From the NCBI GenBank assembly GCA_017555905.1, contig JAFZFP010000004.1, forward strand, positions 1 through 59,006: DNA of 59,006 nt. Direction: 5' to 3'. Under the pieces are notes generated by a model. The model worked only from the letters and a program-made list of their open reading frames with translations, searched no databases and was not told the DNA's origin. Origin of the DNA: Alistipes sp. Its GTDB lineage: Bacteria > Bacteroidota > Bacteroidia > Bacteroidales > Rikenellaceae. Below are positions 1-59,006 of the stretch, piece after piece; positions within the stretch are counted from its first letter, which is position 1, and each line of letters opens with the position of its first letter. The translations under genes and the position numbers were made by a program.

Positions 1-53
1 ATACCCTTGACTTTTTAGCGGTACACCTTATATTTATAAGAAACGGTATACCA

Positions 54-992
54 ATGAAGAAGATAACTTACACTGTAAGCATTGATAAGTTGAGGGTGTG
101 CTTAAATGCTTCAACAGACCTATACTCCAACCTTAAGGAGTGCTACACCCGACTAACTGACAACGGTGTCAGAATACTTGATGAGGACAACTTTACTTTG
201 ACATTCATTGAGGAGGACGAGCAGATGATGCGAGCGACGCTCGATGTGCGCGATGTCGGAGGATACTATCGACTTGGCACATTCACATTCCACAACAGTG
301 CCAAGTATGAGGGCAAAGCGTTCTTCTCGTTCGAGAACTCGGCTCTCTATCGTATCTATATGCGTCAGTACAACGGCGAGCCGATTAACCATATCTGCGA
401 CCTTATGTATGTCTGCGAGTTCTATGGGATGACCTTCAATAACATCACGGAGTTGGAGTTGGCGTTCGACAGTGACTATAACTACATCGCCAAGGTGCGT
501 CGTATGATTAAGAACATCGACCGCTACGACCTCATCCTTAATGGTCGCCGTGTTAAGAACGATGAAACGCTCGATGGCTACGGAGAGTACTACAGCCGTT
601 CCCGCACCAAGTTGGCGAAGTTGCCGACGCTCTACTTCAGTCAGGCGAAGGATACCGATATGAAGATGCGCATCTACGACAAGGCACAGGAGTTGAACGA
701 GAGTAGCCCGCACAAGGCTGAACGATTGAAAGAGTGGCTCGGTTGGGATGACATCAGTAAACTCTACCGTGTTGAGGTAGTGATGCACAACACCAATGTA
801 CGCGAGTTCGTAGGTCGATACGGCGAGAGGCTTATTGGCGACAGTGGCGAGCATTGCAACATCTTTAACCTCTTGAACTCCGAGGAGTTCCGATTGGCGA
901 TGTTCCTCGATAGTGCCGACCGAATGATATACTTCCGCGACAAGCAGACGGGAGAACACATATCACTCGTTGAGGTGGCGACAGGTATATAA
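54..992 (+). CDS. Rep-like replication initiation protein of an integrated element
   Basis: A 312-residue soluble protein with no signal peptide. The C-terminal half has the layout seen in rolling-circle initiators of the Rep_trans / phage gene II type: a segment MRIYDKAQEL followed about 30 residues later by KLYRVEVVMH, resembling the conserved Y-x-K and R-x-E stretches of those families. It would nick and religate element DNA at an origin. The gene lies just inside the right boundary of an element whose edge is marked by a tRNA-Thr 3' half at 1187-1228, which supports a mobile-element origin. The integrase and remaining cargo would lie to the left, outside the window. The start ATG follows an A-rich stretch. 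Assignment rests on motif resemblance only; another element-borne DNA-processing protein remains possible. Confidence 0.55.
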   Translation: MKKITYTVSIDKLRVCLNASTDLYSNLKECYTRLTDNGVRILDEDNFTLTFIEEDEQMMRATLDVRDVGGYYRLGTFTFHNSAKYEGKAFFSFENSALYRIYMRQYNGEPINHICDLMYVCEFYGMTFNNITELELAFDSDYNYIAKVRRMIKNIDRYDLILNGRRVKNDETLDGYGEYYSRSRTKLAKLPTLYFSQAKDTDMKMRIYDKAQELNESSPHKAERLKEWLGWDDISKLYRVEVVMHNTNVREFVGRYGERLIGDSGEHCNIFNLLNSEEFRLAMFLDSADRMIYFRDKQTGEHISLVEVATGI

Positions 993-1101
993 CCAATGTA
1001 CCTGTCAGAGCCGTTAAAACATATTTATATAACTGATAATCAATATAATATATAAGATAAATCTTAACTAAAATCTAATCCATAGATTACTTAAGAAAGC
1101 A

Positions 1102-1123
1102 GAGTAAATGACGGAGTAAATGA
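1102..1123 (+). repeat. Short direct repeat near the att site
   Basis: The decamer gagtaaatga occurs twice, at 1102-1111 and 1114-1123, about 65 bases before the tRNA-derived att site, in a very AT-rich stretch (about 1010-1180). Paired short repeats beside an att core can be integrase arm-binding sites. That role is inference. Confidence 0.35.
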
Positions 1124-1186
1124 TTTTTAATAGTACTTGTATATAATTTATATTTAATTAGTTATATATTAAAAGAATTGTTTGCT

Positions 1187-1228
1187 TTGGTAAGGAAGAG
1201 GTCGTCAGTTCAAGCCTGATCAACAGCT
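1187..1228 (+). tRNA. 3' half of tRNA-Thr(GGU), att site (partial gene)
   Basis: The stretch matches canonical tRNA positions 32-73 base for base in length: anticodon loop TTGGTAA (1187-1193, anticodon GGT), 3' anticodon strand GGAAG, variable loop AGGTC, T stem GTCAG/CTGAT around T loop TTCAAGC, 3' acceptor strand CAACAGC and discriminator T. The 5' half is missing: the preceding bases form neither the matching anticodon strand nor a D arm. No CCA is encoded. This is what an integrase leaves at the distal end of an element inserted in a tRNA 3' end, so it marks the right boundary (attR) of an element extending left. Confidence 0.75.
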
Positions 1229-1230
1229 CA
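1203..1230 (+). repeat. 28-bp att core, copy 1
   Basis: The last 28 bases of the tRNA-Thr fragment (cgtcagttcaag...cagctca) recur perfectly at 1371-1398 and imperfectly at 1567-1587. The repeat covers the T arm and 3' acceptor strand. Confidence 0.85.
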
Positions 1231-1234
1231 CGGA

Positions 1235-1270
1235 AAACAAGTGTTGCCTTTAGGTGACACTTGTTTTTTG
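1235..1270 (+). terminator. Intrinsic terminator after att copy 1
   Basis: Perfect stem ACAAGTGT (1237-1244) / ACACTTGT (1257-1264) followed by a run of T. It probably is, or derives from, the terminator of the tRNA-Thr gene. Confidence 0.8.
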
Positions 1271-1370
1271 TTATTTATTGGGTTGGTTGAACTGGCGACC
1301 TCTAAAGCCCTCCTTCTCAAAGGAGGGTTTGGGAGGATTGTGAATATAACCCTACGGGTGCGTAAGCATC

Positions 1371-1398
1371 CGTCAGTTCAAGCCTGATCAACAGCTCA
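1371..1398 (+). repeat. 28-bp att core, copy 2
   Basis: Perfect second copy of the tRNA-Thr 3'-end repeat. The sequence upstream of it is unrelated to tRNA. It probably marks the edge of an older or nested insertion in the same tRNA gene. Confidence 0.8.
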
Positions 1399-1422
1399 GA
1401 GAGAGATGAAAGATTATAGTAG

Positions 1423-1450
1423 TGCCACCTTTTTGGTGGCATTTGTTTTC
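1423..1450 (+). terminator. Intrinsic terminator after att copy 2
   Basis: Stem TGCCACC (1423-1429) / GGTGGCA (1435-1441) with a T-rich loop, followed by tttgtttt. Confidence 0.75.
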
Positions 1451-1495
1451 AAGGGCAATACCTTATGCTTGCATATACGGTATTGCCCTTGAAAA
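1446..1495. repeat. 17-bp perfect inverted repeat
   Basis: TTTTCAAGGGCAATACC at 1446-1462 is the exact complement of 1479-1495, with a 16-base loop. As RNA it would make a very stable hairpin. It may be a strong terminator or the remains of a transposable element end; no transposase is nearby. Confidence 0.7.
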
Positions 1496-1566
1496 TAAAT
1501 ATCGCTATCTGCGGCTATTATAATCTTTTGATCTCCTTAGCACCACAAGGCTAAACAAGCGAAGCG

Positions 1567-1587
1567 CAGTTAAGCCTGATCAACAGC
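1567..1587 (+). repeat. Degenerate att core, copy 3
   Basis: Third, decayed copy of the tRNA-Thr 3' end. It retains cagtt-aagcctgatcaacagc with one base deleted in the T loop. It lies 169 bases beyond copy 2 and again directly before a terminator hairpin. Confidence 0.65.
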
Positions 1588-1595
1588 CCTAACCA

Positions 1596-1628
1596 CAAAA
1601 AAAAAGAGTTCGGCATTACCGAACTCTT
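1596..1628. terminator. Bidirectional terminator between att array and acyl-CoA synthetase
   Basis: Stem GAGTTCGG (1606-1613) / CCGAACTC (1619-1626), with a long A run on its left that becomes a U run on the minus strand. It closes the minus-strand acyl-CoA synthetase gene that ends at 1649. Confidence 0.8.
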
Positions 1629-1648
1629 CCTTCATAATATATCTCCCT

Positions 1649-3313
1649 TTACTTCTTCTCCGACTCCTGGGTTGGGGTCTCTGATGAAGATGGTTTATTG
1701 TAGTTGAAGCGACGAATCTTCTTGGTTGGGGTCTTCTCGAACTCACCCTCGTTATCTACGACCTTAGAGATCTTCGAGAAGCGGTTTACCTTAGAGTTCA
1801 CATACTCCATCACCTCGCGCTTAATCTCCTCCATACGGAGTTGAACCTGCTCAACCTTTGCCGTTGCCTTATACTTGAACTCGTCGTAGGCCTCCTCAAG
1901 AGCCTCAGTATTGAAATGCACCAAGGCGATGAGTTTACCATCCTGCTCAGTAACGACAGACTCTGCAACGAAGCGGTTGCTATTGAGTACCTCCTCGATA
2001 TCCTCAGGGTAGATATTCTCGCCCGAAGGTCCAACGATCATATTCTTCAAGCGGCCCTTAATGAAGATCCAACCATCCTCGGCCATAGCGCCAAGGTCGC
2101 CAGTGCGGAACCAGCCATCCTCGGTGAAGGCCTCCTTAGTGGCTGCCTCATTCTTATAATATCCCACCATACAGCAAGGGGTCTTAACCACGATCTCACC
2201 CTGCTTGGTATCTGGGTTCACATTGTCGAGACGAATCTGTACCGCTGGTAAGACAGGACCTGTAGAGCCGATGCGCACCATATTACCCACAGCACCAGCG
2301 ATGAGTGGCGCAGTCTCGGTAAGGCCATAGCCGATACCGTAAGGGAAGCCACCCTCAAGCAAGAAGCGCTCAGCATCGCTATCGAACTTAGCACCGCCAA
2401 TAGCAAAGAGACGCATACGGCCACCAAAGAGTTTCTTGAGTTGCTTACCTGCAACCTTATGCAACATCTTGCGCGACCAATCCCAACTGTACAACTTGCG
2501 CAACAAGGCGTTCTTCTGGAACGTAGGCAACACCTTGGCACGATAGATCTTCTCCATAATGAGTGGCACAGAGGCAATTACCGTAGGGCGCACCGAAGCC
2601 AAGGCTGGCATAAGTGCCGATGCGGTAGGTGGTCTATCGAGATAGTGTACCTGAGCGCCACGCGAGAATGGGTAAATCATACCGAGCGTACACTCGTAGG
2701 TGTGTGCCAATGGAAGAATCGAGAGCAACACATCGTTCTCATTATACTCGAAGAGTGGTGGAATGATGGTTGTCTGCGCTGCGAGGTTGTAGTGTGTGAG
2801 CATCACACCCTTAGGCTTAGATGTAGTACCCGAGGTGTAGATGATAACGGCCAAGTCCTCTGGCTTTGGTACCACAGCCTCGGCACGCTCCTCGACATTC
2901 TGCGAAATGATGTTGAGACCCTTGGTACGAATCACGATGTTCATCTTCTCTACCGTACTCTTCGAGAGTTTGGTGTAGAGTTTATCAGAAACAAGGATTG
3001 CCTTAGCCTCAGAGTGCTCTATGATGAGGTCGAGTTCGGCACCTGTGAAGTCGGGAAGGATAGGCACTGCCACCATACCCGATGTGGTAACTGCAAAATA
3101 TGCAATACCCCAGTTTGGCATACTGCTACTGAGAATAGCCACCTTATCGCCCTTGCCGACACCAGCATTGAGGAGCATCTCCTTGACCTTCTCTACTCGC
3201 TCGCCTACCTCCTTGTACGACACATTCTCACCACCAATCATAGAGAAAGCAACGCGCTCAGAGAACTTCTCAACGCTATGCTTCACTATCTCATAAAGTG
3301 TGTTAAAAGTCAT
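1649..3313 (-). CDS. Long-chain acyl-CoA synthetase (AMP-forming)
   Basis: An adenylate-forming enzyme that activates fatty acids to acyl-AMP and then acyl-CoA; cytoplasmic or membrane-associated. Visible motifs are the phosphate-binding loop YTSGTTSKPKGVMLTH, the adenine-binding GYGLTETAPL, the hinge region GWFRTGDLG and the C-terminal GRLKNMIVGPSGENIYPEDIEE. The length (554 residues from the chosen start) is normal for FadD-like enzymes. The reading frame continues upstream to a TTG at 3349, but the ATG at 3313 gives the family-typical N-terminus MTFNTLYEIV. It is divergent from queG and ends at a strong terminator. The substrate chain length cannot be read from the sequence. Confidence 0.9.
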   Translation of the reverse strand: MTFNTLYEIVKHSVEKFSERVAFSMIGGENVSYKEVGERVEKVKEMLLNAGVGKGDKVAILSSSMPNWGIAYFAVTTSGMVAVPILPDFTGAELDLIIEHSEAKAILVSDKLYTKLSKSTVEKMNIVIRTKGLNIISQNVEERAEAVVPKPEDLAVIIYTSGTTSKPKGVMLTHYNLAAQTTIIPPLFEYNENDVLLSILPLAHTYECTLGMIYPFSRGAQVHYLDRPPTASALMPALASVRPTVIASVPLIMEKIYRAKVLPTFQKNALLRKLYSWDWSRKMLHKVAGKQLKKLFGGRMRLFAIGGAKFDSDAERFLLEGGFPYGIGYGLTETAPLIAGAVGNMVRIGSTGPVLPAVQIRLDNVNPDTKQGEIVVKTPCCMVGYYKNEAATKEAFTEDGWFRTGDLGAMAEDGWIFIKGRLKNMIVGPSGENIYPEDIEEVLNSNRFVAESVVTEQDGKLIALVHFNTEALEEAYDEFKYKATAKVEQVQLRMEEIKREVMEYVNSKVNRFSKISKVVDNEGEFEKTPTKKIRRFNYNKPSSSETPTQESEKK

Positions 3314-3386
3314 ATTACAATTGTTTAGGTTCTTGATATAGAATAACAAATCGGGTGCAAGTTACCAATTATTTATTAAAAATTAT

Positions 3387-3394
3387 TATTTTTG
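3387..3394 (+). promoter_or_regulatory. Promoter -7 box for queG
   Basis: TATTTTTG fits the Bacteroidota TAnnTTTG box, 14 bases before the queG ATG, implying a very short 5' UTR. No clear -33 TTTG is seen. Confidence 0.5.
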
Positions 3395-3408
3395 TCGAAA
3401 ATATTCCT

Positions 3409-4365
3409 ATGATATCCCGAAATTTAATCATAAATAGCGCCAAGGAGGTAGGTTTCGACCTCGTGGGTATAGTCTCTTCAGAGACTTTAAACCTGGAGCG
3501 AGAGCGTTTCAACGAGTGGCTGGCGAATGGCTACCACTCCACCCTCTCCTATCTTGAGCGCAATGGCGACAAGCGCTTTGCCCCAACACTCTTGGTCGAG
3601 GGTACTAAGAGCGTCATCGTCTGTGGTACATCCTACCTCTCGCCCTACAGCCGAGGCTACGACAAGGAGTGCGCTACAAAGGTCGCCTCATACGCCTTGG
3701 CTCGTGATTATCACCTGACAATAAAGGAGATGCTCCGCGAACTCGCCGAGCGTCTCTCTGCCCACCACCCAGACCTACGCTTCCGCGCCTTCACCGACTC
3801 AGCCCCTTTAGCCGAGAAGAGTCTCGCTATCAAAGCGGGGTTCGGCTGGATAGGTCGCAACTCCTTGGTGGTAAACCCACACTTTGGCTCTATGTTCAAC
3901 CTCGGAGAGTTGCTCATAAGCGAAGAGGTAGATGGCTACGACACTCCTTTGCAGGGTGTCGGCTGTGGCACGTGCAGACGCTGTGTGGATAGTTGTCCCA
4001 ACGGAGCGATTCTCGACAACCACCTCATAGACACCAATTTATGCATATCGTGCAGAACGATAGAGCGAGAGGGTGAGAATGATAATCTCAACCTCGACGG
4101 CTGGATTTTTGGGTGTGACGCCTGCCAAACGGTTTGCCCCTTCAATCGCCACGCACCCCTCCACACCAACCCTAAGTTCGACCCACTATTCGACCCCACA
4201 ACCCTCAGTAGCGAGGCGTGGTTCAATATGACGGATGAGGAGTTTTTATCTATGGCTAGCACTACCCCAATGCCCCGTGCAGGGTTGGAGCGTATCAAGG
4301 CAAATGTCATCAAAAACATAGCCTCAAAATCGGGTAATAAAAGCGAATCAACTGCTTCCGAATAG
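3409..4365 (+). CDS. queG: Epoxyqueuosine reductase QueG
   Basis: Catalyses the last step of queuosine biosynthesis: cobalamin-dependent reduction of epoxyqueuosine to queuosine in tRNA wobble position 34. The protein (318 residues) has the DUF1730 N-terminal region and two 4Fe-4S clusters: CGTCRRCVDSCP, then CISC further on, and GCDACQTVCPFNR. The frame extends back to a GTG at 3355, but the ATG at 3409 gives the conserved start MISRNLIINSAKEVGFDLVG and sits just downstream of a good -7 box. It is divergent from the acyl-CoA synthetase and followed by a hairpin. Its cobalamin requirement parallels the B12-dependent ribonucleotide reductase at 46.0 kb. Confidence 0.93.
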   Translation: MISRNLIINSAKEVGFDLVGIVSSETLNLERERFNEWLANGYHSTLSYLERNGDKRFAPTLLVEGTKSVIVCGTSYLSPYSRGYDKECATKVASYALARDYHLTIKEMLRELAERLSAHHPDLRFRAFTDSAPLAEKSLAIKAGFGWIGRNSLVVNPHFGSMFNLGELLISEEVDGYDTPLQGVGCGTCRRCVDSCPNGAILDNHLIDTNLCISCRTIEREGENDNLNLDGWIFGCDACQTVCPFNRHAPLHTNPKFDPLFDPTTLSSEAWFNMTDEEFLSMASTTPMPRAGLERIKANVIKNIASKSGNKSESTASE

Positions 4366-4395
4366 GACAACTTTTTGGACATATTTTCCAACTGC

Positions 4396-4432
4396 AAATC
4401 GATTTCACAAGATATCGATTTTATGTCTTTTT
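4396..4432 (+). terminator. Terminator after queG
   Basis: Stem AAATCGAT (4396-4403) / ATCGATTT (4414-4421) followed by a T-rich stretch. Confidence 0.6.
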
Positions 4433-4497
4433 TCGCCATATCTCACCTCGCCAAGAAAATAAATAGCCTTTTCGTTCGTTAATCAAGCAAATATTAC

Positions 4498-4505
4498 TAT
4501 ATTTG
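4498..4505 (+). promoter_or_regulatory. Promoter -7 box of the DUF2723-cysS-prfB operon
   Basis: TATATTTG is an exact TAnnTTTG match 26 bases before the ATG. A possible -33 element (TTTTCG) lies near 4469-4474. Confidence 0.65.
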
Positions 4506-4530
4506 CGGATTAAATGGAAAATTTAGAGAT

Positions 4531-7500
4531 ATGTTAAATAAAACCAATTTCAAATTCTGGAACAATATCACGGGTTGGATGGTCTTCTTTATAGCGACCA
4601 TAACCTACCTCTTGACGATTGAGCCCACGAACAGTCTCTGGGACTGTAGCGAGTTCATCGCCATATCATACAAACTCGAAGTGGGTCACCCTCCTGGAGC
4701 GCCCCTCTTTATGATGTTGGCTCGCTTGGCCGCCATCCTCGCCCCCTCGGCAGAGAGCGTACCTGTGATGATTAACGCTATGAATGGTATGGCTTCAGGC
4801 TTCTGCATACTATTCCTCTTCTGGACCATCACCCACTTGGCACGCCGTGTTACGGAGCGTACTATGGGAGAGAATATGTCGTTGGAGCGTATGGTGCTTA
4901 TCCTCGGAGCAGGTGCTATTGGAGCCCTCTCCTACGCCTACACCGACACCTTCTGGTTCTCGGCTGTTGAGGGCGAGGTATATGCCCTCTCGTCGATGTT
5001 CACATCGTTGGTAGTATGGCTTATGTTGCGCTGGGAGGAGAATGCCGACCGAGCGACCTCTATGCGTTGGATTGTGCTTATCGCCTACCTTATGGGCCTC
5101 TCTATCGGTGTTCACATCCTCAACCTGCTCACCATCCCAGCCTTGGTGATGATATGGTTCTTCCGCAAATACACCTACCGCACGGCGTGGGACTACGTCC
5201 TAAAGATGGCTCTCGCCTTGGTGGTATCGATGCTTATATTGGGTGCTATCAACGGCATCATCATCCCATACACCGTGGCCTTGGGTGCTGCGGTAGATAC
5301 CTTTGCGGTGAACACTCTCGGTTTGCCAGTCTATAGCGGTATGATACTCTTTATTGTGGTGGTTGGTGTATTGCTCTCGTTGGCTATTCTCTATACCCAC
5401 CGACAGGGCTACCGCATCCTAAATACCGTTGTGTTGTCGCTCACGGTAATCCTCATCGGCTTCTCATCCTATGCTGCAGTCTCGATTCGTGCCGTGGCGA
5501 ACCCACCGATGAACTCCAACAACCCTTCGACACCACACATGTTGCTCAGTCTGCTCAACCGCGACCAGTATGGTAATCGCCCCTTGTTGGTAGGCCCCTA
5601 TTACTCGGCTATGCCTAATATGTTGGTAGAGCCAAACTTAGACCCAACGTCGGACGACGAGTTCATCCCTACGGGTGACTACTCGTCAAAGAGTATGATG
5701 TGGCTGAACCCTGAGACCAACAAATATGAGGAGCGTGAATTTTTCGACGGCTACACCTACCCCGACGAGGCTATGCGCATCTTCCCTCGTATGTGGAACT
5801 ACTCGCGCAGAGATAGCTACCAGACAAGTTGGGTGGCTATGCAGGGTGGCAACCCTACGGTCTATCGTAGCGACGATATGGGCAATGGCTGGTATGAGCC
5901 ACGCGCCATTGAGGATATCAGTTTCTTCCTCGGCTACCAGATGGGTGATATGTTCTGGCGCTACTTTATGTGGAACTTCGTTGGTCGTCAGGACGACGAG
6001 CAGTTGAAATCCGACATCGACAATCGAATCTATATGCACGGTGGCTGGCTCTCAGGCATCGACTTTATAGACCAACTCTATGTCGGTCCTCGCACGGCAC
6101 TTCCTTCGGATATGGCAAACAACCCTGCGCACAACACCTACTTCTTCTTGCCTCTATTGTTGGGTCTTTTGGGTTTTGTTTACCAACTCAACAACGACTG
6201 GCGCAACTTCTTCGTGGTGTTATTGCTCTTTGTGATGATGGGTATCGCCCTTGTCATCTACTTCAACACCTCTCCCGACGAGCCTCGTGAACGAGACTAT
6301 GTATATGCCGGAGCCTTCTACGCCTTCTCCATCTGGTTGGGCTTGGGCGTTGTAAGCATTGGCGAGTTCGTATTGTCGCTTCTGCGCAAGGCCGCGAACA
6401 GCAGAGTAGCCTTGGGTAGTGCAATTACCGTTGTGGTACTCTGCACCGCAGTCCCCGTGGTCCTCGCAACGGAGAACTGGGACGACCACGACCGCTCGGG
6501 CCGATATATGGCACGCGACATCGGTCGCAACTACCTCAACTCGGCACCCCAGAACGCCATAATCATCAACTATGGCGATAACGACACATTCCCCTTGTGG
6601 TACTGTCAGGAGGTGGAGGGCATACGTACCGACGTGAGGGTGATGAACTCATCGTACCTCGGTGGCGAGTGGTATATCGACGAGATGAAACTCGCAGCCA
6701 ACGACGCTAAGGCTGTACCATTCACAATCCCTTCAACGAAGTATAGTTATGTCAATGATTGGGTATTAACGGCAGACGTAATCGACGTATTGGACACCGA
6801 GAAGGCTCGCCGTCTGCGCACCACACGCCGACGTATCGAGAACGAGAACTTCTACCAAATTCCCTATACGGATGTCTACGGCGAGAAGAGTTATATCTCG
6901 GGAACATACGGCGATATCTCGGCACAAATAAAAGAGGCTCAGGAGATTATCGACGAGTACTCACCCCTCTTGGAGCAGTACATCAACGAGGGAGACACCT
7001 CGTCGGACGGTTTCTACGATGTCTATGTGCCATACGTAGTTGCCCGTGGTACGGTGGAGGCAATTCTCAACGACGATACCTTTATGACCGACTACGAGGA
7101 TATGGAGGAGTATTGGGCCTATAACGACCTTATCGCCAACAACGACATCCTACTCAAGGATGCTATCCGTCTCTTCGTATCGGACGAGCAACTGACACTG
7201 GCCATCAACAATGGCCGAATGGTCCTCTTGGCCGAGGGCGAGACAATCCCCGTAGAGGAGCGTAGTGAGGACTACGCCATTATTGGTCGCCTCAAGACCA
7301 AGGTAGATAGTTTCTTCGATGGCTTGGAGGTGGATTATATCCTATTGGCCAAGAACTATATCATCCCCGTAGATAAGGAGAAGGCCATCGCCTCGGGCAT
7401 CATCAACGAGAGTGAGGCCGAGCGCGCCGTAGATGAGATAAAACTCTCGCTCAAGGGCAAGAGTATGGTCACCAGAGACCACCTTATGATGCTCGACCTC

Positions 7501-8673
7501 TTGGCAAATTTCAACTGGGAGCGCCCTCTCTCATTTACCCAGGCACACATAATGAAGGATTACGGCATCGTGGACTATGCACGTTTCGATGGCTACTGCC
7601 TAACCTTCGTGCCTATATACACTCGCTACCGCTCGGGAGCAGATGCGGGCTACCTCAATGCCGATGACCTCTACCCTCTCTATATGGCTAACGACCCTGA
7701 GGTAGAGCCTCTCTACTTCGGTAATCTTGCCGACGAGGATGTCTTGGTGGACTACTTCTACCGCTACAATGTTTCGGCGTCGCGCGTACGCGAGAACTTT
7801 GCCCGTGTGGCTTCGGAGTATATACGTCGTGGTGAGGCGGAGGATATCCTACGTGCCGAGGCTCTCTTGGATAGAGGTCTTGAGGTGTTACCATCGCATA
7901 AGATTGGCTTCTCGCACAGCAACACTCAGCCCTACATCCGAGGCTACTACACCTTGGCAAACTACTACCTCGAGAGCGCCATCATAAGCCTTGAGCGCGC
8001 TAATACTAAGTTCGAGAAGTTGCTTGGTCTCAATGCCAAGAGCATCGAGGGCGAGGACAACTTCGCATACTTCTATGCCCTCTCGGATGCTGCGGCAGAG
8101 TACCACGCCACAGCGACACACCGTGGTCTCGACTGTAGCGACATCGTCGAGGAACTCCAAATCAGCGACGACAACTTCGCCCGCTCGGAGGAGTTATTCC
8201 ACAAGGGCGATAGCCTGGCAGCGCAATATATCAAGCAGCGAGGTGAGTGGGTAAACTACTACTTGCAGTACGCTACCTACGACAGTTTCTCGCTCGACAT
8301 TAGCGAAGAGTTATACAACGCTATGCTCGACATTATCGAGACCCTCAACCTCAGCCACCTCACAGCAGGTAGTTTCGAGTGGGTAGCCAATGGCGATGCC
8401 GAGGAGATGTTGGTGGAGAATCCGCTTAACTTCGACGCTTTGGCCGTAGACTACCTCAAGGCTATTCAGCGCCTTATGCCCGACGATGCTAACGCCCCAG
8501 AGATGGCGTTGATAGAGGGACATATATGCAACCTCTACGAGATATACAGCACGCTTCCTATCGCACGTGTAGTGGATGGCAAGGATGTCTATGCGCCATA
8601 CCTCGACGATGCTGAGGATTTGCTCTCGTCGGATGCGGCATACGAGATATTGACAATTTATGGTAAGATATAA
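4531..8673 (+). CDS. DUF2723 family membrane protein, GT-C glycosyltransferase-like
   Basis: A 1380-residue polytopic membrane protein. The N-terminal third shows the DUF2723 signature: a first membrane helix (about 18-32), then NSLWDCSEFIAISYKLEVGHPPGAP-type sequence with acidic and HPPGAP motifs and a series of hydrophobic helices. More helices follow around residues 540-660, ending before a long hydrophilic C-terminal half with helical, TPR-like character. DUF2723 is related to GT-C protein O-mannosyltransferases (eukaryotic TMEM260), so a role in exported-protein glycosylation is plausible; Bacteroidota are known to O-glycosylate secreted proteins. It heads an operon of translation and secretion genes, 24 bases before cysS. 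The acceptor and sugar donor cannot be inferred. Confidence 0.85.
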   Translation: MLNKTNFKFWNNITGWMVFFIATITYLLTIEPTNSLWDCSEFIAISYKLEVGHPPGAPLFMMLARLAAILAPSAESVPVMINAMNGMASGFCILFLFWTITHLARRVTERTMGENMSLERMVLILGAGAIGALSYAYTDTFWFSAVEGEVYALSSMFTSLVVWLMLRWEENADRATSMRWIVLIAYLMGLSIGVHILNLLTIPALVMIWFFRKYTYRTAWDYVLKMALALVVSMLILGAINGIIIPYTVALGAAVDTFAVNTLGLPVYSGMILFIVVVGVLLSLAILYTHRQGYRILNTVVLSLTVILIGFSSYAAVSIRAVANPPMNSNNPSTPHMLLSLLNRDQYGNRPLLVGPYYSAMPNMLVEPNLDPTSDDEFIPTGDYSSKSMMWLNPETNKYEEREFFDGYTYPDEAMRIFPRMWNYSRRDSYQTSWVAMQGGNPTVYRSDDMGNGWYEPRAIEDISFFLGYQMGDMFWRYFMWNFVGRQDDEQLKSDIDNRIYMHGGWLSGIDFIDQLYVGPRTALPSDMANNPAHNTYFFLPLLLGLLGFVYQLNNDWRNFFVVLLLFVMMGIALVIYFNTSPDEPRERDYVYAGAFYAFSIWLGLGVVSIGEFVLSLLRKAANSRVALGSAITVVVLCTAVPVVLATENWDDHDRSGRYMARDIGRNYLNSAPQNAIIINYGDNDTFPLWYCQEVEGIRTDVRVMNSSYLGGEWYIDEMKLAANDAKAVPFTIPSTKYSYVNDWVLTADVIDVLDTEKARRLRTTRRRIENENFYQIPYTDVYGEKSYISGTYGDISAQIKEAQEIIDEYSPLLEQYINEGDTSSDGFYDVYVPYVVARGTVEAILNDDTFMTDYEDMEEYWAYNDLIANNDILLKDAIRLFVSDEQLTLAINNGRMVLLAEGETIPVEERSEDYAIIGRLKTKVDSFFDGLEVDYILLAKNYIIPVDKEKAIASGIINESEAERAVDEIKLSLKGKSMVTRDHLMMLDLLANFNWERPLSFTQAHIMKDYGIVDYARFDGYCLTFVPIYTRYRSGADAGYLNADDLYPLYMANDPEVEPLYFGNLADEDVLVDYFYRYNVSASRVRENFARVASEYIRRGEAEDILRAEALLDRGLEVLPSHKIGFSHSNTQPYIRGYYTLANYYLESAIISLERANTKFEKLLGLNAKSIEGEDNFAYFYALSDAAAEYHATATHRGLDCSDIVEELQISDDNFARSEELFHKGDSLAAQYIKQRGEWVNYYLQYATYDSFSLDISEELYNAMLDIIETLNLSHLTAGSFEWVANGDAEEMLVENPLNFDALAVDYLKAIQRLMPDDANAPEMALIEGHICNLYEIYSTLPIARVVDGKDVYAPYLDDAEDLLSSDAAYEILTIYGKI

Positions 8674-8697
8674 GAGAAACAAAAAAATTATAACACA

Positions 8698-10167
8698 ATG
8701 GAGAAGATAGTTTTGTATAACACGCTCACACGCCGCAAGGAGACGTTCGAGCCAATCAACCCTGAACACGTAGGAATGTATGTGTGCGGCCCTACAGTAT
8801 ATGGCGATCCACACTTGGGTCACGCACGCCCAGCCGTAACCTTCGACCTCTTGTTCCGCTACCTGCAGTCATTGGGCTACAAGGTGCGCTACGTGCGTAA
8901 CATCACCGACGTAGGCCACTTAGAGCAGGATGCTGACGAGGGTGAGGATAAGATTGCAAAGAAGGCTCGCCTCGAGCAGTTGGAGCCTATGGAGATTGCC
9001 CACTACTACACCGAGCGTTACCACGACGCTATGCGCGAGTTGGGCGTTAAGTCGCCATCTATCGAGCCACACGCTTCGGGTCACATCATCGAGCAGATCG
9101 AGATGGTTAAGCGCATCCTCGATGCTGGCTATGCCTACGAGTCGAACGGCTCGATCTACTTCGACGTGGAGAAGTACAACAAGGACTTCCACTATGGTCG
9201 TCTTTCGGGCCGTAACCTCGACGATATCGTCACCAACACCCGTGAGTTGGATGGCCAGAGCGACAAGCACCACTCCTTCGACTTCGCCCTCTGGAAGAAG
9301 GCTTCACCAGAGCATATTATGCGTTGGCCATCACCTTGGAGCGACGGCTTCCCAGGCTGGCACATGGAGTGTTCGGCAATGAGCACTAAATATCTTGGCG
9401 AGCAGTTCGATATCCACGGTGGCGGTATGGACCTTATGTTCCCACACCACGAGTGCGAGATTGCGCAGTCTACCGCAGCCCTCGGCAAGGACTCAGCACG
9501 CTACTGGGTACACAACAATATGATTACCATCAACGGTCAGAAGATGGGTAAGTCGTTGGGTAACTTCATCACCTTGGAGCAGTTGTTCACAGGTAACCAC
9601 CCTATGTTGGTGCAGGCCTATACCCCTATGACCATCCGCTTCTTCGTGCTTCAGGCTCACTACCGCTCGACTCTCGACTTCTCGAACGACGCCTTGCAGG
9701 CTGCGGAGAAGGGTCTCGACAGATTGATGAAGGCTGTGGAGACTCTCTCGAAGCTCAAGGCTGGAGCAACCTCAACATCGGATGTTGCGGAGTTGGAGCG
9801 CCGTTGTCGCGAGGCTATGGCAGACGACCTCAACTCGCCAATGGTTATCTCTGCCCTCTTCGACTGGGTACGCATCATAAACCAGGCAGCCGAGGGTCAG
9901 CAGTCGTTCACTGCCGAGGACCTCGAGACCCTCAAGGGTATCGTAAACCGCTATGTATTCGACATCCTCGGTCTTCGCAACGAGAAGGCGGCAGATGTAG
10001 GTGGCAAGGATATGGTATCTCCTTTGGTGGAGATGTTGCTCGACATTCGTGCTAATGCCAAGGCTTCGAAGGATTGGGCAACCTCGGATAAGATTCGTGA
10101 CAACCTCACCGCCATCGGCATCCGTGTTAAGGACCGCAAGGATGGTTGCGACTGGGAATTGGAGTAG
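8698..10167 (+). CDS. cysS: Cysteinyl-tRNA synthetase
   Basis: Class I aminoacyl-tRNA synthetase charging tRNA-Cys. The 489-residue length is normal. The HIGH-type motif lies in [16 protein letters not shown] near residue 30, with a zinc cysteine just before it; zinc ligands continue in WHMECSAMS and [11 protein letters not shown], and the KMSKS loop is KMGKSLGN. The C-terminal DALR-like domain ends in GCDWELE. It lies between the DUF2723 gene and prfB (3-base gap), so it is co-transcribed with both. Confidence 0.97.
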
Positions 10168-10170
10168 TCA

Positions 10171-11271
10171 ATGATAACACAAGAACAGATAACTGACCTA
10201 AATCAGAGAGTGGGTAAACTCGCGCAATCTATCGACATAGAGCAGCGCGAGATTGACCTACGCAATGAGCAGGAGCGTACCGAGGAGCCTAACTTCTGGG
10301 ACGACCCAGAGGCTGCACGCAAGCAACTCAAGTTGGTGGCCGACATAAAGTCGCTCATCGACGAATATCGTGTAGCGTGCCGAGCGGTAGAGGATATGTT
10401 CCTCATCCCCGACTTTGTGGCCGAAGGAGTACTCAGCGAGGAGGAGGCTATGGCACAGTACGAGAGCACCCTCTCGCTTGTCGAGGCCTTGGAACTCAAG
10501 CAGATGCTCTCGGGCAAGGAGGATAAACTCGGTGCCATTATGGATATCAACGCTGGTGCGGGAGGTACGGAGGCGTTGGACTGGGCGCAGATGCTTATGC
10601 GTATGTACACTCGCTGGGGCGAGGCCCACGGCTATAAGGTCAGGGTAGCGAACTATCAGGCTGGTGACGAGGTGGGTGTGAAGTCCTGCACCTTGGAGTT
10701 CGAGGGCGACTACGCCTATGGCTACCTACGTAGCGAGAGCGGAGTCCACCGTATGGTGCGTCTCTCACCCTTCAATGCCAACAACAAGCGCCAGACCACC
10801 TTCGCCTCGGTATTCGTATCGCCCACGGTGGACGACAGCATCGAGATTAACATATCGCCTGCCGACTACGAGTGGGATACCTTCCGTTCGAGTGGTGCTG
10901 GCGGTCAGAACGTAAATAAGGTGGAGACAGCGGTACGCCTCCGCTACCACGGCAAAGACCCCGACACGGGAGAGCCCGTAGAGTTCCTTATCGAGAATAT
11001 GGAGACCCGCTCGCAGTTGATGAACCGCGAGAATGCTATGCGCATCCTTCGCTCGAAACTATACCAGCGTGAGTTGGACAAGCGTATGGCCACACAGCAG
11101 GCCTTGGAGGCTACGAAGAAGCGTATCGAGTGGGGTTCGCAAATACGTAGTTATGTCTTCGACGACAGACGTGTCAAGGACCACCGCACGGGTTACCAGA
11201 CCTCGAACGTAGATGCCGTGATGGATGGTGAAATTGATGGCTTCATCAAGGAGTACCTACTACAATACTAA
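10171..11271 (+). CDS. prfB: Peptide chain release factor 2
   Basis: Recognises UGA/UAA stop codons and triggers peptide release. The 366-residue protein carries the SPF recognition tripeptide (VRLSPFNAN) and the catalytic GGQ (SSGAGGQNVNKVET). It is read in one continuous frame from MITQEQITDLNQ; the autoregulatory in-frame UGA and CUU slippery site of many prfB genes is absent from the expected early position. It follows cysS by 3 bases and precedes the namZ-like gene by 9, so translation is probably coupled. Confidence 0.96.
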   Translation: MITQEQITDLNQRVGKLAQSIDIEQREIDLRNEQERTEEPNFWDDPEAARKQLKLVADIKSLIDEYRVACRAVEDMFLIPDFVAEGVLSEEEAMAQYESTLSLVEALELKQMLSGKEDKLGAIMDINAGAGGTEALDWAQMLMRMYTRWGEAHGYKVRVANYQAGDEVGVKSCTLEFEGDYAYGYLRSESGVHRMVRLSPFNANNKRQTTFASVFVSPTVDDSIEINISPADYEWDTFRSSGAGGQNVNKVETAVRLRYHGKDPDTGEPVEFLIENMETRSQLMNRENAMRILRSKLYQRELDKRMATQQALEATKKRIEWGSQIRSYVFDDRRVKDHRTGYQTSNVDAVMDGEIDGFIKEYLLQY

Positions 11272-11280
11272 CAAAAACAT

Positions 11281-12444
11281 ATGGTGCAACTACGCAGATT
11301 CATACTACTTCTCGTTCTACTCCTAAGTGCCGTTGGTACACAGGGACAAGAGGTCGTTGTGGGGTGTCGTGACACGGCGGCCTATATGCCCCTCTTGCGC
11401 AACCAGCGAGTTGCGCTCTTGGCTAACCATACTGCGATGTACGACCCAGAGCGCCACGTGGTGGATATGCTTCACCAGGAGGGCATCGACGTAGTTGGCA
11501 TCTTCGCCCCCGAACACGGCTTTCGTGGTAGTGTCGAGGCAGGCCTTGTCGTGAGGGATGATGTAGATGCCAAGACAGGTATCGCCATCCTTTCGCTCTA
11601 CAACGGAAATACCAAGCGCCCCTCGAACGAGGCTATGGAGTCGTTCGACATCCTTGTCGTCGATATGCAGGATGTAGGACTGAGGTTCTATACCTATTAT
11701 ATATCTATGCTGAGGATGATTGATGCTTGTGCCGACCACAACAAAGAGGTAATCATCCTCGACCGACCCAACCCCAATGGTCACTATGTCGATGGACCTA
11801 TCCTCGATATGCGCTATAAGTCGGGCGTAGGACATATCCCCGTACCTATAGTTCACGGATTGACGATGGGCGAAATCGCACTTATGGCTATGGGTGAGGG
11901 CTGGGCAAAAAGGGCCGAAGTCACCGTGGTACGTTGCGCAAACTACGACCACACCACACACTATACGCTACCCATAGCACCATCGCCAAACCTACCTACG
12001 CAACACTCCATATACCTATACCCTTCGACCTGTCTCTTCGAGGGTACGGTGATGAGTATGGGTCGTGGCACGGAGGCACCATTCGAAATCTACGGACACC
12101 CCGAACTTAAGGGTCGCGAGTTTAGTTTTACACCGATGCCCAATGCAGGCTCTAAGAATCCGCCATTCAACGGACAGAGGTGCTATGGGGAAGATCTCAG
12201 AGGTCTTGACAACGAGACCATCTGGCAGGAGGGAGTAAATTTGGAATACGTCATCGATGCCTACAACGACCTTGCAATAGGCGACGCCTTCTTCAAGCCT
12301 ATATTCGAGAAACTCGTGGGCGTGGAGTGGGTGCGACAGATGATAAAGGAGGGCTACACTGCCCAAGAGATTAAGGCCCGCTGGGCAGAGGATGTGGCGA
12401 CATTCAAGAGGCAGAGAGCCAAGTACTTACTATACGAAGAGTAA
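11281..12444 (+). CDS. DUF1343 / NamZ-like exo-beta-N-acetylmuramidase
   Basis: A 387-residue exported protein with a clear Sec signal peptide (MVQLRRFILLLVLLLSAVGTQG) and the DUF1343 fold: LLANHTAMY, FAPEHGFRG, VVDMQDVGLRFYTYY and LDRPNPNGHYVDGP are signatures of the family. Characterised members (NamZ, glycoside hydrolase family GH171) release terminal MurNAc from peptidoglycan fragments, so the likely role is cell-wall sugar recycling in the periplasm. It sits between prfB and ftsY in an otherwise cytoplasmic housekeeping operon. Function is assigned from the family. Confidence 0.88.
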   Translation: MVQLRRFILLLVLLLSAVGTQGQEVVVGCRDTAAYMPLLRNQRVALLANHTAMYDPERHVVDMLHQEGIDVVGIFAPEHGFRGSVEAGLVVRDDVDAKTGIAILSLYNGNTKRPSNEAMESFDILVVDMQDVGLRFYTYYISMLRMIDACADHNKEVIILDRPNPNGHYVDGPILDMRYKSGVGHIPVPIVHGLTMGEIALMAMGEGWAKRAEVTVVRCANYDHTTHYTLPIAPSPNLPTQHSIYLYPSTCLFEGTVMSMGRGTEAPFEIYGHPELKGREFSFTPMPNAGSKNPPFNGQRCYGEDLRGLDNETIWQEGVNLEYVIDAYNDLAIGDAFFKPIFEKLVGVEWVRQMIKEGYTAQEIKARWAEDVATFKRQRAKYLLYEE

Positions 12445-12464
12445 TAAAGAAAACAGAATAAATT

Positions 12465-13622
12465 ATGGGATTTTTTGATCTATTCAAACGCAAGAAAGTT
12501 GAAGAGCCTAAGAGCGAGGAGATTGTAACCACAACTCCCGTGGAGGTAACCGAAGAGCCAACAGCCGAGGAGGCAACAACCCCTACGGAGACGCCCGTGG
12601 AGACCCCTACAGAGATCCCTGCACCTGAGGCTGAAGAGTCTAAGGAGGCAGAGGTTGTCGAGGAGGATAACGAAGAGGTAGATATCGAGGCGGAGCGCAA
12701 GGAACTCGAGGAGGGCTTAGGCAAGACTAAAGAGGGCTTCTTTGGCCGTCTCAAGCGTGCCATAGCGGGTCGCACAACGGTAGATGCCGACGTATTAGAT
12801 GACCTCGAAGAGGTACTTATCACCTCGGATGTAGGCGTAGAGACCACGGTAAAGATTATCAACGCCATCGAGGAGCGTGTGGCACGAGATAAGTATATGA
12901 ATACCTCGGAGTTGCACGACATCCTTCGCGAGGAGATAGCAAAACTTATGGAGGAGTCTCACCGCTCGACAGAGGACTTTGGCATCGAGGTTAAGGAGGG
13001 CCTTCCATACGTTATGATGGTTGTGGGTGTGAATGGTGCGGGTAAGACCACAACGATAGGTAAACTCGCTGCAAAACTCACACGTGCAGGTCGCAAGGTA
13101 TATATCGGTGCTGCCGACACCTTCCGTGCTGCAGCCATCGACCAGTTGGCTGTATGGGCAGAGCGCGCTGGAGCGACGATGATTCGTCAAGATATGGGTT
13201 CCGACCCAGCATCCGTAGCCTACGACACACTCCGCTCGGCAGTGGCAAATGGTGCCGACGTCGTACTTATCGACACCGCAGGCCGTCTCCACAACAAGGT
13301 GGGCCTTATGAAGGAGCTTACCAAGATTCGCAACGTGATGTCGAAGGTAATCCCTGACGCACCACACGAGGTAATGTTGGTTTTGGACGGCTCAACAGGC
13401 CAGAACGCCTTCGAGCAGGCAAAGCAATTTACTGAGGCTACGCAAGTGACATCGCTTACCATCACAAAACTCGATGGCACAGCCAAGGGTGGCGTGGTAA
13501 TAGGCATCAGCGACAAGTTCCACATCCCAGTACGCTACATAGGCATTGGCGAGGGCATCGACCAGCTCAAGATGTTCGACCGCAAGGAGTTTGTACGTGC
13601 ATTGTTTGGTGATAAAAAGTAG
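12465..13622 (+). CDS. ftsY: Signal recognition particle receptor FtsY
   Basis: SRP receptor GTPase that docks ribosome-SRP complexes at the inner membrane. The 385 residues begin with a highly acidic, Glu/Thr/Pro-rich A domain (about 10-80), followed by the NG domain: helical N region, P-loop GVNGAGKTTTIGKL, DTAGRLHNKVGL (G3) and TKLDGTAKGG (G4). The C-terminus GEGIDQLKMFDRKEFV is typical. rimO starts 8 bases after its stop codon. Confidence 0.96.
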   Translation: MGFFDLFKRKKVEEPKSEEIVTTTPVEVTEEPTAEEATTPTETPVETPTEIPAPEAEESKEAEVVEEDNEEVDIEAERKELEEGLGKTKEGFFGRLKRAIAGRTTVDADVLDDLEEVLITSDVGVETTVKIINAIEERVARDKYMNTSELHDILREEIAKLMEESHRSTEDFGIEVKEGLPYVMMVVGVNGAGKTTTIGKLAAKLTRAGRKVYIGAADTFRAAAIDQLAVWAERAGATMIRQDMGSDPASVAYDTLRSAVANGADVVLIDTAGRLHNKVGLMKELTKIRNVMSKVIPDAPHEVMLVLDGSTGQNAFEQAKQFTEATQVTSLTITKLDGTAKGGVVIGISDKFHIPVRYIGIGEGIDQLKMFDRKEFVRALFGDKK

Positions 13623-13629
13623 TACTTCT

Positions 13630-14925
13630 ATGAAGAAGATAAACATCATAACCCTCGGTTGCTCAAAGAATACCGTAGACTCAGAGCATCTGGCAGCGCA
13701 ACTTACTGCGATGGACTATAAAGTTGTCTTCGACAGCGACCGCACCGATGCCGACGTAGTGGTAATCAACACGTGCGGATTCATTGGTGATGCGAAGCAA
13801 GAGTCTATCGACACCATCCTTCGTGCCGCACAACTCAAGGAGCAGGGCCGCATCGAAGAACTATTCGTAGTGGGCTGTCTCTCACAGCGTTATGCTGATG
13901 AATTGCGCCCTGAACTCCCCGAAGTAGACGACTTCTTCGGTGTGAACGACTGGGCAGGAATCGTGGAGCGTCTCGGCGCTAAATATCGTCAGGAGAACGA
14001 GACAAAGCGAGAAATATCGACCCCTTCACACTACGCCTACCTCAAAATCTCGGAGGGTTGCAACTGGATGTGTGGCTACTGCGCCATACCTCTTATCCGT
14101 GGTCGTCACAAGTCGGTACCTATGGAGGCTCTCATAGCCGAGGCCGAGGCATTAGTAGCCAAGGGTGTGCGCGAGTTGATGGTCATTGCACAGGATACAA
14201 CCTATTATGGTGTAGATATTTACGGTGAGCGCAAGTTAGCCGAATTGCTCGAACGTCTCTGCCGCATCGACAAACTCGAGTGGATACGTCTCCACTACGC
14301 CTACCCCACAGACTTCCCCGACGAGGTGATTGAGGTGATGGCACGAGAGCCAAAGATTTGTCGATATCTAGACATACCGTTCCAGCATATTTCGGACAAC
14401 CAGCTATCGGCGATGAAGCGTCGCCACACCAAGGCCGAGGCGCTACAACTAATCGAGAAGTTACGCAAGGCTATTCCAGATATCGCACTCCGCACAACAC
14501 TCCTGGTGGGCTACCCCACAGAGAGCGAGGCCGACTTTGCAGAGTTGATGGAGTTCGTCAAGACCACGAAGTTCGACCGTCTCGGCGTATTCCCTTACTC
14601 CGAGGAGGAGGGTACTTACTCGGCAACACGTCTGCAAGACGATGTGCCTCAAGAGGTTAAGGAGAAGCGCATAGATCACATAATGCGTCTTCAGGAGCGC
14701 ATATCGTTAGAGAACAATGCTCGACGCATAGGTCAGCGTATGCGTGTGATAATCGACCGCAAGGAGGGAGACTTCTACATCGGCCGTTCGGAGTACGACT
14801 CACCAGAGGTAGATCAAGAACTCATAATCCAGAGCAACGGCAAGCGCCTACTGCGAGGCCATTTCTACGAGGTGGAGATCACCGATGCCGAGGATTACGA
14901 CCTCTATGCCGAAGTGGTAAGATAG
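13630..14925 (+). CDS. rimO: Ribosomal protein S12 methylthiotransferase RimO
   Basis: Radical-SAM enzyme adding a methylthio group to the conserved aspartate of ribosomal protein S12. It has an N-terminal UPF0004 domain with three cluster cysteines (LGCSKN, NTCGF, VGCLSQRY), the radical-SAM CxxxCxxC in EGCNWMCGYCAIP, and a C-terminal TRAM domain. The frame is open 28 codons upstream inside ftsY, but the ATG at 13630 gives the standard start MKKINIITLGCSKN; the resulting 431 residues match the family. It is the last gene of the operon and is followed by a small hairpin. Confidence 0.95.
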   Translation: MKKINIITLGCSKNTVDSEHLAAQLTAMDYKVVFDSDRTDADVVVINTCGFIGDAKQESIDTILRAAQLKEQGRIEELFVVGCLSQRYADELRPELPEVDDFFGVNDWAGIVERLGAKYRQENETKREISTPSHYAYLKISEGCNWMCGYCAIPLIRGRHKSVPMEALIAEAEALVAKGVRELMVIAQDTTYYGVDIYGERKLAELLERLCRIDKLEWIRLHYAYPTDFPDEVIEVMAREPKICRYLDIPFQHISDNQLSAMKRRHTKAEALQLIEKLRKAIPDIALRTTLLVGYPTESEADFAELMEFVKTTKFDRLGVFPYSEEEGTYSATRLQDDVPQEVKEKRIDHIMRLQERISLENNARRIGQRMRVIIDRKEGDFYIGRSEYDSPEVDQELIIQSNGKRLLRGHFYEVEITDAEDYDLYAEVVR

Positions 14926-14953
14926 GACAACAAAAGCACTAATTGTCCATTTT
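14926..14953 (+). terminator. Weak terminator after rimO
   Basis: Stem GGACAA (14926-14931) / TTGTCC (14943-14948) followed by atttta. It overlaps the promoter region of the next transcription unit. Confidence 0.45.
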
Positions 14954-14954
14954 A

Positions 14955-14986
14955 TTTGATTTTTACATTTTTTTTACCTATCTTTG
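14955..14986 (+). promoter_or_regulatory. Promoter of the coiled-coil/zapA unit
   Basis: TTTG (14955-14958), 20-base spacer, TATCTTTG (14979-14986). This is a full Bacteroidota promoter 43 bases before the first ATG. Confidence 0.75.
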
Positions 14987-15028
14987 GGGTGTTAAACAAC
15001 AAACCAAAGGCGTAAACATTTCAGGCTT

Positions 15029-15328
15029 ATGGCAGAGAAGAACATAGTGAAGCGACTAAGCAACGAGGTGGACAGACTTATTGCCGACCACGCACGCATC
15101 TCTGCCGAGTGTCGAAGCCTAACGCAGGAGCGCGACAAACTACTCAACGAGAAACGACGTCTCGAGGAGCGTGTACGCGAATTAGACGACAAACTCAAGA
15201 GTGCTGAACTCACGAGTGTTATGTGTGGCAACGACGGAAATGTGGAGCGCGCGAGGAGGCGTGTAGATGCTCTATTGCGGGAAGTAGATATCTGCATCGC
15301 CACAATCAAAAACCAGGGTAACGACTAA
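15029..15328 (+). CDS. Small coiled-coil protein upstream of zapA (ZapB-like candidate)
   Basis: A 99-residue soluble, highly charged protein. Residues about 5-60 form a continuous predicted coiled coil with heptad-like Leu/Ile/Val spacing (VKRLSNEVDRLIADHARI...RDKLLNEKRRLEERV), followed by a second helix, VERARRRVDALLREVD. It is transcribed with zapA from a shared promoter. Genetic linkage to zapA plus small coiled-coil architecture suggests a divisome partner analogous to ZapB. No enzymatic motif is visible; the name is inference from context. Confidence 0.75.
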   Translation: MAEKNIVKRLSNEVDRLIADHARISAECRSLTQERDKLLNEKRRLEERVRELDDKLKSAELTSVMCGNDGNVERARRRVDALLREVDICIATIKNQGND

Positions 15329-15345
15329 AGGTACAGAGGGCCAAC

Positions 15346-15394
15346 GAGAGAGAGAATAGAGAAGAGAGGGGAGAGAAGAGAAAAAAGGGAAGAG
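15346..15394 (+). other. Polypurine tract before zapA
   Basis: 49 bases that are all A or G except one T (15357), made of gaga/aagag repeats, in the 106-base gap before zapA. It may act as an extended purine-rich leader or a ribosome standby site. No coding is seen. Confidence 0.6.
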
Positions 15395-15434
15395 TAATTG
15401 TGTACAAGATAGTGTAACAAGAAAATTTACTACG

Positions 15435-15725
15435 ATGGCAGAGGAGAAGATTAAGATAAACATTTCGATAGCGGGTAAGTCCTACCCTATGACTATCGAT
15501 GCTGCCAACGAGGAACTATACCGTGTGGCGGCAAAACGCCTTAACGAGAAGATCACGGAGTATACACGAATCCCTAACTTCCAGATTCAGGACCGCTTAG
15601 CAATGGCTGCACTCCGCTACTCAATACTTGCGCTCACTACTGAGCATACCTCGGCACTTGGAAACCAAGATATAGAGCAACTCGAAGATATCGAGAAGCG
15701 CATACAGAGATATATCAAGGAGTAA
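15435..15725 (+). CDS. zapA: Cell division protein ZapA
   Basis: A 96-residue FtsZ-ring stabiliser. The N-terminal part is beta-rich (IKINISIAGKSYPMTIDAANEE), followed by the family stretch LYRVAAKRLNEKITEY and a long C-terminal dimerising helix with RLAMAALRYSI and DIEKRIQRYI. Length and architecture fit ZapA. It follows the coiled-coil gene and precedes a structured-RNA candidate and rny. Confidence 0.9.
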   Translation: MAEEKIKINISIAGKSYPMTIDAANEELYRVAAKRLNEKITEYTRIPNFQIQDRLAMAALRYSILALTTEHTSALGNQDIEQLEDIEKRIQRYIKE

Positions 15726-16004
15726 CCACGCCTTAGGCGCGATATTTGCAAAATAGTTGCAGGCACACTGAGTGTGCATAGGTTCTTTCGATAAGATCTA
15801 TCCCGCATAGATTCCTTAAAAGCTTTGCGAACTGTACAATTTATATAACATTGGGACAACTCTCGAGAAAAGTTACAAAACAAGGCCTCAACCCTTTGGG
15901 TGTGGCATCTGCCACCAGTGGACTGTTGCGTGCCTCGGAGCCCCACCTATGACTTATCTGCGGATTCGTCAAACAAGTTAAGGGGTCTGTGTGGGCTTTT
16001 TTTA
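15726..16004 (+). ncRNA. Structured ncRNA candidate (6S-like) between zapA and rny
   Basis: A 350-base non-coding gap. Visible structure: hairpin GCACAC/GTGTGC (15763-15777), a long-range pair AGGCAC (15761-15766) with GTGCCT (about 15929-15934), hairpin GTGGC/GCCAC (15902-15915), and a long 3' arm starting GCCCCAC (15940-15946) that pairs with GTGTGGGC (15988-15995) and runs into a T tract, giving an intrinsic terminator. A length near 200 bases, a mostly double-stranded plan and a position downstream of zapA suggest 6S RNA; zapA-ssrS linkage is well known in Proteobacteria. Exact ends are not determinable, and another ncRNA or a processed zapA 3' UTR is possible. Confidence 0.5.
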
Positions 16005-16074
16005 TTTAAGAAAATAACAAAGAAAAAAACAATTTAAAACATTACTAACAATATAACAACACCAATTTTTTGAT

Positions 16075-17604
16075 ATGGAATCAATTTGGATAATCGTCGG
16101 TGTCGTTGTGGGTGCTGTGGTGGGCGGATGCTTAGCCTACGTAGCAGCACGAGCACGCGCAAAGGCCATCGTCATCAAGGCGGAGGCTGACGGCGAAATG
16201 ATAAAGAAAGAGAAGATGTTGCAGGCAAAGGAGAAGTTCATCCAACTCAAGAGCGACCACGATCGCCAGGTGAATGAGCGCAACCAGAAATTGCAACAGA
16301 GTGAGCAGCGTGCTAAGCAACTCGAGGCTACGCTACAGAACAAGGAGCGCGAGTTGGAGCGCAAGATCGCTGAGTGCGAGAAGCGCAACGAGCAACTCAA
16401 TACCCAGATGCAGAGCATCGAGAGCCGCAAGGAGGAACTCGCAACAGTCATCCGCCAGCAGAATGAGCGTCTCGAGCAGATATCAGGTATGAGTTCTGAG
16501 GAGGCTAAGAACATCTTGGTAGAGAATATGAAGAACGAGGCTAAGGCCGAGGCTGCTACATATATCGCCGAGACCATCGAGGAGGCCAAACTCTCAGCAA
16601 CAAAGGAGGCTAAGCGCATCGTGGTAGCATCTATCCAGCGCGTAGCAACAGAGACAGCAATCGAGAATGCTGTGACTGTATTCAACATCGAGTCGGACGA
16701 GGTCAAGGGCCGCATCATCGGTCGTGAGGGCCGTAACATCCGTGCCTTGGAGGCTGCGACGGGCATCGAGATCATCGTAGATGATACCCCCGAGGCAATT
16801 ATCCTCTCAGGCTTCGACCCCGTACGTCGCGAGATCGCACGCCTCGCACTCCACCAGCTCGTAACAGATGGCCGTATCCACCCAGCACGTATCGAGGAGG
16901 TTGTGGCAAAGGTCAAGAAGCAAATCGAGGAGGAGATCATCGAGGTAGGTAAGCGCACAACTATTGACCTCGGCATCCACGGCCTACACCCAGAGTTGAT
17001 ACGCCTCATCGGTAAGATGAAGTACCGCTCATCGTATGGTCAGAACCTCTTGCAGCACGCCCGTGAGACCGCTAACCTCGCAGGTATTATGGCTGCGGAG
17101 TTGGGTCTCAACCCTAAGGCGGCACGCCGCGCAGGTCTCTTGCACGATATCGGTAAGGTACCCGATGATGAGCCAGAGTTGCCACACGCAATTATCGGTA
17201 TGAAACTCGCCGAGAAGTATAAGGAGAAGCCAGATGTATGCAACGCCATCGGTGCGCACCACGACGAGACCGAGATGACCTCGCTCATCGCACCTATCAT
17301 CCAGGTATGTGACGCTATCTCTGGCGCTCGCCCAGGCGCTCGCCGCGAGGTTGTCGAGTCTTACATCAAGCGCCTCAAGGAGATGGAGGGCATCGCACTC
17401 TCCTACCCTGGCGTGGTTAAGACATACGCCATCCAGGCAGGTCGCGAGTTGCGTGTAATCGTTGGCGCAGACAAACTCACTGACCAGGAGTCAGAGGCAC
17501 TATCACACGATATCGCAAAGAAGATTCAGGACGAGATGACCTACCCAGGTCAGGTGAAGATCACCGTTATCCGCGAGACACGCTCGGTATCTTACGCTAA
17601 GTAA
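16075..17604 (+). CDS. rny: Ribonuclease Y
   Basis: Membrane-anchored endoribonuclease initiating mRNA decay. The 509 residues show an N-terminal transmembrane helix ([21 protein letters not shown]), a long Lys/Glu/Gln-rich coiled coil (about 30-185), a KH RNA-binding domain ([15 protein letters not shown]) and an HD domain with the metal-binding LLHDIGK and AHHDE. The C-terminus [11 protein letters not shown] is typical. It is followed by a strong terminator. Confidence 0.96.
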
Positions 17605-17631
17605 TCCCTCGAATCACAAACCTATCCACTC

Positions 17632-17665
17632 AGGGCTACCCTTTTGAGGGTAGCCTTGATTTTTT
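17632..17665 (+). terminator. Terminator after rny
   Basis: Stem GGCTACCC (17634-17641) / GGGTAGCC (17648-17655) followed by ttgatttttt. Confidence 0.85.
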
Positions 17666-17794
17666 AGCACTTTAAGGCAACCAATTACCCTACTACTTAA
17701 ACGTAGAGGTGCTATGAGGAGATTGTCATAGCGAACACATCTTCGTCATAGGAGACCAAGTTCAACTGACTTGAGGATAGACAACATATAAAAA
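17666..17794. other. Intergenic stretch without recognised content
   Basis: Between the rny terminator and the minus-strand terminators of the fimbrillin operon. No ORF, tRNA or clear repeat is seen. Confidence 0.5.
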
Positions 17795-17822
17795 AAGAGG
17801 AAGCCCTTTCGGATTTCCTCTA
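17788..17822 (-). terminator. Distal terminator of the fimbrillin operon
   Basis: On the minus strand, a GAGGAA.TCC / GG.TTCCTC stem with a gaaa loop, followed by seven T. Confidence 0.75.
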
Positions 17823-17871
17823 TGATAGGTCCCCATCGAAATTTCTAACCGATTTGTAGCATAGGAATATT

Positions 17872-17909
17872 AACGAAAACGGCAGCCACACGATGTGACT
17901 GCCGATCTT
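17872..17909 (-). terminator. Proximal terminator of the fimbrillin operon
   Basis: On the minus strand, CGGCAGTCACA / TGTGGCTGCCG with a short loop, then TTTTCGTT, 50-90 bases past the last gene. Confidence 0.8.
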
Positions 17910-17960
17910 GTATTATTATTGAGGCATTGCCGAAGCAACGCCCCTTGTGGTTTATATCCT

Positions 17961-18842
17961 TTAATCCCAGCCGCCAACTGAGCCACCGACATTGATTTCT
18001 ATCTTCTGCGGTGAGTTATCAAGAGTAATAGATACTATATACTCTTTGCCAGCATGATATGTAAATATCTCCTCGGTCATATACGATATACCACCCATTA
18101 TTATCTCGACAAATGGTGCATACTCCAATATGCTTTGTGGTACTACAATCACCTCAAAAGTGTCTATAGCCACCTTGCGTGCCTTGATCTTCTGTGCATC
18201 GCCGTGAGGATCTTTCGACACAATGCCTGTGGTGAAGTTTATCAACGCCTGAGGCACTGTGCTGTAGAGGTAGACATCTATATCTTCGGGGAAGGCGTCG
18301 GTGTACTCCTCGCCCTTAACTAGCTTGATGACCACCTTCGAGCACATATGCTTAAACTGCAGTTGCACCGAACCATCCTCCTGCGACACGCCCTCGGCTT
18401 TTGCCCACAAGAAGTCCGATGCCTCGTAGGCGGATAAAGCGCCCTCGGTTGCAGGGAGCGACTGGTCGGTCTGCACTGCCCACTTGTGCTTGTTGATAAA
18501 TGTTGGCTCCATATATGGGTAGTAGCCGTACACATCCATCAGGCCCTCTGCCCAATAGAATGTTCTGCGACCCAACCATGTGCTACCGTCGTAGGTCAAA
18601 GCCTCGTTGTTTATCCAGTTACCCGAGATTTGCAAAGGCATTGCCTGCTCTCCCTCATAGGTTGTGGCATAAAGACCAATTACATCGCCATTTTCAAAAG
18701 ATGTCTCTGTTGCTCGTGTTGAGGGGTGCAAAGCCTCAATGCGCATCACGCCATCCTCAACAACGGGGGGATTATCAATATTCTCTCTCTCGCAGCTCAT
18801 AGCAACCAATGCTAAAGCTGCCATTGCTATATACTTTTTCAT
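17961..18842 (-). CDS. Fimbrillin family lipoprotein
   Basis: A 293-residue exported lipoprotein: MKKYIAMAALALVAMSC with lipobox cysteine at 17. The body matches Bacteroidales fimbrillin (Mfa-like) proteins: an early Arg-Ala-Thr site (STRATETSFENGD) where gingipain-type proteases mature such subunits, YYPYM, a YEASDFLWAKAEG stretch, and a beta-rich second half with VVPQS. It ends in a short Gly-rich tail, INVGGSVGGWD. Likely a structural or tip subunit of a surface fimbria. It is the last gene of the operon, 11 bases after the M64 fusion gene. Confidence 0.82.
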   Translation of the reverse strand: MKKYIAMAALALVAMSCERENIDNPPVVEDGVMRIEALHPSTRATETSFENGDVIGLYATTYEGEQAMPLQISGNWINNEALTYDGSTWLGRRTFYWAEGLMDVYGYYPYMEPTFINKHKWAVQTDQSLPATEGALSAYEASDFLWAKAEGVSQEDGSVQLQFKHMCSKVVIKLVKGEEYTDAFPEDIDVYLYSTVPQALINFTTGIVSKDPHGDAQKIKARKVAIDTFEVIVVPQSILEYAPFVEIIMGGISYMTEEIFTYHAGKEYIVSITLDNSPQKIEINVGGSVGGWD

Positions 18843-18853
18843 ATTGCTATGTC

Positions 18854-21800
18854 TTAGAAGTTTAACTCTGGTTTCTCGCCCATAATCTGAGGCTCGTTAT
18901 GCATTGGGTCGGGGGTGTAATTTACCTCTGCCGAAGAGCGTGTCAACGCCATAGGTACAGGACCGAGCGTATTTACATCATTTGCCTTAAACTTCTCGAA
19001 GGTGTACCCCTCGCCCGCATACTCCATAATACGCTTTACTATCGCCTCGCGCGAGATGGCCGAGTAATATGGTATGTTGTTGTTCATACACGAGTTTGCC
19101 TCCGAGCGATATACTCCACGCTGATGGAAGAAACCTCCCTCGTACATATCGACATACATCTGGAACTGTGGATCGAAAATCAGGTGACTCCACGGCACTT
19201 CGTAGTGGCTCGAGTTAAGCGATAGATTCTGATACCATCCAAGCGACTGAAAATTTAAAAAAACATTATCGTGCTCACAACACCAACATCCACACATATC
19301 GATGAAATCTCCGTGGTAGATATACTCGTCCGCAAGTTTGCCAAATGCGTGACCTCCTACCTCGTGCTGAATAACGCCTCTAAAGTCTTGCGAATAGGGA
19401 TTGCGATGAATACACTGCACCGAAAGAGCAGTATTATCCTCCCACATATATGTTATACCACCATAGACATTAGAGTTCTCTATCACCACCACAGGTGTTT
19501 GATGGAGGTTATCTTTTGTTACAGTAGGCACTTTGCAGGCGTACTCCAAGCACTTCTCTTTGTTAATCTTGAATTGGAAGCCTTTATCACCATAAGCATA
19601 CTGAGACTCAAACAACGACTCTTGATTCATCTTGTAGGTTGTCGGCATGCCGCTATCGGTTGAGTGACCAATGACGGTATAGACATTAAAGTAGTCACGA
19701 TATGTTGTGTATGGCTCTACCGCAAAGAAATGTTCGATAGCTTCATTCATTATCTCCTCGTAGTAGCCCTCGGCAATATCCTTTGCATCGAAGCAATCAC
19801 CCATAAAGACGATGTTTACACCACCACCCTTTGTTGCAGTCTGGTTAGTTATAACATCGCCGTGATTATACTGATAGTCATATTGATCTACCTTAACCAC
19901 CTTATAGTGGTCGTATGCCGTAGGCTTAAATACCAACGAATCGGCACGATTACCTGCACCACGAGCCATTTCATCAAACGAGATAGTTACTTCAACCTTA
20001 CCCGAGCCACTCGAAGGTGTTACGGTCACCCAGTCGGGCTTATGTGTTACGCTCCACTCCATCTCTGATGATGCGCGCACCACCATCTTTCTTGAGTGCG
20101 CAGCGTTAAGAGCGCAAGTGCTCTCCAAGTCGAGGTTAAAATCGCGATATACCGATGGGATATAGTCGCCCCAGTATTGTGCTGTCTGATACTTATATAG
20201 TGCATCCTCTGGCACTTGAACACTAACAGCACGTATTGCTTGCTCCTCAGATCCCTCCCAAGCGGTATTATAAAATGAATGCCCATACATTGTTGGAGGA
20301 GTTTTAGCCAAGCATACAACCTCTTTAAGATAAAGACAACTACACACGCCCCTTATTTCCTTTACACCTGTGTGTAGTATTATTTTTGAGATGTTACCAT
20401 TGAAGGCTGATAGATCTACAGCATCCATTCCCTCTGGTATTTCTAATACACCACCATTTTCAACAACAAAACAATGAAAAGCAAGTTCTCCTATAAATTC
20501 AAGGCTTTTGGGCCACTTCGGAAATACATTAAACTTACAACCATAAAAAGCTCTATTGCCGACTCTCACAAGACTTTCTGGCAATATCAATTCACCCGTA
20601 AATCCAGCGTTTTCAAAGGTGTTATTTCCTATTGAAATCAATCCTTTGGGTAATTCCAAACATCCTGTAAAACTGCAACCACTAAAGGCGGAATCACCTA
20701 TAGTTTTCACCTTACTTGGTATCTTTAGGCTTCCCGTCAACCCAGTGTTTGAAAACGCATCTGCTCCTATTTCCTCTAGATTATCAGGTAGTTTTATCTC
20801 ACAGTTTAAGCGTACACCAGCCCAATGTGTTGATTCAAATGCGCCATCACTAATCTTTCTCACTGAATCCGGTAAGTAAAAGTTATCAAAATGGATTTTT
20901 GCTTGATAGAAAGCTGAGTACCCTATTTCTTCTAAGGATCGTGGTATTGTCAAAGCAAGGCTTTGGGATGAGTCCATTCCACAACAAGAAAACGCACTAT
21001 TACCAATAAGTTTTACACTCTGAGGCAAATTTAAGCTAACAATGTTGTTAGACCAACCAAATGCACACTCGCCAATAATTTCCGTCGAATTCGGAAGGAT
21101 AATTCGTAAAAACTTCTCCGCATCTCGAAACGCAGATTCGGGGACTTTTTTATTTTCAATATTCTCTCCATCACACAAAACAACATCAGAGAGGTTTATG
21201 TTTGTCAACGACAACATATTTTCGCGCATAAATGTAAAGTCGGGTTCATTAAGTCGGCCGATTACCTTCATATTTATAATACGGTCGGAGTCCTTACCCG
21301 CTGCCTCAATAGCAGCCTTAAGTGCGCTGCTACCATCAGTTGAAGCCTCAGGTACTTCGATAATGACATATTCCTTTGCATTACCATCGTGCGAGATTGT
21401 CTCGCTCTCCCAAGGGGTGATCTCCTCGCCAACAAGTTCGAATTCCACGCCCGAGAGTTCCTCCTTCGAAACAGAGATAGTAAACTTATGTAGCTTACCA
21501 GCTTTATATTCAAATGCCTCGCTCTTGCGGAAAAGATAAGGAATACCATCAACCGTAATACGCATAAGTGCCATAGAGGCATCAATGGTTTGCGGAACGA
21601 CAATTGCACGATAGTACTGACCATTAACAACAGGAACGATATCTGTAATTTCGCGTTCTCCGATAGGAGTAACTACGCCAGTTGCCAAGTCGATAGAGGC
21701 TTTACGGATTGTATTGGCAATAAGAGCGTGCTTTTCTACACTTGCCCACTCACCTTCTGCCCAGCCTTCACCTTCGGTGAGTTCCACCTGTACGCCAGCC

Positions 21801-22339
21801 ATCTTATGGTTGAAAGTGATGCGTATGCGTTCATCAGTTGGCATCACATTCTCAACCTTACCCCACAAGAAGTCACTCGCCTCGTAGCCACCCATAAGAG
21901 TTGTTTCGACTGTTGTTGATTGGTCTTGTTGCACCTCGAAAGAGTAGTTGTTTACATTTTCGAGTGCACTGTTGTATGGATAATAACCAATCATATCTAC
22001 AGGCGTAATATTATCACGATAGTAGACAGGATAGTCGGGAGTCCACTTGTACTCTTTCTCATTGAATACATAGCGGACATTGTTCGCCTGATTGCCCTTG
22101 TCAAGCAATGTTCCAGGCACGCCATTTTCATAGTTCACGGCAAAAAGTCCGAAGCCATCACCGTCGCAGAAGCCATCATCGTTAACACGGGTCGTAGTTA
22201 CTTGATCGATAGAGCCATTAATATTAATAGCAATTAGCCCATCAGGAGTCGGTACACTTGGTATCGGCTCATCAAAATCTTGCGTACAGCCAGCAAAGAG
22301 CAGAGCTGTACAAAAAAGTATTGAATATATTTTTTTCAT
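18854..22339 (-). CDS. Fimbrillin/LRR/BACON/M64 metallopeptidase fusion lipoprotein
   Basis: A 1161-residue lipoprotein (MKKIYSILF...LLFAGC, Cys18). Domains in order: a fimbrillin-like region (about 30-325) with an N-terminal TTTRVND site, YYPYN, YEASDFLWGKVE and VVPQT; a BspA-type leucine-rich block (about 395-690) with roughly nine repeats of the LPxSLxxIGxxAFxxC kind; a BACON-like beta domain (about 750-820, ending in VVKVDQYDY); and a C-terminal M64 (IgA peptidase family) catalytic domain with H992-E993-V-G-G-H997 followed by AFGKLADEY. The frame runs upstream to codon -25, but the ATG at 22339 gives the signal peptide. The LRR-coding part (about 20.4-21.2 kb) is visibly AT-richer than the ends, suggesting modular assembly. 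Likely a surface adhesin-protease linked to fimbriae; the substrate is unknown. Confidence 0.85.
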   Translation of the reverse strand: MKKIYSILFCTALLFAGCTQDFDEPIPSVPTPDGLIAININGSIDQVTTTRVNDDGFCDGDGFGLFAVNYENGVPGTLLDKGNQANNVRYVFNEKEYKWTPDYPVYYRDNITPVDMIGYYPYNSALENVNNYSFEVQQDQSTTVETTLMGGYEASDFLWGKVENVMPTDERIRITFNHKMAGVQVELTEGEGWAEGEWASVEKHALIANTIRKASIDLATGVVTPIGEREITDIVPVVNGQYYRAIVVPQTIDASMALMRITVDGIPYLFRKSEAFEYKAGKLHKFTISVSKEELSGVEFELVGEEITPWESETISHDGNAKEYVIIEVPEASTDGSSALKAAIEAAGKDSDRIINMKVIGRLNEPDFTFMRENMLSLTNINLSDVVLCDGENIENKKVPESAFRDAEKFLRIILPNSTEIIGECAFGWSNNIVSLNLPQSVKLIGNSAFSCCGMDSSQSLALTIPRSLEEIGYSAFYQAKIHFDNFYLPDSVRKISDGAFESTHWAGVRLNCEIKLPDNLEEIGADAFSNTGLTGSLKIPSKVKTIGDSAFSGCSFTGCLELPKGLISIGNNTFENAGFTGELILPESLVRVGNRAFYGCKFNVFPKWPKSLEFIGELAFHCFVVENGGVLEIPEGMDAVDLSAFNGNISKIILHTGVKEIRGVCSCLYLKEVVCLAKTPPTMYGHSFYNTAWEGSEEQAIRAVSVQVPEDALYKYQTAQYWGDYIPSVYRDFNLDLESTCALNAAHSRKMVVRASSEMEWSVTHKPDWVTVTPSSGSGKVEVTISFDEMARGAGNRADSLVFKPTAYDHYKVVKVDQYDYQYNHGDVITNQTATKGGGVNIVFMGDCFDAKDIAEGYYEEIMNEAIEHFFAVEPYTTYRDYFNVYTVIGHSTDSGMPTTYKMNQESLFESQYAYGDKGFQFKINKEKCLEYACKVPTVTKDNLHQTPVVVIENSNVYGGITYMWEDNTALSVQCIHRNPYSQDFRGVIQHEVGGHAFGKLADEYIYHGDFIDMCGCWCCEHDNVFLNFQSLGWYQNLSLNSSHYEVPWSHLIFDPQFQMYVDMYEGGFFHQRGVYRSEANSCMNNNIPYYSAISREAIVKRIMEYAGEGYTFEKFKANDVNTLGPVPMALTRSSAEVNYTPDPMHNEPQIMGEKPELNF

Positions 22340-22352
22340 AATGCAAATCATA

Positions 22353-22502
22353 TTAAATATCTCCTCCATAATCCTCTTCGTCAGCTTCCCAGCCGCCAAT
22401 GCCGATATTGACATCGGGGGAGCCCTGACTTACGCCATAGCCCTGCTCAACCTCTACATCGAGCGAGGTAACTTCGGGTGATATATAGTCTGTTTTACGC
22501 AT
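22353..22502 (-). CDS. 49-residue fimbrillin-operon peptide
   Basis: Small ORF starting MRKTDYISPEVTSLDVEVEQ and ending VNIGIGGWEADEEDYGGDI. It fits between two operon genes with gaps of 14 and 13 bases on the same strand, which argues that it is translated. Its last 19 residues nearly duplicate the C-terminus of the preceding fimbrillin (VNVGIGGWETDEEDYGGSAE), and the similarity is visible in DNA too. The start resembles short 'KKxYxSPxVxxLxVxxEQG' peptides that are common beside surface operons in Bacteroidales. No signal peptide is visible. Function unknown. Confidence 0.7.
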   Translation of the reverse strand: MRKTDYISPEVTSLDVEVEQGYGVSQGSPDVNIGIGGWEADEEDYGGDI

Positions 22503-22516
22503 AATAGTTTGGTGTT

Positions 22517-23383
22517 TTACTCCGCTGAGCCGCCATAGTCCTCCTCGTCAGTCTCCCAACCGCCAATGCCGACATTCACGCCATTGCTAACCTTGTTGAG
22601 TGTTACGGTGAACTTGTGCTGCTTGTTAGCCTTGAAAGTCATTGCACGAGTCAAAGTGTAATCAACACCATCTACGGTAACAACAACCAAAGCGCCCTCG
22701 GCAGTGGTCTGTGGAACGATCAAAGCGCGGTACTGTGCGCCATCGAGATAAGGAGTAACCTCTGTAGCGTTGCCAGTTGCAGTTGCTGCGCCGGTTGCGA
22801 GATTGATTGTTGCAGTTGTTTTAACACCACAAATCTTTACAGACTTGGTCGCTGCGGCAAGTGTAGCCTCGGTAAAGCCATCGCCAGGTTTGAGGATAAC
22901 CAATGCATTGCTGAATGTGTGGTTTGTAGTGATGTTTACAGCCTCCTCGGTAGGAGCTACGCCTGTGGTTTTGCCCCACAAGAACTCCGAAGCCTTATAG
23001 TTCTCCAAAGTTGATTGGTCTGCCTTGGTAGCGAATGTATGAGCAGTAGTGCTTACACCCTCGGCATAAGGATAGTAGCAGTAGAAATCTGCCTTTGTAG
23101 TCTGGTCGAGCCAATAGATAGGCGTGTCAGGAGTCCAGGTTGTAGAGTAGGTGAAGCCCATATTGTCTACGTGGTTGCCCGAGGTAGCCAATGCGTTAGG
23201 CTCGTTTACAACGAAGATACCAACCTTGTCGCCAGTCTCGAAAGCAGAGTCGGTAGCACGGGTAAGGGTTGTTGAGATGTTGATTGGAACCTTCTCCTCC
23301 TCAGGCTGAGAAACTTCAATTGTAATGCTCTCACAAGAGATAAGAGCCGTAGCAAGAGCTACCAAAGTAAAAATCTTTTTCAT
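22517..23383 (-). CDS. Fimbrillin family lipoprotein, first gene of operon
   Basis: 288 residues: MKKIFTLVALATALISC with lipobox cysteine at 17, then a Thr-rich start with TTLTRATDSAFETGDKVG, the typical Arg-Ala maturation site and fimbrillin opening. Later motifs YYPYAEG, NYKASEFLWGKTTG, VVPQ-like IVPQT and a Gly-rich acidic tail (NVGIGGWETDEEDYGGSAE) match the fimbrillin family. The simple, Ala/Thr-rich composition suggests the major structural subunit. It leads a four-gene operon; the promoter is about 200 bases upstream with a hairpin in the leader. Confidence 0.83.
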   Translation of the reverse strand: MKKIFTLVALATALISCESITIEVSQPEEEKVPINISTTLTRATDSAFETGDKVGIFVVNEPNALATSGNHVDNMGFTYSTTWTPDTPIYWLDQTTKADFYCYYPYAEGVSTTAHTFATKADQSTLENYKASEFLWGKTTGVAPTEEAVNITTNHTFSNALVILKPGDGFTEATLAAATKSVKICGVKTTATINLATGAATATGNATEVTPYLDGAQYRALIVPQTTAEGALVVVTVDGVDYTLTRAMTFKANKQHKFTVTLNKVSNGVNVGIGGWETDEEDYGGSAE

Positions 23384-23423
23384 AGTGTTATTTTTATTTG
23401 TTAATATTTGTCTTATGCGCGGT

Positions 23424-23472
23424 AAAAAACAAAGGGAAACACCCGACCTCCAGCGGTCGAATGTTCCCCTTT
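23424..23472 (-). terminator. Terminator-like hairpin in the fimbrillin leader (attenuator candidate)
   Basis: On the minus strand, AAAGGGGAACA.. CGACC / GGTCG ..TGTTTCCCTTT folds into a long stem (23431-23472) followed by a run of six T (23424-23429). It lies between the promoter and the first gene, so it could stop transcription before the operon. Confidence 0.7.
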
Positions 23473-23509
23473 ATGATATATAGTTAGCGTGAGCGTACTT
23501 TACAAAATA

Positions 23510-23517
23510 CCCCCCCC
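23510..23517 (-). repeat. G8 homopolymer in the fimbrillin leader
   Basis: Eight consecutive G on the coding strand, 38 bases upstream of the attenuator-like hairpin and within the predicted 5' UTR. Such runs are prone to slippage. Confidence 0.8.
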
Positions 23518-23584
23518 TATTGCTATACTATTGATTTTCAACATATTACACATACACAATCTCGCTTAAATTCAAAAGATATAA

Positions 23585-23616
23585 CAAATGTAGTAAAATA
23601 TTAGTAATTGAGCAAG
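23585..23616 (-). promoter_or_regulatory. Promoter of the fimbrillin operon
   Basis: On the minus strand, TTG (23613-23615), 20-base spacer, TACATTTG (23585-23592), an exact -7 match. It gives a 5' UTR of about 195 bases. Confidence 0.7.
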
Positions 23617-23841
23617 TTTCTCCACGACTATGTGGCTGTGTTTCAGATTGCGAAGCAATGCAGATTAATTTTAGCTCAACCCTATATTCATGAGTAGCAA
23701 AAAACTTTGTCCTCTTAATTTTTGCATAGAGTACTACAGATATTGCACAAAGTGCAGACGGGATACTGAGGATAGTAGCAGCGCTACAGCCTCAGTGTCA
23801 CGGCAAGTCTTGTGCGATAGATGGGGTGCAATATGCAAAAA

Positions 23842-23872
23842 GAAAAGGACAAACCTTTCGATTTGTCCTTTT
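23842..23872 (-). terminator. Terminator of the initiator tRNA
   Basis: AAAAGGACAAA (23843-23853) pairs with TTTGTCCTTTT (23862-23872); a T-rich run follows on the minus strand. Confidence 0.85.
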
Positions 23873-23875
23873 TAG

Positions 23876-23948
23876 TAGCGGGGGGAGGACTCGAACCTCC
23901 GACCTCCGGGTTATGAGCCCGACGAGCTGCCAACTGCTCTACCCCGCG
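23876..23948 (-). tRNA. Initiator tRNA-Met (CAU)
   Basis: A complete 73-base cloverleaf on the minus strand: acceptor CGCGGGG/CCCCGCT, D arm GAGC/GCTC, anticodon stem TCGGG/CCCGG around CTCATAA (anticodon CAT), variable loop AGGTC, T arm GGAGG/CCTCC with TTCGAGT, discriminator A. Three consecutive G-C pairs next to the anticodon and the absence of a Watson-Crick pair at 1-72 (here C1 opposite U72) are initiator features. CCA is not encoded. It is followed by its own terminator. Confidence 0.95.
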
Positions 23949-24223
23949 ATGTATCGTTAAATGGCTGTTAGCCGATTTTCCTCAATTGCGAGTGCAAAGA
24001 TAATACAAATTTCCGTTACGTGCAAATGATTTATTATAATTTTTTATAAATCTTTTTTGGTAAAAACTGCATCTATCCTATTATCAACAACTTAACATTT
24101 TTTTACACGACAAACGATTTTATTTCACTCGTTGTCATAGCTTCTTTACATTGCTACCTGTTGCAATACATAACCCGTGCAACATAAAATCGCCTATATA
24201 TCATCAATTTATATTCTCTATTT
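23949..24223. other. AT-rich intergenic region before the SusCD operon
   Basis: No ORF or RNA gene is recognised. It must hold the promoter of the minus-strand initiator tRNA and any operators of the SusC promoter at 24224. Confidence 0.5.
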
Positions 24224-24255
24224 TTTGGTTAATCAGCATATTTTACATATTTTTG
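24224..24255 (+). promoter_or_regulatory. Promoter of the SusCD operon
   Basis: TTTG (24224-24227), 20-base spacer, TATTTTTG (24248-24255), 41 bases before the susC-like ATG. Both boxes match the Bacteroidota consensus. Confidence 0.8.
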
Positions 24256-24296
24256 TAGACTATAACATATTTTTAGCATATAAAATATTCACATAA

Positions 24297-27236
24297 ATGA
24301 GACATCTATTTATATCGCTTCTGACCTTAGCATCATTAGTGCTTTTCGCGCTAAGCGCTTCGGCTCAAAACCTTGTTAAGGTTAGCGGTACTGTCACAAC
24401 TGCCGAGGACTCACTACCCCTCATCGGCGCATCTGTCATATCGAGCCCCACTTCGGGTGTCGCCACAGATGTCAATGGTTACTACACCATCACCGTAGCC
24501 GAAGGCACAACACTCACCTATCAATACATCGCCCTTGAGACACACACCTGGACTGTACCCAGTGGTGTGAAGGAGATTACGCACGACGTGGCTCTTGAGA
24601 AGAGTAGTGAACTTATCGAGGATGTTGTGGTCGTGGCTTATGGTGTGCGCAAGAAGGGTACTATCGCAGGCTCCGTATCTACGGTGAAGAGCGAGAAACT
24701 CGAGAGTGTGCCAGCAGCAAGTTTCGACCAGGCCCTTCAGGGACAGAGCCCAGGTCTTATGGTACTCTCAAATTCGGGAGAGCCATCAAAGGCCGCTACG
24801 TTCCAGATTCGTGGTACGAACTCCATAAATTCGGGCACTGCCCCACTCTTCATCCTTGATGGTGTGCCGATCTCGAGTTCTGACTTCAACGCCATATCGC
24901 CCTCGGACATCGAGTCGGTGTCGGTGCTTAAGGATGCAAGTTCTTCGTCTATCTATGGCGCACGTGCAGCCAATGGTGTCGTGGTGATTACCACCAAGCG
25001 AGGAACGACTGCCGACGAAGCAAAGATCACCTTCCGCACGCAGTTGGGTATCTCGCAGTTGGCCCACGGCAACTGGTCGTTGATGAATACTGCCGAGCGT
25101 ATCGCCTTCGAGAAGGAGATAGGTATCGACGCAGGACAGAATTACGATCTCCTCAGCAAGACCGACATCAACTGGCTCGACGTGGTTTTCAAGGATAATG
25201 CTCTGCTTCAGAGTTACGACCTCTCGGTAAGCCGCGCTACGGACAAGATGAGTTACTACGTCTCTGGTTCCTTCTATGACCAGGATGGTATCGCCATCGG
25301 CTCAACCTTCCGTCGTTTCAACATCCGCGCAAATACAGATGTTAAGGCCTCGAAGTGGTTGCGCTTGGGTACAAACACTATGGCTGTCTATGAGCAGGTG
25401 CAGCAGGCCGAGGATGGCGAGTACGCGCTCTACTCCCCCATCTCTGCGAGCCGCTTTATGCTCCCCTACTGGGATCCATACCGCGAGGATGGCACCGTAG
25501 CCTCAGTGAGCGATGGCTCGTGGAACGGCACAGGTCAAAACCCATTGGAGTGGATGGAGAACAACCGCCAGTTGAACAAGAAGTACAAGGTGCTGACAAC
25601 GGTATTTGCTGAGATTACCCCTATTGAGAACCTCACCATTCGCTCGCAGTTCGGTGCCGACTTTACCAACTCGACAGCCTTTATGCAGTCGATGCCAAGT
25701 TATGCTCCGAACAATGGTAACGGTGCTGCGGGCCGTGCTGCCTACAACGCCCTAAACCTCACTGTGACAAATACGATAAACTATCGCACAACAATCGACG
25801 GTCGCCACAAGTTGAACTTTATGTTGGGCCAGGAGGGTGTAGATTACCGCTACGAGGGCTTCCAACTTATCACGCAGGGTCAGAACAACGACTTCTTAAC
25901 TACTCTCTCGTCGGGCTCGCGTGCTACGACTTGGAGCGACACCACCGATAGTTATAGTTTCCTCTCGTTCTTTGGCCGTGCGGAGTACACCTTCGACGAC
26001 CGCTACTATGCCGACTTCTCACTTCGTAGCGATGCCTCATCACGCTTCGGTCGCAGTGGTCGCTGGGCTACGTTCTGGTCGTTGGGTCTTATGTGGGATG
26101 CTAAGCGCGAGAGTTTCCTCGACACCACCGACTGGCTCACCACAGCGCAGTTGGCTGTAAGTACGGGTACTTCGGGTAACTCTTCGATTCCTAACTATGA
26201 CCATCTTGCCTTGGTTGGCGGAGGCGCTAACTACAACGACCAGATGGGTATCTACCCTGCGCAGAGTGGCAACGAGAATCTCGGCTGGGAACGTCTCTGG
26301 ACAACAAATGTTGCCCTCCACCTCGGCTTCTGGCACCGCCTAAATCTCGACCTTGAGTTCTACAACAAACTAACTACCGATATGCTTATGTCCGTGCCTG
26401 TATCCTATGCCGACAAGGGCGAGGGCTACCGCTGGGATAATATCGGTGCTATGGTAAACCGAGGTGTAGAGTTGCAACTCAATGCCGACGTGATTCGTTC
26501 AAACGGCTTCGTATGGAATATCTCGGCTAACGTGTCGTACAACAAGAATAAGATTACCGAACTATACAACGGCCTCAACGAGTATGAGGTATCATCGACA
26601 AGCACAAAACTTGTCGTGGGCCACTCCGTAGGTGAGTTCTTCATCAACCGTTATGCTGGCGTCAATCCCGCTACGGGAGATGCCCTCTGGCTCACCAAGG
26701 ATGGCAAAGTGACCACCGAGTACAACGAGAGCGACAAGGTTATGGTCGGAAAGAGCTATATGGCCCCTTGGCAGGGCGGTTTCGGCACGTCGTTGTCGTG
26801 GAAGGGCATCACCCTCTCGGCACAATTTGCGTGGGTGGCAGACCGCTGGATGTTCAACAACGACCGCTTCTTCGAGGAGAGTAACGGTCTCTACTCAAGT
26901 TACAACCAGTCGAAGCGCCTGCTCTACGACCGCTGGAAGGAGCCTGGCGACATCACCGACATCCCTCGTTATGGCGTGACCCCACAGATGGACTCACGCT
27001 TCTTGGAGGATGCCTCATTCCTACGTCTGAAAAACCTTATGCTCAGCTACTCGTTGCCCTCGTCGCTTCTGCGCAAGAGCAAATTCTTCAGTGGTATACG
27101 CATCTACGTTCAGGCACAAAACCTATTTACCATAACCCCATTCTCGGGTATCGACCCAGAGGCTTCGAGCAACGTATATAAGGCTCAGTACCCTATGTCG
27201 AGACAATACTCTATGGGTATCGACCTTAACTTCTAA
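24297..27236 (+). CDS. SusC/RagA-type TonB-dependent outer membrane transporter
   Basis: 979 residues with a Sec signal peptide (ends SASAQ), a carboxypeptidase-regulatory-like beta domain (VSGTVTTAEDSLPLIGASV...), a TonB-box-like EDVVVVAYG near residue 108, a plug with the SusC signature (ALQGQSPGLMVLSNSG, FQIRGTNSINSGTAPLFILDGVP, VLKDASSSSIYGARAANGVVVITTKRG) and a 22-strand-type barrel ending in aromatic F. With the SusD partner 14 bases downstream it imports large ligands such as glycans or peptides across the outer membrane. Because the operon encodes a subtilase but no glycoside hydrolase, peptide uptake (RagAB-like) is the better guess. Confidence 0.95.
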   Translation: MRHLFISLLTLASLVLFALSASAQNLVKVSGTVTTAEDSLPLIGASVISSPTSGVATDVNGYYTITVAEGTTLTYQYIALETHTWTVPSGVKEITHDVALEKSSELIEDVVVVAYGVRKKGTIAGSVSTVKSEKLESVPAASFDQALQGQSPGLMVLSNSGEPSKAATFQIRGTNSINSGTAPLFILDGVPISSSDFNAISPSDIESVSVLKDASSSSIYGARAANGVVVITTKRGTTADEAKITFRTQLGISQLAHGNWSLMNTAERIAFEKEIGIDAGQNYDLLSKTDINWLDVVFKDNALLQSYDLSVSRATDKMSYYVSGSFYDQDGIAIGSTFRRFNIRANTDVKASKWLRLGTNTMAVYEQVQQAEDGEYALYSPISASRFMLPYWDPYREDGTVASVSDGSWNGTGQNPLEWMENNRQLNKKYKVLTTVFAEITPIENLTIRSQFGADFTNSTAFMQSMPSYAPNNGNGAAGRAAYNALNLTVTNTINYRTTIDGRHKLNFMLGQEGVDYRYEGFQLITQGQNNDFLTTLSSGSRATTWSDTTDSYSFLSFFGRAEYTFDDRYYADFSLRSDASSRFGRSGRWATFWSLGLMWDAKRESFLDTTDWLTTAQLAVSTGTSGNSSIPNYDHLALVGGGANYNDQMGIYPAQSGNENLGWERLWTTNVALHLGFWHRLNLDLEFYNKLTTDMLMSVPVSYADKGEGYRWDNIGAMVNRGVELQLNADVIRSNGFVWNISANVSYNKNKITELYNGLNEYEVSSTSTKLVVGHSVGEFFINRYAGVNPATGDALWLTKDGKVTTEYNESDKVMVGKSYMAPWQGGFGTSLSWKGITLSAQFAWVADRWMFNNDRFFEESNGLYSSYNQSKRLLYDRWKEPGDITDIPRYGVTPQMDSRFLEDASFLRLKNLMLSYSLPSSLLRKSKFFSGIRIYVQAQNLFTITPFSGIDPEASSNVYKAQYPMSRQYSMGIDLNF

Positions 27237-27250
27237 ACATCGCTACTACT

Positions 27251-28774
27251 ATGAAAAGATTTTACAATATTCTACTTCTATTAGTGATGGTTACCCTTAT
27301 GGGTACGACATCCTCTTGTCTCGACAAATACCCCAATAACGCCATTCCTCAGGATAAGGCGATAAATACCCTCGATGAGTTCGACCAGGCAGCCATAGGT
27401 CTCTACTCGACATTCAAGAGTAGCGCACTCTACAGCGGTTACCTAACCATCTTGCCTGATATCCAGTGCGACTTGGCATACGCCGTAAATGGCTATACCA
27501 ACACCTTTGGTAACATCTGGCGCTGGGATATTCTTTCGACAAATAGCGAGATTACGGCGGTCTACGCATCGCTCTACGACGTCATCGCTCGTGCCAACTT
27601 TATGCTTGAGTACGCCCCACGTGTGGAACTCACCCTTACTAACGACGATGAGTGGGAGCAGTACAACCAAATCTGTGGCGAGGCCTACTTTGCACGTGCC
27701 TACGCCTACTCAGAACTCATCAAACTCTTCTGCAAGCCCTACGAAAGTAGAGAGCAGGCCGAGCAAGAGTTGGGTGTGGTCATCGTCACTAAGTACCATA
27801 CCGACGAGCCTATGCGTCGTTCGTCATTGGCCCAGTCTTACGACAGAGTGATTAAGGATTTGGAGTTGGCAGCCGAACTTATGGATTTGGACGAGAACTC
27901 CTTTAGCGGAAGTCTCTACAGTTCGAGCTACTTTAACGAGTACACCGCCTACGCCTTGCGTGCGCGCGTGGCTCTATATATGAAGGACTACGAGAGTGCC
28001 ATTTACTACTCGACATTGGTTATCAACAGTGGCTACTACGCACTCTCATCGGCAACAACACTCCTAACCTCCGACCTCAGCCACTTCAGTTATATGTGGC
28101 AGTATGACGAGGCGACAGAGATTATCTGGAAGGTGGGCTTCACCATCAACTCCTACGGAGGTGCTTTGGGTCAGGTATTCTTCAACTACGACTATACCTC
28201 GATGAAGCCCGACTACGTTCCGGCCGAAATGGTGCTCAACCTATACGACCAGAACGACTTGCGCTATGGCAACTACTTCTACACCTACACCACAGGTCAT
28301 AGTCACGGCCTCAGTTGGCCACTCTTGGTCAAGTACTTTGGCAATATGAACTTCTTTAACAGCAACATACTTCACGTCTCGATGCCTAAGCCTTTGCGCC
28401 TTGCCGAGCAGTATCTCATACGTGCTGAGGCTTATGCCGAGGGCCGTGGTAACTATGGCGCTGCGTCTAACGACATCGCCTCGTTGCGTGAGGCGCGCTA
28501 CCAGTCGTTCGGTGGCGGTGTGTCAATGACTGCAAACAACGCTATGCAGGTTATCGAGGAGGAGCGCATCAAGGAGTTATATATGGAGGGCTTCCGCCTT
28601 ATGGACCTCAAGCGCTGGCATAAGGGCTTCGAGCGTAAGGCTCAGGAGCAGTCACTCGAGAATGGCTCTTCACTAAAGATTGAGGCTGACAACCCACTCT
28701 TCGTGTGGCCAATCCCTCAGCACGAGTTGGAGGCTCCAGGAGTATCAATAGAGCCTAACGAGAGTAACAGATAG
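27251..28774 (+). CDS. SusD/RagB-type surface lipoprotein
   Basis: 507 residues: signal MKRFYNILLLLVMVTLMGTTSSC with lipobox Cys, then the SusD N-terminal signature (LDKYPNNAIPQDKAINTLDEFDQAAIGLYSTF) and TPR-like helices (CGEAYFARAYAYSELIKLF). The C-terminal RagB/SusD part has ERIKELYMEGFRLMDLKRW and a final FVWPIPQHELEA. It caps the SusC barrel and binds substrate at the cell surface. The SusC gene is 14 bases upstream. Confidence 0.95.
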   Translation: MKRFYNILLLLVMVTLMGTTSSCLDKYPNNAIPQDKAINTLDEFDQAAIGLYSTFKSSALYSGYLTILPDIQCDLAYAVNGYTNTFGNIWRWDILSTNSEITAVYASLYDVIARANFMLEYAPRVELTLTNDDEWEQYNQICGEAYFARAYAYSELIKLFCKPYESREQAEQELGVVIVTKYHTDEPMRRSSLAQSYDRVIKDLELAAELMDLDENSFSGSLYSSSYFNEYTAYALRARVALYMKDYESAIYYSTLVINSGYYALSSATTLLTSDLSHFSYMWQYDEATEIIWKVGFTINSYGGALGQVFFNYDYTSMKPDYVPAEMVLNLYDQNDLRYGNYFYTYTTGHSHGLSWPLLVKYFGNMNFFNSNILHVSMPKPLRLAEQYLIRAEAYAEGRGNYGAASNDIASLREARYQSFGGGVSMTANNAMQVIEEERIKELYMEGFRLMDLKRWHKGFERKAQEQSLENGSSLKIEADNPLFVWPIPQHELEAPGVSIEPNESNR

Positions 28775-28799
28775 TCGTAACAACATATATTTCAACGAT

Positions 28800-29681
28800 A
28801 TGACAACAATAAGACATATATTCTACGGTGGCATCGCCCTCTTGGGCCTCTTGGTGGGATGCCAAGCCGAGAAAACGACCTATGATGGTCCTAACTACAT
28901 ACTCTTTTCGGCCGACAGCCACACCTTGGGTATTCTCGATAGCGAGGAGTGGTTCGAGATTCCTATCTCTGCTACACGCGCCGTCAATGAGGAACGCACC
29001 ATTGGTGTTGAGGTAGTAGCCTCGGAGACCAGCGCTATTGAGGGGTTACACTACATCCTTGAATCGAACACCCTCACCATTCCGAAGGGCGAGCTTACCA
29101 CAGCTGTACGCATCAAGGGCTTGGCCGAGAATATCGACATAAACTCTATGCTCAGCATAAAACTGCGCTTGGTTATCGACCCAGAGTTGGTGTGGGATGC
29201 CTACGGTATTGAGAGTGAGGTACTTCTCCAAAAATGTTGTCCATTTGACATCAACAACTTCACGGGCTACGCCAAGGTCACCTCTACGTGGACTATGCAG
29301 TATATGAATGCCGAGGCTCGCTTGGTACGCACCGAGCGCGACCCCGAAGATAAGAGCGCTATCATCATCAAGGATATGTTCTACGATGATTACGACATCC
29401 GCCTTAGACTAAACTCAGATGATAGACTCAACCCTACGGTAGAGTTGGCCGAGCAGGTCTTGGGTACTACGGGTGAGGCCTTTGGCACCATCTATGGCAA
29501 CGGCAAGTTGATGATGGCTGAGCCTACGGGCTACACCTCTTACTACGGCACCTGCGAGAACTTCCTCGTTCTCTACTCTATGATGTACGTCGATGGTGTG
29601 GGCGTTGTAGGCACATACGTAAATATCTTCGAGTGGATAAGCGACTTAGAGGCCGAGCGCATTATGCGAGAGGGATTCTAA
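28800..29681 (+). CDS. SusE-position surface lipoprotein (DUF4843/DUF4984-like)
   Basis: 293-residue lipoprotein (Cys21 in LLGLLVGC). An N-terminal beta-sandwich carries IPISATRAVNEERTIGVEVV and the pattern GLHYILESNTLTIPKGE, as in Calx-beta-like DUF4843 domains. The C-terminal half, with NFTGYAKVTSTWT and a terminal EWISD segment, resembles DUF4984. Third gene of the SusCD operon, where such proteins act as accessory substrate binders. The family name is assigned by pattern, not alignment. Confidence 0.7.
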   Translation: MTTIRHIFYGGIALLGLLVGCQAEKTTYDGPNYILFSADSHTLGILDSEEWFEIPISATRAVNEERTIGVEVVASETSAIEGLHYILESNTLTIPKGELTTAVRIKGLAENIDINSMLSIKLRLVIDPELVWDAYGIESEVLLQKCCPFDINNFTGYAKVTSTWTMQYMNAEARLVRTERDPEDKSAIIIKDMFYDDYDIRLRLNSDDRLNPTVELAEQVLGTTGEAFGTIYGNGKLMMAEPTGYTSYYGTCENFLVLYSMMYVDGVGVVGTYVNIFEWISDLEAERIMREGF

Positions 29682-29725
29682 ACTACCGAGTATCAACCTA
29701 TTAGCAAGAATAAAACAGAGTTACT

Positions 29726-31285
29726 ATGAGATACAACCTTTTTAAGTCGTTCATCACCGCATCGCTCTTGGTTACAGCACTTTTGGGCTGGGCCTGCGAG
29801 AAGGAGGGCGACAACACAACGACATTTCCCAATGAGGTGGAGATAGCGTGCGAAGTGGGCGAATACCCAACACTCGAATTCAATGTAGCGGGCGACTGGC
29901 AACTATCGTCAAATGCGGTATGGTGCAAGTTCCTAACACCGAGTGGCGATATGCTCGACATCTCGGGCAAGGCGGGAAACAATGCAGTAACCCTAAAGAT
30001 TACAGACGACGGTCTTAAGGATGAGGCAACCACTGCGACAATAACTATGGCGCTCGGAGGCAAAAGCAAAGCCATCGCTACGGTAGTGCGTGGCGCACGA
30101 CGCCTCGAACTCAGCATCTATGATGCCAACAACAAGGCCTTGGAGACTATCACCATTGGCTACGAGACGTGGGCCGAAATAGGTGTTAAGGCGAACTTCC
30201 GCTTCGCAGCCACCAAGTTCCCTGAGTGGGTGGAGATTGAGGGTGGCTCAATCACTGGAACACCAGACGAGCCTTGTCAGGCGAAGTTGCGCATCGTAGC
30301 GGATGGCGACAGAGAGCGCTACGCCATCACCAAGGAGGATGGTTTTGTGATAACCTTCTCCAACGAGTCAGGCTCAACAACCTTCGACTTCCCAATACTC
30401 TTTGATGGTATGGGCGATGATAAACTCACCTTCGTAGGCCCAACTGCCGACCTCTTCGGCTGGAAAGTATCGCTCGATGGCAAGACCTTCCGTCAGAGTG
30501 GTGAGGAGGAGAATGTAACTATCGAGAACGAGTTGCAATACACCATCACCGCACGCAACGACGACTACGAGGTTATCTTCATCGAGAAGCAGATTGATCG
30601 AGGCATCCCTCGATTCGAGATACTTCCAACCGAGCAGAGTTGGATGCACTTCGACAAGAGTCGTATGGCTCTTACGGTAGAGCCTACGGAGAGCCTCCGC
30701 TATGGCATCGTGTTGGCCTTGCCTCGTAAGACATACGACGATATCGCATCAACCATAGATGAGGCACTCTTCGAGTTGGATTATAGTTCGGGCGTAAACC
30801 TCCCAACGATGAAGTATGACTATCAGAAGTTTACGCTTATCGAATTTGCACAGTGCGACCTTACGGAGCGAGGTGCTTTCGAGGGTATGTATGCCTACCA
30901 CTCAATCACCACCTACGAGATTCCTTGTACGCCACTTAACGACGAAGCCCTAATGGCCGAGTATGGCGTTAGCGAGGTCTTTGAGTGTCCATTCCCCAAC
31001 ACGCTGGAGGGCAAGAAGCCTGGTATCATCGTGGATCCACGCATCGAGAACTGGACTACGGCAAACTACGATGAAGGTATCGCAGGAGCGGAGTTATGGT
31101 ATTGTGGCAACCGCCTAAAGATGGCCGACAACGAGTACTACATCGGTGAGAATAACGACGAGGTGCTTGCAGTACACCTCTGGGGACCAAAAGATGGATT
31201 TACGAACTCGGAGCCTATCTACGTGGTATTCACCGTGGATGGCACAGCCAAGAAACTCTTGGTCGTAACCCCACCAACCGAATAA
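29726..31285 (+). CDS. BACON-domain surface lipoprotein
   Basis: 519 residues with a lipoprotein signal (LLGWACEKE). Residues about 30-135 form a BACON-like domain (FNVAGDWQLSSNAVWCKFLTP... ending in ATVVRGARRLEL). Residues 140-260 look like a second Ig-like module, and the C-terminal region (about 270-519) is an unassigned beta-rich domain found in SusCD-linked lipoproteins. BACON domains are usually spacers or ligand-contact modules of surface proteins. No catalytic motif is visible. It is co-transcribed with its neighbours (gaps of 44 and 33 bases). Confidence 0.7.
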   Translation: MRYNLFKSFITASLLVTALLGWACEKEGDNTTTFPNEVEIACEVGEYPTLEFNVAGDWQLSSNAVWCKFLTPSGDMLDISGKAGNNAVTLKITDDGLKDEATTATITMALGGKSKAIATVVRGARRLELSIYDANNKALETITIGYETWAEIGVKANFRFAATKFPEWVEIEGGSITGTPDEPCQAKLRIVADGDRERYAITKEDGFVITFSNESGSTTFDFPILFDGMGDDKLTFVGPTADLFGWKVSLDGKTFRQSGEEENVTIENELQYTITARNDDYEVIFIEKQIDRGIPRFEILPTEQSWMHFDKSRMALTVEPTESLRYGIVLALPRKTYDDIASTIDEALFELDYSSGVNLPTMKYDYQKFTLIEFAQCDLTERGAFEGMYAYHSITTYEIPCTPLNDEALMAEYGVSEVFECPFPNTLEGKKPGIIVDPRIENWTTANYDEGIAGAELWYCGNRLKMADNEYYIGENNDEVLAVHLWGPKDGFTNSEPIYVVFTVDGTAKKLLVVTPPTE

Positions 31286-31318
31286 CAACGAAGTATTGAA
31301 ACGTAAAAACTCAATAAT

Positions 31319-33922
31319 ATGAATCATATAGCAAGGCTATGGAGCCTACTCTCTCTGGCGACACTCCTCTTCATTGGATGCCAAAAGGAGACATCGGACC
31401 TCGATGCGCAGTATGGCTACGTACAGTTTAAACTCGTCAAGGAGGCCTCGATGGAGAGTTCCGCGACACGTGCTACCGACATTTTGGAGAGGCTTGCTGA
31501 TGCCTACAAAATCAAGGTGGTAATGCAGAGCAGTGGCTCGACAATAACGCAGACCCTCCCACTCTCGTCATACGACGAGGAGAGTGCCGAGTGGGGTGTA
31601 ATGAGCGACAAGCTACAACTCTTGGTTGGCAAGTACAACATCATCGGCTACTACATCTACGACATTATGGACGCAGAGTTGTATGTCGGTGAGGGTGCTG
31701 GCGAGTTCGAAGTGGTGCAGGGCGGTCTCAACGTCAAGAGTATCGGCGTGGAGTGCGTCGAGCGAGGAAAGATTGCGTTCAGACTAAGCAAACAACTCAC
31801 CACACGTGCCGACTTCGAGGGCAACTACCTCTTCGAGAGGATTAAGGCGGTAGATATCACCGTGCAGAACAACTTCTCGAAGGAGACAACCACCTTCAAG
31901 GCTCTGAAGACTATCCTCGTAGAGGAGTATGATACAACTGGTGACAAGGCTATGTTGGGTGCATATATGGAGTGTGAAGGCTCGCACTGGCTCAAGGCAG
32001 GTAGATACACTATCACCTCGTACACCACCTACTCCGACACCAAGGCTAAGAACCGTCTTGAGAGTGCCACCATCAACGACCTCGCAGCGGAGTTTAGCGT
32101 GGTAGACAACCAACTAAATGTCGTCGCCGAAGTGCCTATCTTGCTCTCTGCCACAGCCGAGCATATCAAGGATTATGAGGCCCTGAAGGAGATCTGGCTT
32201 GCGTTGGATGGCCCTAACTGGTCGTTCCACGGCGAGGAGTACGCCTCTGGCACAAACTGGAATTTCGACAAGGATATAGATATGTGGGGCGACCAGCCTG
32301 GCGTAACCCTCAATAGCGAGGGCCGTGTCGAAAACCTCAACCTATCGGGCTTCGGCGCTAAGGGTATCGTTCCCGACGCCATAGGCCAACTTACAGATTT
32401 GAAGTTGCTCTACTTGGGCAACCACAACGAACTCATCGGTGGCTACGACGCATCGACATCGAGCCGTATCGAGGCTATGGACTACTACACCACAGCACTC
32501 AAGCGCGATGGCCGTGAGGGTCTTAGTGCCGAACTTAAACAGGCGATAAACCGCGACCCTAACCAGCGTCCTATCCTTGCAAGTCGCATAGAACTCAAGG
32601 ATGTAGCCTTCGGCAACTTCACCAATGGCATCAAGGGAATCTCGCGTGCTGTGATGCGTCTCACAAAACTTGAGCAACTCTTCATCGCCAACTCCCCTAT
32701 CAAGGCTGAGGAGTTCTTCGTGGAGGTGGCAGAATCTTCGCCATACTACCAGGAGCGCAACGAGTGGTCGTGGGCAAACTTCACAAACCTTATGGATGTG
32801 GAGATCTATAACTGCCCTAACCTCGACCGCCTGCCTCGCGAACTAATCACCGAGTTACCTAACGTGCAGTCGCTCAACGTGGCTGTTAACTATGGCATCT
32901 CGGCCGAGCAACTTAAGGCCGACTGGGAGGCCCTTATCGATGGTGCTTCGGGCGAGGATATTCAGATTCTCTATATCGGCTTCAACAACCTTGAGGAGAC
33001 CCCTTCGACAGACTACCTACGACGAATGAAGAAGATAGGTCTGTTGGATTGTAACAGCAATCGCCTACGTGTGGCACACCCCTTCGGCAAGGAGGTAGCC
33101 CCAACGACAATCCTATTCGACTACAACCGCATCGAGGAGTTGCACCCTGCCGAGGATGGCTACTTCTGTGGTGTGAGCCAACTTGAGGAGTTCTCTTGCT
33201 CGAACAACGCCCTCACTCTTCTTCCCGACATCTTTAGCGCCACCTCCGTATATAGTATGCTCATGGTGAACTTCTCGTCGAACAACATATCGGCCTTGGC
33301 CAATGGCGAGGCTTGGCGTGGCGTGAACACATCGACCCTTAATCTGGCTGACAACGCCTTCGAGGAGTTACCTAAGCGCCTTATGGGCTCAGGTTCTCGC
33401 ATTGGAACACTTATGCTTAGTTCGAACGGTATGCGCCGTATCGAGGAGGGTGCGCTCATAGGTTCTGGCAGTGAAAACCTCACAACCATAGACCTTAGTT
33501 TCAACCGTCTCACGGAGTTGCCCTACGACGACTTCAGCATCTCAACAATTCCTTACCTCTATGGTATCGACCTATCGAGCAATGCCTTCAGCGAGTTCCC
33601 ATACGCCCCTCTGTCGGTTGATAGGCTTACAGTGATGAGCATCCGTCAGCAGCGCGACGACCAGGGTAACCGCACACTTAAGGAGTGGCCCACGGGTCTT
33701 CACACACACAAGGGTATGACGGCCTTCTACATCGGCTCGAACGACCTACGCAAGATTGAGGATACCATATCGCCATATATCCTGCTCTTCGAGATTAAGG
33801 ACAACCCCAACATATCGATAGACCTCTCGAACGTATGTCCATATATCGAGATGGGCTACTACGAACTTATCTACGACTCAACACAGGATATCCGTGGTTG
33901 CGACGCACTCAACCTCGACTAA
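31319..33922 (+). CDS. DUF4458-like leucine-rich-repeat lipoprotein
   Basis: 867 residues, lipobox in LATLLFIGC (Cys18 region). The N-terminal part (about 25-280) resembles DUF4458: YGYVQFKLVKEAS, then two beta domains with GKYNIIGYYIYD and GRYTITSYTTYSD. From about 285 a plant-type LRR cap begins (LKEIWLALDGPNWSFHGEEYASGTNW), followed by irregular LRRs to about residue 830 (LSGFGAKGIVPDAIGQLTDLKLLYLG, FSCSNNALTLLPDIF, LNLADNAFEELPKRL, IDLSFNRLTELP). Likely a surface protein- or peptide-binding module for the SusCD system. No enzyme motif. Confidence 0.78.
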   Translation: MNHIARLWSLLSLATLLFIGCQKETSDLDAQYGYVQFKLVKEASMESSATRATDILERLADAYKIKVVMQSSGSTITQTLPLSSYDEESAEWGVMSDKLQLLVGKYNIIGYYIYDIMDAELYVGEGAGEFEVVQGGLNVKSIGVECVERGKIAFRLSKQLTTRADFEGNYLFERIKAVDITVQNNFSKETTTFKALKTILVEEYDTTGDKAMLGAYMECEGSHWLKAGRYTITSYTTYSDTKAKNRLESATINDLAAEFSVVDNQLNVVAEVPILLSATAEHIKDYEALKEIWLALDGPNWSFHGEEYASGTNWNFDKDIDMWGDQPGVTLNSEGRVENLNLSGFGAKGIVPDAIGQLTDLKLLYLGNHNELIGGYDASTSSRIEAMDYYTTALKRDGREGLSAELKQAINRDPNQRPILASRIELKDVAFGNFTNGIKGISRAVMRLTKLEQLFIANSPIKAEEFFVEVAESSPYYQERNEWSWANFTNLMDVEIYNCPNLDRLPRELITELPNVQSLNVAVNYGISAEQLKADWEALIDGASGEDIQILYIGFNNLEETPSTDYLRRMKKIGLLDCNSNRLRVAHPFGKEVAPTTILFDYNRIEELHPAEDGYFCGVSQLEEFSCSNNALTLLPDIFSATSVYSMLMVNFSSNNISALANGEAWRGVNTSTLNLADNAFEELPKRLMGSGSRIGTLMLSSNGMRRIEEGALIGSGSENLTTIDLSFNRLTELPYDDFSISTIPYLYGIDLSSNAFSEFPYAPLSVDRLTVMSIRQQRDDQGNRTLKEWPTGLHTHKGMTAFYIGSNDLRKIEDTISPYILLFEIKDNPNISIDLSNVCPYIEMGYYELIYDSTQDIRGCDALNLD

Positions 33923-33934
33923 CGAATTTTGGAT

Positions 33935-35608
33935 ATGAAGAAGTTATATATATATGTATGTTGTGCTTTAGGCCTCTTGGCGAGTGCCTGCACAAACGAC
34001 ACCACCACAATCACGGGTTTCGAGACCGACACCTCGCTTATCGAGGCTCTCCCTTCGGGTGGTAGTTACGACATCGTTATACGCTCCGACAAGGAGTGGA
34101 CCGCAGTCACTGATGTACCTTGGGTTATGGTATCGCCAGCAAATGGCCGTGGCGAGGTGCGCTGTACCGTCAAGGTGGACTCTACGCTCATCAACGATCC
34201 ACGCCAGACAATCATCAACTTCTCTTCGATGGGCTCTATCCTCAAGAAGATAGACATCGCTCAGGAGGGCTACGCCAAGCAGATTACCCCTGCCAAGGAG
34301 AGTATCGACCTCGGCGCTTCGGCAGCACGCACGGAGCGTAGTTTCAGTGTCGAACTCACTACCAACGTGGAGTTTGAGGTGGTTGCCGACTATGGCACTG
34401 ATGGTGCTGAGTGGATGGTAATTGATGACTACGACCTTACCTTGGATCGTGGCGCACGCCCACGAAAGACCACCCTTAAGGTCGATTGGAAGATGAACAC
34501 CGAGCCTCGTAGCCGTGTGGCTACCCTCCGCCTAAAGAGCGAGGGTGTGGAACTCTCTTCGATTACTATCAACCAGGCCGCAGCGCCCCTCATTGAGGAT
34601 AACCGCCAGGGCGACTCCTTGGCCATAGTTACCATCTACGAGAAACTTGGTTGCTGGTCTAATACCGCCATCTCTACGACCGAGAGTATGCGTCACTGGG
34701 AGGGTGTACGTCTCTGGGAATCAACAGATAGAGACCTCCCTTCGGCAGATGCCGTAGGCCGTGTCCGCGACCTCGACCTTAGTTACTTCAATACCGAGGA
34801 CGACGTGCCAATGGAGATTAAGTATCTCAAATACTTGGAGACCCTCTCACTCTTTGGCAATGTGAATACTATGCTTAAGAGCCTACACCTCTGCGACGAG
34901 GTATGCGACCTGGAACACCTTAAGGCACTACGTGTTTCGGCCTTCGGTCTTGTGTCGCTTCCTGAGGATTTTGCTAAACTGGGAGACTCGCTCGAAGAGT
35001 TGGACCTCAGTTCCAACAACTTCAACGCCATCCCTGCGGTTATCCGCAAGGAGAACTTTCCTCGTTTGCGTTCACTGGATTTGGCAAGCAACCGCCGAGC
35101 ATCGGTCAGCGACCTACGCAATGCAAAGAGCGAGGAGGGTATCGGCATCCACCATAATACGGCAGATGACCAGACCTTAAAGCACCTCTTCCTTTGGGAG
35201 GAGTTGGAGGAGTTGAGCCTCTCGTACAACTACTTAGAGGGCCGACTACCCGACTTCGAGGTAGGCGAGGAGAGTGTCCGCGCATACCAGATGGAGGATA
35301 TCGCTGCTCACGGCGACACCCTAACTTGGGCTGTGGAGAACGCACTCCCACGCATCTTGCCTAATATGCGAAACCTACGCATAAACCTCAACTTCTTCAC
35401 GGGCGACATCCCCGACTGGTTGCTCTACCACCCACACCTCTTGGAGTGGGGTCCCGAGGTGCTTATCTACCCTCAGCAGGAGGCTGCGGTAGATAGCAAT
35501 GGCCAGAGCGTAGGATTCGACAACGCCCCCACCTCGGCTGAGTACTACTTCGAGAAGTACCCTCTATACCGAGGTCGCTATGAGTATAACACTGAAACTG
35601 AGGAGTAA
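33935..35608 (+). CDS. BACON plus leucine-rich-repeat lipoprotein
   Basis: 557 residues from the ATG at 33935; an in-frame TTG 2 codons earlier is less likely. Signal MKKLYIYVCCALGLLASAC. Two BACON-like domains (about 20-115 and 115-215: WTAVTDVPWVMVSPANGRGE..., ...SSITINQAAAP) are followed by an LRR region (about 225-510) with VRDLDLSYFN, LEELDLSSNNFNAIPAVI and LEELSLSYNYLEGRLPDF. It is the second LRR lipoprotein in succession. Its mature N-terminus (CTNDTTT) resembles that of the next gene (CYNDTTT), suggesting the same export or sorting signal. Likely a surface binding protein. Confidence 0.75.
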   Translation: MKKLYIYVCCALGLLASACTNDTTTITGFETDTSLIEALPSGGSYDIVIRSDKEWTAVTDVPWVMVSPANGRGEVRCTVKVDSTLINDPRQTIINFSSMGSILKKIDIAQEGYAKQITPAKESIDLGASAARTERSFSVELTTNVEFEVVADYGTDGAEWMVIDDYDLTLDRGARPRKTTLKVDWKMNTEPRSRVATLRLKSEGVELSSITINQAAAPLIEDNRQGDSLAIVTIYEKLGCWSNTAISTTESMRHWEGVRLWESTDRDLPSADAVGRVRDLDLSYFNTEDDVPMEIKYLKYLETLSLFGNVNTMLKSLHLCDEVCDLEHLKALRVSAFGLVSLPEDFAKLGDSLEELDLSSNNFNAIPAVIRKENFPRLRSLDLASNRRASVSDLRNAKSEEGIGIHHNTADDQTLKHLFLWEELEELSLSYNYLEGRLPDFEVGEESVRAYQMEDIAAHGDTLTWAVENALPRILPNMRNLRINLNFFTGDIPDWLLYHPHLLEWGPEVLIYPQQEAAVDSNGQSVGFDNAPTSAEYYFEKYPLYRGRYEYNTETEE

Positions 35609-35610
35609 CG

Positions 35611-37647
35611 ATGAAACGATATCTATATTTTGCGGTGGCTCTGCTCTTCGCAACCGCCTGCTACAACGACACCACAACCTACCCAGCACCCGAGGAGCAA
35701 CCCGCCGAGGTTATCATCCCCGAGGATGTCCTTAAGGGTGAGGTAATCATCAAATTCCACCCCGAAATGGAGAGCATCCTCGAGGAGCATATCACTCGCT
35801 CGGGAGGTGATGCAACACGCTCGGGCATACCCTCGACGGATGAGGTATTGGAGATTCTCGGAGCATACCACTTCGAGCGTCTCTTCCCCATTGACCCTCG
35901 CCACGAGGAGCGCACTCGCAAGGATGGCCTTCACCTATGGTATATCGTAGAGTTCGACGAAAGCATCGACCTACGCAGTGCCGTGGAGGAGTTGTCTAAA
36001 CTCGGCGAGGTGGACAAGATTCAGTGCAACCGTCGTATCTACCGCGCTTATAATGAGAATATTGAGCCACACTTCATCAGTTGTGCCGAGGCAAACCAAG
36101 CCACTACACGTGCTGCAGCAATGCCTTTCAACGACCCAGAGATGTATCGCCAGTGGTGCTACATAAACGATGGCACAGCCCCCTTCGCTCAGGAGTGGGC
36201 GGCAGTATTGGCCGGTGCTGACGCAGGTTGCAAGGAGGCGTGGGACCTCTGCACGGGTGACGAGGAGATCATCGTTGCGGTGATGGACGAGGCAGTTATG
36301 TGGAGCCACCCCGATCTGGCAGACAATATCTGGATAAACGAGGCTGAGGAACTTCACGCTGGCGTTGATGGCGACGGCAATGGCTATAAGGATGACCGCT
36401 ATGGTTATAACTTCGTGCGCGACAATGGCATCCTCTCTTGGACCTCGAATGGTAGCACAGGCCACGGCACACACGTTGCTGGCACTATCGCTGCGGTAAA
36501 CGACAACGGCATCGGCTGTGCGGGTATCGCTGGAGGTGGCAAGGGCCAGAAGGGTGTCAAGATTATGTCGTTGCAGTTGTTCGACGGTGCAAATGCCTCT
36601 TCATTGGCCTTGGAGGCCCGAGCAATGAAGTATGCAGCGGATAATGGTGCTGTGATATTGCAGTGTTCGTGGGGCTACAACTCGGCAAAATCGAACCTCA
36701 TTATGGGCTATACACCTGGCCCTGCAACAGAGGAGGAGTGGGCGGCTACATACCCCTTGGAGAAGGAGGCCCTCGACTACTTCATCAACCACGCAGGCTC
36801 AGCCAATGGTGTCATCGACGGAGGCTTAGCAATCTTTGCTTCGGGCAACGAGTATGCGGCACAATCATCCTTCCCTGCAGCATACTCTAAGTGTATATCT
36901 GTATCGGCAATCGCTGCGGACTATACCCCTGCCTCATACTCTAACTATGGTAGCGAGGTACTCCTTTCGGCCCCAGGTGGCGACCTCGAGTACTACGGCA
37001 CTCCTGGTCTTCAGGATGAGCAGTACGACGAGCAGGGCATCCTCAAAGAGCAGGGTGCAATCTTCTCAACCCTTGTAGTTCAGGGTGTTGCAGGCTATGG
37101 CTACTATGAGGGTACATCTATGGCTTGTCCCCACGTGTCGGGCGTTGCGGCTCTCGGCCTATCATACGCCAAGCAACAAAACCGCCACTTCACCTGGAGC
37201 GAGTTCCGTGACCTTATGTATGCTACGGCACGCGACATCGAGTCATACTTCGTAGGCGAAAAACTATACTATATGCGTCATAGTTCGGCTGGTGCGACAC
37301 CTCTAAAGATGAACTTGGCCGACTATCAGGGCAAGATGGGTCGCTTGGTGGATGCTGGAGCGTTGCTCAAGGCTATCGACCAGAGTGGTCGCCCTATGCG
37401 TCTACCAAACATATACCTTGCTCCCGACCAGAGTGTAACCCTTACCCTCGCGAACTACAACATAGTCGAGGCTACCGAGGCCATAGTAACCTCAGAGGGT
37501 ATTGCTACGGCAACTCTTGAGGGCAGCAACCTCACCATCAAGGGTGTGGGTGTTGGTCAGACGAGCCTAACGGTAAAGAGCCCAAGTGGCGACCACCACG
37601 CTACGATTACCGTGCGTGAGAGCGCTTCGGACAACGGCTGGCTATAA
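35611..37647 (+). CDS. Subtilisin-like (S8) serine peptidase, surface lipoprotein
   Basis: 678 residues, lipobox MKRYLYFAVALLFATAC (Cys17). An N-terminal propeptide-like domain (about 40-145, GEVIIKFHPEME... WYIVEFDE) precedes the S8 catalytic domain. The triad is visible: D226 in VAVMDEAVMWSHPDL, H285 in GHGTHVAGT, S503 in GTSMACPHVSG; the oxyanion Asn lies in FASGNEY. The residues after D226 are EA rather than the usual TG/SG. The C-terminal about 90 residues form a Big-like beta domain (YLAPDQSVTLTLANY...). As the only enzyme of the SusCD operon it probably cleaves proteins at the cell surface to feed the transporter. The start is 2 bases after the previous stop. Confidence 0.93.
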   Translation: MKRYLYFAVALLFATACYNDTTTYPAPEEQPAEVIIPEDVLKGEVIIKFHPEMESILEEHITRSGGDATRSGIPSTDEVLEILGAYHFERLFPIDPRHEERTRKDGLHLWYIVEFDESIDLRSAVEELSKLGEVDKIQCNRRIYRAYNENIEPHFISCAEANQATTRAAAMPFNDPEMYRQWCYINDGTAPFAQEWAAVLAGADAGCKEAWDLCTGDEEIIVAVMDEAVMWSHPDLADNIWINEAEELHAGVDGDGNGYKDDRYGYNFVRDNGILSWTSNGSTGHGTHVAGTIAAVNDNGIGCAGIAGGGKGQKGVKIMSLQLFDGANASSLALEARAMKYAADNGAVILQCSWGYNSAKSNLIMGYTPGPATEEEWAATYPLEKEALDYFINHAGSANGVIDGGLAIFASGNEYAAQSSFPAAYSKCISVSAIAADYTPASYSNYGSEVLLSAPGGDLEYYGTPGLQDEQYDEQGILKEQGAIFSTLVVQGVAGYGYYEGTSMACPHVSGVAALGLSYAKQQNRHFTWSEFRDLMYATARDIESYFVGEKLYYMRHSSAGATPLKMNLADYQGKMGRLVDAGALLKAIDQSGRPMRLPNIYLAPDQSVTLTLANYNIVEATEAIVTSEGIATATLEGSNLTIKGVGVGQTSLTVKSPSGDHHATITVRESASDNGWL

Positions 37648-37658
37648 TAACCAAAGTT

Positions 37659-38432
37659 ATGCTACACCTTAGACAATTGATTCTCCTCGGCGGAGCATTG
37701 CTCCTCGGACTCGGTGCTTCGGCACAGGGGCGAGGATTCCTCTCGCGCGAGGCCTTAGACTCATTGGTAACCCCTTCGGTCTCGACAAAGGCGATGGGCA
37801 TCTTGGAGTGCAAGGAGGGTGTGCTAAATGTGGGGACTATCTCGGATGAGAGTGTTGTCGAGGTACGATACCTTGTCCGTAACACCTCTAATAGGAGCGT
37901 TGTCATCACCCAGTTGCGTTCATCGTGCGGATGCTTGAAGGTGGCGACATCGCCTACGGCCATAGAGCCTAACGGTAGTGTCGAGATTGTGGCAGAGTTC
38001 GACCCCAATGGACGCAATAGCAGTTTTAAGTATAACATACTGCTTTACACCGACTTAGACAATATATATCCCTCTCTACGACTAACCCTCGTGGGCGAGG
38101 TAGAGAGTCACGATAGTTGGTCACACCTACCCTACCGAATGGGTGGGTTGCGCCTAAGTCGCAAGGAGGTGACCATCAACTCACGTGGGGTGGAGCGCAT
38201 AGCGTGTGCCAATGGTACCGATATTCCTATGCGACTATCGGCACGAGAGACAGTCTCAGGGCTTTCGTTGCGCACTGAGCCAGAGGTTATTGCACCAAAT
38301 AGCGAGGCCGACATTGTGATTAGTTACGACCCTGCGGCAGCCCTTGCAACAGAACTACGCACGATGCTTATTGTTGAGGGAGTAGAGGCCACGCCCACAG
38401 AACGAATGATTACCATAACGATAACGAAATAA
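37659..38432 (+). CDS. DUF1573 domain exported protein
   Basis: 257 residues with a Sec signal peptide ending GASAQG and no lipobox. The central region (about 50-150) is a DUF1573 Ig-like domain with the diagnostic RSSCGCLKVATSPTAIEPNGSVEIVAEFDPNGR. A second related beta domain follows (GVERIACANGTDIPMRL... IVISYDPAAA). DUF1573 proteins are frequent in Bacteroidota periplasm and surface operons, without a settled function. Its place in the SusCD-S8 operon suggests a structural or chaperone-like accessory role; this is inference. Confidence 0.8.
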   Translation: MLHLRQLILLGGALLLGLGASAQGRGFLSREALDSLVTPSVSTKAMGILECKEGVLNVGTISDESVVEVRYLVRNTSNRSVVITQLRSSCGCLKVATSPTAIEPNGSVEIVAEFDPNGRNSSFKYNILLYTDLDNIYPSLRLTLVGEVESHDSWSHLPYRMGGLRLSRKEVTINSRGVERIACANGTDIPMRLSARETVSGLSLRTEPEVIAPNSEADIVISYDPAAALATELRTMLIVEGVEATPTERMITITITK

Positions 38433-38444
38433 AGGACAAACAAT

Positions 38445-38891
38445 ATGAAACGATTTAAACTATTACTTACCATCGCCCTCGTAGCGATGCTTAGCACGGG
38501 ATGTAAGCAGACCCCTATAGACGATGGTACGCCCAAGATGGCGGTGACCTATACCACCATAGATGGTGTGTGGGCAATGACACACTGGAACGGCGCACCC
38601 ATCAACGACCAGACCAACCTCTACATCACCTTCCTACGCAAGGAGCAACGCTTCGAGATGTGGAGCAACATCGGCTCTATGTACTTTGTGCAGAGTACTG
38701 GTGAATTCCGTATCGAGCAGGACGAGATGAAGAGGTATATCCTCAAGGGGTGGTACGACTATGGCGCTGGCGACTGGAGTAGCGACTACCTCGTCGAGTT
38801 GGACTATCCTGGCGACAGAATGCTTCTTAAGGCGTTAGGCAATGGCGAGGTAATGGAGTTCAACCGCATCGAGGCACTTCCTGAATTTTAA
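38445..38891 (+). CDS. Small lipocalin-like lipoprotein
   Basis: 148-residue lipoprotein (MLSTGC lipobox, Cys20). The mature part, about 125 residues, is beta-rich with DGVWAMTHWNGAPIND, YITFLRKEQRFEMW and LKGWYDYGAGDWSSDYLVELDYPGDRMLL, the pattern of small lipocalin-like domains common in Bacteroidales. Twelve bases after the DUF1573 gene in the same operon. Ligand and role unknown. Confidence 0.7.
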   Translation: MKRFKLLLTIALVAMLSTGCKQTPIDDGTPKMAVTYTTIDGVWAMTHWNGAPINDQTNLYITFLRKEQRFEMWSNIGSMYFVQSTGEFRIEQDEMKRYILKGWYDYGAGDWSSDYLVELDYPGDRMLLKALGNGEVMEFNRIEALPEF

Positions 38892-38910
38892 CCAAATATC
38901 TATACACACT

Positions 38911-41352
38911 ATGAGACACATCAAACAACTTGCAGTACTCTTTACTGCTCTTTTCGCGCTCCTTGGCGTAGGTTGCGAAAAGGAACCAGCAACGCCAACC
39001 CCCGAAAAGCCTACAATTGGCATTGTCGAGGTTAATTTCGACGAGGCTACAATGACCCTTGAGGCCGTGATTGCGCCATCAACAAATACCACTGCGTGGT
39101 ACTACAAAATCGAGGATGGCAAGACCACCGAGGAGTACACCAAGGTTAATGGCTCGGCTGGTAAACCAGTGACTAAGACCATTAGTTACGGTGTGGAGTA
39201 TGTCATCTCTGCATACGCCGAGAACGAGGCAGGAAAGAGTGAGGTGGCAAGCAAGCGCTACTGCGCTATGCCTGAGGGTGAGGTAGCCGTAGTTATTGGC
39301 GAGGTGACCCTCAACCAAGAGAGTATGGAGGCCGAGGCTACCATCTACCCTTCATCCAATACAAAGAAGTGGTACTGGAGAGGCTACAATACTGAACTTG
39401 AGGCTGATAGCATAGAGTGGAACGTCGTGGAGGGCAACGAGGCGCAGTTGGTGAAGGTTGCTTACGAGTGGGGCAAGAACTTCGTATTGGAGGCCTATGC
39501 TGAGTGCGATGCTGTGGTATCGCAGAAGACTAGTGCCGATTTTATGTTCGAACCATCGGTGCCAACAATCACCGTCTCTAAGCCAGACTTCAACGAGGAG
39601 AATATGACCGTAAGTTTCGAGGTAACCCCTTCGGAGGATACCTTCCAGTGGTACTATGGTCCTTATGGTGAGGAGCGTCCTGACTCTCCAGAGGCATACA
39701 CTTGGTTTACAGATAACGTGGCTCGTACCGTCACCTTCAACGTGGAGTACGACACCAAATACTCGTTCTTCTTCCGTGCTGAGAATGCACTACTTAAGGG
39801 TAACGAGAAGATTGTAGATTTCTCGGTTATCTCACCTGTAGCGGAGATTAGCGTAGAGAACCTCACATCATTCTCTTTGGATGCGGTAATTACCAAGAAG
39901 AGCCACTGCGTGAAGTATGTAGCAGGTGCTGTACACACCTCGGCTTACGACCGCAACATCTTCATCGAGCAGGCTCAGGCATCGCTCAACCCTGACCCAA
40001 GTTACCCATTCGCCATCTTCAACTCTGCAACCGAGAGCCGCACCTTCACCGAGCAGGATCTCGTGCGCAACTCACTCATCGACAGCGACATCAATGCTGG
40101 TCTTTTGCTCAACGCTGGCCAGTCATACACCATTGCCGTCTATGGCGAGAACGAGGCAGGAGAGTATAACGTGACTACTACCGAGGTGGTTATCCCTAAC
40201 TCTCAACTCGATGGTAGCCACCCTATCGACATCGTTGTTGAGGATATCACCGAGACTTCAGCTATGGCTACCGTAACTGCTGAGGGCGACTGCAAGGTTG
40301 TGGTTGGCTACATCGACCCAGAGGTTGCTAAGGCCGACACCGAAAACTCATTCGATTTCGAGGGCAAGAGCGACGAGGAGATTAAGGCATACATCATCAA
40401 GGTTGCCAACAGCATCCCATTGGTCTACACCACACCTATTACCCTACAACTCTGCGACTACTTCGCCATCGGTAGCAAGTATATCGCATACGCTATCGCT
40501 ATCAAGGATGGTAAGGTTGGTGACGTAGATTTCGAGGCCTTCACCACAAAGCGTCCTACGCTCATTGGCGAAGCAAAGATTACCGCAGCCGAGATTCTTG
40601 AGCAGACAGCACACGAGACCCTCACCGTCATCCTAACCCCAGATGATAAGGCTTCTAAAGTACGCCTCTTCGCAGCACCTTACAACGACTACTCTGCCGT
40701 AGCCGACATCCTCGACTATGTTATGGATGCCGACGACCACCAGAACTACCGCGAGGAGTATGAGATTGACCCAGAGACAGGCCTTGCTACTGCCGTAGTG
40801 GAGATCTACCACCCTGGCGACAGATACTATATCTACGCTTCGGCTATCGACAGCAATGGCCGTGCAGGAGAGGTTGTCTGCGTAGCACAACTTGCTGGTC
40901 TTGAGACCGAGTACTACACCACCATCGAGCCAATTATCGAGCAGGGCAACCTCAACTACAATGGTACTGGCACCGTGGATTTGGTTGTTACCGTACTCAG
41001 CGAGAATGAGGATCGCATCAGCGTAAGCATCAACACCGATAGTCGCTCGGAGAACGCCTCTAAGGTATGGCTTATGCGTCTGAGTGGCAAGGTTTCGGAG
41101 ATCGAGGCTATCGTGAAGGAGAACTTCAGCGAGTACCCCGAAAAGATCTACGGTTCGTATAAGGAGGCCTTGGTTGGCACCGACTACCGCTACGAGGATA
41201 CTGGTAGTTCGTTCAACCCTAAAATCGAGTCGTTGCTCGTGTACGACAACTCGTGGGGTGGCGACATCATCGTTGCCGTGGTTTTGGACACATCAGGTAA
41301 GTTCAATATCCATAGCTACTATGCAGCAGGCGTAGGAGTTACGGTATTGTAA
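38911..41352 (+). CDS. Large multidomain Ig/Fn3-like surface lipoprotein
   Basis: 813-residue lipoprotein (LLGVGCEKEPATP). It appears to be a chain of seven or more beta-sandwich modules: three N-terminal repeats share 'W-Y-Y/W' cores (TNTTAWYYKIEDG, SNTKKWYWRGYN, EDTFQWYYGPYG) and start with a similar IxVxxVNFDEATMTL/VTLNQESMEA/PDFNEENMTV motif at about 35, 130 and 225; later modules carry 'SYTIAVYGENEAG' and 'RYYIYASAIDSNG' strands. It is probably a stalk or ligand-binding surface protein that terminates the SusCD operon. A 13-bp terminator follows. No enzyme motif. Confidence 0.75.
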   Translation: MRHIKQLAVLFTALFALLGVGCEKEPATPTPEKPTIGIVEVNFDEATMTLEAVIAPSTNTTAWYYKIEDGKTTEEYTKVNGSAGKPVTKTISYGVEYVISAYAENEAGKSEVASKRYCAMPEGEVAVVIGEVTLNQESMEAEATIYPSSNTKKWYWRGYNTELEADSIEWNVVEGNEAQLVKVAYEWGKNFVLEAYAECDAVVSQKTSADFMFEPSVPTITVSKPDFNEENMTVSFEVTPSEDTFQWYYGPYGEERPDSPEAYTWFTDNVARTVTFNVEYDTKYSFFFRAENALLKGNEKIVDFSVISPVAEISVENLTSFSLDAVITKKSHCVKYVAGAVHTSAYDRNIFIEQAQASLNPDPSYPFAIFNSATESRTFTEQDLVRNSLIDSDINAGLLLNAGQSYTIAVYGENEAGEYNVTTTEVVIPNSQLDGSHPIDIVVEDITETSAMATVTAEGDCKVVVGYIDPEVAKADTENSFDFEGKSDEEIKAYIIKVANSIPLVYTTPITLQLCDYFAIGSKYIAYAIAIKDGKVGDVDFEAFTTKRPTLIGEAKITAAEILEQTAHETLTVILTPDDKASKVRLFAAPYNDYSAVADILDYVMDADDHQNYREEYEIDPETGLATAVVEIYHPGDRYYIYASAIDSNGRAGEVVCVAQLAGLETEYYTTIEPIIEQGNLNYNGTGTVDLVVTVLSENEDRISVSINTDSRSENASKVWLMRLSGKVSEIEAIVKENFSEYPEKIYGSYKEALVGTDYRYEDTGSSFNPKIESLLVYDNSWGGDIIVAVVLDTSGKFNIHSYYAAGVGVTVL

Positions 41353-41372
41353 TCGTCACATACCTCAAACAA

Positions 41373-41412
41373 TTAGGGGCAGTTCGCATTGGAACTGCCC
41401 CTAACTTATTTT
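41373..41412. terminator. Bidirectional terminator between the SusCD operon and the convergent lipoprotein gene
   Basis: Perfect 13-bp stem TTAGGGGCAGTTC (41373-41385) / GAACTGCCCCTAA (41392-41404) with T-rich flank on the right. It serves both converging genes. Confidence 0.88.
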
Positions 41413-41424
41413 ATATGTTTGGCC

Positions 41425-43398
41425 TTAAAACTTACTCTGTAGGTTTACTACCACACTCTCTGGTAGGAGTGCCTGTGTCTCGACCTTGTCCAATCCCATC
41501 TTCTCAATAAACTCCGAGAGTGGGCGCTTGGTACTCTGATTAAGGGTGTAAGAGAATGGCTCCGACATCCAGAGGTCGCTGTAGTTGCCTCTTTCGTCCA
41601 TAGTCACAGCGCACATAATGTACAACTTGTCGTTCTGGCCCGAGAAGAGTGATACGCTACCCTGCGCATAACCACTGCTCACCAAGTCCGCCTTGATCCA
41701 ATCTGTTCCACCAGACACAATCTCGCTTGCGCTATAGATTGAGTAGAACGATACGTCGGTAGGCTTCTCGGTAAATATCTCGCCATACATCAAGTACCAA
41801 CCCATACTCTCCATCATACCGTAGTAATAGTATCTATCAGGGTATGCCTCTTCGAGTTCTACAAGGCTGTATGGGCCACCCGTCTCGACCTTAAGCACGC
41901 TATTGTCGCAGATGCCCTCAGGCTCGGTCTTGAAGTCGTAGCGGAAGAGATCCGTAGTGATTACGCCACCATAGTAGCCAAATGCCAATACCGAGTACTC
42001 GGTATCTGGCTCAAGGTCGATTACCTTACCGCTTAGGGTACCACGATAAGACTTGAGGTCGTGACCCGAGAGCCACTCGAGGATCTTGCTATTCTCAGTA
42101 TAGGGGATTTTGTCGCTTTCTACATATACCAATACGTATGGGTCGTCGGTAGTTGGCTCAACGATGATGTCTGCGACACGCACGTAGCAGTTCTCAACCT
42201 TGATGTTGATGACCATATCCGAACTCTCAACTACGCCTGTGCGGAAGTTCTTGACGTATGGGCGGGTCACCACCTGTGGCAGGCCATCCACCATCTCGAT
42301 ACCGTAGAAAATCATACAGTAGGCCGTGTCAGCCTCGCGCAACTCACTATAACTATCGGGTCCCTGCAAGCACATCATCTCAAGGAGTTGCTCACCCGTG
42401 TAGCCCGACTGCATATATATATTTATAATAGAGAGCCACGTACTTGCCACCTGTTTGCAATACTCCTCGCTTGGGGTCTCGCCCTCAGCAAGATACATAT
42501 AGTCATCCTCCGAGTAGATATCTATATAATACTTACCATCCCAGTTTAGTGGTGTGAAGTCGTAGTATGCCATAGGGCCATCCACGGTAACAGTAACGTC
42601 GAACAACAAGTCCTCGTAATCGTAGGTAGGCAACACCACCGACTCGTAGAATACTGGCGAGGCCATAGTGTAGTCGCTACCATCCTCGTTGAACTCTATG
42701 GCATATACATAGAGGATATACTCTCTGTCGGGCACCATACCTGTCCAACTGATATCCATATCACCCTGATAGCATATCTGGTTGAGGTAGAGGAACAACT
42801 CGAGATTCGAAGCCTCGTATGACTCTGCCCAACCGGTGAAGATGCGGTAGTCATCCTCGAAGAGTTGCTCAGGGGTAGATATGCCAGCGCTCAAGAAGTA
42901 GTCCACCTCGGACATATAGACGATATATGGGACCTCGGGGTCTGATGGGCGTATCTTTGTCGAGCAACTTGTAGACTTGACATCTGCCAACTCCATTCCG
43001 AATGAAAGGCCCTCGTAGGGTGCCTGCTTCACCACGATAAACTTACTGCTGAGGTTGGGGTACTTGACCTGTAGTTTTGCTGTACGCTCCGATGTGGTCA
43101 TATTGCGGGCCACGGTGAAGTAGAGAACGCTGTTCTCGGTCCTTATATCGCTCACCCACGCCTCTTCGGACTCTGCTACGATGTCGATACCGTCGATACC
43201 ATTCTTTAGGGTATATGGTATTGCCTGCTCACCACCCTCAAAACTAAGGTCAAGACTCGTCGTCTCTAATTCCAACGACATCTGGTCATCCTCGGGTTTG
43301 TTGGGGACCTCATCCACTGTGGGCTGGTCGGTACACGCCGATAGCATAATAGCGCCAACTATCGCAACTAAATGAAGTGTTCGTGTAAAGATTCTCAT
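41425..43398 (-). CDS. BACON-domain surface lipoprotein, divergent paralogue A
   Basis: 657 residues from the ATG at 43398; an in-frame TTG lies 2 codons upstream. Lipobox in AIMLSAC. Residues about 40-130 form a BACON-like domain (LSFEGGEQAIPYTLKN... SSKFIVVKQAPYEG). The following region shares order and motifs with the protein encoded at 43675: IVYMSEVDYFLSAGISTPEQLFEDDYRIFTGW corresponds to IVMSASCDYIVASGFQTTEDFYEDDIAYFDWL. Later Fn3-like strands (YILYVYAIEFNEDG, TEYSVLAFGYYGG) repeat. No enzyme motif; likely a surface binding protein. It is transcribed away from its paralogue from a canonical promoter. Confidence 0.75.
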   Translation of the reverse strand: MRIFTRTLHLVAIVGAIMLSACTDQPTVDEVPNKPEDDQMSLELETTSLDLSFEGGEQAIPYTLKNGIDGIDIVAESEEAWVSDIRTENSVLYFTVARNMTTSERTAKLQVKYPNLSSKFIVVKQAPYEGLSFGMELADVKSTSCSTKIRPSDPEVPYIVYMSEVDYFLSAGISTPEQLFEDDYRIFTGWAESYEASNLELFLYLNQICYQGDMDISWTGMVPDREYILYVYAIEFNEDGSDYTMASPVFYESVVLPTYDYEDLLFDVTVTVDGPMAYYDFTPLNWDGKYYIDIYSEDDYMYLAEGETPSEEYCKQVASTWLSIINIYMQSGYTGEQLLEMMCLQGPDSYSELREADTAYCMIFYGIEMVDGLPQVVTRPYVKNFRTGVVESSDMVINIKVENCYVRVADIIVEPTTDDPYVLVYVESDKIPYTENSKILEWLSGHDLKSYRGTLSGKVIDLEPDTEYSVLAFGYYGGVITTDLFRYDFKTEPEGICDNSVLKVETGGPYSLVELEEAYPDRYYYYGMMESMGWYLMYGEIFTEKPTDVSFYSIYSASEIVSGGTDWIKADLVSSGYAQGSVSLFSGQNDKLYIMCAVTMDERGNYSDLWMSEPFSYTLNQSTKRPLSEFIEKMGLDKVETQALLPESVVVNLQSKF

Positions 43399-43431
43399 AG
43401 ACAAATTTCTGTTTTAGGTATTTATTTTTAG

Positions 43432-43463
43432 CAAAGATATGATTTTTATTGTCAAATTCCAAA
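43432..43463 (-). promoter_or_regulatory. Promoter of divergent paralogue A
   Basis: On the minus strand, TTTG (43460-43463), 20-base spacer, TATCTTTG (43432-43439), 34 bases before the ATG at 43398. Confidence 0.75.
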
Positions 43464-43481
43464 TAGTCCTACAATCTACCC

Positions 43482-43500
43482 TTGTTACCCATTGTAACAA
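43482..43500. promoter_or_regulatory. Inverted repeat, operator candidate between divergent promoters
   Basis: TTGTTAC (43482-43488) and GTAACAA (43494-43500), 7-5-7 spacing, just upstream of the minus-strand -33 box and about 70 bases before the plus-strand -7 box. The symmetry suits a dimeric regulator. Confidence 0.5.
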
Positions 43501-43569
43501 ACATTGCACATTAAGGTCCATTTCGCATAATTTTTTTGCTCAATTATGCTAAAATTTGTATTTTATTCG

Positions 43570-43577
43570 TATATTTG
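43570..43577 (+). promoter_or_regulatory. Promoter -7 box of divergent paralogue B
   Basis: TATATTTG, an exact TAnnTTTG match, with a 5' UTR of about 90 bases. The -33 element is weak. Confidence 0.55.
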
Positions 43578-43674
43578 TCCCTTGAGGGAAAAGTTTTTCC
43601 TCGCTAAGAGGGTGTAATTTATTGAAAAAATAACGAAAAACATATTAATTTATCACTTAAACTTAAAACTAACT

Positions 43675-45771
43675 ATGAGAACATTGAAGAATTTGCTTTG
43701 GGCGATGCTCCCACTCTTCTGTTTGTCTTTGGCGGTATCTTGTACAGAGACCCCAAACACAGGAGACGACCCTAACCAGGGTGGCACAAATGGTCCAGCG
43801 GTTGTCAAGGACACTGTAATCAAGATGAAGAAGGATCTCTTTGAGGTTGGCGTTGCAGGTGGTTCACAGCTTGCTGAGTACACTATCGAGGCCCTTGATG
43901 GTGGTGAAAACCCACACTCTGGCGAGAAGATCAGCGCTGTTGCTGCTGAGAGCTGGGTAAACGGTTTCAACTACAACACTTCTAACATTCTCCGTTTCAA
44001 CGTAGATCCTAACCCAGGTTCAACTCCACGTGAGTGCGTTGTAACTGTTAAGTATCGCTACGCTGAGGACGTTGCTTTCGTTGTTAAGCAGAACTCTAAG
44101 TCAAGCGCAGGCTTTACTTTCGAGAACGTAACAAGCACTCTGTTCGACTACACTTTGGATATTATCCCAGAGGACAAGAACACTCCATTTATCGTGATGT
44201 CTGCTTCTTGTGACTACATCGTTGCAAGTGGCTTCCAGACAACTGAGGACTTCTACGAGGATGATATCGCATACTTCGACTGGTTGGGTAGCTTCTATGG
44301 TCAGGACTATGCAGGTATTATGCAAGAAAAGGCTCGTTTCGGTGACCAGCGCAAGGTTACTGTAACCGGTTGTAACGCTGGTACTCCATACGTTTTCTAC
44401 TGCTACTATTTCGACTACGAGACAGGTGCTTTGGCTTCTGACGTATATACTCACGAGATTTGGACTCTCTTCCCAGAAAAGCAGGAGGTTGAGTTCACTA
44501 TGGAGTACACTGTAGACGGCAGCGTTGTTGCTGCTAACGTTGCTCCTATCGGTTTCGATGGCGACTACTACTTCGACGTTTTGAGCGTTGCTCATGTTAA
44601 TAGTTATTTGAACGATCTCGTTCGTTTGGATGGCACTCCATACTTCACAACTCCTGATGAGGCTATCGAGTTCTGGTGGAGTTCTGCTGTTGGTGAGATG
44701 AAGCAGAGTATGTCTACTGACCAAATTATCGCTGCATACACAAGCAAGGGCTTCTATGAGGATGGTACTCCAATGAGCGAGTTCGACTTTGAACTTTTGG
44801 CTAACACTGAGTACTACCTCTTCGCATTCGCTATGGACAGCAACGCTTTGGCTTGCTCTACTCCTCAGTTTGTAAAGGTTACTACTGGCGATGTTGAGAT
44901 GTCTGACAACGTAATCACTCCATCTGTATCTAACATCACTTCACGTGGTGCAACCATCTCATTCGAGACAACTAACGACGACTACTACGTTGCTGGTTGG
45001 GCAACTGCAAATGAGTGGGCTACTTATGGTAACAACGACGCTGAGCGTCAGCAGTACTTGCTCACTAACTTGTCTTACGAGTTCATCTCTGGCAACTACA
45101 CACAGACCATCACTCAGCTTACTCCAGCAACTGAGTACGTACTCTACGCATTCGGTTCACGTGGTGGTATCGCAACTACTCCAACTATCTACACTTGCCG
45201 TTTCACTACTCGTAACGGTTCTGGTGGTGCTTGCTCTATCACAATGGCTGACCTCGGCTACTACGATGCAGCAGATGTTTCTGCATTCGACGGTTACTCA
45301 TACCTCTCTGGTTATGAGATCATATTGCCTCTCGAGGCACAGTTCAGCATTCCTGAGCACGGTGCATACTTCTTCGAGGTATACAACTGGACAAACCGTG
45401 AGTATGAGGTTTACGACGATGAGAACTACATCAAGGGTCTTACCTATATGATTAACAAACATGGCTCAATGACTGTTACTCACACTTACACTGGTCTTGA
45501 GAATGGTGGTTATTATGAGCTCGTTGCTATCGTAATCGACAACGATGGTGTATATAGCGACCTCTACAAGACTTCTTACCGTCCTACATACGATGGTTGC
45601 CGTGATGCTCAGGCCTACGTAGATTGGTGGAACAACTACCAGAACGGTGGTTCAGATGGTCCTACCCTCCAGAGCTGCGTAGTAGAGCAGAAGAACCTCT
45701 TCGTTAAGAAGGATGCTCGCAAGCGTGTTTCTGAGATGACTTTCGAGCCTTCAAAGATGGATATCGAGTAA
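43675..45771 (+). CDS. BACON-domain surface lipoprotein, divergent paralogue B, codon-optimised
   Basis: 698 residues, signal ending SLAVSC with the mature start CTETPNTGDDPNQGG, an acidic surface-export-like segment. A BACON-like domain (about 50-140) is followed by Fn3-like modules, the first matching paralogue A. Codon use differs from nearly every neighbour: Val GTT, Ala GCT, Thr ACT and Gly GGT dominate, typical of highly expressed genes. It is therefore probably an abundant surface protein. It is monocistronic, with its own promoter and a strong terminator. No enzyme motif; ligand unknown. Confidence 0.78.
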   Translation: MRTLKNLLWAMLPLFCLSLAVSCTETPNTGDDPNQGGTNGPAVVKDTVIKMKKDLFEVGVAGGSQLAEYTIEALDGGENPHSGEKISAVAAESWVNGFNYNTSNILRFNVDPNPGSTPRECVVTVKYRYAEDVAFVVKQNSKSSAGFTFENVTSTLFDYTLDIIPEDKNTPFIVMSASCDYIVASGFQTTEDFYEDDIAYFDWLGSFYGQDYAGIMQEKARFGDQRKVTVTGCNAGTPYVFYCYYFDYETGALASDVYTHEIWTLFPEKQEVEFTMEYTVDGSVVAANVAPIGFDGDYYFDVLSVAHVNSYLNDLVRLDGTPYFTTPDEAIEFWWSSAVGEMKQSMSTDQIIAAYTSKGFYEDGTPMSEFDFELLANTEYYLFAFAMDSNALACSTPQFVKVTTGDVEMSDNVITPSVSNITSRGATISFETTNDDYYVAGWATANEWATYGNNDAERQQYLLTNLSYEFISGNYTQTITQLTPATEYVLYAFGSRGGIATTPTIYTCRFTTRNGSGGACSITMADLGYYDAADVSAFDGYSYLSGYEIILPLEAQFSIPEHGAYFFEVYNWTNREYEVYDDENYIKGLTYMINKHGSMTVTHTYTGLENGGYYELVAIVIDNDGVYSDLYKTSYRPTYDGCRDAQAYVDWWNNYQNGGSDGPTLQSCVVEQKNLFVKKDARKRVSEMTFEPSKMDIE

Positions 45772-45792
45772 TTCGATAGATAATACCTAAAA

Positions 45793-45833
45793 TTAGGGGC
45801 GTGGTCGTAAGGCTACGCCCCTAACTTTTTTTT
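45793..45833 (+). terminator. Terminator of divergent paralogue B
   Basis: TTAGGGGCGT.. (45793) pairs with ..ACGCCCCTAA (ending 45823), followed by eight T. Confidence 0.88.
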
Positions 45834-46047
45834 GTCTGTATAGGCAGGAGGAGCAACATAGCAAAACAGAGCGTAGAGGCGCTACGACACACCTTTTTTT
45901 GGTTTGTGGATAAAGTGTCGAAAAAATAGTAACGCGAAAAGGGGTTAGATCCGTTAAAAATCACGAATTTTGTAGACCTGAATTAGCCTAATTAGAGTAA
46001 TTGGGGCAGTTGTAACGGAGCAAATAATAATATAAATATATACTACA

Positions 46048-48600
46048 ATGGCGCAACAGACTAATAACAAGGACCTTAAGACGGTGAAGTACGAAGACGC
46101 CGTCGCTGCTTCCAAAGTGTATTTCAAGGGTGATGAACTCGCTGCTCAGGTATGGGTGAGCAAGTATGCCTTGAAGGACTCTTTCGGCAACATCTACGAG
46201 ACAACGCCCGAGGATATGCACAACCGTATCGCGGCAGAACTCGCTCGCATCGAGGCTAACTACCCTAACGGTATGAGCCATAGCGAGATTTATGAACTCC
46301 TCGACCACTTCCGTTACATCATCCCTCAGGGTGGCCCTATGACTGGTATCGGTAACAATATGCAGGTGGCTTCGTTGTCGAACTGCTTCGTTATTGGCCA
46401 CAAGAACCCTGCCGACTCTTACGGTGGTATCTTCCGTATGGATGAGGAGCAGGTACAGCTTATGAAGCGTCGCGGTGGTGTAGGTCACGACCTCTCACAC
46501 ATCCGCCCTACAGGTAGCCCCGTACTCAACTCAGCCCTCACCTCTACTGGTATCGTGCCATTTATGGAGCGCTACTCAAACTCTACTCGCGAGGTAGCAC
46601 AGGATGGCCGTCGTGGTGCGCTTATGCTCTCGTTGCTCATCAAGCACCCAGATGCTGAGAAGTTCATCGACGCAAAGGTGGACACTGGCAAGGTGACTGG
46701 CGCAAACGTATCTATCAAGATCGACGACGAGTTTATGCGTGCCGCTATTGCTGGCCAGAGCTACCGTCAGGAGTTCCCTATCGGCGCCGAGAAGCCACTT
46801 ATCACTCAGGATATCGACGCAAACAAACTCTGGTCAAAGATTATCCACAATGCGTGGAAGTCTGCAGAGCCAGGCGTACTCTTCTGGGATACCATCATCC
46901 GCGAGAGTGTGCCCGACTGCTACGCAGACGAGGGCTTCCGCACCGTATCGACAAACCCTTGTGGCGAGATTCCATTGTGTCCTTACGACAGCTGCCGTCT
47001 ATTGGCGTTGAACTTGTTGAGCTACGTCGATGCTCCATTCACTAAGGAGGCTTCGTTCAACTTCGAGTTGTTCAAGAGCCACGTGGCTAAGGCTATGCAC
47101 CTTATGGACGACATCATCGACCTTGAGTTGGAGAAGGTGGAACTCATCATCTCTAAGATTGCATCAGACCCTGAGGATGCAGATGTTCGTCGTGTAGAGT
47201 TGGAGTTGTGGCAGAAGATTCGCTCTATGGCCCTCAAGGGTCGCCGTACAGGTCTTGGCATCACTGCCGAGGGCGATATGTTGGCGGCGTTGGGCTTGCG
47301 CTACGGCTCTGACGAGGCTATCGAGTTCGCAGTAAACGTACACAAGACCTTGGCTGTGGAGGCTTACCGTGCATCGGTGGCTATGGCAAAGGATCGTGGT
47401 GCCTTCGGTGTCTTCAACTTCGAGAAGGAGCAGGGCAACCCAATGATTGAGCGTGTCTTGGAGGCTGCACCAGAACTCCGCGAGGAGATGGCTAAGTATG
47501 GCCGTAGAAATATCGCTATGCTCACCATCGCCCCTACAGGTACTACCTCTCTTATGTCGCAGACAACATCGGGTATCGAGCCTGTGTTCCGCCCTGTTTA
47601 CAAGCGTCGTCGTAAGATCAACCCATCGGATAAGGATCAGCGTGCTACATTCGTAGACGAGACTGGTGAGAAGTTCATCGAGTACTACGTATTCCACCAC
47701 CAGTTCGTTAAGTGGCTCGAAATCAACGGCTACGACACCACTCGATTGCAGAATATCGAGGAGGCGGAGCTCGACAAGTGGCTCAAGGCTTCGCCATACT
47801 ACAAGGCTACGGCAAACGATATCGACTGGGTGGCAAAGGTGAAGATGCAGGGCGCTATCCAGAAGTGGGTAGACCACTCAATCTCTGTTACCGTAAACCT
47901 TCCTAACGAGGTTAGCGAGGAGCTCGTAGCAGATGTTTACCGCACAGCGTGGGAGTCAGGCTGTAAGGGTATCACCGTCTATCGTGACGGTTGCCGCGAC
48001 GGCGTATTGCTCGACGTCAAGGATAAGGGCAAGGGTACTAAGAACTGCTCGTCGGAGGCTACTATCCGTCGTCCAGAGTCAATCCCTGCCGACATCGTAC
48101 GTTTCAAGAACGGCAAGGAGGATTGGATTGCATTCGTAGGTAAGCAGGATGACCGCCCTTACGAGATCTTTACAGGTAAGATCGAGGAGGATGCTATGTA
48201 CATCCCTAAGACCATCACCCACGGCCACATCCTCAAGGTTACCGAGGCTAACGGCACTAAGCGTTACGACTTCCAGTATCAGGACCGCTACGGCTATATC
48301 AACACCATCGGTGGTATCTCTCGTCTCTTCGACGAGGAGTTCTGGAACTACGCTAAGTTGATCTCTGGTGTATTGCGCTACGGTATGCCTATCGACAAGG
48401 TAGTGCAGCTTGTAGATGGCCTCCACCTCGACTCTGAAACCATCAACACCTGGAAGAATGGTGTGGAGCGTGCCTTGAAGCAGTATATCAAGGATGGTAC
48501 TCGTGGTAAGGGTCGCTGCCCACAGTGTGGCCAGGAGCATATGGCCTACCAGAATGGTTGCTTGACCTGTATGTCTTGCGGTTACTCTAAGTGTAACTAA
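46048..48600 (+). CDS. nrdJ: Adenosylcobalamin-dependent (class II) ribonucleotide reductase
   Basis: 850 residues. Reduces ribonucleotides to deoxyribonucleotides using a B12-generated thiyl radical, without oxygen dependence. Family motifs are visible: MTGIGNNMQVASLSNCFV, KRRGGVGHDLSHIRP, the radical/redox cysteine C305 in VSTNPCGEIPLCPYDSC, and IAPTGTTSLM. The C-terminus bears a zinc-ribbon-like redox tail, CPQCG...CLTCMSCGYSKC. Length is typical. It is monocistronic, followed by a bidirectional terminator. No cobalamin riboswitch is recognised in the 276-base upstream gap. Confidence 0.95.
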   Translation: MAQQTNNKDLKTVKYEDAVAASKVYFKGDELAAQVWVSKYALKDSFGNIYETTPEDMHNRIAAELARIEANYPNGMSHSEIYELLDHFRYIIPQGGPMTGIGNNMQVASLSNCFVIGHKNPADSYGGIFRMDEEQVQLMKRRGGVGHDLSHIRPTGSPVLNSALTSTGIVPFMERYSNSTREVAQDGRRGALMLSLLIKHPDAEKFIDAKVDTGKVTGANVSIKIDDEFMRAAIAGQSYRQEFPIGAEKPLITQDIDANKLWSKIIHNAWKSAEPGVLFWDTIIRESVPDCYADEGFRTVSTNPCGEIPLCPYDSCRLLALNLLSYVDAPFTKEASFNFELFKSHVAKAMHLMDDIIDLELEKVELIISKIASDPEDADVRRVELELWQKIRSMALKGRRTGLGITAEGDMLAALGLRYGSDEAIEFAVNVHKTLAVEAYRASVAMAKDRGAFGVFNFEKEQGNPMIERVLEAAPELREEMAKYGRRNIAMLTIAPTGTTSLMSQTTSGIEPVFRPVYKRRRKINPSDKDQRATFVDETGEKFIEYYVFHHQFVKWLEINGYDTTRLQNIEEAELDKWLKASPYYKATANDIDWVAKVKMQGAIQKWVDHSISVTVNLPNEVSEELVADVYRTAWESGCKGITVYRDGCRDGVLLDVKDKGKGTKNCSSEATIRRPESIPADIVRFKNGKEDWIAFVGKQDDRPYEIFTGKIEEDAMYIPKTITHGHILKVTEANGTKRYDFQYQDRYGYINTIGGISRLFDEEFWNYAKLISGVLRYGMPIDKVVQLVDGLHLDSETINTWKNGVERALKQYIKDGTRGKGRCPQCGQEHMAYQNGCLTCMSCGYSKCN

Positions 48601-48620
48601 TTGAACATCACCAATAAGAA

Positions 48621-48660
48621 TAGAGGGCTATCCACACGGATAACCCTCTACTTTTTTTTA
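48621..48660. terminator. Bidirectional terminator between nrdJ and the trmH-family gene
   Basis: TAGAGGGcTATCC (48621-48633) / GGATAaCCCTCTA (48638-48650), then a T run. Confidence 0.88.
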
Positions 48661-48677
48661 AAAACTTTAGAACTCTC

Positions 48678-49205
48678 CTATCGCAGAGTACGGAACATCT
48701 CCCACATTAGAATACCTGCTGTCACTGAGACATTTAGTGAGTGTTTAATACCCACCTGTGGAATCTCGATAGCACCATCGACAACATCGGCAACTGCCTG
48801 ATCAACACCCTCGACCTCATTACCAAAGATGATGGCATAGCGTTTGTCGGGGTCGGCCTTGAAGTCGTTGAGCATAACAGCACCCTCAATCTGCTCGATG
48901 GCAAGGATGGTGTAGCCCTCACTGCGCAAAGACTCAACACACTCCATAGTGGTAGCGAAGTAGTTCCACTTTACGCTAACCTCGGCACCAAGGGCCGTCT
49001 TATGAATCTCACGGTTGGGGGGTGTAGAGCTGATGCCACAGAGCATAATGCGCTCAATGCCAAAAGCATCGGCAGTGCGGAAGAAAGAGCCTACGTTCTG
49101 TGCCGAACGCACATTGTCCAAGACCACAACCACGGGCAACTTATCCACCTCGGCATACTCCTCAAGGGTAGGACGACAGAGTTCCTCGTTGAGTAATTTT
49201 CGCAT
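48678..49205 (-). CDS. TrmH/SpoU-family RNA 2'-O-methyltransferase
   Basis: 175-residue compact SPOUT enzyme without an extra RNA-binding domain. The three SpoU motifs are visible: motif 1 LDNVRSAQNVGSFFRTADA, motif 2 IIFGNEVEGVDQ, motif 3 IEIPQVGIKHSLNVSVTAGI, the last forming the trefoil knot that binds S-adenosylmethionine. The size is close to TrmL/TrmH-type tRNA ribose methylases; the RNA target cannot be told. It is divergent from the outer-membrane protein gene at 49301. Confidence 0.9.
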   Translation of the reverse strand: MRKLLNEELCRPTLEEYAEVDKLPVVVVLDNVRSAQNVGSFFRTADAFGIERIMLCGISSTPPNREIHKTALGAEVSVKWNYFATTMECVESLRSEGYTILAIEQIEGAVMLNDFKADPDKRYAIIFGNEVEGVDQAVADVVDGAIEIPQVGIKHSLNVSVTAGILMWEMFRTLR

Positions 49206-49235
49206 AATTTTTAAAGTTTTTTAAATATATTGATG

Positions 49236-49243
49236 CAAAAGTA
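49236..49243 (-). promoter_or_regulatory. Promoter -7 box of the trmH-family gene
   Basis: TACTTTTG on the minus strand, an exact TAnnTTTG match 31 bases before the start codon. Confidence 0.5.
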
Positions 49244-49265
49244 CAAAAAAATAAAATATTTTTGG

Positions 49266-49273
49266 TAACTTTG
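49266..49273 (+). promoter_or_regulatory. Promoter -7 box of the barrel protein/glnS unit
   Basis: TAACTTTG, exact match, 28 bases before the ATG at 49301. Only about 22 bases separate it from the opposing box. Confidence 0.5.
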
Positions 49274-49300
49274 CCTTGAAATGTTTATATACAGCCCGTT

Positions 49301-50374
49301 ATGCGAAGAATGATGCGCTACATAGTCGTACTATTGGCACTCGCCATAGCCACTCCCCGACTCTCCGCACAGGAGTTGGTCGTGGGGGCCGACTTCACCA
49401 CGCTCTTCGACAACACGGAGTTTTCGCCTATGGAGCACTACAACTCCGAGACTCTCTTCAGCGCACGTCTAACGCCTAAAATCGGTGTTAAGTGGAACAA
49501 CCACAACGAGTTAATATTTGGTGCTGATATGGTGCAGGACTTCGGCCACAACTCAAAGTTCCTCTCGGATGTGAACGTGCAGATGTACTACGCCCTAAGA
49601 CACCCCAAGGCCAAACTATTCGCTGGTATATTCCCTCGCAAGGAGATGCGAGGCCTACGAAGTCCACTATATTTCGACCCAGCATACCTCTACTACAACA
49701 ACCGCATAGGTGGTGTCTTGGCTCGCTACGAGGCCAATGAGGGCCGTAGCTTCATAGAGTTTGCTATGGACTATACGGGAATGCGAGACTTCGAGACTCG
49801 CGAGTCGTTTATGATTATGTCGGCAGGTAAGTACTCGGCGGCGTGGTTCAAGGCGGGTTACGACTTCCTGATGGGCCACTATGCTAAGGACTACAACCCT
49901 GCGACCGTGGATGGCGTGGTGGATAACATTATGCTTACTCCATACGTAGGTGGCGAAGTTGTGGCTGGTCCTGTGGATGTAGATATCCAACTCTCCTTCG
50001 TGCAGTCGCTCCAGCGCGACCGCATAATGGAGAATGTATGGGAGTCACCTCGCGGTTGCGACATCTATGCTGCTGTGAGTGGCTGGGGCGTAACCCTCTC
50101 GAACAGACTCTACGTAGGCAAGGGGCTTTACTCCTACTACTCGCGCTATGGCAGTGCAGTCTACCACGGAGTGCCACACTATGCAACTACTAAGGGGGGG
50201 GGTAATATCTATAATGTCATAACCGCCTCATACTCAAAACTATTCTGCGACGACACCATAGGCCTCGATGCAGGTATCACAATGGAGTACGATGGCAAGG
50301 GCTGGGGTACTCGCCAATGGCTGAAGGTGAGCGTTATGCTCGACTATGGAATAGATCTCAAAAAAGATAAATAA
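49301..50374 (+). CDS. Outer membrane beta-barrel protein, function unknown
   Basis: 357 residues with a Sec signal peptide (ALAIATPRLSAQ). The mature protein alternates polar and hydrophobic residues with many aromatic girdle positions (LFSARLTPKIGVKWNNHNELIFGADM, VQMYYALRH, YVGGEVVAGPVDVDIQLSFVQS) and ends in strands WLKVSVMLDYGIDL, as expected for a barrel of 14-18 strands. Three in-frame ATGs (codons 1, 4, 5) are possible starts. It precedes glnS by 17 bases and may be co-transcribed. It resembles small porins but no family is recognised. Confidence 0.75.
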   Translation: MRRMMRYIVVLLALAIATPRLSAQELVVGADFTTLFDNTEFSPMEHYNSETLFSARLTPKIGVKWNNHNELIFGADMVQDFGHNSKFLSDVNVQMYYALRHPKAKLFAGIFPRKEMRGLRSPLYFDPAYLYYNNRIGGVLARYEANEGRSFIEFAMDYTGMRDFETRESFMIMSAGKYSAAWFKAGYDFLMGHYAKDYNPATVDGVVDNIMLTPYVGGEVVAGPVDVDIQLSFVQSLQRDRIMENVWESPRGCDIYAAVSGWGVTLSNRLYVGKGLYSYYSRYGSAVYHGVPHYATTKGGGNIYNVITASYSKLFCDDTIGLDAGITMEYDGKGWGTRQWLKVSVMLDYGIDLKKDK

Positions 50375-50391
50375 TTAAATACTAAATAGTT

Positions 50392-52077
50392 ATGTCAGTA
50401 GAAACAACACAAACAGAGACTAAGGAGAAGTCATTGAACTTCCTTGAGGAGATTATCGAGACATCGATAGCAAATGGTGAACCACGTGTGCAGACACGCT
50501 TCCCACCAGAGCCTAACGGATACCTCCACATTGGTCACGCCAAGAGTATCTGCATCAACTTCGGCCTTGCAAAGAAGTATGGTGGCAAGTGTAACTTGCG
50601 CTTCGACGACACCAACCCCGTGAAGGAGGATACCGAGTATGTAGACTCTATCAAGGAGGATATCAAGTGGTTGGGCTTCGACTGGGCTGGCGAGTACTAC
50701 GCTTCGGACTACTTCGACCAACTCTACGACTGGGCTGTAGTGCTTATTAAGAAGGGCTTGGCATACGTAGATGACCAGACTCAGGAGCAGATTCGTGAGA
50801 CCCGTGGTACTATCTCTGAGCCAGGAACACCATCCCCTTGGCGCGACCGTAGCGTAGAGGAGAACCTCGACCTCTTCGAGCGTATGCGCAATGGCGAGTT
50901 CGAGGATGGCGCTAAGGTGTTGCGTGCAAAGATAGATATGGCACACCCAAATATGCTCTTCCGCGACCCTATTATGTACCGTATCTTGCACACTGACCAC
51001 CACCGCACAGGCGACAAGTGGTGCATCTACCCTATGTACGACTATGCACACGGTCAGTGCGACTCTATCGAGAAGATTACCCACTCTATCTGTACCTTGG
51101 AGTTCGACGTTCACCGCCCATTGTACGACTGGTTTATCCAGGCCTTGGATATCTACCCATCACACCAGTACGAGTTCGCGCGCCTCAACCTCACCTATAC
51201 TATGATGTCGAAGCGTAACTTGCTCAAGTTGGTACAGGAGGGTGTAGTTATGGGTTGGGATGACCCACGTATGCCTACAATCTGCGCCTTGCGTCGTAAG
51301 GGCTATACCCCTGCTTCGGTACGTGCTTTTGCTGAGATGGTGGGCGTTGCTAAGCGCGACAACGTCATCGACCTCGGTAAGTTGGAGTACTGCGTGCGTG
51401 AGGACTTGAATAAGGTTGCTGAGCGCCGTATGGCTGTGTTGAACCCATTGAAGGTGGTTATCACCAACTGGGAGGAGGGCCGTGTTGAGATGCGTCAGGC
51501 TGTGAACAACCCTGAGGATGAGAACGCAGGTATGCGCGAAGTACCATTCTCAAAGGTGTTGTATATCGAGCGCGACGACTTTATGGAGAACCCTCCAAAG
51601 AAGTTCTTCCGTCTCTGTCCTGGTGGCGAGGTACGCCTCCGCTACTCTTACCTCATCAAGTGCGAGGAGGTCATCAAGGACGAGGAGGGCAATATCGTTG
51701 AGTTGCGCTGTACCTACGACCCAATGTCGGGCGATGGCTCGTCGAGCGACGGCCGCCGTGTTAAGGGCGTTATCCACTGGGTGAGTGCCGACCACGCCGT
51801 GAAGGCCGAGGTGCGCCTCTTCGACAACCTCTTCGTTACGGAGAACCCTCGCGACAACTCTCAGGGTCAGGCCTCTTGGGAGGATAACCTCAACCCTAAC
51901 TCGTTGGTTAAGGTAGAGGGCTGGTTGGAGCCATCGTTGAAGGATGCCCCTGTGGGTCAGACCTTCCAGTTTGAGCGTGTCGGCTACTTCTGCCCCGATA
52001 GGGACTCCTCTGCCGACCACCTCGTATTCAACCGCACCGTGACCCTCAAGGACACTTGGGCTAAGATTAATAAGTAG
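50392..52077 (+). CDS. glnS: Glutaminyl-tRNA synthetase
   Basis: 561 residues, class I synthetase charging tRNA-Gln. HIGH motif in [23 protein letters not shown] and [21 protein letters not shown] are the glutamine/glutamate-specific core; the KMSKS-like loop is [13 protein letters not shown]. The C-terminal anticodon-binding beta barrels end [14 protein letters not shown]. The presence of GlnS indicates direct charging rather than sole dependence on the GatCAB route. Confidence 0.97.
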
Positions 52078-52101
52078 TCATCTCGGTCCGATTATATAAA
52101 A

Positions 52102-52140
52102 TAGGGTATCCAGACTTTCGTCGGATACCCTACTCTTTTT
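52102..52140. terminator. Bidirectional terminator after glnS
   Basis: TAGGGTATCC (52102-52111) / GGATACCCTA (52123-52132) followed by ctcttttt. Confidence 0.85.
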
Positions 52141-52156
52141 ATCTGTTGTCCTATCC

Positions 52157-52729
52157 CTAATTGTCCAATTTATAGTACTTTGGCGAGTTGAACCTTATAC
52201 CGAGAGATAGATATAGGCACAACTTGTCGGACATTGGCAAAAGTGGGTCTGGTGAGCTGTAAGTATCTATATAGCGGAGGCCAATGGTAATATATGGATT
52301 GCCGAGCCACTCGAGTTTCACACCGAGATCGTAGGCCATTGCGCCCCATTTATTTCCCAATGTAGACTGCACCTTAGGTACAATTACAACGCTTATCTTA
52401 TTATCCTGATATGCCTTATACTCGGCAGAGAGACCCAGATAGAACTGTTCGGTGAAGTTCATTGAGCCGTAGAAAAGACCAGTAGATGCCGTAAAAGGGA
52501 TGTGGAGTGACCATCTATCATTAAAGTGATAACCAAAATTTGCCTCTACATCCAATAGATTAAACTCTCGATACTGTTTGCCTAAGGCACCACCCGCCCT
52601 TGTTTCAAAACCAATAGACATAAAACTCTCGCGCGAACGAGGTTTCAGATTCTTGCTCACTTCACCCTCCTGAGCAAAGGTCAACGTAGTGGCCAATACC
52701 ATAAGAGTTGTTAAGACTAAACGTTTCAT
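52157..52729 (-). CDS. Small outer membrane beta-barrel protein
   Basis: 190 residues with a Sec signal peptide (MKRLVLTTLMVLATTLTFAQ). The mature part has barrel-like amphipathic strands (ESFMSIGFETRAG, LLDVEANFGYHFNDRWSLHIPF, QFYLGLSAEYKAY, LCLYLSLGIRFNSP), enough for about 8 strands. No specific family is recognised. It shares a terminator with glnS and is transcribed from the AT-rich side; 240 bases without a recognised gene separate it from the twin lipoproteins. Confidence 0.72.
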   Translation of the reverse strand: MKRLVLTTLMVLATTLTFAQEGEVSKNLKPRSRESFMSIGFETRAGGALGKQYREFNLLDVEANFGYHFNDRWSLHIPFTASTGLFYGSMNFTEQFYLGLSAEYKAYQDNKISVVIVPKVQSTLGNKWGAMAYDLGVKLEWLGNPYITIGLRYIDTYSSPDPLLPMSDKLCLYLSLGIRFNSPKYYKLDN

Positions 52730-52971
52730 AGTTGTATATTTTAATGGTTTTACGTTATTCTCTATTGCAAGATAACATTTTTTAAATTATACGAGCGATG
52801 ATTTTCATTTTTGTCGTTTTGGTCTGATACGATAATAATAGGTACAGATCCTGCGAGCTTACTTGCCACTATTAGCTTTTGTGCTAATAATGGGGAAATA
52901 CAAAAACAAACCATTGTCGCTATATATCTATAACGCGACCCATCGGCAGATTATTGCATAGATTCCTTAAA

Positions 52972-53388
52972 CTATTTATTCTGCTCAACAACTATATAAG
53001 CAAACGGAGCGTCATATCTCCACGACACATTGAGCTTACGTTTTTTACCAGTCTCATTTGGCGCTACAATAAATCGTACTTGCGTAGCGACATCATCCAA
53101 CTCTACCGTCAGCCAATCTAAAGTCGCCTCATAATAGTAGTCCCCATCATAGAAATCTCTTACGTGAGGATTATCAAAATCCTTTCTATTCTCAGGCGGA
53201 GTTGATATCGTTAAACCTGGCCAATTGCAATTTGGAACCTCAAAAATTTGCTCGCCTCCATACTTTGAAAACACTAGTTTTTCAGGTATATAACAAAGCC
53301 GCCGCGCATACTCCTCTTCGCTATAGCACGACACCATAAGCATCGGCAACAAAATAGCACATACTAATATAGATATAATGCGTTTCAT
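52972..53388 (-). CDS. Small BACON-like lipoprotein, twin 1
   Basis: 138 residues: MKRIISILVCAILLPMLMVSCYSEEEYARR, lipobox Cys21 followed by an acidic stretch. The mature part starts CYIPEKLVFSKYGGEQIFEVPN and ends LDWLTVELDD...RFIVAPNETGKKRKLNVSW...VVEQNK, the order of a single BACON-like Ig fold. It is a tandem paralogue of the gene 19 bases upstream; signal peptides and core motifs are nearly the same. It closes the C10 protease operon. A partner or inhibitor of the protease is possible, but that is speculation. Confidence 0.72.
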   Translation of the reverse strand: MKRIISILVCAILLPMLMVSCYSEEEYARRLCYIPEKLVFSKYGGEQIFEVPNCNWPGLTISTPPENRKDFDNPHVRDFYDGDYYYEATLDWLTVELDDVATQVRFIVAPNETGKKRKLNVSWRYDAPFAYIVVEQNK

Positions 53389-53407
53389 AGTTGAAGGGTT
53401 TATATCG

Positions 53408-53809
53408 TTAATAATTCTGCTCTACGTGAATACGTTCCTGTGGAGGAATGGGATCCCAACATACTAAGAGTTTTCGCTTTTTACCTGTTTCGTTTGGCTT
53501 AGCTATAAATCGTATTTGCGACGAAAAAGCATCCAACTCAACTGTCAGCCAATCTAAAGTTGCCTCACAACAGCCATCCCTATCTAAGTCATTGTCATAA
53601 GTTACGCTATAATTTTTTCCATCAATACATAAATGATACCAATATCCTCCGGGGACTTCATATATATTTTCGCCACCATATTTTGAAAATACAATGGTCT
53701 TGGGAACGTAACAACGTTCAGCCTCTCTCTCCTCTTTAGAGTCATTACACGATGCCATAAGCATTGGTAACAGAATACCACATACTAATATAGATATAAT
53801 GTGTTTCAT
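53408..53809 (-). CDS. Small BACON-like lipoprotein, twin 2
   Basis: 133 residues from the ATG at 53809; the frame is open 16 codons upstream, but this start gives the signal MKHIISILVCGILLPMLMASC that matches its twin. Shared core: CYVPKTIVFSKYGGENIYEVPG, CCEATLDWLTVELD, IRFIAKPNETGKKRKLLVCW, VEQNY. The twins differ most in the middle loop (residues about 55-80), the kind of region that would contact a ligand. It lies 76 bases after the C10 protease and may have its own -7 box at 53835-53842. Confidence 0.72.
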   Translation of the reverse strand: MKHIISILVCGILLPMLMASCNDSKEEREAERCYVPKTIVFSKYGGENIYEVPGGYWYHLCIDGKNYSVTYDNDLDRDGCCEATLDWLTVELDAFSSQIRFIAKPNETGKKRKLLVCWDPIPPQERIHVEQNY

Positions 53810-53834
53810 AGTTGTAGGGGGATTAAATTCACTA

Positions 53835-53842
53835 CAAAAATA
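53835..53842 (-). promoter_or_regulatory. Possible internal promoter for the twin lipoproteins
   Basis: TATTTTTG on the minus strand, 26 bases before the ATG at 53809. The -33 region is unconvincing. Confidence 0.35.
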
Positions 53843-53885
53843 ATAATATTCTAACAAAGAATGAAATAAATCATTATTTTTAGTA

Positions 53886-55424
53886 TTAGTTATTTGGTCT
53901 GCTATACGTAATTATATGCACGCCTGTATTAAAATTGTGTTCATTTTCACTACGCTCTACTCCATCGTCAAGTTCTACATTTTTATCTTTAATATCAAAT
54001 ACACCAGTTACATAATATCCGTTCGACTTACCATACCAACCAAAATCACAATGTACCATCTCTGACTTATATACAGTGGTTGTCTCACGAATTAGCACGT
54101 CGTCAATATATACCTTCTCTGTAATCTCACGTTTTCTTATTCTGTATCCATCGATATTCCAACTATGACTCCTTTTTAAATTGATGTTATGTACACCATA
54201 TATTATCACCGGACATTTGTTATCAAGCATATTTACGACTGTCTCAAAATCATAATCCTGACGCGCAACATTTGAAAATCCAATTTCCTCTAAGTGAGAT
54301 ATAGCTTTTTTGGGGAACGTAAATGTGCCTTGAGCAAAATACCAACTACCACACTCAACTCCTATAGTTTTGAGCAAACTTGCTCGTTCATCTTTAGCTG
54401 ACTCACTCGCACTATAATTTATTACAACCCAATCAATATTCCTATTATTATAAGTATTAGGAAATCTATGATATATCATTAGTTTTGCTATTGATAATGG
54501 GAAACAACCTGTTGGAGCATTTATCCTTTTTTTATCTTCAATACTATACTTAAGTGGACAATATTTATTAAACGGTGCATATTGGCCCCAATATGCAGTA
54601 CTTCTCATCAATTGAACAACTTCCTTGTCTGTAAACCAACCAGTATCTGTTGTGTATGATACTGGAGGAGTAGGTGTAGGGTCTGGTGCATCCACAGGAT
54701 CACCATCTATAATTGATGGTTTATTATAATCGTTTCCATTTAACAATTGATCCTTTGCATACGATGCGCATAATTGAATAGATAAATCATCAGATGGGCA
54801 CTCATCTCCTGATGGATAAATAATAGTCGCTCCCATTCGTTTATCAGCTTCAAAGTCATAGTCGCCTACAAGAGTATCATTTTCCGTAATATCAAATAGG
54901 TCTATTGTATTTGGATTTATAAGGAATTCGCTAGTACCCGCTAATTCTGGTATAGTAAAATAACCTGGACCCGTCATTGGGTATATATCAACATATACTC
55001 GATCCTCTTCGTAGCTATTTTGAACAACCAAATTCACCGTATTTGCATCCATATTACCCGTATCTGTTACTGCCAAAATAGGTTGCTCAATTCGCTCGTC
55101 ACCCGACAAGATGGCATAACCTTGGTTGTTCTCGAAGTTAGCTACAAAGAGGATATTTTCACAATCGATATTCTCTCCGCTTCGTGTTGTTGGAACATAC
55201 TTTATAGGCGTAATATCACTAACGACACGCACACCCTCAGCACGTGTCTCGTCAAGGGTCACCATAAAATCCTCCAAATTAGCCAATGCTTTCTCGATTG
55301 AGATAGCATACGGATTGGTGGGAACCTCTTCGTGGGCAACGTCTTCTACAGGAACAAAGTCAACATCTTGCTGACAAGCAACTACTGCCATAAGGCATAG
55401 TAGGAAACATAAATACTTTTTCAT
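53886..55424 (-). CDS. C10 (streptopain/SpeB-like) cysteine protease, lipoprotein
   Basis: 512 residues. Lipoprotein signal MKKYLCFLLCLMAVVAC (Cys17). The N-terminal prodomain contains the Spi-type stretch (ENILFVANFENNQGYAILSGDERIEQPILAV). The catalytic domain begins near residue 270; active-site C307 lies in INAPTGCFPLSIAKLM and H420 in SHSWNIDGY, with the downstream aromatic motif CDFGWYGKSNGYY. SpeB-like enzymes are secreted zymogens that cut host or bacterial proteins. It lies in one minus-strand run with DUF3244 upstream (42-base gap) and twin small lipoproteins downstream. The gene is AT-richer than the housekeeping genes. Confidence 0.92.
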   Translation of the reverse strand: MKKYLCFLLCLMAVVACQQDVDFVPVEDVAHEEVPTNPYAISIEKALANLEDFMVTLDETRAEGVRVVSDITPIKYVPTTRSGENIDCENILFVANFENNQGYAILSGDERIEQPILAVTDTGNMDANTVNLVVQNSYEEDRVYVDIYPMTGPGYFTIPELAGTSEFLINPNTIDLFDITENDTLVGDYDFEADKRMGATIIYPSGDECPSDDLSIQLCASYAKDQLLNGNDYNKPSIIDGDPVDAPDPTPTPPVSYTTDTGWFTDKEVVQLMRSTAYWGQYAPFNKYCPLKYSIEDKKRINAPTGCFPLSIAKLMIYHRFPNTYNNRNIDWVVINYSASESAKDERASLLKTIGVECGSWYFAQGTFTFPKKAISHLEEIGFSNVARQDYDFETVVNMLDNKCPVIIYGVHNINLKRSHSWNIDGYRIRKREITEKVYIDDVLIRETTTVYKSEMVHCDFGWYGKSNGYYVTGVFDIKDKNVELDDGVERSENEHNFNTGVHIITYSRPNN

Positions 55425-55466
55425 AGCCTAAAATTTTAAAAGTTAAACTTAGTATTATACCTATAC

Positions 55467-55841
55467 TTATAATATTTCGAAAGTGCCGTAATAATTTTGG
55501 TCGTCGGTCTCAATGGTGATTTCATAAAGGCCAACGCTTCCAACTATGCCAATAGATAATGTATTTAGATTATCTGAACTCTCTATACTCAGTTCACCAC
55601 TTGTAGTGTTTGTTATAGTAATCAGTGCATCCTCAATGTCTAAAGCCGTACTAAAATACAGGACTCCATTCTGATATACTGCAACAATATCTTCCGAGAT
55701 TACTTGGCGTGGTCTAATAGGTGGATTCTTAGGAATTCCTGGTTTAAGTTCGATTATTATCGGATCAGGATTTGGCGATGTTGCGTGCGCCTGAAAAAGC
55801 ATAAAAAAACAAGCCGCACATAAAATAAATAGTCTTTGCAT
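55467..55841 (-). CDS. DUF3244-like small exported protein
   Basis: 124 residues with a Sec signal peptide (MQRLFILCAACFFMLFQAHA). The mature part, about 100 residues, has the DUF3244 pattern: a Pro-rich linker, VYQNGVLYFSTALDIEDALITITNTTSGEL, then GLYEITIETDDQNYYGTFEI, an Ig-like fold. DUF3244 proteins are frequent in Bacteroidales near exported proteases. It is the first gene of the C10 operon. By analogy with small inhibitors encoded beside C10 proteases in streptococci and Bacteroides fragilis it may be a cognate inhibitor or chaperone; that is inference. Confidence 0.75.
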   Translation of the reverse strand: MQRLFILCAACFFMLFQAHATSPNPDPIIIELKPGIPKNPPIRPRQVISEDIVAVYQNGVLYFSTALDIEDALITITNTTSGELSIESSDNLNTLSIGIVGSVGLYEITIETDDQNYYGTFEIL

Positions 55842-55872
55842 TTTGATTATAATTTAGTGTTATCTGTTAGTA

Positions 55873-55880
55873 CAAAGTTA
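55873..55880 (-). promoter_or_regulatory. Promoter -7 box of the DUF3244-C10 operon
   Basis: TAACTTTG on the minus strand, 32 bases before the first ATG. No good -33 box, which suggests dependence on an activator. Confidence 0.5.
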
Positions 55881-55994
55881 GATTAAACATTTTATAGTAA
55901 CTAATATCCAGCTAATAAATAACCTCATCAATGAACTCTGTAAAATCTTATGTATCAGCGACTTACCTTTGGTGGAAGAAAACCATAAAATAAC

Positions 55995-56025
55995 AAACGC
56001 TGTAAATGCTTAATTTACAGCGTTT
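55995..56025 (-). terminator. Terminator of the TPR regulator gene
   Basis: Perfect 13-bp stem AAACGCTGTAAAT (55995-56007) / ATTTACAGCGTTT (56013-56025), about 50 bases past the stop codon at 56075. Confidence 0.8.
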
Positions 56026-56074
56026 TATAAAAAATTGCAGGGAAGAAAATTCCGTAATCGCCTAAAAATCAAGG

Positions 56075-57769
56075 CTAAAGCCTTGCCAAAAACCTTTGTC
56101 GAGAGGGAGCTCCACTATTTTCTATCTTATGCTTTAGTCTATGTTTTGTTTTATACAAACGATTTTTATCAAACGATAAAAGCATACAAATAGAACTTGT
56201 CGAGAAGTTCGCATAATACATACAAATTATGCGATATTCAATCTCAGACATATCTAAAATCTCGCATCGAAGACTCTTCATTATATCGTTATGCAGTTCA
56301 TTGACTAATCTCTCAACTGCTAAGTAGCCATTATCCGACGATGAAAACGTATCGATATAATCATCTATGGACTTAATTATTTCGTTGCGTTTCACGCCCT
56401 TGGTAACATCGCTATAGTAAGCCTCAAGCAATGAATCAATATATTCAAGTTGCTTAGAAAATTGTGTTTGGAGAGCGCGTTGTATCATAGCGAGTTCTCC
56501 ATTCTGTCTCTCTACCCTATCAACAGCATCTATATACTTATCATTTGCAAGAAGCTCACTCTGACGAAGTTGCTCAATAAGATCATTGAGTCGCTCTATC
56601 TTTTTTTCTCTTCTTTGATTCCTATTATAAATTAAGAAAGCTACAACAATGGCTACCAATATAATCACAACAATACCCGTATAGAGACGCCTATGAACAA
56701 TATTAAGTTTCAAATTAGCGTTCTCCACAGAGCTCTCAAGTAAATCAATCTCCGTGTTTAAAACAGGAAGAGACAGTATATCCAAAAAGAGGCTATCCTG
56801 CTGCTCTTTATGCCTTTTAAACCAATAGTTCGAATCCTCTAAAAGACCTATATTCTCATATACCCTGCCCTTGATATACTCCACCTCTTCAAGATAGGTA
56901 TTTTCATACTGATCCGAATTTTCAAGATATTCAAGAGCCAGGCTTCTGTTATTACGCGTAGACTCCACCAACGCCATTAATAAATAATAGTGTGAGTTGT
57001 GAAACTCTAAACACTCATATTTATCGAACAATTTCAGTACATCTGAACACTTTTCATATTTTTCACATCGAATATATAGGTCACATAGACAATGAATCGC
57101 ATTACATAGCAAACCTTTATAATCTTGTTCTACACACTCATCGATTACACCCAATAGTATAGGCTCTGCCTCTTCAAATCTATTCAGCAATAGAAGCATT
57201 TGCGCCTTATCAAAAAGAGCATACTGAAGGTGGTAGTCAAGGTTAGTACACTCATAATACTGCAAGGATCTCGTATATGACTCCAACGCCTCCTCATATA
57301 TTATATTTGCACTATATATATCACCCTTTAATGTCTCTATCAACCCTTTTAATCGATTATTATCAAAGTAGTCAAAATCTTTTTCCGCTTCAAGCAATGC
57401 TAACATAGACTCTGCCATCTCATTACTGGTATACATTACCATAGCGTGTTGATACATCGCTCGCGCTCTTATCTGACTATTCTTATTAGAAATATAATAA
57501 TCGTAGGCAACCCTTGTTAAACTATCATTGTCAATGGGTAATGCCTGGTAGTAATAAGTCTCACTAAGTACAAGACTATAACGAGCCTTACGCGAGGGGC
57601 TGTATAACTTATCGGCATCAATGGTGCGTAGTATGGTTAGGGCAGAGTCGGGGCGCTCGGACATAACAGCCTCGGCAACATCGAGTTTTGAATCAATCTC
57701 TCGACCACCACACGCAACAACAAAGAGTGGCAAGAGCAGTAACACGACGTATTTAGCAAGTCGTTTCAT
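56075..57769 (-). CDS. TPR sensor with TM helix, coiled coil and C-terminal HTH
   Basis: 564 residues from the ATG at 57769; an in-frame TTG is 2 codons upstream. The N-terminus MKRLAKYVVLLLLPLFVVACGG carries a lipobox. Residues about 30-340 are TPR-like helical repeats (YSANIIYEEALESYTRSLQYYECT...). A transmembrane helix follows (TGIVVIILVAIVVAFLIYN, about 365-383), then a cytoplasmic coiled coil and a C-terminal LuxR-like helix-turn-helix: MSEIEYRIICMYYANFSTSSICMLLSFDKNRLYKTKHRL. Bacteroidota use such one-component membrane regulators to sense envelope or nutrient cues. It lies upstream of, and in the same direction as, the C10 operon, separated by a terminator, so it could regulate that operon. 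Confidence 0.78.
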   Translation of the reverse strand: MKRLAKYVVLLLLPLFVVACGGREIDSKLDVAEAVMSERPDSALTILRTIDADKLYSPSRKARYSLVLSETYYYQALPIDNDSLTRVAYDYYISNKNSQIRARAMYQHAMVMYTSNEMAESMLALLEAEKDFDYFDNNRLKGLIETLKGDIYSANIIYEEALESYTRSLQYYECTNLDYHLQYALFDKAQMLLLLNRFEEAEPILLGVIDECVEQDYKGLLCNAIHCLCDLYIRCEKYEKCSDVLKLFDKYECLEFHNSHYYLLMALVESTRNNRSLALEYLENSDQYENTYLEEVEYIKGRVYENIGLLEDSNYWFKRHKEQQDSLFLDILSLPVLNTEIDLLESSVENANLKLNIVHRRLYTGIVVIILVAIVVAFLIYNRNQRREKKIERLNDLIEQLRQSELLANDKYIDAVDRVERQNGELAMIQRALQTQFSKQLEYIDSLLEAYYSDVTKGVKRNEIIKSIDDYIDTFSSSDNGYLAVERLVNELHNDIMKSLRCEILDMSEIEYRIICMYYANFSTSSICMLLSFDKNRLYKTKHRLKHKIENSGAPSRQRFLARL

Positions 57770-57803
57770 CGGCAAATTGGGGTGGAAATAGTCTTTTATT
57801 GGG

Positions 57804-57835
57804 CGAAGTTACTAAATAATAGTTTAATCTCCAAA
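57804..57835 (-). promoter_or_regulatory. Promoter of the TPR regulator
   Basis: TTTG (57832-57835), 20-base spacer, TAACTTCG (57804-57811, one mismatch) on the minus strand, 35 bases before the ATG. Confidence 0.6.
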
Positions 57836-58045
57836 TCGAGAGTTTAACTTTTGAGGATGTAACTTGTTGATAATAATGGCCTGATTTTTACAGAGTTTAA
57901 CACCCTAAAAAATAGTTTCATCGTAGGGCTTATTAAAAGGATATTTCGGAGACAAGCAGAGAAACTATTTATTTATGTTATAGGGCCATAAAAATATATT
58001 ATAGAAATAATCGATATAGTCGTGCTGGGTTATAGAATTTATCTA
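57836..58045. other. Intergenic region between TPR regulator and glutathione peroxidase
   Basis: AT-rich divergent gap. No ORF, RNA gene or repeat is recognised. Confidence 0.5.
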
Positions 58046-58053
58046 TATCTTTG
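58046..58053 (+). promoter_or_regulatory. Promoter -7 box of the glutathione peroxidase gene
   Basis: TATCTTTG, exact match, 52 bases before the ATG at 58105. It overlaps the upstream in-frame TTG, which argues against that codon as the start. Confidence 0.6.
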
Positions 58054-58104
58054 CAACGGAATAGTAATTGCAACAAGACGAATAGATATAAAACAATAGA
58101 GAAT

Positions 58105-58698
58105 ATGGATATAAAAAAGAGGGAGTGCTGTTGCACTCAGCGCAAGACAAAGAGGAGCCTCTACGACTTTGAGATTAAGAATCAGAGCGGTGAGGTGGTA
58201 GATTTGGCTAAGTTCAAGAACAAGGTGGTGCTGGTGGTGAACACGGCGAGCAAGTGTGGTTTCACGCCACAATATGCCGAGCTTGAAAAGTTATACGAAA
58301 ACTACCGCGAGAATGGTTTCGAGATTATAGACATCCCTTGCAACCAGTTTGGTGGTCAGTCGCCCGAAAGCGACGAGGAGACAACAAAATTCTGCCAACT
58401 AAACTACGGAACTACGTTTCCGCAGATGAAGAAGAGCGAGGTGAATGGCCCGACCGAGTTGCCACTCTACACCTGGCTGAAGGCCGAGCAGGGGTTCAAT
58501 GGTTTCGACAAGGGGCATAAGCTCAGCGAGATTCTCGACACTAAGCTACGCGAGGCAAATCCCGACTACGACAAGACCTCGGACATCAAATGGAACTTCA
58601 CGAAGTTCCTCATCAACCGCGACGGCGATGTAGTGGCACGCTTCGAGCCTACGGCAGATATGAAGGCTGTGGAGAGAGCCATAGAGAAGTTGCTATAG
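58105..58698 (+). CDS. Glutathione peroxidase family thiol peroxidase
   Basis: 197 residues. Reduces hydrogen and lipid peroxides; bacterial Cys-type members usually take electrons from thioredoxin. The peroxidatic Cys lies in VVNTASKCGFTPQY; the second signature is DIPCNQFGGQSPES, and the catalytic Trp is in SDIKWNFTKFLINRDGDVVARFEP. No selenocysteine codon is used. The frame is open upstream to a TTG at 58051, but that lies in the promoter; the ATG at 58105 is preferred. The N-terminus MDIKKRECCCTQRKTKRS has a Cys triplet not usual in the family and lacks a hydrophobic signal core. A terminator follows. Confidence 0.92.
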   Translation: MDIKKRECCCTQRKTKRSLYDFEIKNQSGEVVDLAKFKNKVVLVVNTASKCGFTPQYAELEKLYENYRENGFEIIDIPCNQFGGQSPESDEETTKFCQLNYGTTFPQMKKSEVNGPTELPLYTWLKAEQGFNGFDKGHKLSEILDTKLREANPDYDKTSDIKWNFTKFLINRDGDVVARFEPTADMKAVERAIEKLL

Positions 58699-58726
58699 GG
58701 ACAATAATTGATACGACATACGATAG

Positions 58727-58761
58727 AGAGGATGGTGAGTGATTATCGCCATCCTCTTTTA
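58727..58761 (+). terminator. Terminator after glutathione peroxidase
   Basis: AGAGGATGG (58727-58735) / CCATCCTCT (58749-58757), then tttt. Confidence 0.75.
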
Positions 58762-58789
58762 ATTACTAAAAAATGCTATTTTTGGGTAA

Positions 58790-58835
58790 TGATGCAAAAA
58801 AAACAATGGGCTGTCACGCTTGGTGACAGCCCATT
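58790..58835 (-). terminator. Terminator of the GAPDH gene
   Basis: Perfect 13-bp stem AATGGGCTGTCAC (58805-58817) / GTGACAGCCCATT (58823-58835); on the minus strand it runs into TTGTTTTTTTT. Confidence 0.88.
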
Positions 58836-58865
58836 CTATTTGGATAAATCTCAGGGGGCGAGGGA

Positions 58866-59006
58866 TTACTTGTTGTAAGCCTTCATTACTGCGATAAGAT
58901 CCAATACCTTGTTTGAGTAACTTCACTCGTTGTCGTACCAAGAAACAACCTTCATAAAGGTCTCGTTGATAGCGATACCAGCAGTAGCATCAAAGATAGA
59001 GGTGCG
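58866..59006 (-). pseudogene. gapA: Glyceraldehyde-3-phosphate dehydrogenase 3' end with in-frame TGA
   Basis: The last 46 codons of a GAPDH gene; the rest lies beyond the window. Read on the minus strand: RTSIFDATAGIAINETFMKV, then VSWYDNE, TGA, SYSNKVLDLIAVMKAYNK and a normal TAA (58866-58868). The family has WYDNEWGYSNK here, so TGG-GGT has become TGA-AGT: a stop (58923-58925) in place of the conserved Trp and Ser in place of Gly. The frame after the stop is intact and a good terminator follows, so the change is recent or a sequence error. Truncation would remove the C-terminal helix next to the active site. Whether the upstream part is intact, or another gapA copy exists, cannot be seen. 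Confidence 0.85.

Follow-up and report, generated by a model that had tools for sequence, protein, structure and literature searches.

The fimbrillin-protease locus

The window analysed here is a 59,006-nucleotide stretch of Alistipes sp. DNA (contig JAFZFP010000004.1). On its minus strand, at 18854–22339, it encodes P0001, a lipoprotein of 1161 aa that fuses a fimbrillin module, a BspA-type leucine-rich repeat (LRR) region, a BACON-like domain and an M64-type metallopeptidase domain. The gene belongs to an operon with the order fimbrillin P3, 49-aa peptide, fusion P0001 and fimbrillin P2, all on the same strand and separated by gaps of 11–14 bases. An earlier note made from the sequence had named these four modules and placed the fusion in one operon with two fimbrillins and a small peptide; both descriptions were borne out, and a lipoprotein signal can now be added. 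Lipoboxes are kept in P0001, P2 and P3 alike. Counts for "named loci" below refer to the best 80 of at least 464 confirmed relative loci, a set biased toward close relatives that holds 100 M64 frames in 80 Bacteroidales loci. The features are:

22517–23383, minus strand: P3, fimbrillin-like lipoprotein of 288 aa, operon gene 1 (Mfa_like_1, 5e-61)
C-terminal tail of P3: GVNVGIGGWETDEEDYGGSAE (tail pattern, present in 39/39 P3-like proteins of the best 80 of at least 464 loci)
22353–22502, minus strand: 49-aa peptide, no visible signal peptide (sequence)
18854–22339, minus strand: P0001 fusion lipoprotein (sequence, Pfam, structure prediction, fold matches)
22286–22339, minus strand: P0001 lipoprotein signal, lipobox FAGC, acceptor Cys18 (sequence)
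22187–22192, minus strand: P0001 Thr50-Arg51, following the first strand, candidate site of pilin maturation (56-row alignment)
21404–22240, minus strand: P0001 fimbrillin module (Mfa_like_1), residues 34–312, ending near the invariant Trp310
20150–21334, minus strand: P0001 BspA-type leucine-rich repeat region, residues 336–730
19877–20143, minus strand: P0001 BACON-like domain, residues 733–821
19007–19864, minus strand: P0001 M64-type metallopeptidase domain, residues 826–1111
19349–19366, minus strand: P0001 HEVGGH, residues 992–997, HExxxH zinc motif (HExxH plus one residue)
19325–19330, minus strand: P0001 Asp1004-Glu1005, at the alignment positions of the third zinc ligand and of the M64 family Glu
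19277–19294, minus strand: P0001 CxCxCC Cys cluster, residues 1016–1021, C-terminal to the zinc motif
17961–18842, minus strand: P2, fimbrillin-like lipoprotein of 293 aa, closing the operon (Mfa_like_1, 1.8e-48)
17880–17904, minus strand: terminator-like hairpin 3' of P2 (pattern scan; consensus match only)

The pattern scan found 10 terminator-like hairpins in the region against 5.1 expected. The leader before P3 contains one of 20 pairs (23429–23474, minus strand) and a run of eight G near 23510, for which attenuation or slippage is possible. An invertible promoter upstream of the operon was considered and rejected, since the best inverted repeat, of 32 nt at 75%, is not a clean one. The 49-aa peptide has no match in Pfam or NCBIfam, and its end is nearly a copy of the P3 tail (15/17 residues identical); a shortened form of this tail pattern also occurs in several small peptides of other loci, and similar small peptides lie upstream of the fusion in relatives. 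In P0001, the NCBIfam scan gave matches in the LRR region only, all far below the cut-offs. With BspA-type LRR adhesins (4fs7 and others) P0001 shares LRR_5 repeats and differs in that the LRR is one of its four modules. This part is AT-richer than the rest, as the earlier note had observed, but a recent insertion is rejected because the LRR part is low in GC across the family (113/120 homologous frames).

Pilin features of the fimbrillin part

The reading of the N-terminal region as a fimbrillin agrees with structure prediction, in which this part of P0001 adopts a pilin fold with the Mfa3 tip pilin and FimA among its fold matches. In the predicted model, which the earlier note had proposed for the four modules, the relative placement of the modules is unreliable (full-model pTM 0.46). 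Conservation was read from alignment A2, whose 56 rows are the window protein and 55 of 81 proteins with an assigned start, the latter drawn from 89 frames over 1050 aa. The lipid-acceptor Cys is present in 56/56 rows, partly by construction since starts were picked by lipobox; it is followed by a predicted strand and then a T/S-R/K site (56/56), and a Trp stands near the end of the fimbrillin domain (56/56). By pattern, the P3-like proteins of the best 80 of at least 464 loci have a lipobox in 39/39 and a T/S-R/K-type site in 36/39 cases, and the P2-like frames of the same loci, some of which are cut, in 71/81 and 70/81 cases, respectively.

Passages of a published account of type V pili (PMC12632263) describe the pilins as lipoproteins cut near the N-terminus by clostripain, with a groove that accepts the C-terminus of the next pilin, and tip pilins as typically having an extra C-terminal binding domain. 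Passages of PMC5789003 report that such pilins commonly have a Trp ahead of their final C-terminal residues. The donated strand is disputed even in P. gingivalis in the excerpts drawn on here, and assembly rules are still argued. Judged by its sequence, the fimbrillin part bears the hallmarks of a type V pilin that can be cleaved. Because the other modules occupy the C-terminus of the fimbrillin domain, we infer a tip-type subunit. P0001 shares with type V tip pilins (Mfa3, Mfa5 and Bacteroides tip pilins) the lipoprotein precursor, the Arg/Lys site, the two-domain pilin fold (as in Mfa3), the Trp at the domain end and an extra C-terminal domain. It differs from them in that this extra part consists of LRR and metallopeptidase, its assembly into a filament is putative, and no Mfa2 anchor gene (PF08842) is recognised within its operon.

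Elsewhere in the source genome, we found a single Mfa2 anchor match (contig C11, 95.2 bits), a single match to the clostripain-family C11 peptidases (80.3 bits), and a second M64 gene, an ordinary one of 433 aa with an M64_N domain. Seven further Mfa_like_1 matches lie clustered on contig C12 (57690–67176, L165), some in frames of up to 797 aa. Absences from this genome are soft because the assembly is 87% complete in 29 contigs. When the genome's Mfa2 protein was used as a single-sequence query, which would miss distant anchors, the named loci (best 80 of at least 464) gave no match; P2 could be a pilus anchor.

Recurrence in Bacteroidales

The same domain order, which the earlier note had suggested looking for in other genomes, recurs in 92 of the 100 M64 frames of the named loci (best 80 of at least 464), a count that takes in one of two L077 pieces and frames cut inside the fimbrillin. 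Five of the eight frames without the full order begin at locus bases 1–3 and one at base 129; the remaining two are L082, which begins 1.5 kb into its locus, and the other broken-gene piece in L077. Two pairs of handles denote the same genes (L060 = L153 and L061 = L184). In the genus set the order is present in 31/47 M64 frames, a set that takes in other architectures and cut frames and in which 17/47 frames are identical to named frames. With group sizes inferred from handle numbering, matches to the M64 part above 200 bits occur in 21 of 90 same-genus genomes and in 0/59 genomes from other genera. P2 matches above 200 bits occur in 21 same-genus genomes, 20 of them common to the M64 set. 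In G068, one of the two discordant genomes, the M64 match begins at contig base 7; in the other, G014, a 104-bit M64 fragment adjoins P2.

By the NCBI rank of each record's organism, the 80 named loci (best of at least 464) comprise 23 from Rikenellaceae, 22 from Bacteroidaceae, 14 from Prevotellaceae, 3 from Muribaculaceae, 2 from Porphyromonadaceae and 16 without a family, and at least 38/80 of these records mention ruminants or deer as the sample source in their titles. Relative to where the last M64 frame ends, a P2-like frame starts at −37 to +233 bases in 79/80 loci (best of at least 464), the sole exception being L093, which stops inside the M64 frame. Upstream, 34 of the named loci (best 80 of at least 464) have a P3-like fimbrillin, and others have instead a peptide of ~35–54 aa, recognised by a loose pattern. 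The fusion recurs in many relatives beside the same kind of pilus-type gene, as an established protein would. Our search of the open-licence PMC literature, a scope that leaves most subscription papers outside, found no description of it, and no paper there combined fimbrillin, leucine-rich repeat, Bacteroid and metallopeptidase; fimbrillin and M64 came together in one paper there, PMC4936053. The fusion thus seems to be an established protease on a pilus-type subunit, as yet undescribed within that literature.

The P2-like fimbrillins of L046, L051, L057 and L059 are longer frames (645–988 aa) with a VRCV-like end. On the 3' side of P2, many Bacteroidaceae and Prevotellaceae loci encode a lipoprotein with WG repeats and a protein that looks secreted and has no Pfam match, often followed by a serine/threonine kinase-like gene and another gene without a Pfam match (L111:11251-17693, from Bacteroides acidifaciens DSM 15896, and ~30 other named loci, with Pfam names from L111 only).

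The zinc motif and its place in M64

The peptidase domain of P0001 matches Peptidase M64 (PF09471) with 51.8 bits against a gathering cut-off of 26, and its predicted structure has the M64 fold. The earlier note had pointed to an extra Gly in HEVGGH relative to HExxH, and this is substantiated by the relatives: HExxxH is found in 45/47 genus frames and in 90/100 named M64 frames (best 80 of at least 464 loci), or 135/147 when the two overlapping sets are combined (17 frames identical between them), which rules out chance or sequencing error. Of the 12 frames without it, 10 stand first in a tandem set and two are pieces of a single broken gene. All 56 rows of the alignment have Gly directly before the second His, so we read the motif as HExxGH, and on this sequence distribution HEVGGH is a clade trait.

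Both motif His lie on one predicted helix (residues 986–999), followed by D1004 (54/56 rows) and E1005 (56/56). In the canonical motif HExxHxxxGxxD(E), according to passages of PMC12237041 and PMC12402451, the catalytic zinc has the two His and the Asp as its ligands, and a structural zinc is bound by the Glu after the Asp. The metzincin-type Gly position of HExxHxxxGxxD is occupied by Lys1001 (Lys in 55/56 rows); the Gly is retained in at least one other HExxxH protein (L176:4182-5879). M1085 (56/56 rows) aligns with the C-x-M of 3p1v/4df9 and would be the Met-turn methionine. Of three structural-zinc Cys only C1084 is left. A CxCxCC cluster (C1016 in 54/56, C1018 in 48/56, C1020 in 40/56 and C1021 in 41/56 rows) may substitute for the lost ones. 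Compared with the M64 igalysins BF3526 (4df9/9qdi) and BACOVA_00663 (3p1v), P0001 has HExxxH instead of HExxH and Lys instead of Gly before the Asp, lacks the structural-zinc CxxC, has no M64_N (PF16217) match listed in the Pfam scan, and has its M64 domain fused to fimbrillin, LRR and BACON-like domain.

The CxxC difference follows the motif. In a sample of 23 M64 proteins picked by hand (its HExxxH member L184 being the same gene as L061), the C-x-M...C-x-x-C of the structural zinc is present in 13/13 HExxH proteins and absent from the 10 HExxxH proteins, as it is from all 147 genus and named frames (best 80 of at least 464 loci). A motif-masked tree of 76 rows, built by a quick method and unrooted, sets HExxH apart from the rest (SH-aLRT 100). 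A 2025 network study states, in passages of PMC12402451, that HEXXHXXXGXXD is kept across all clusters, with the exceptions of Asp-to-Glu in two clusters and one trypanosomatid cluster without the residues. This published signature does not cover the HExxGH branch, which therefore either lay outside that study's set or went unnoticed there. By the features tested, we would not class P0001 as a standard igalysin; it belongs to a homologous branch, probably with igalysin-like function. A comparable motif is found in M49 dipeptidyl peptidase III, a cytosolic enzyme for which we claim no homology to P0001: in the excerpts used, most M49 members have HEXXGH, some have the pentapeptides HEISH or HELMH, and the HEXXGH forms are active enzymes.

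Among seven HExxxH proteins built differently from the fusion, Pfam finds Mfa_like_1 in 0/7 cases and BACON in 2/7, and LRR-type matches in 7/7 (one only below cut-off), so fusion to a binding region is common in the HExxxH branch. Judging from these architectures, the fimbrillin fusion is one stable lineage within it. Two HExxxH M64 proteins, those of L071 and L067, contain a thioredoxin-like or AhpC-TSA match in the stretch from LRR to M64, one above cut-off and that of L067 below.

Tandem fusions with ligand-lacking copies

A tandem triad of the fusion occurs in each of eight named loci (L138, L139, L147 and L149–L153; best 80 of at least 464) and also in L058 of the genus set. Among the eight, copy 1 has the second His replaced in 8/8, the Asp in 7/8 and the first His in 2/8; copy 2 has the full motif in 8/8; and copy 3 has HExxGH with the Tyr after Asp-Glu substituted in 8/8 (all best 80 of at least 464 loci). 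The seven ligand-lacking copies in the unrooted tree, which include one identical pair from one contig and exclude the copies of L139, L150 and L152, form one clade (SH-aLRT 99). Loss of the second His in every copy 1 indicates that binding without catalysis is tolerated in triads, and the ligand-lacking copies suggest a division of labour between binding and cutting.

Proposed function and alternatives

We propose that P0001 may serve a type V-like pilus as a protease-bearing accessory subunit of the tip type, a reading whose assembly, tip position and catalysis would follow the course below and whose chances we put at about even. The precursor would be exported as an outer-membrane lipoprotein and cleaved after Arg51 by a trypsin-like surface protease of the clostripain type, which would remove the lipidated first strand and open the groove of the fimbrillin domain. 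Filling of this groove by a neighbouring fimbrillin, P3 or P2, would make the LRR-BACON-M64 part project outward, where the LRR may attach to a cell surface or a protein, with the enzyme perhaps spaced or oriented by the BACON-like domain. The catalytic zinc would be held by H992, H997 and D1004 with E993 as the base, and a bulge in the active-site helix, supposed by analogy with M49, would absorb the extra residue before the second His.

P0001 could instead be a surface adhesive lipoprotease that stays out of filaments, its fimbrillin fold acting only as a scaffold or in dimerisation. The operon has no recognised anchor gene and lipoboxes are kept in all three proteins, as this would predict, and many Mfa_like_1 proteins are not known to form a pilus. 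Such a protein, however, would need neither the T/S-R/K site found in 56/56 rows nor constant fimbrillin company, and we judge it unlikely, though it keeps real weight. Doubt may also fall on the enzyme: were the HExxxH unable to form a competent zinc site, P0001 would be a binding protein with an inert or nearly inert M64 domain. In a regular helix, His at i and i+5 do not share a face; Lys takes the place of the metzincin Gly at 1001 in 55/56 rows, two of three structural-zinc Cys are missing, and paralogues without zinc ligands exist. Retention of HExxxH in 135/147 frames (named loci being the best 80 of at least 464) and the activity of M49 enzymes with HEXXGH in the excerpts cited argue against inertness, which seems to us improbable.

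The earlier note had suggested host IgA or mucosal proteins as possible substrates, and an IgA peptidase for immune evasion would fit the Pfam family name (IgA peptidase), the IgA cleavage described in excerpts on the distant ThomasA of T. ramosa, and the IgA peptidase label given to M64 genes of S24-7 genomes in passages of PMC4936053. Yet the Bacteroides M64 tested in the published excerpts leaves intact IgA uncut. IgA specificity was therefore dropped as the default reading, the proposal finding no support beyond the family name and ThomasA, and we consider it very improbable. Even harder to credit is a role in maturation, with P0001 trimming the fimbrillins encoded beside it: a fimbrillin gene does adjoin in 79/80 named loci (best 80 of at least 464), but the candidate site is Arg/Lys, for which the genome has a C11 peptidase match, and BF3526, in published excerpts, cuts mainly near N-termini and near Pro. 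The observation from which this work started is thus confirmed, and its interpretation is partly supported.

The wider form of the tip-subunit reading, that type V pili tipped with a protease occur widely among Bacteroidales and that their enzyme is a separate HExxGH branch of M64 outside current definitions, including operons with ligand-lacking, full and variant copies side by side, we hold tentatively, at a little short of an even chance. If true, pilus tips of gut Bacteroidales would carry enzymes, beyond binding domains alone, and a cell could bind and cut a protein away from its own surface. The HExxGH branch revises the stated M64 signature and makes M64 the second family after M49 with both pentapeptide and hexapeptide zinc motifs, in which the effect of the insertion is directly comparable.
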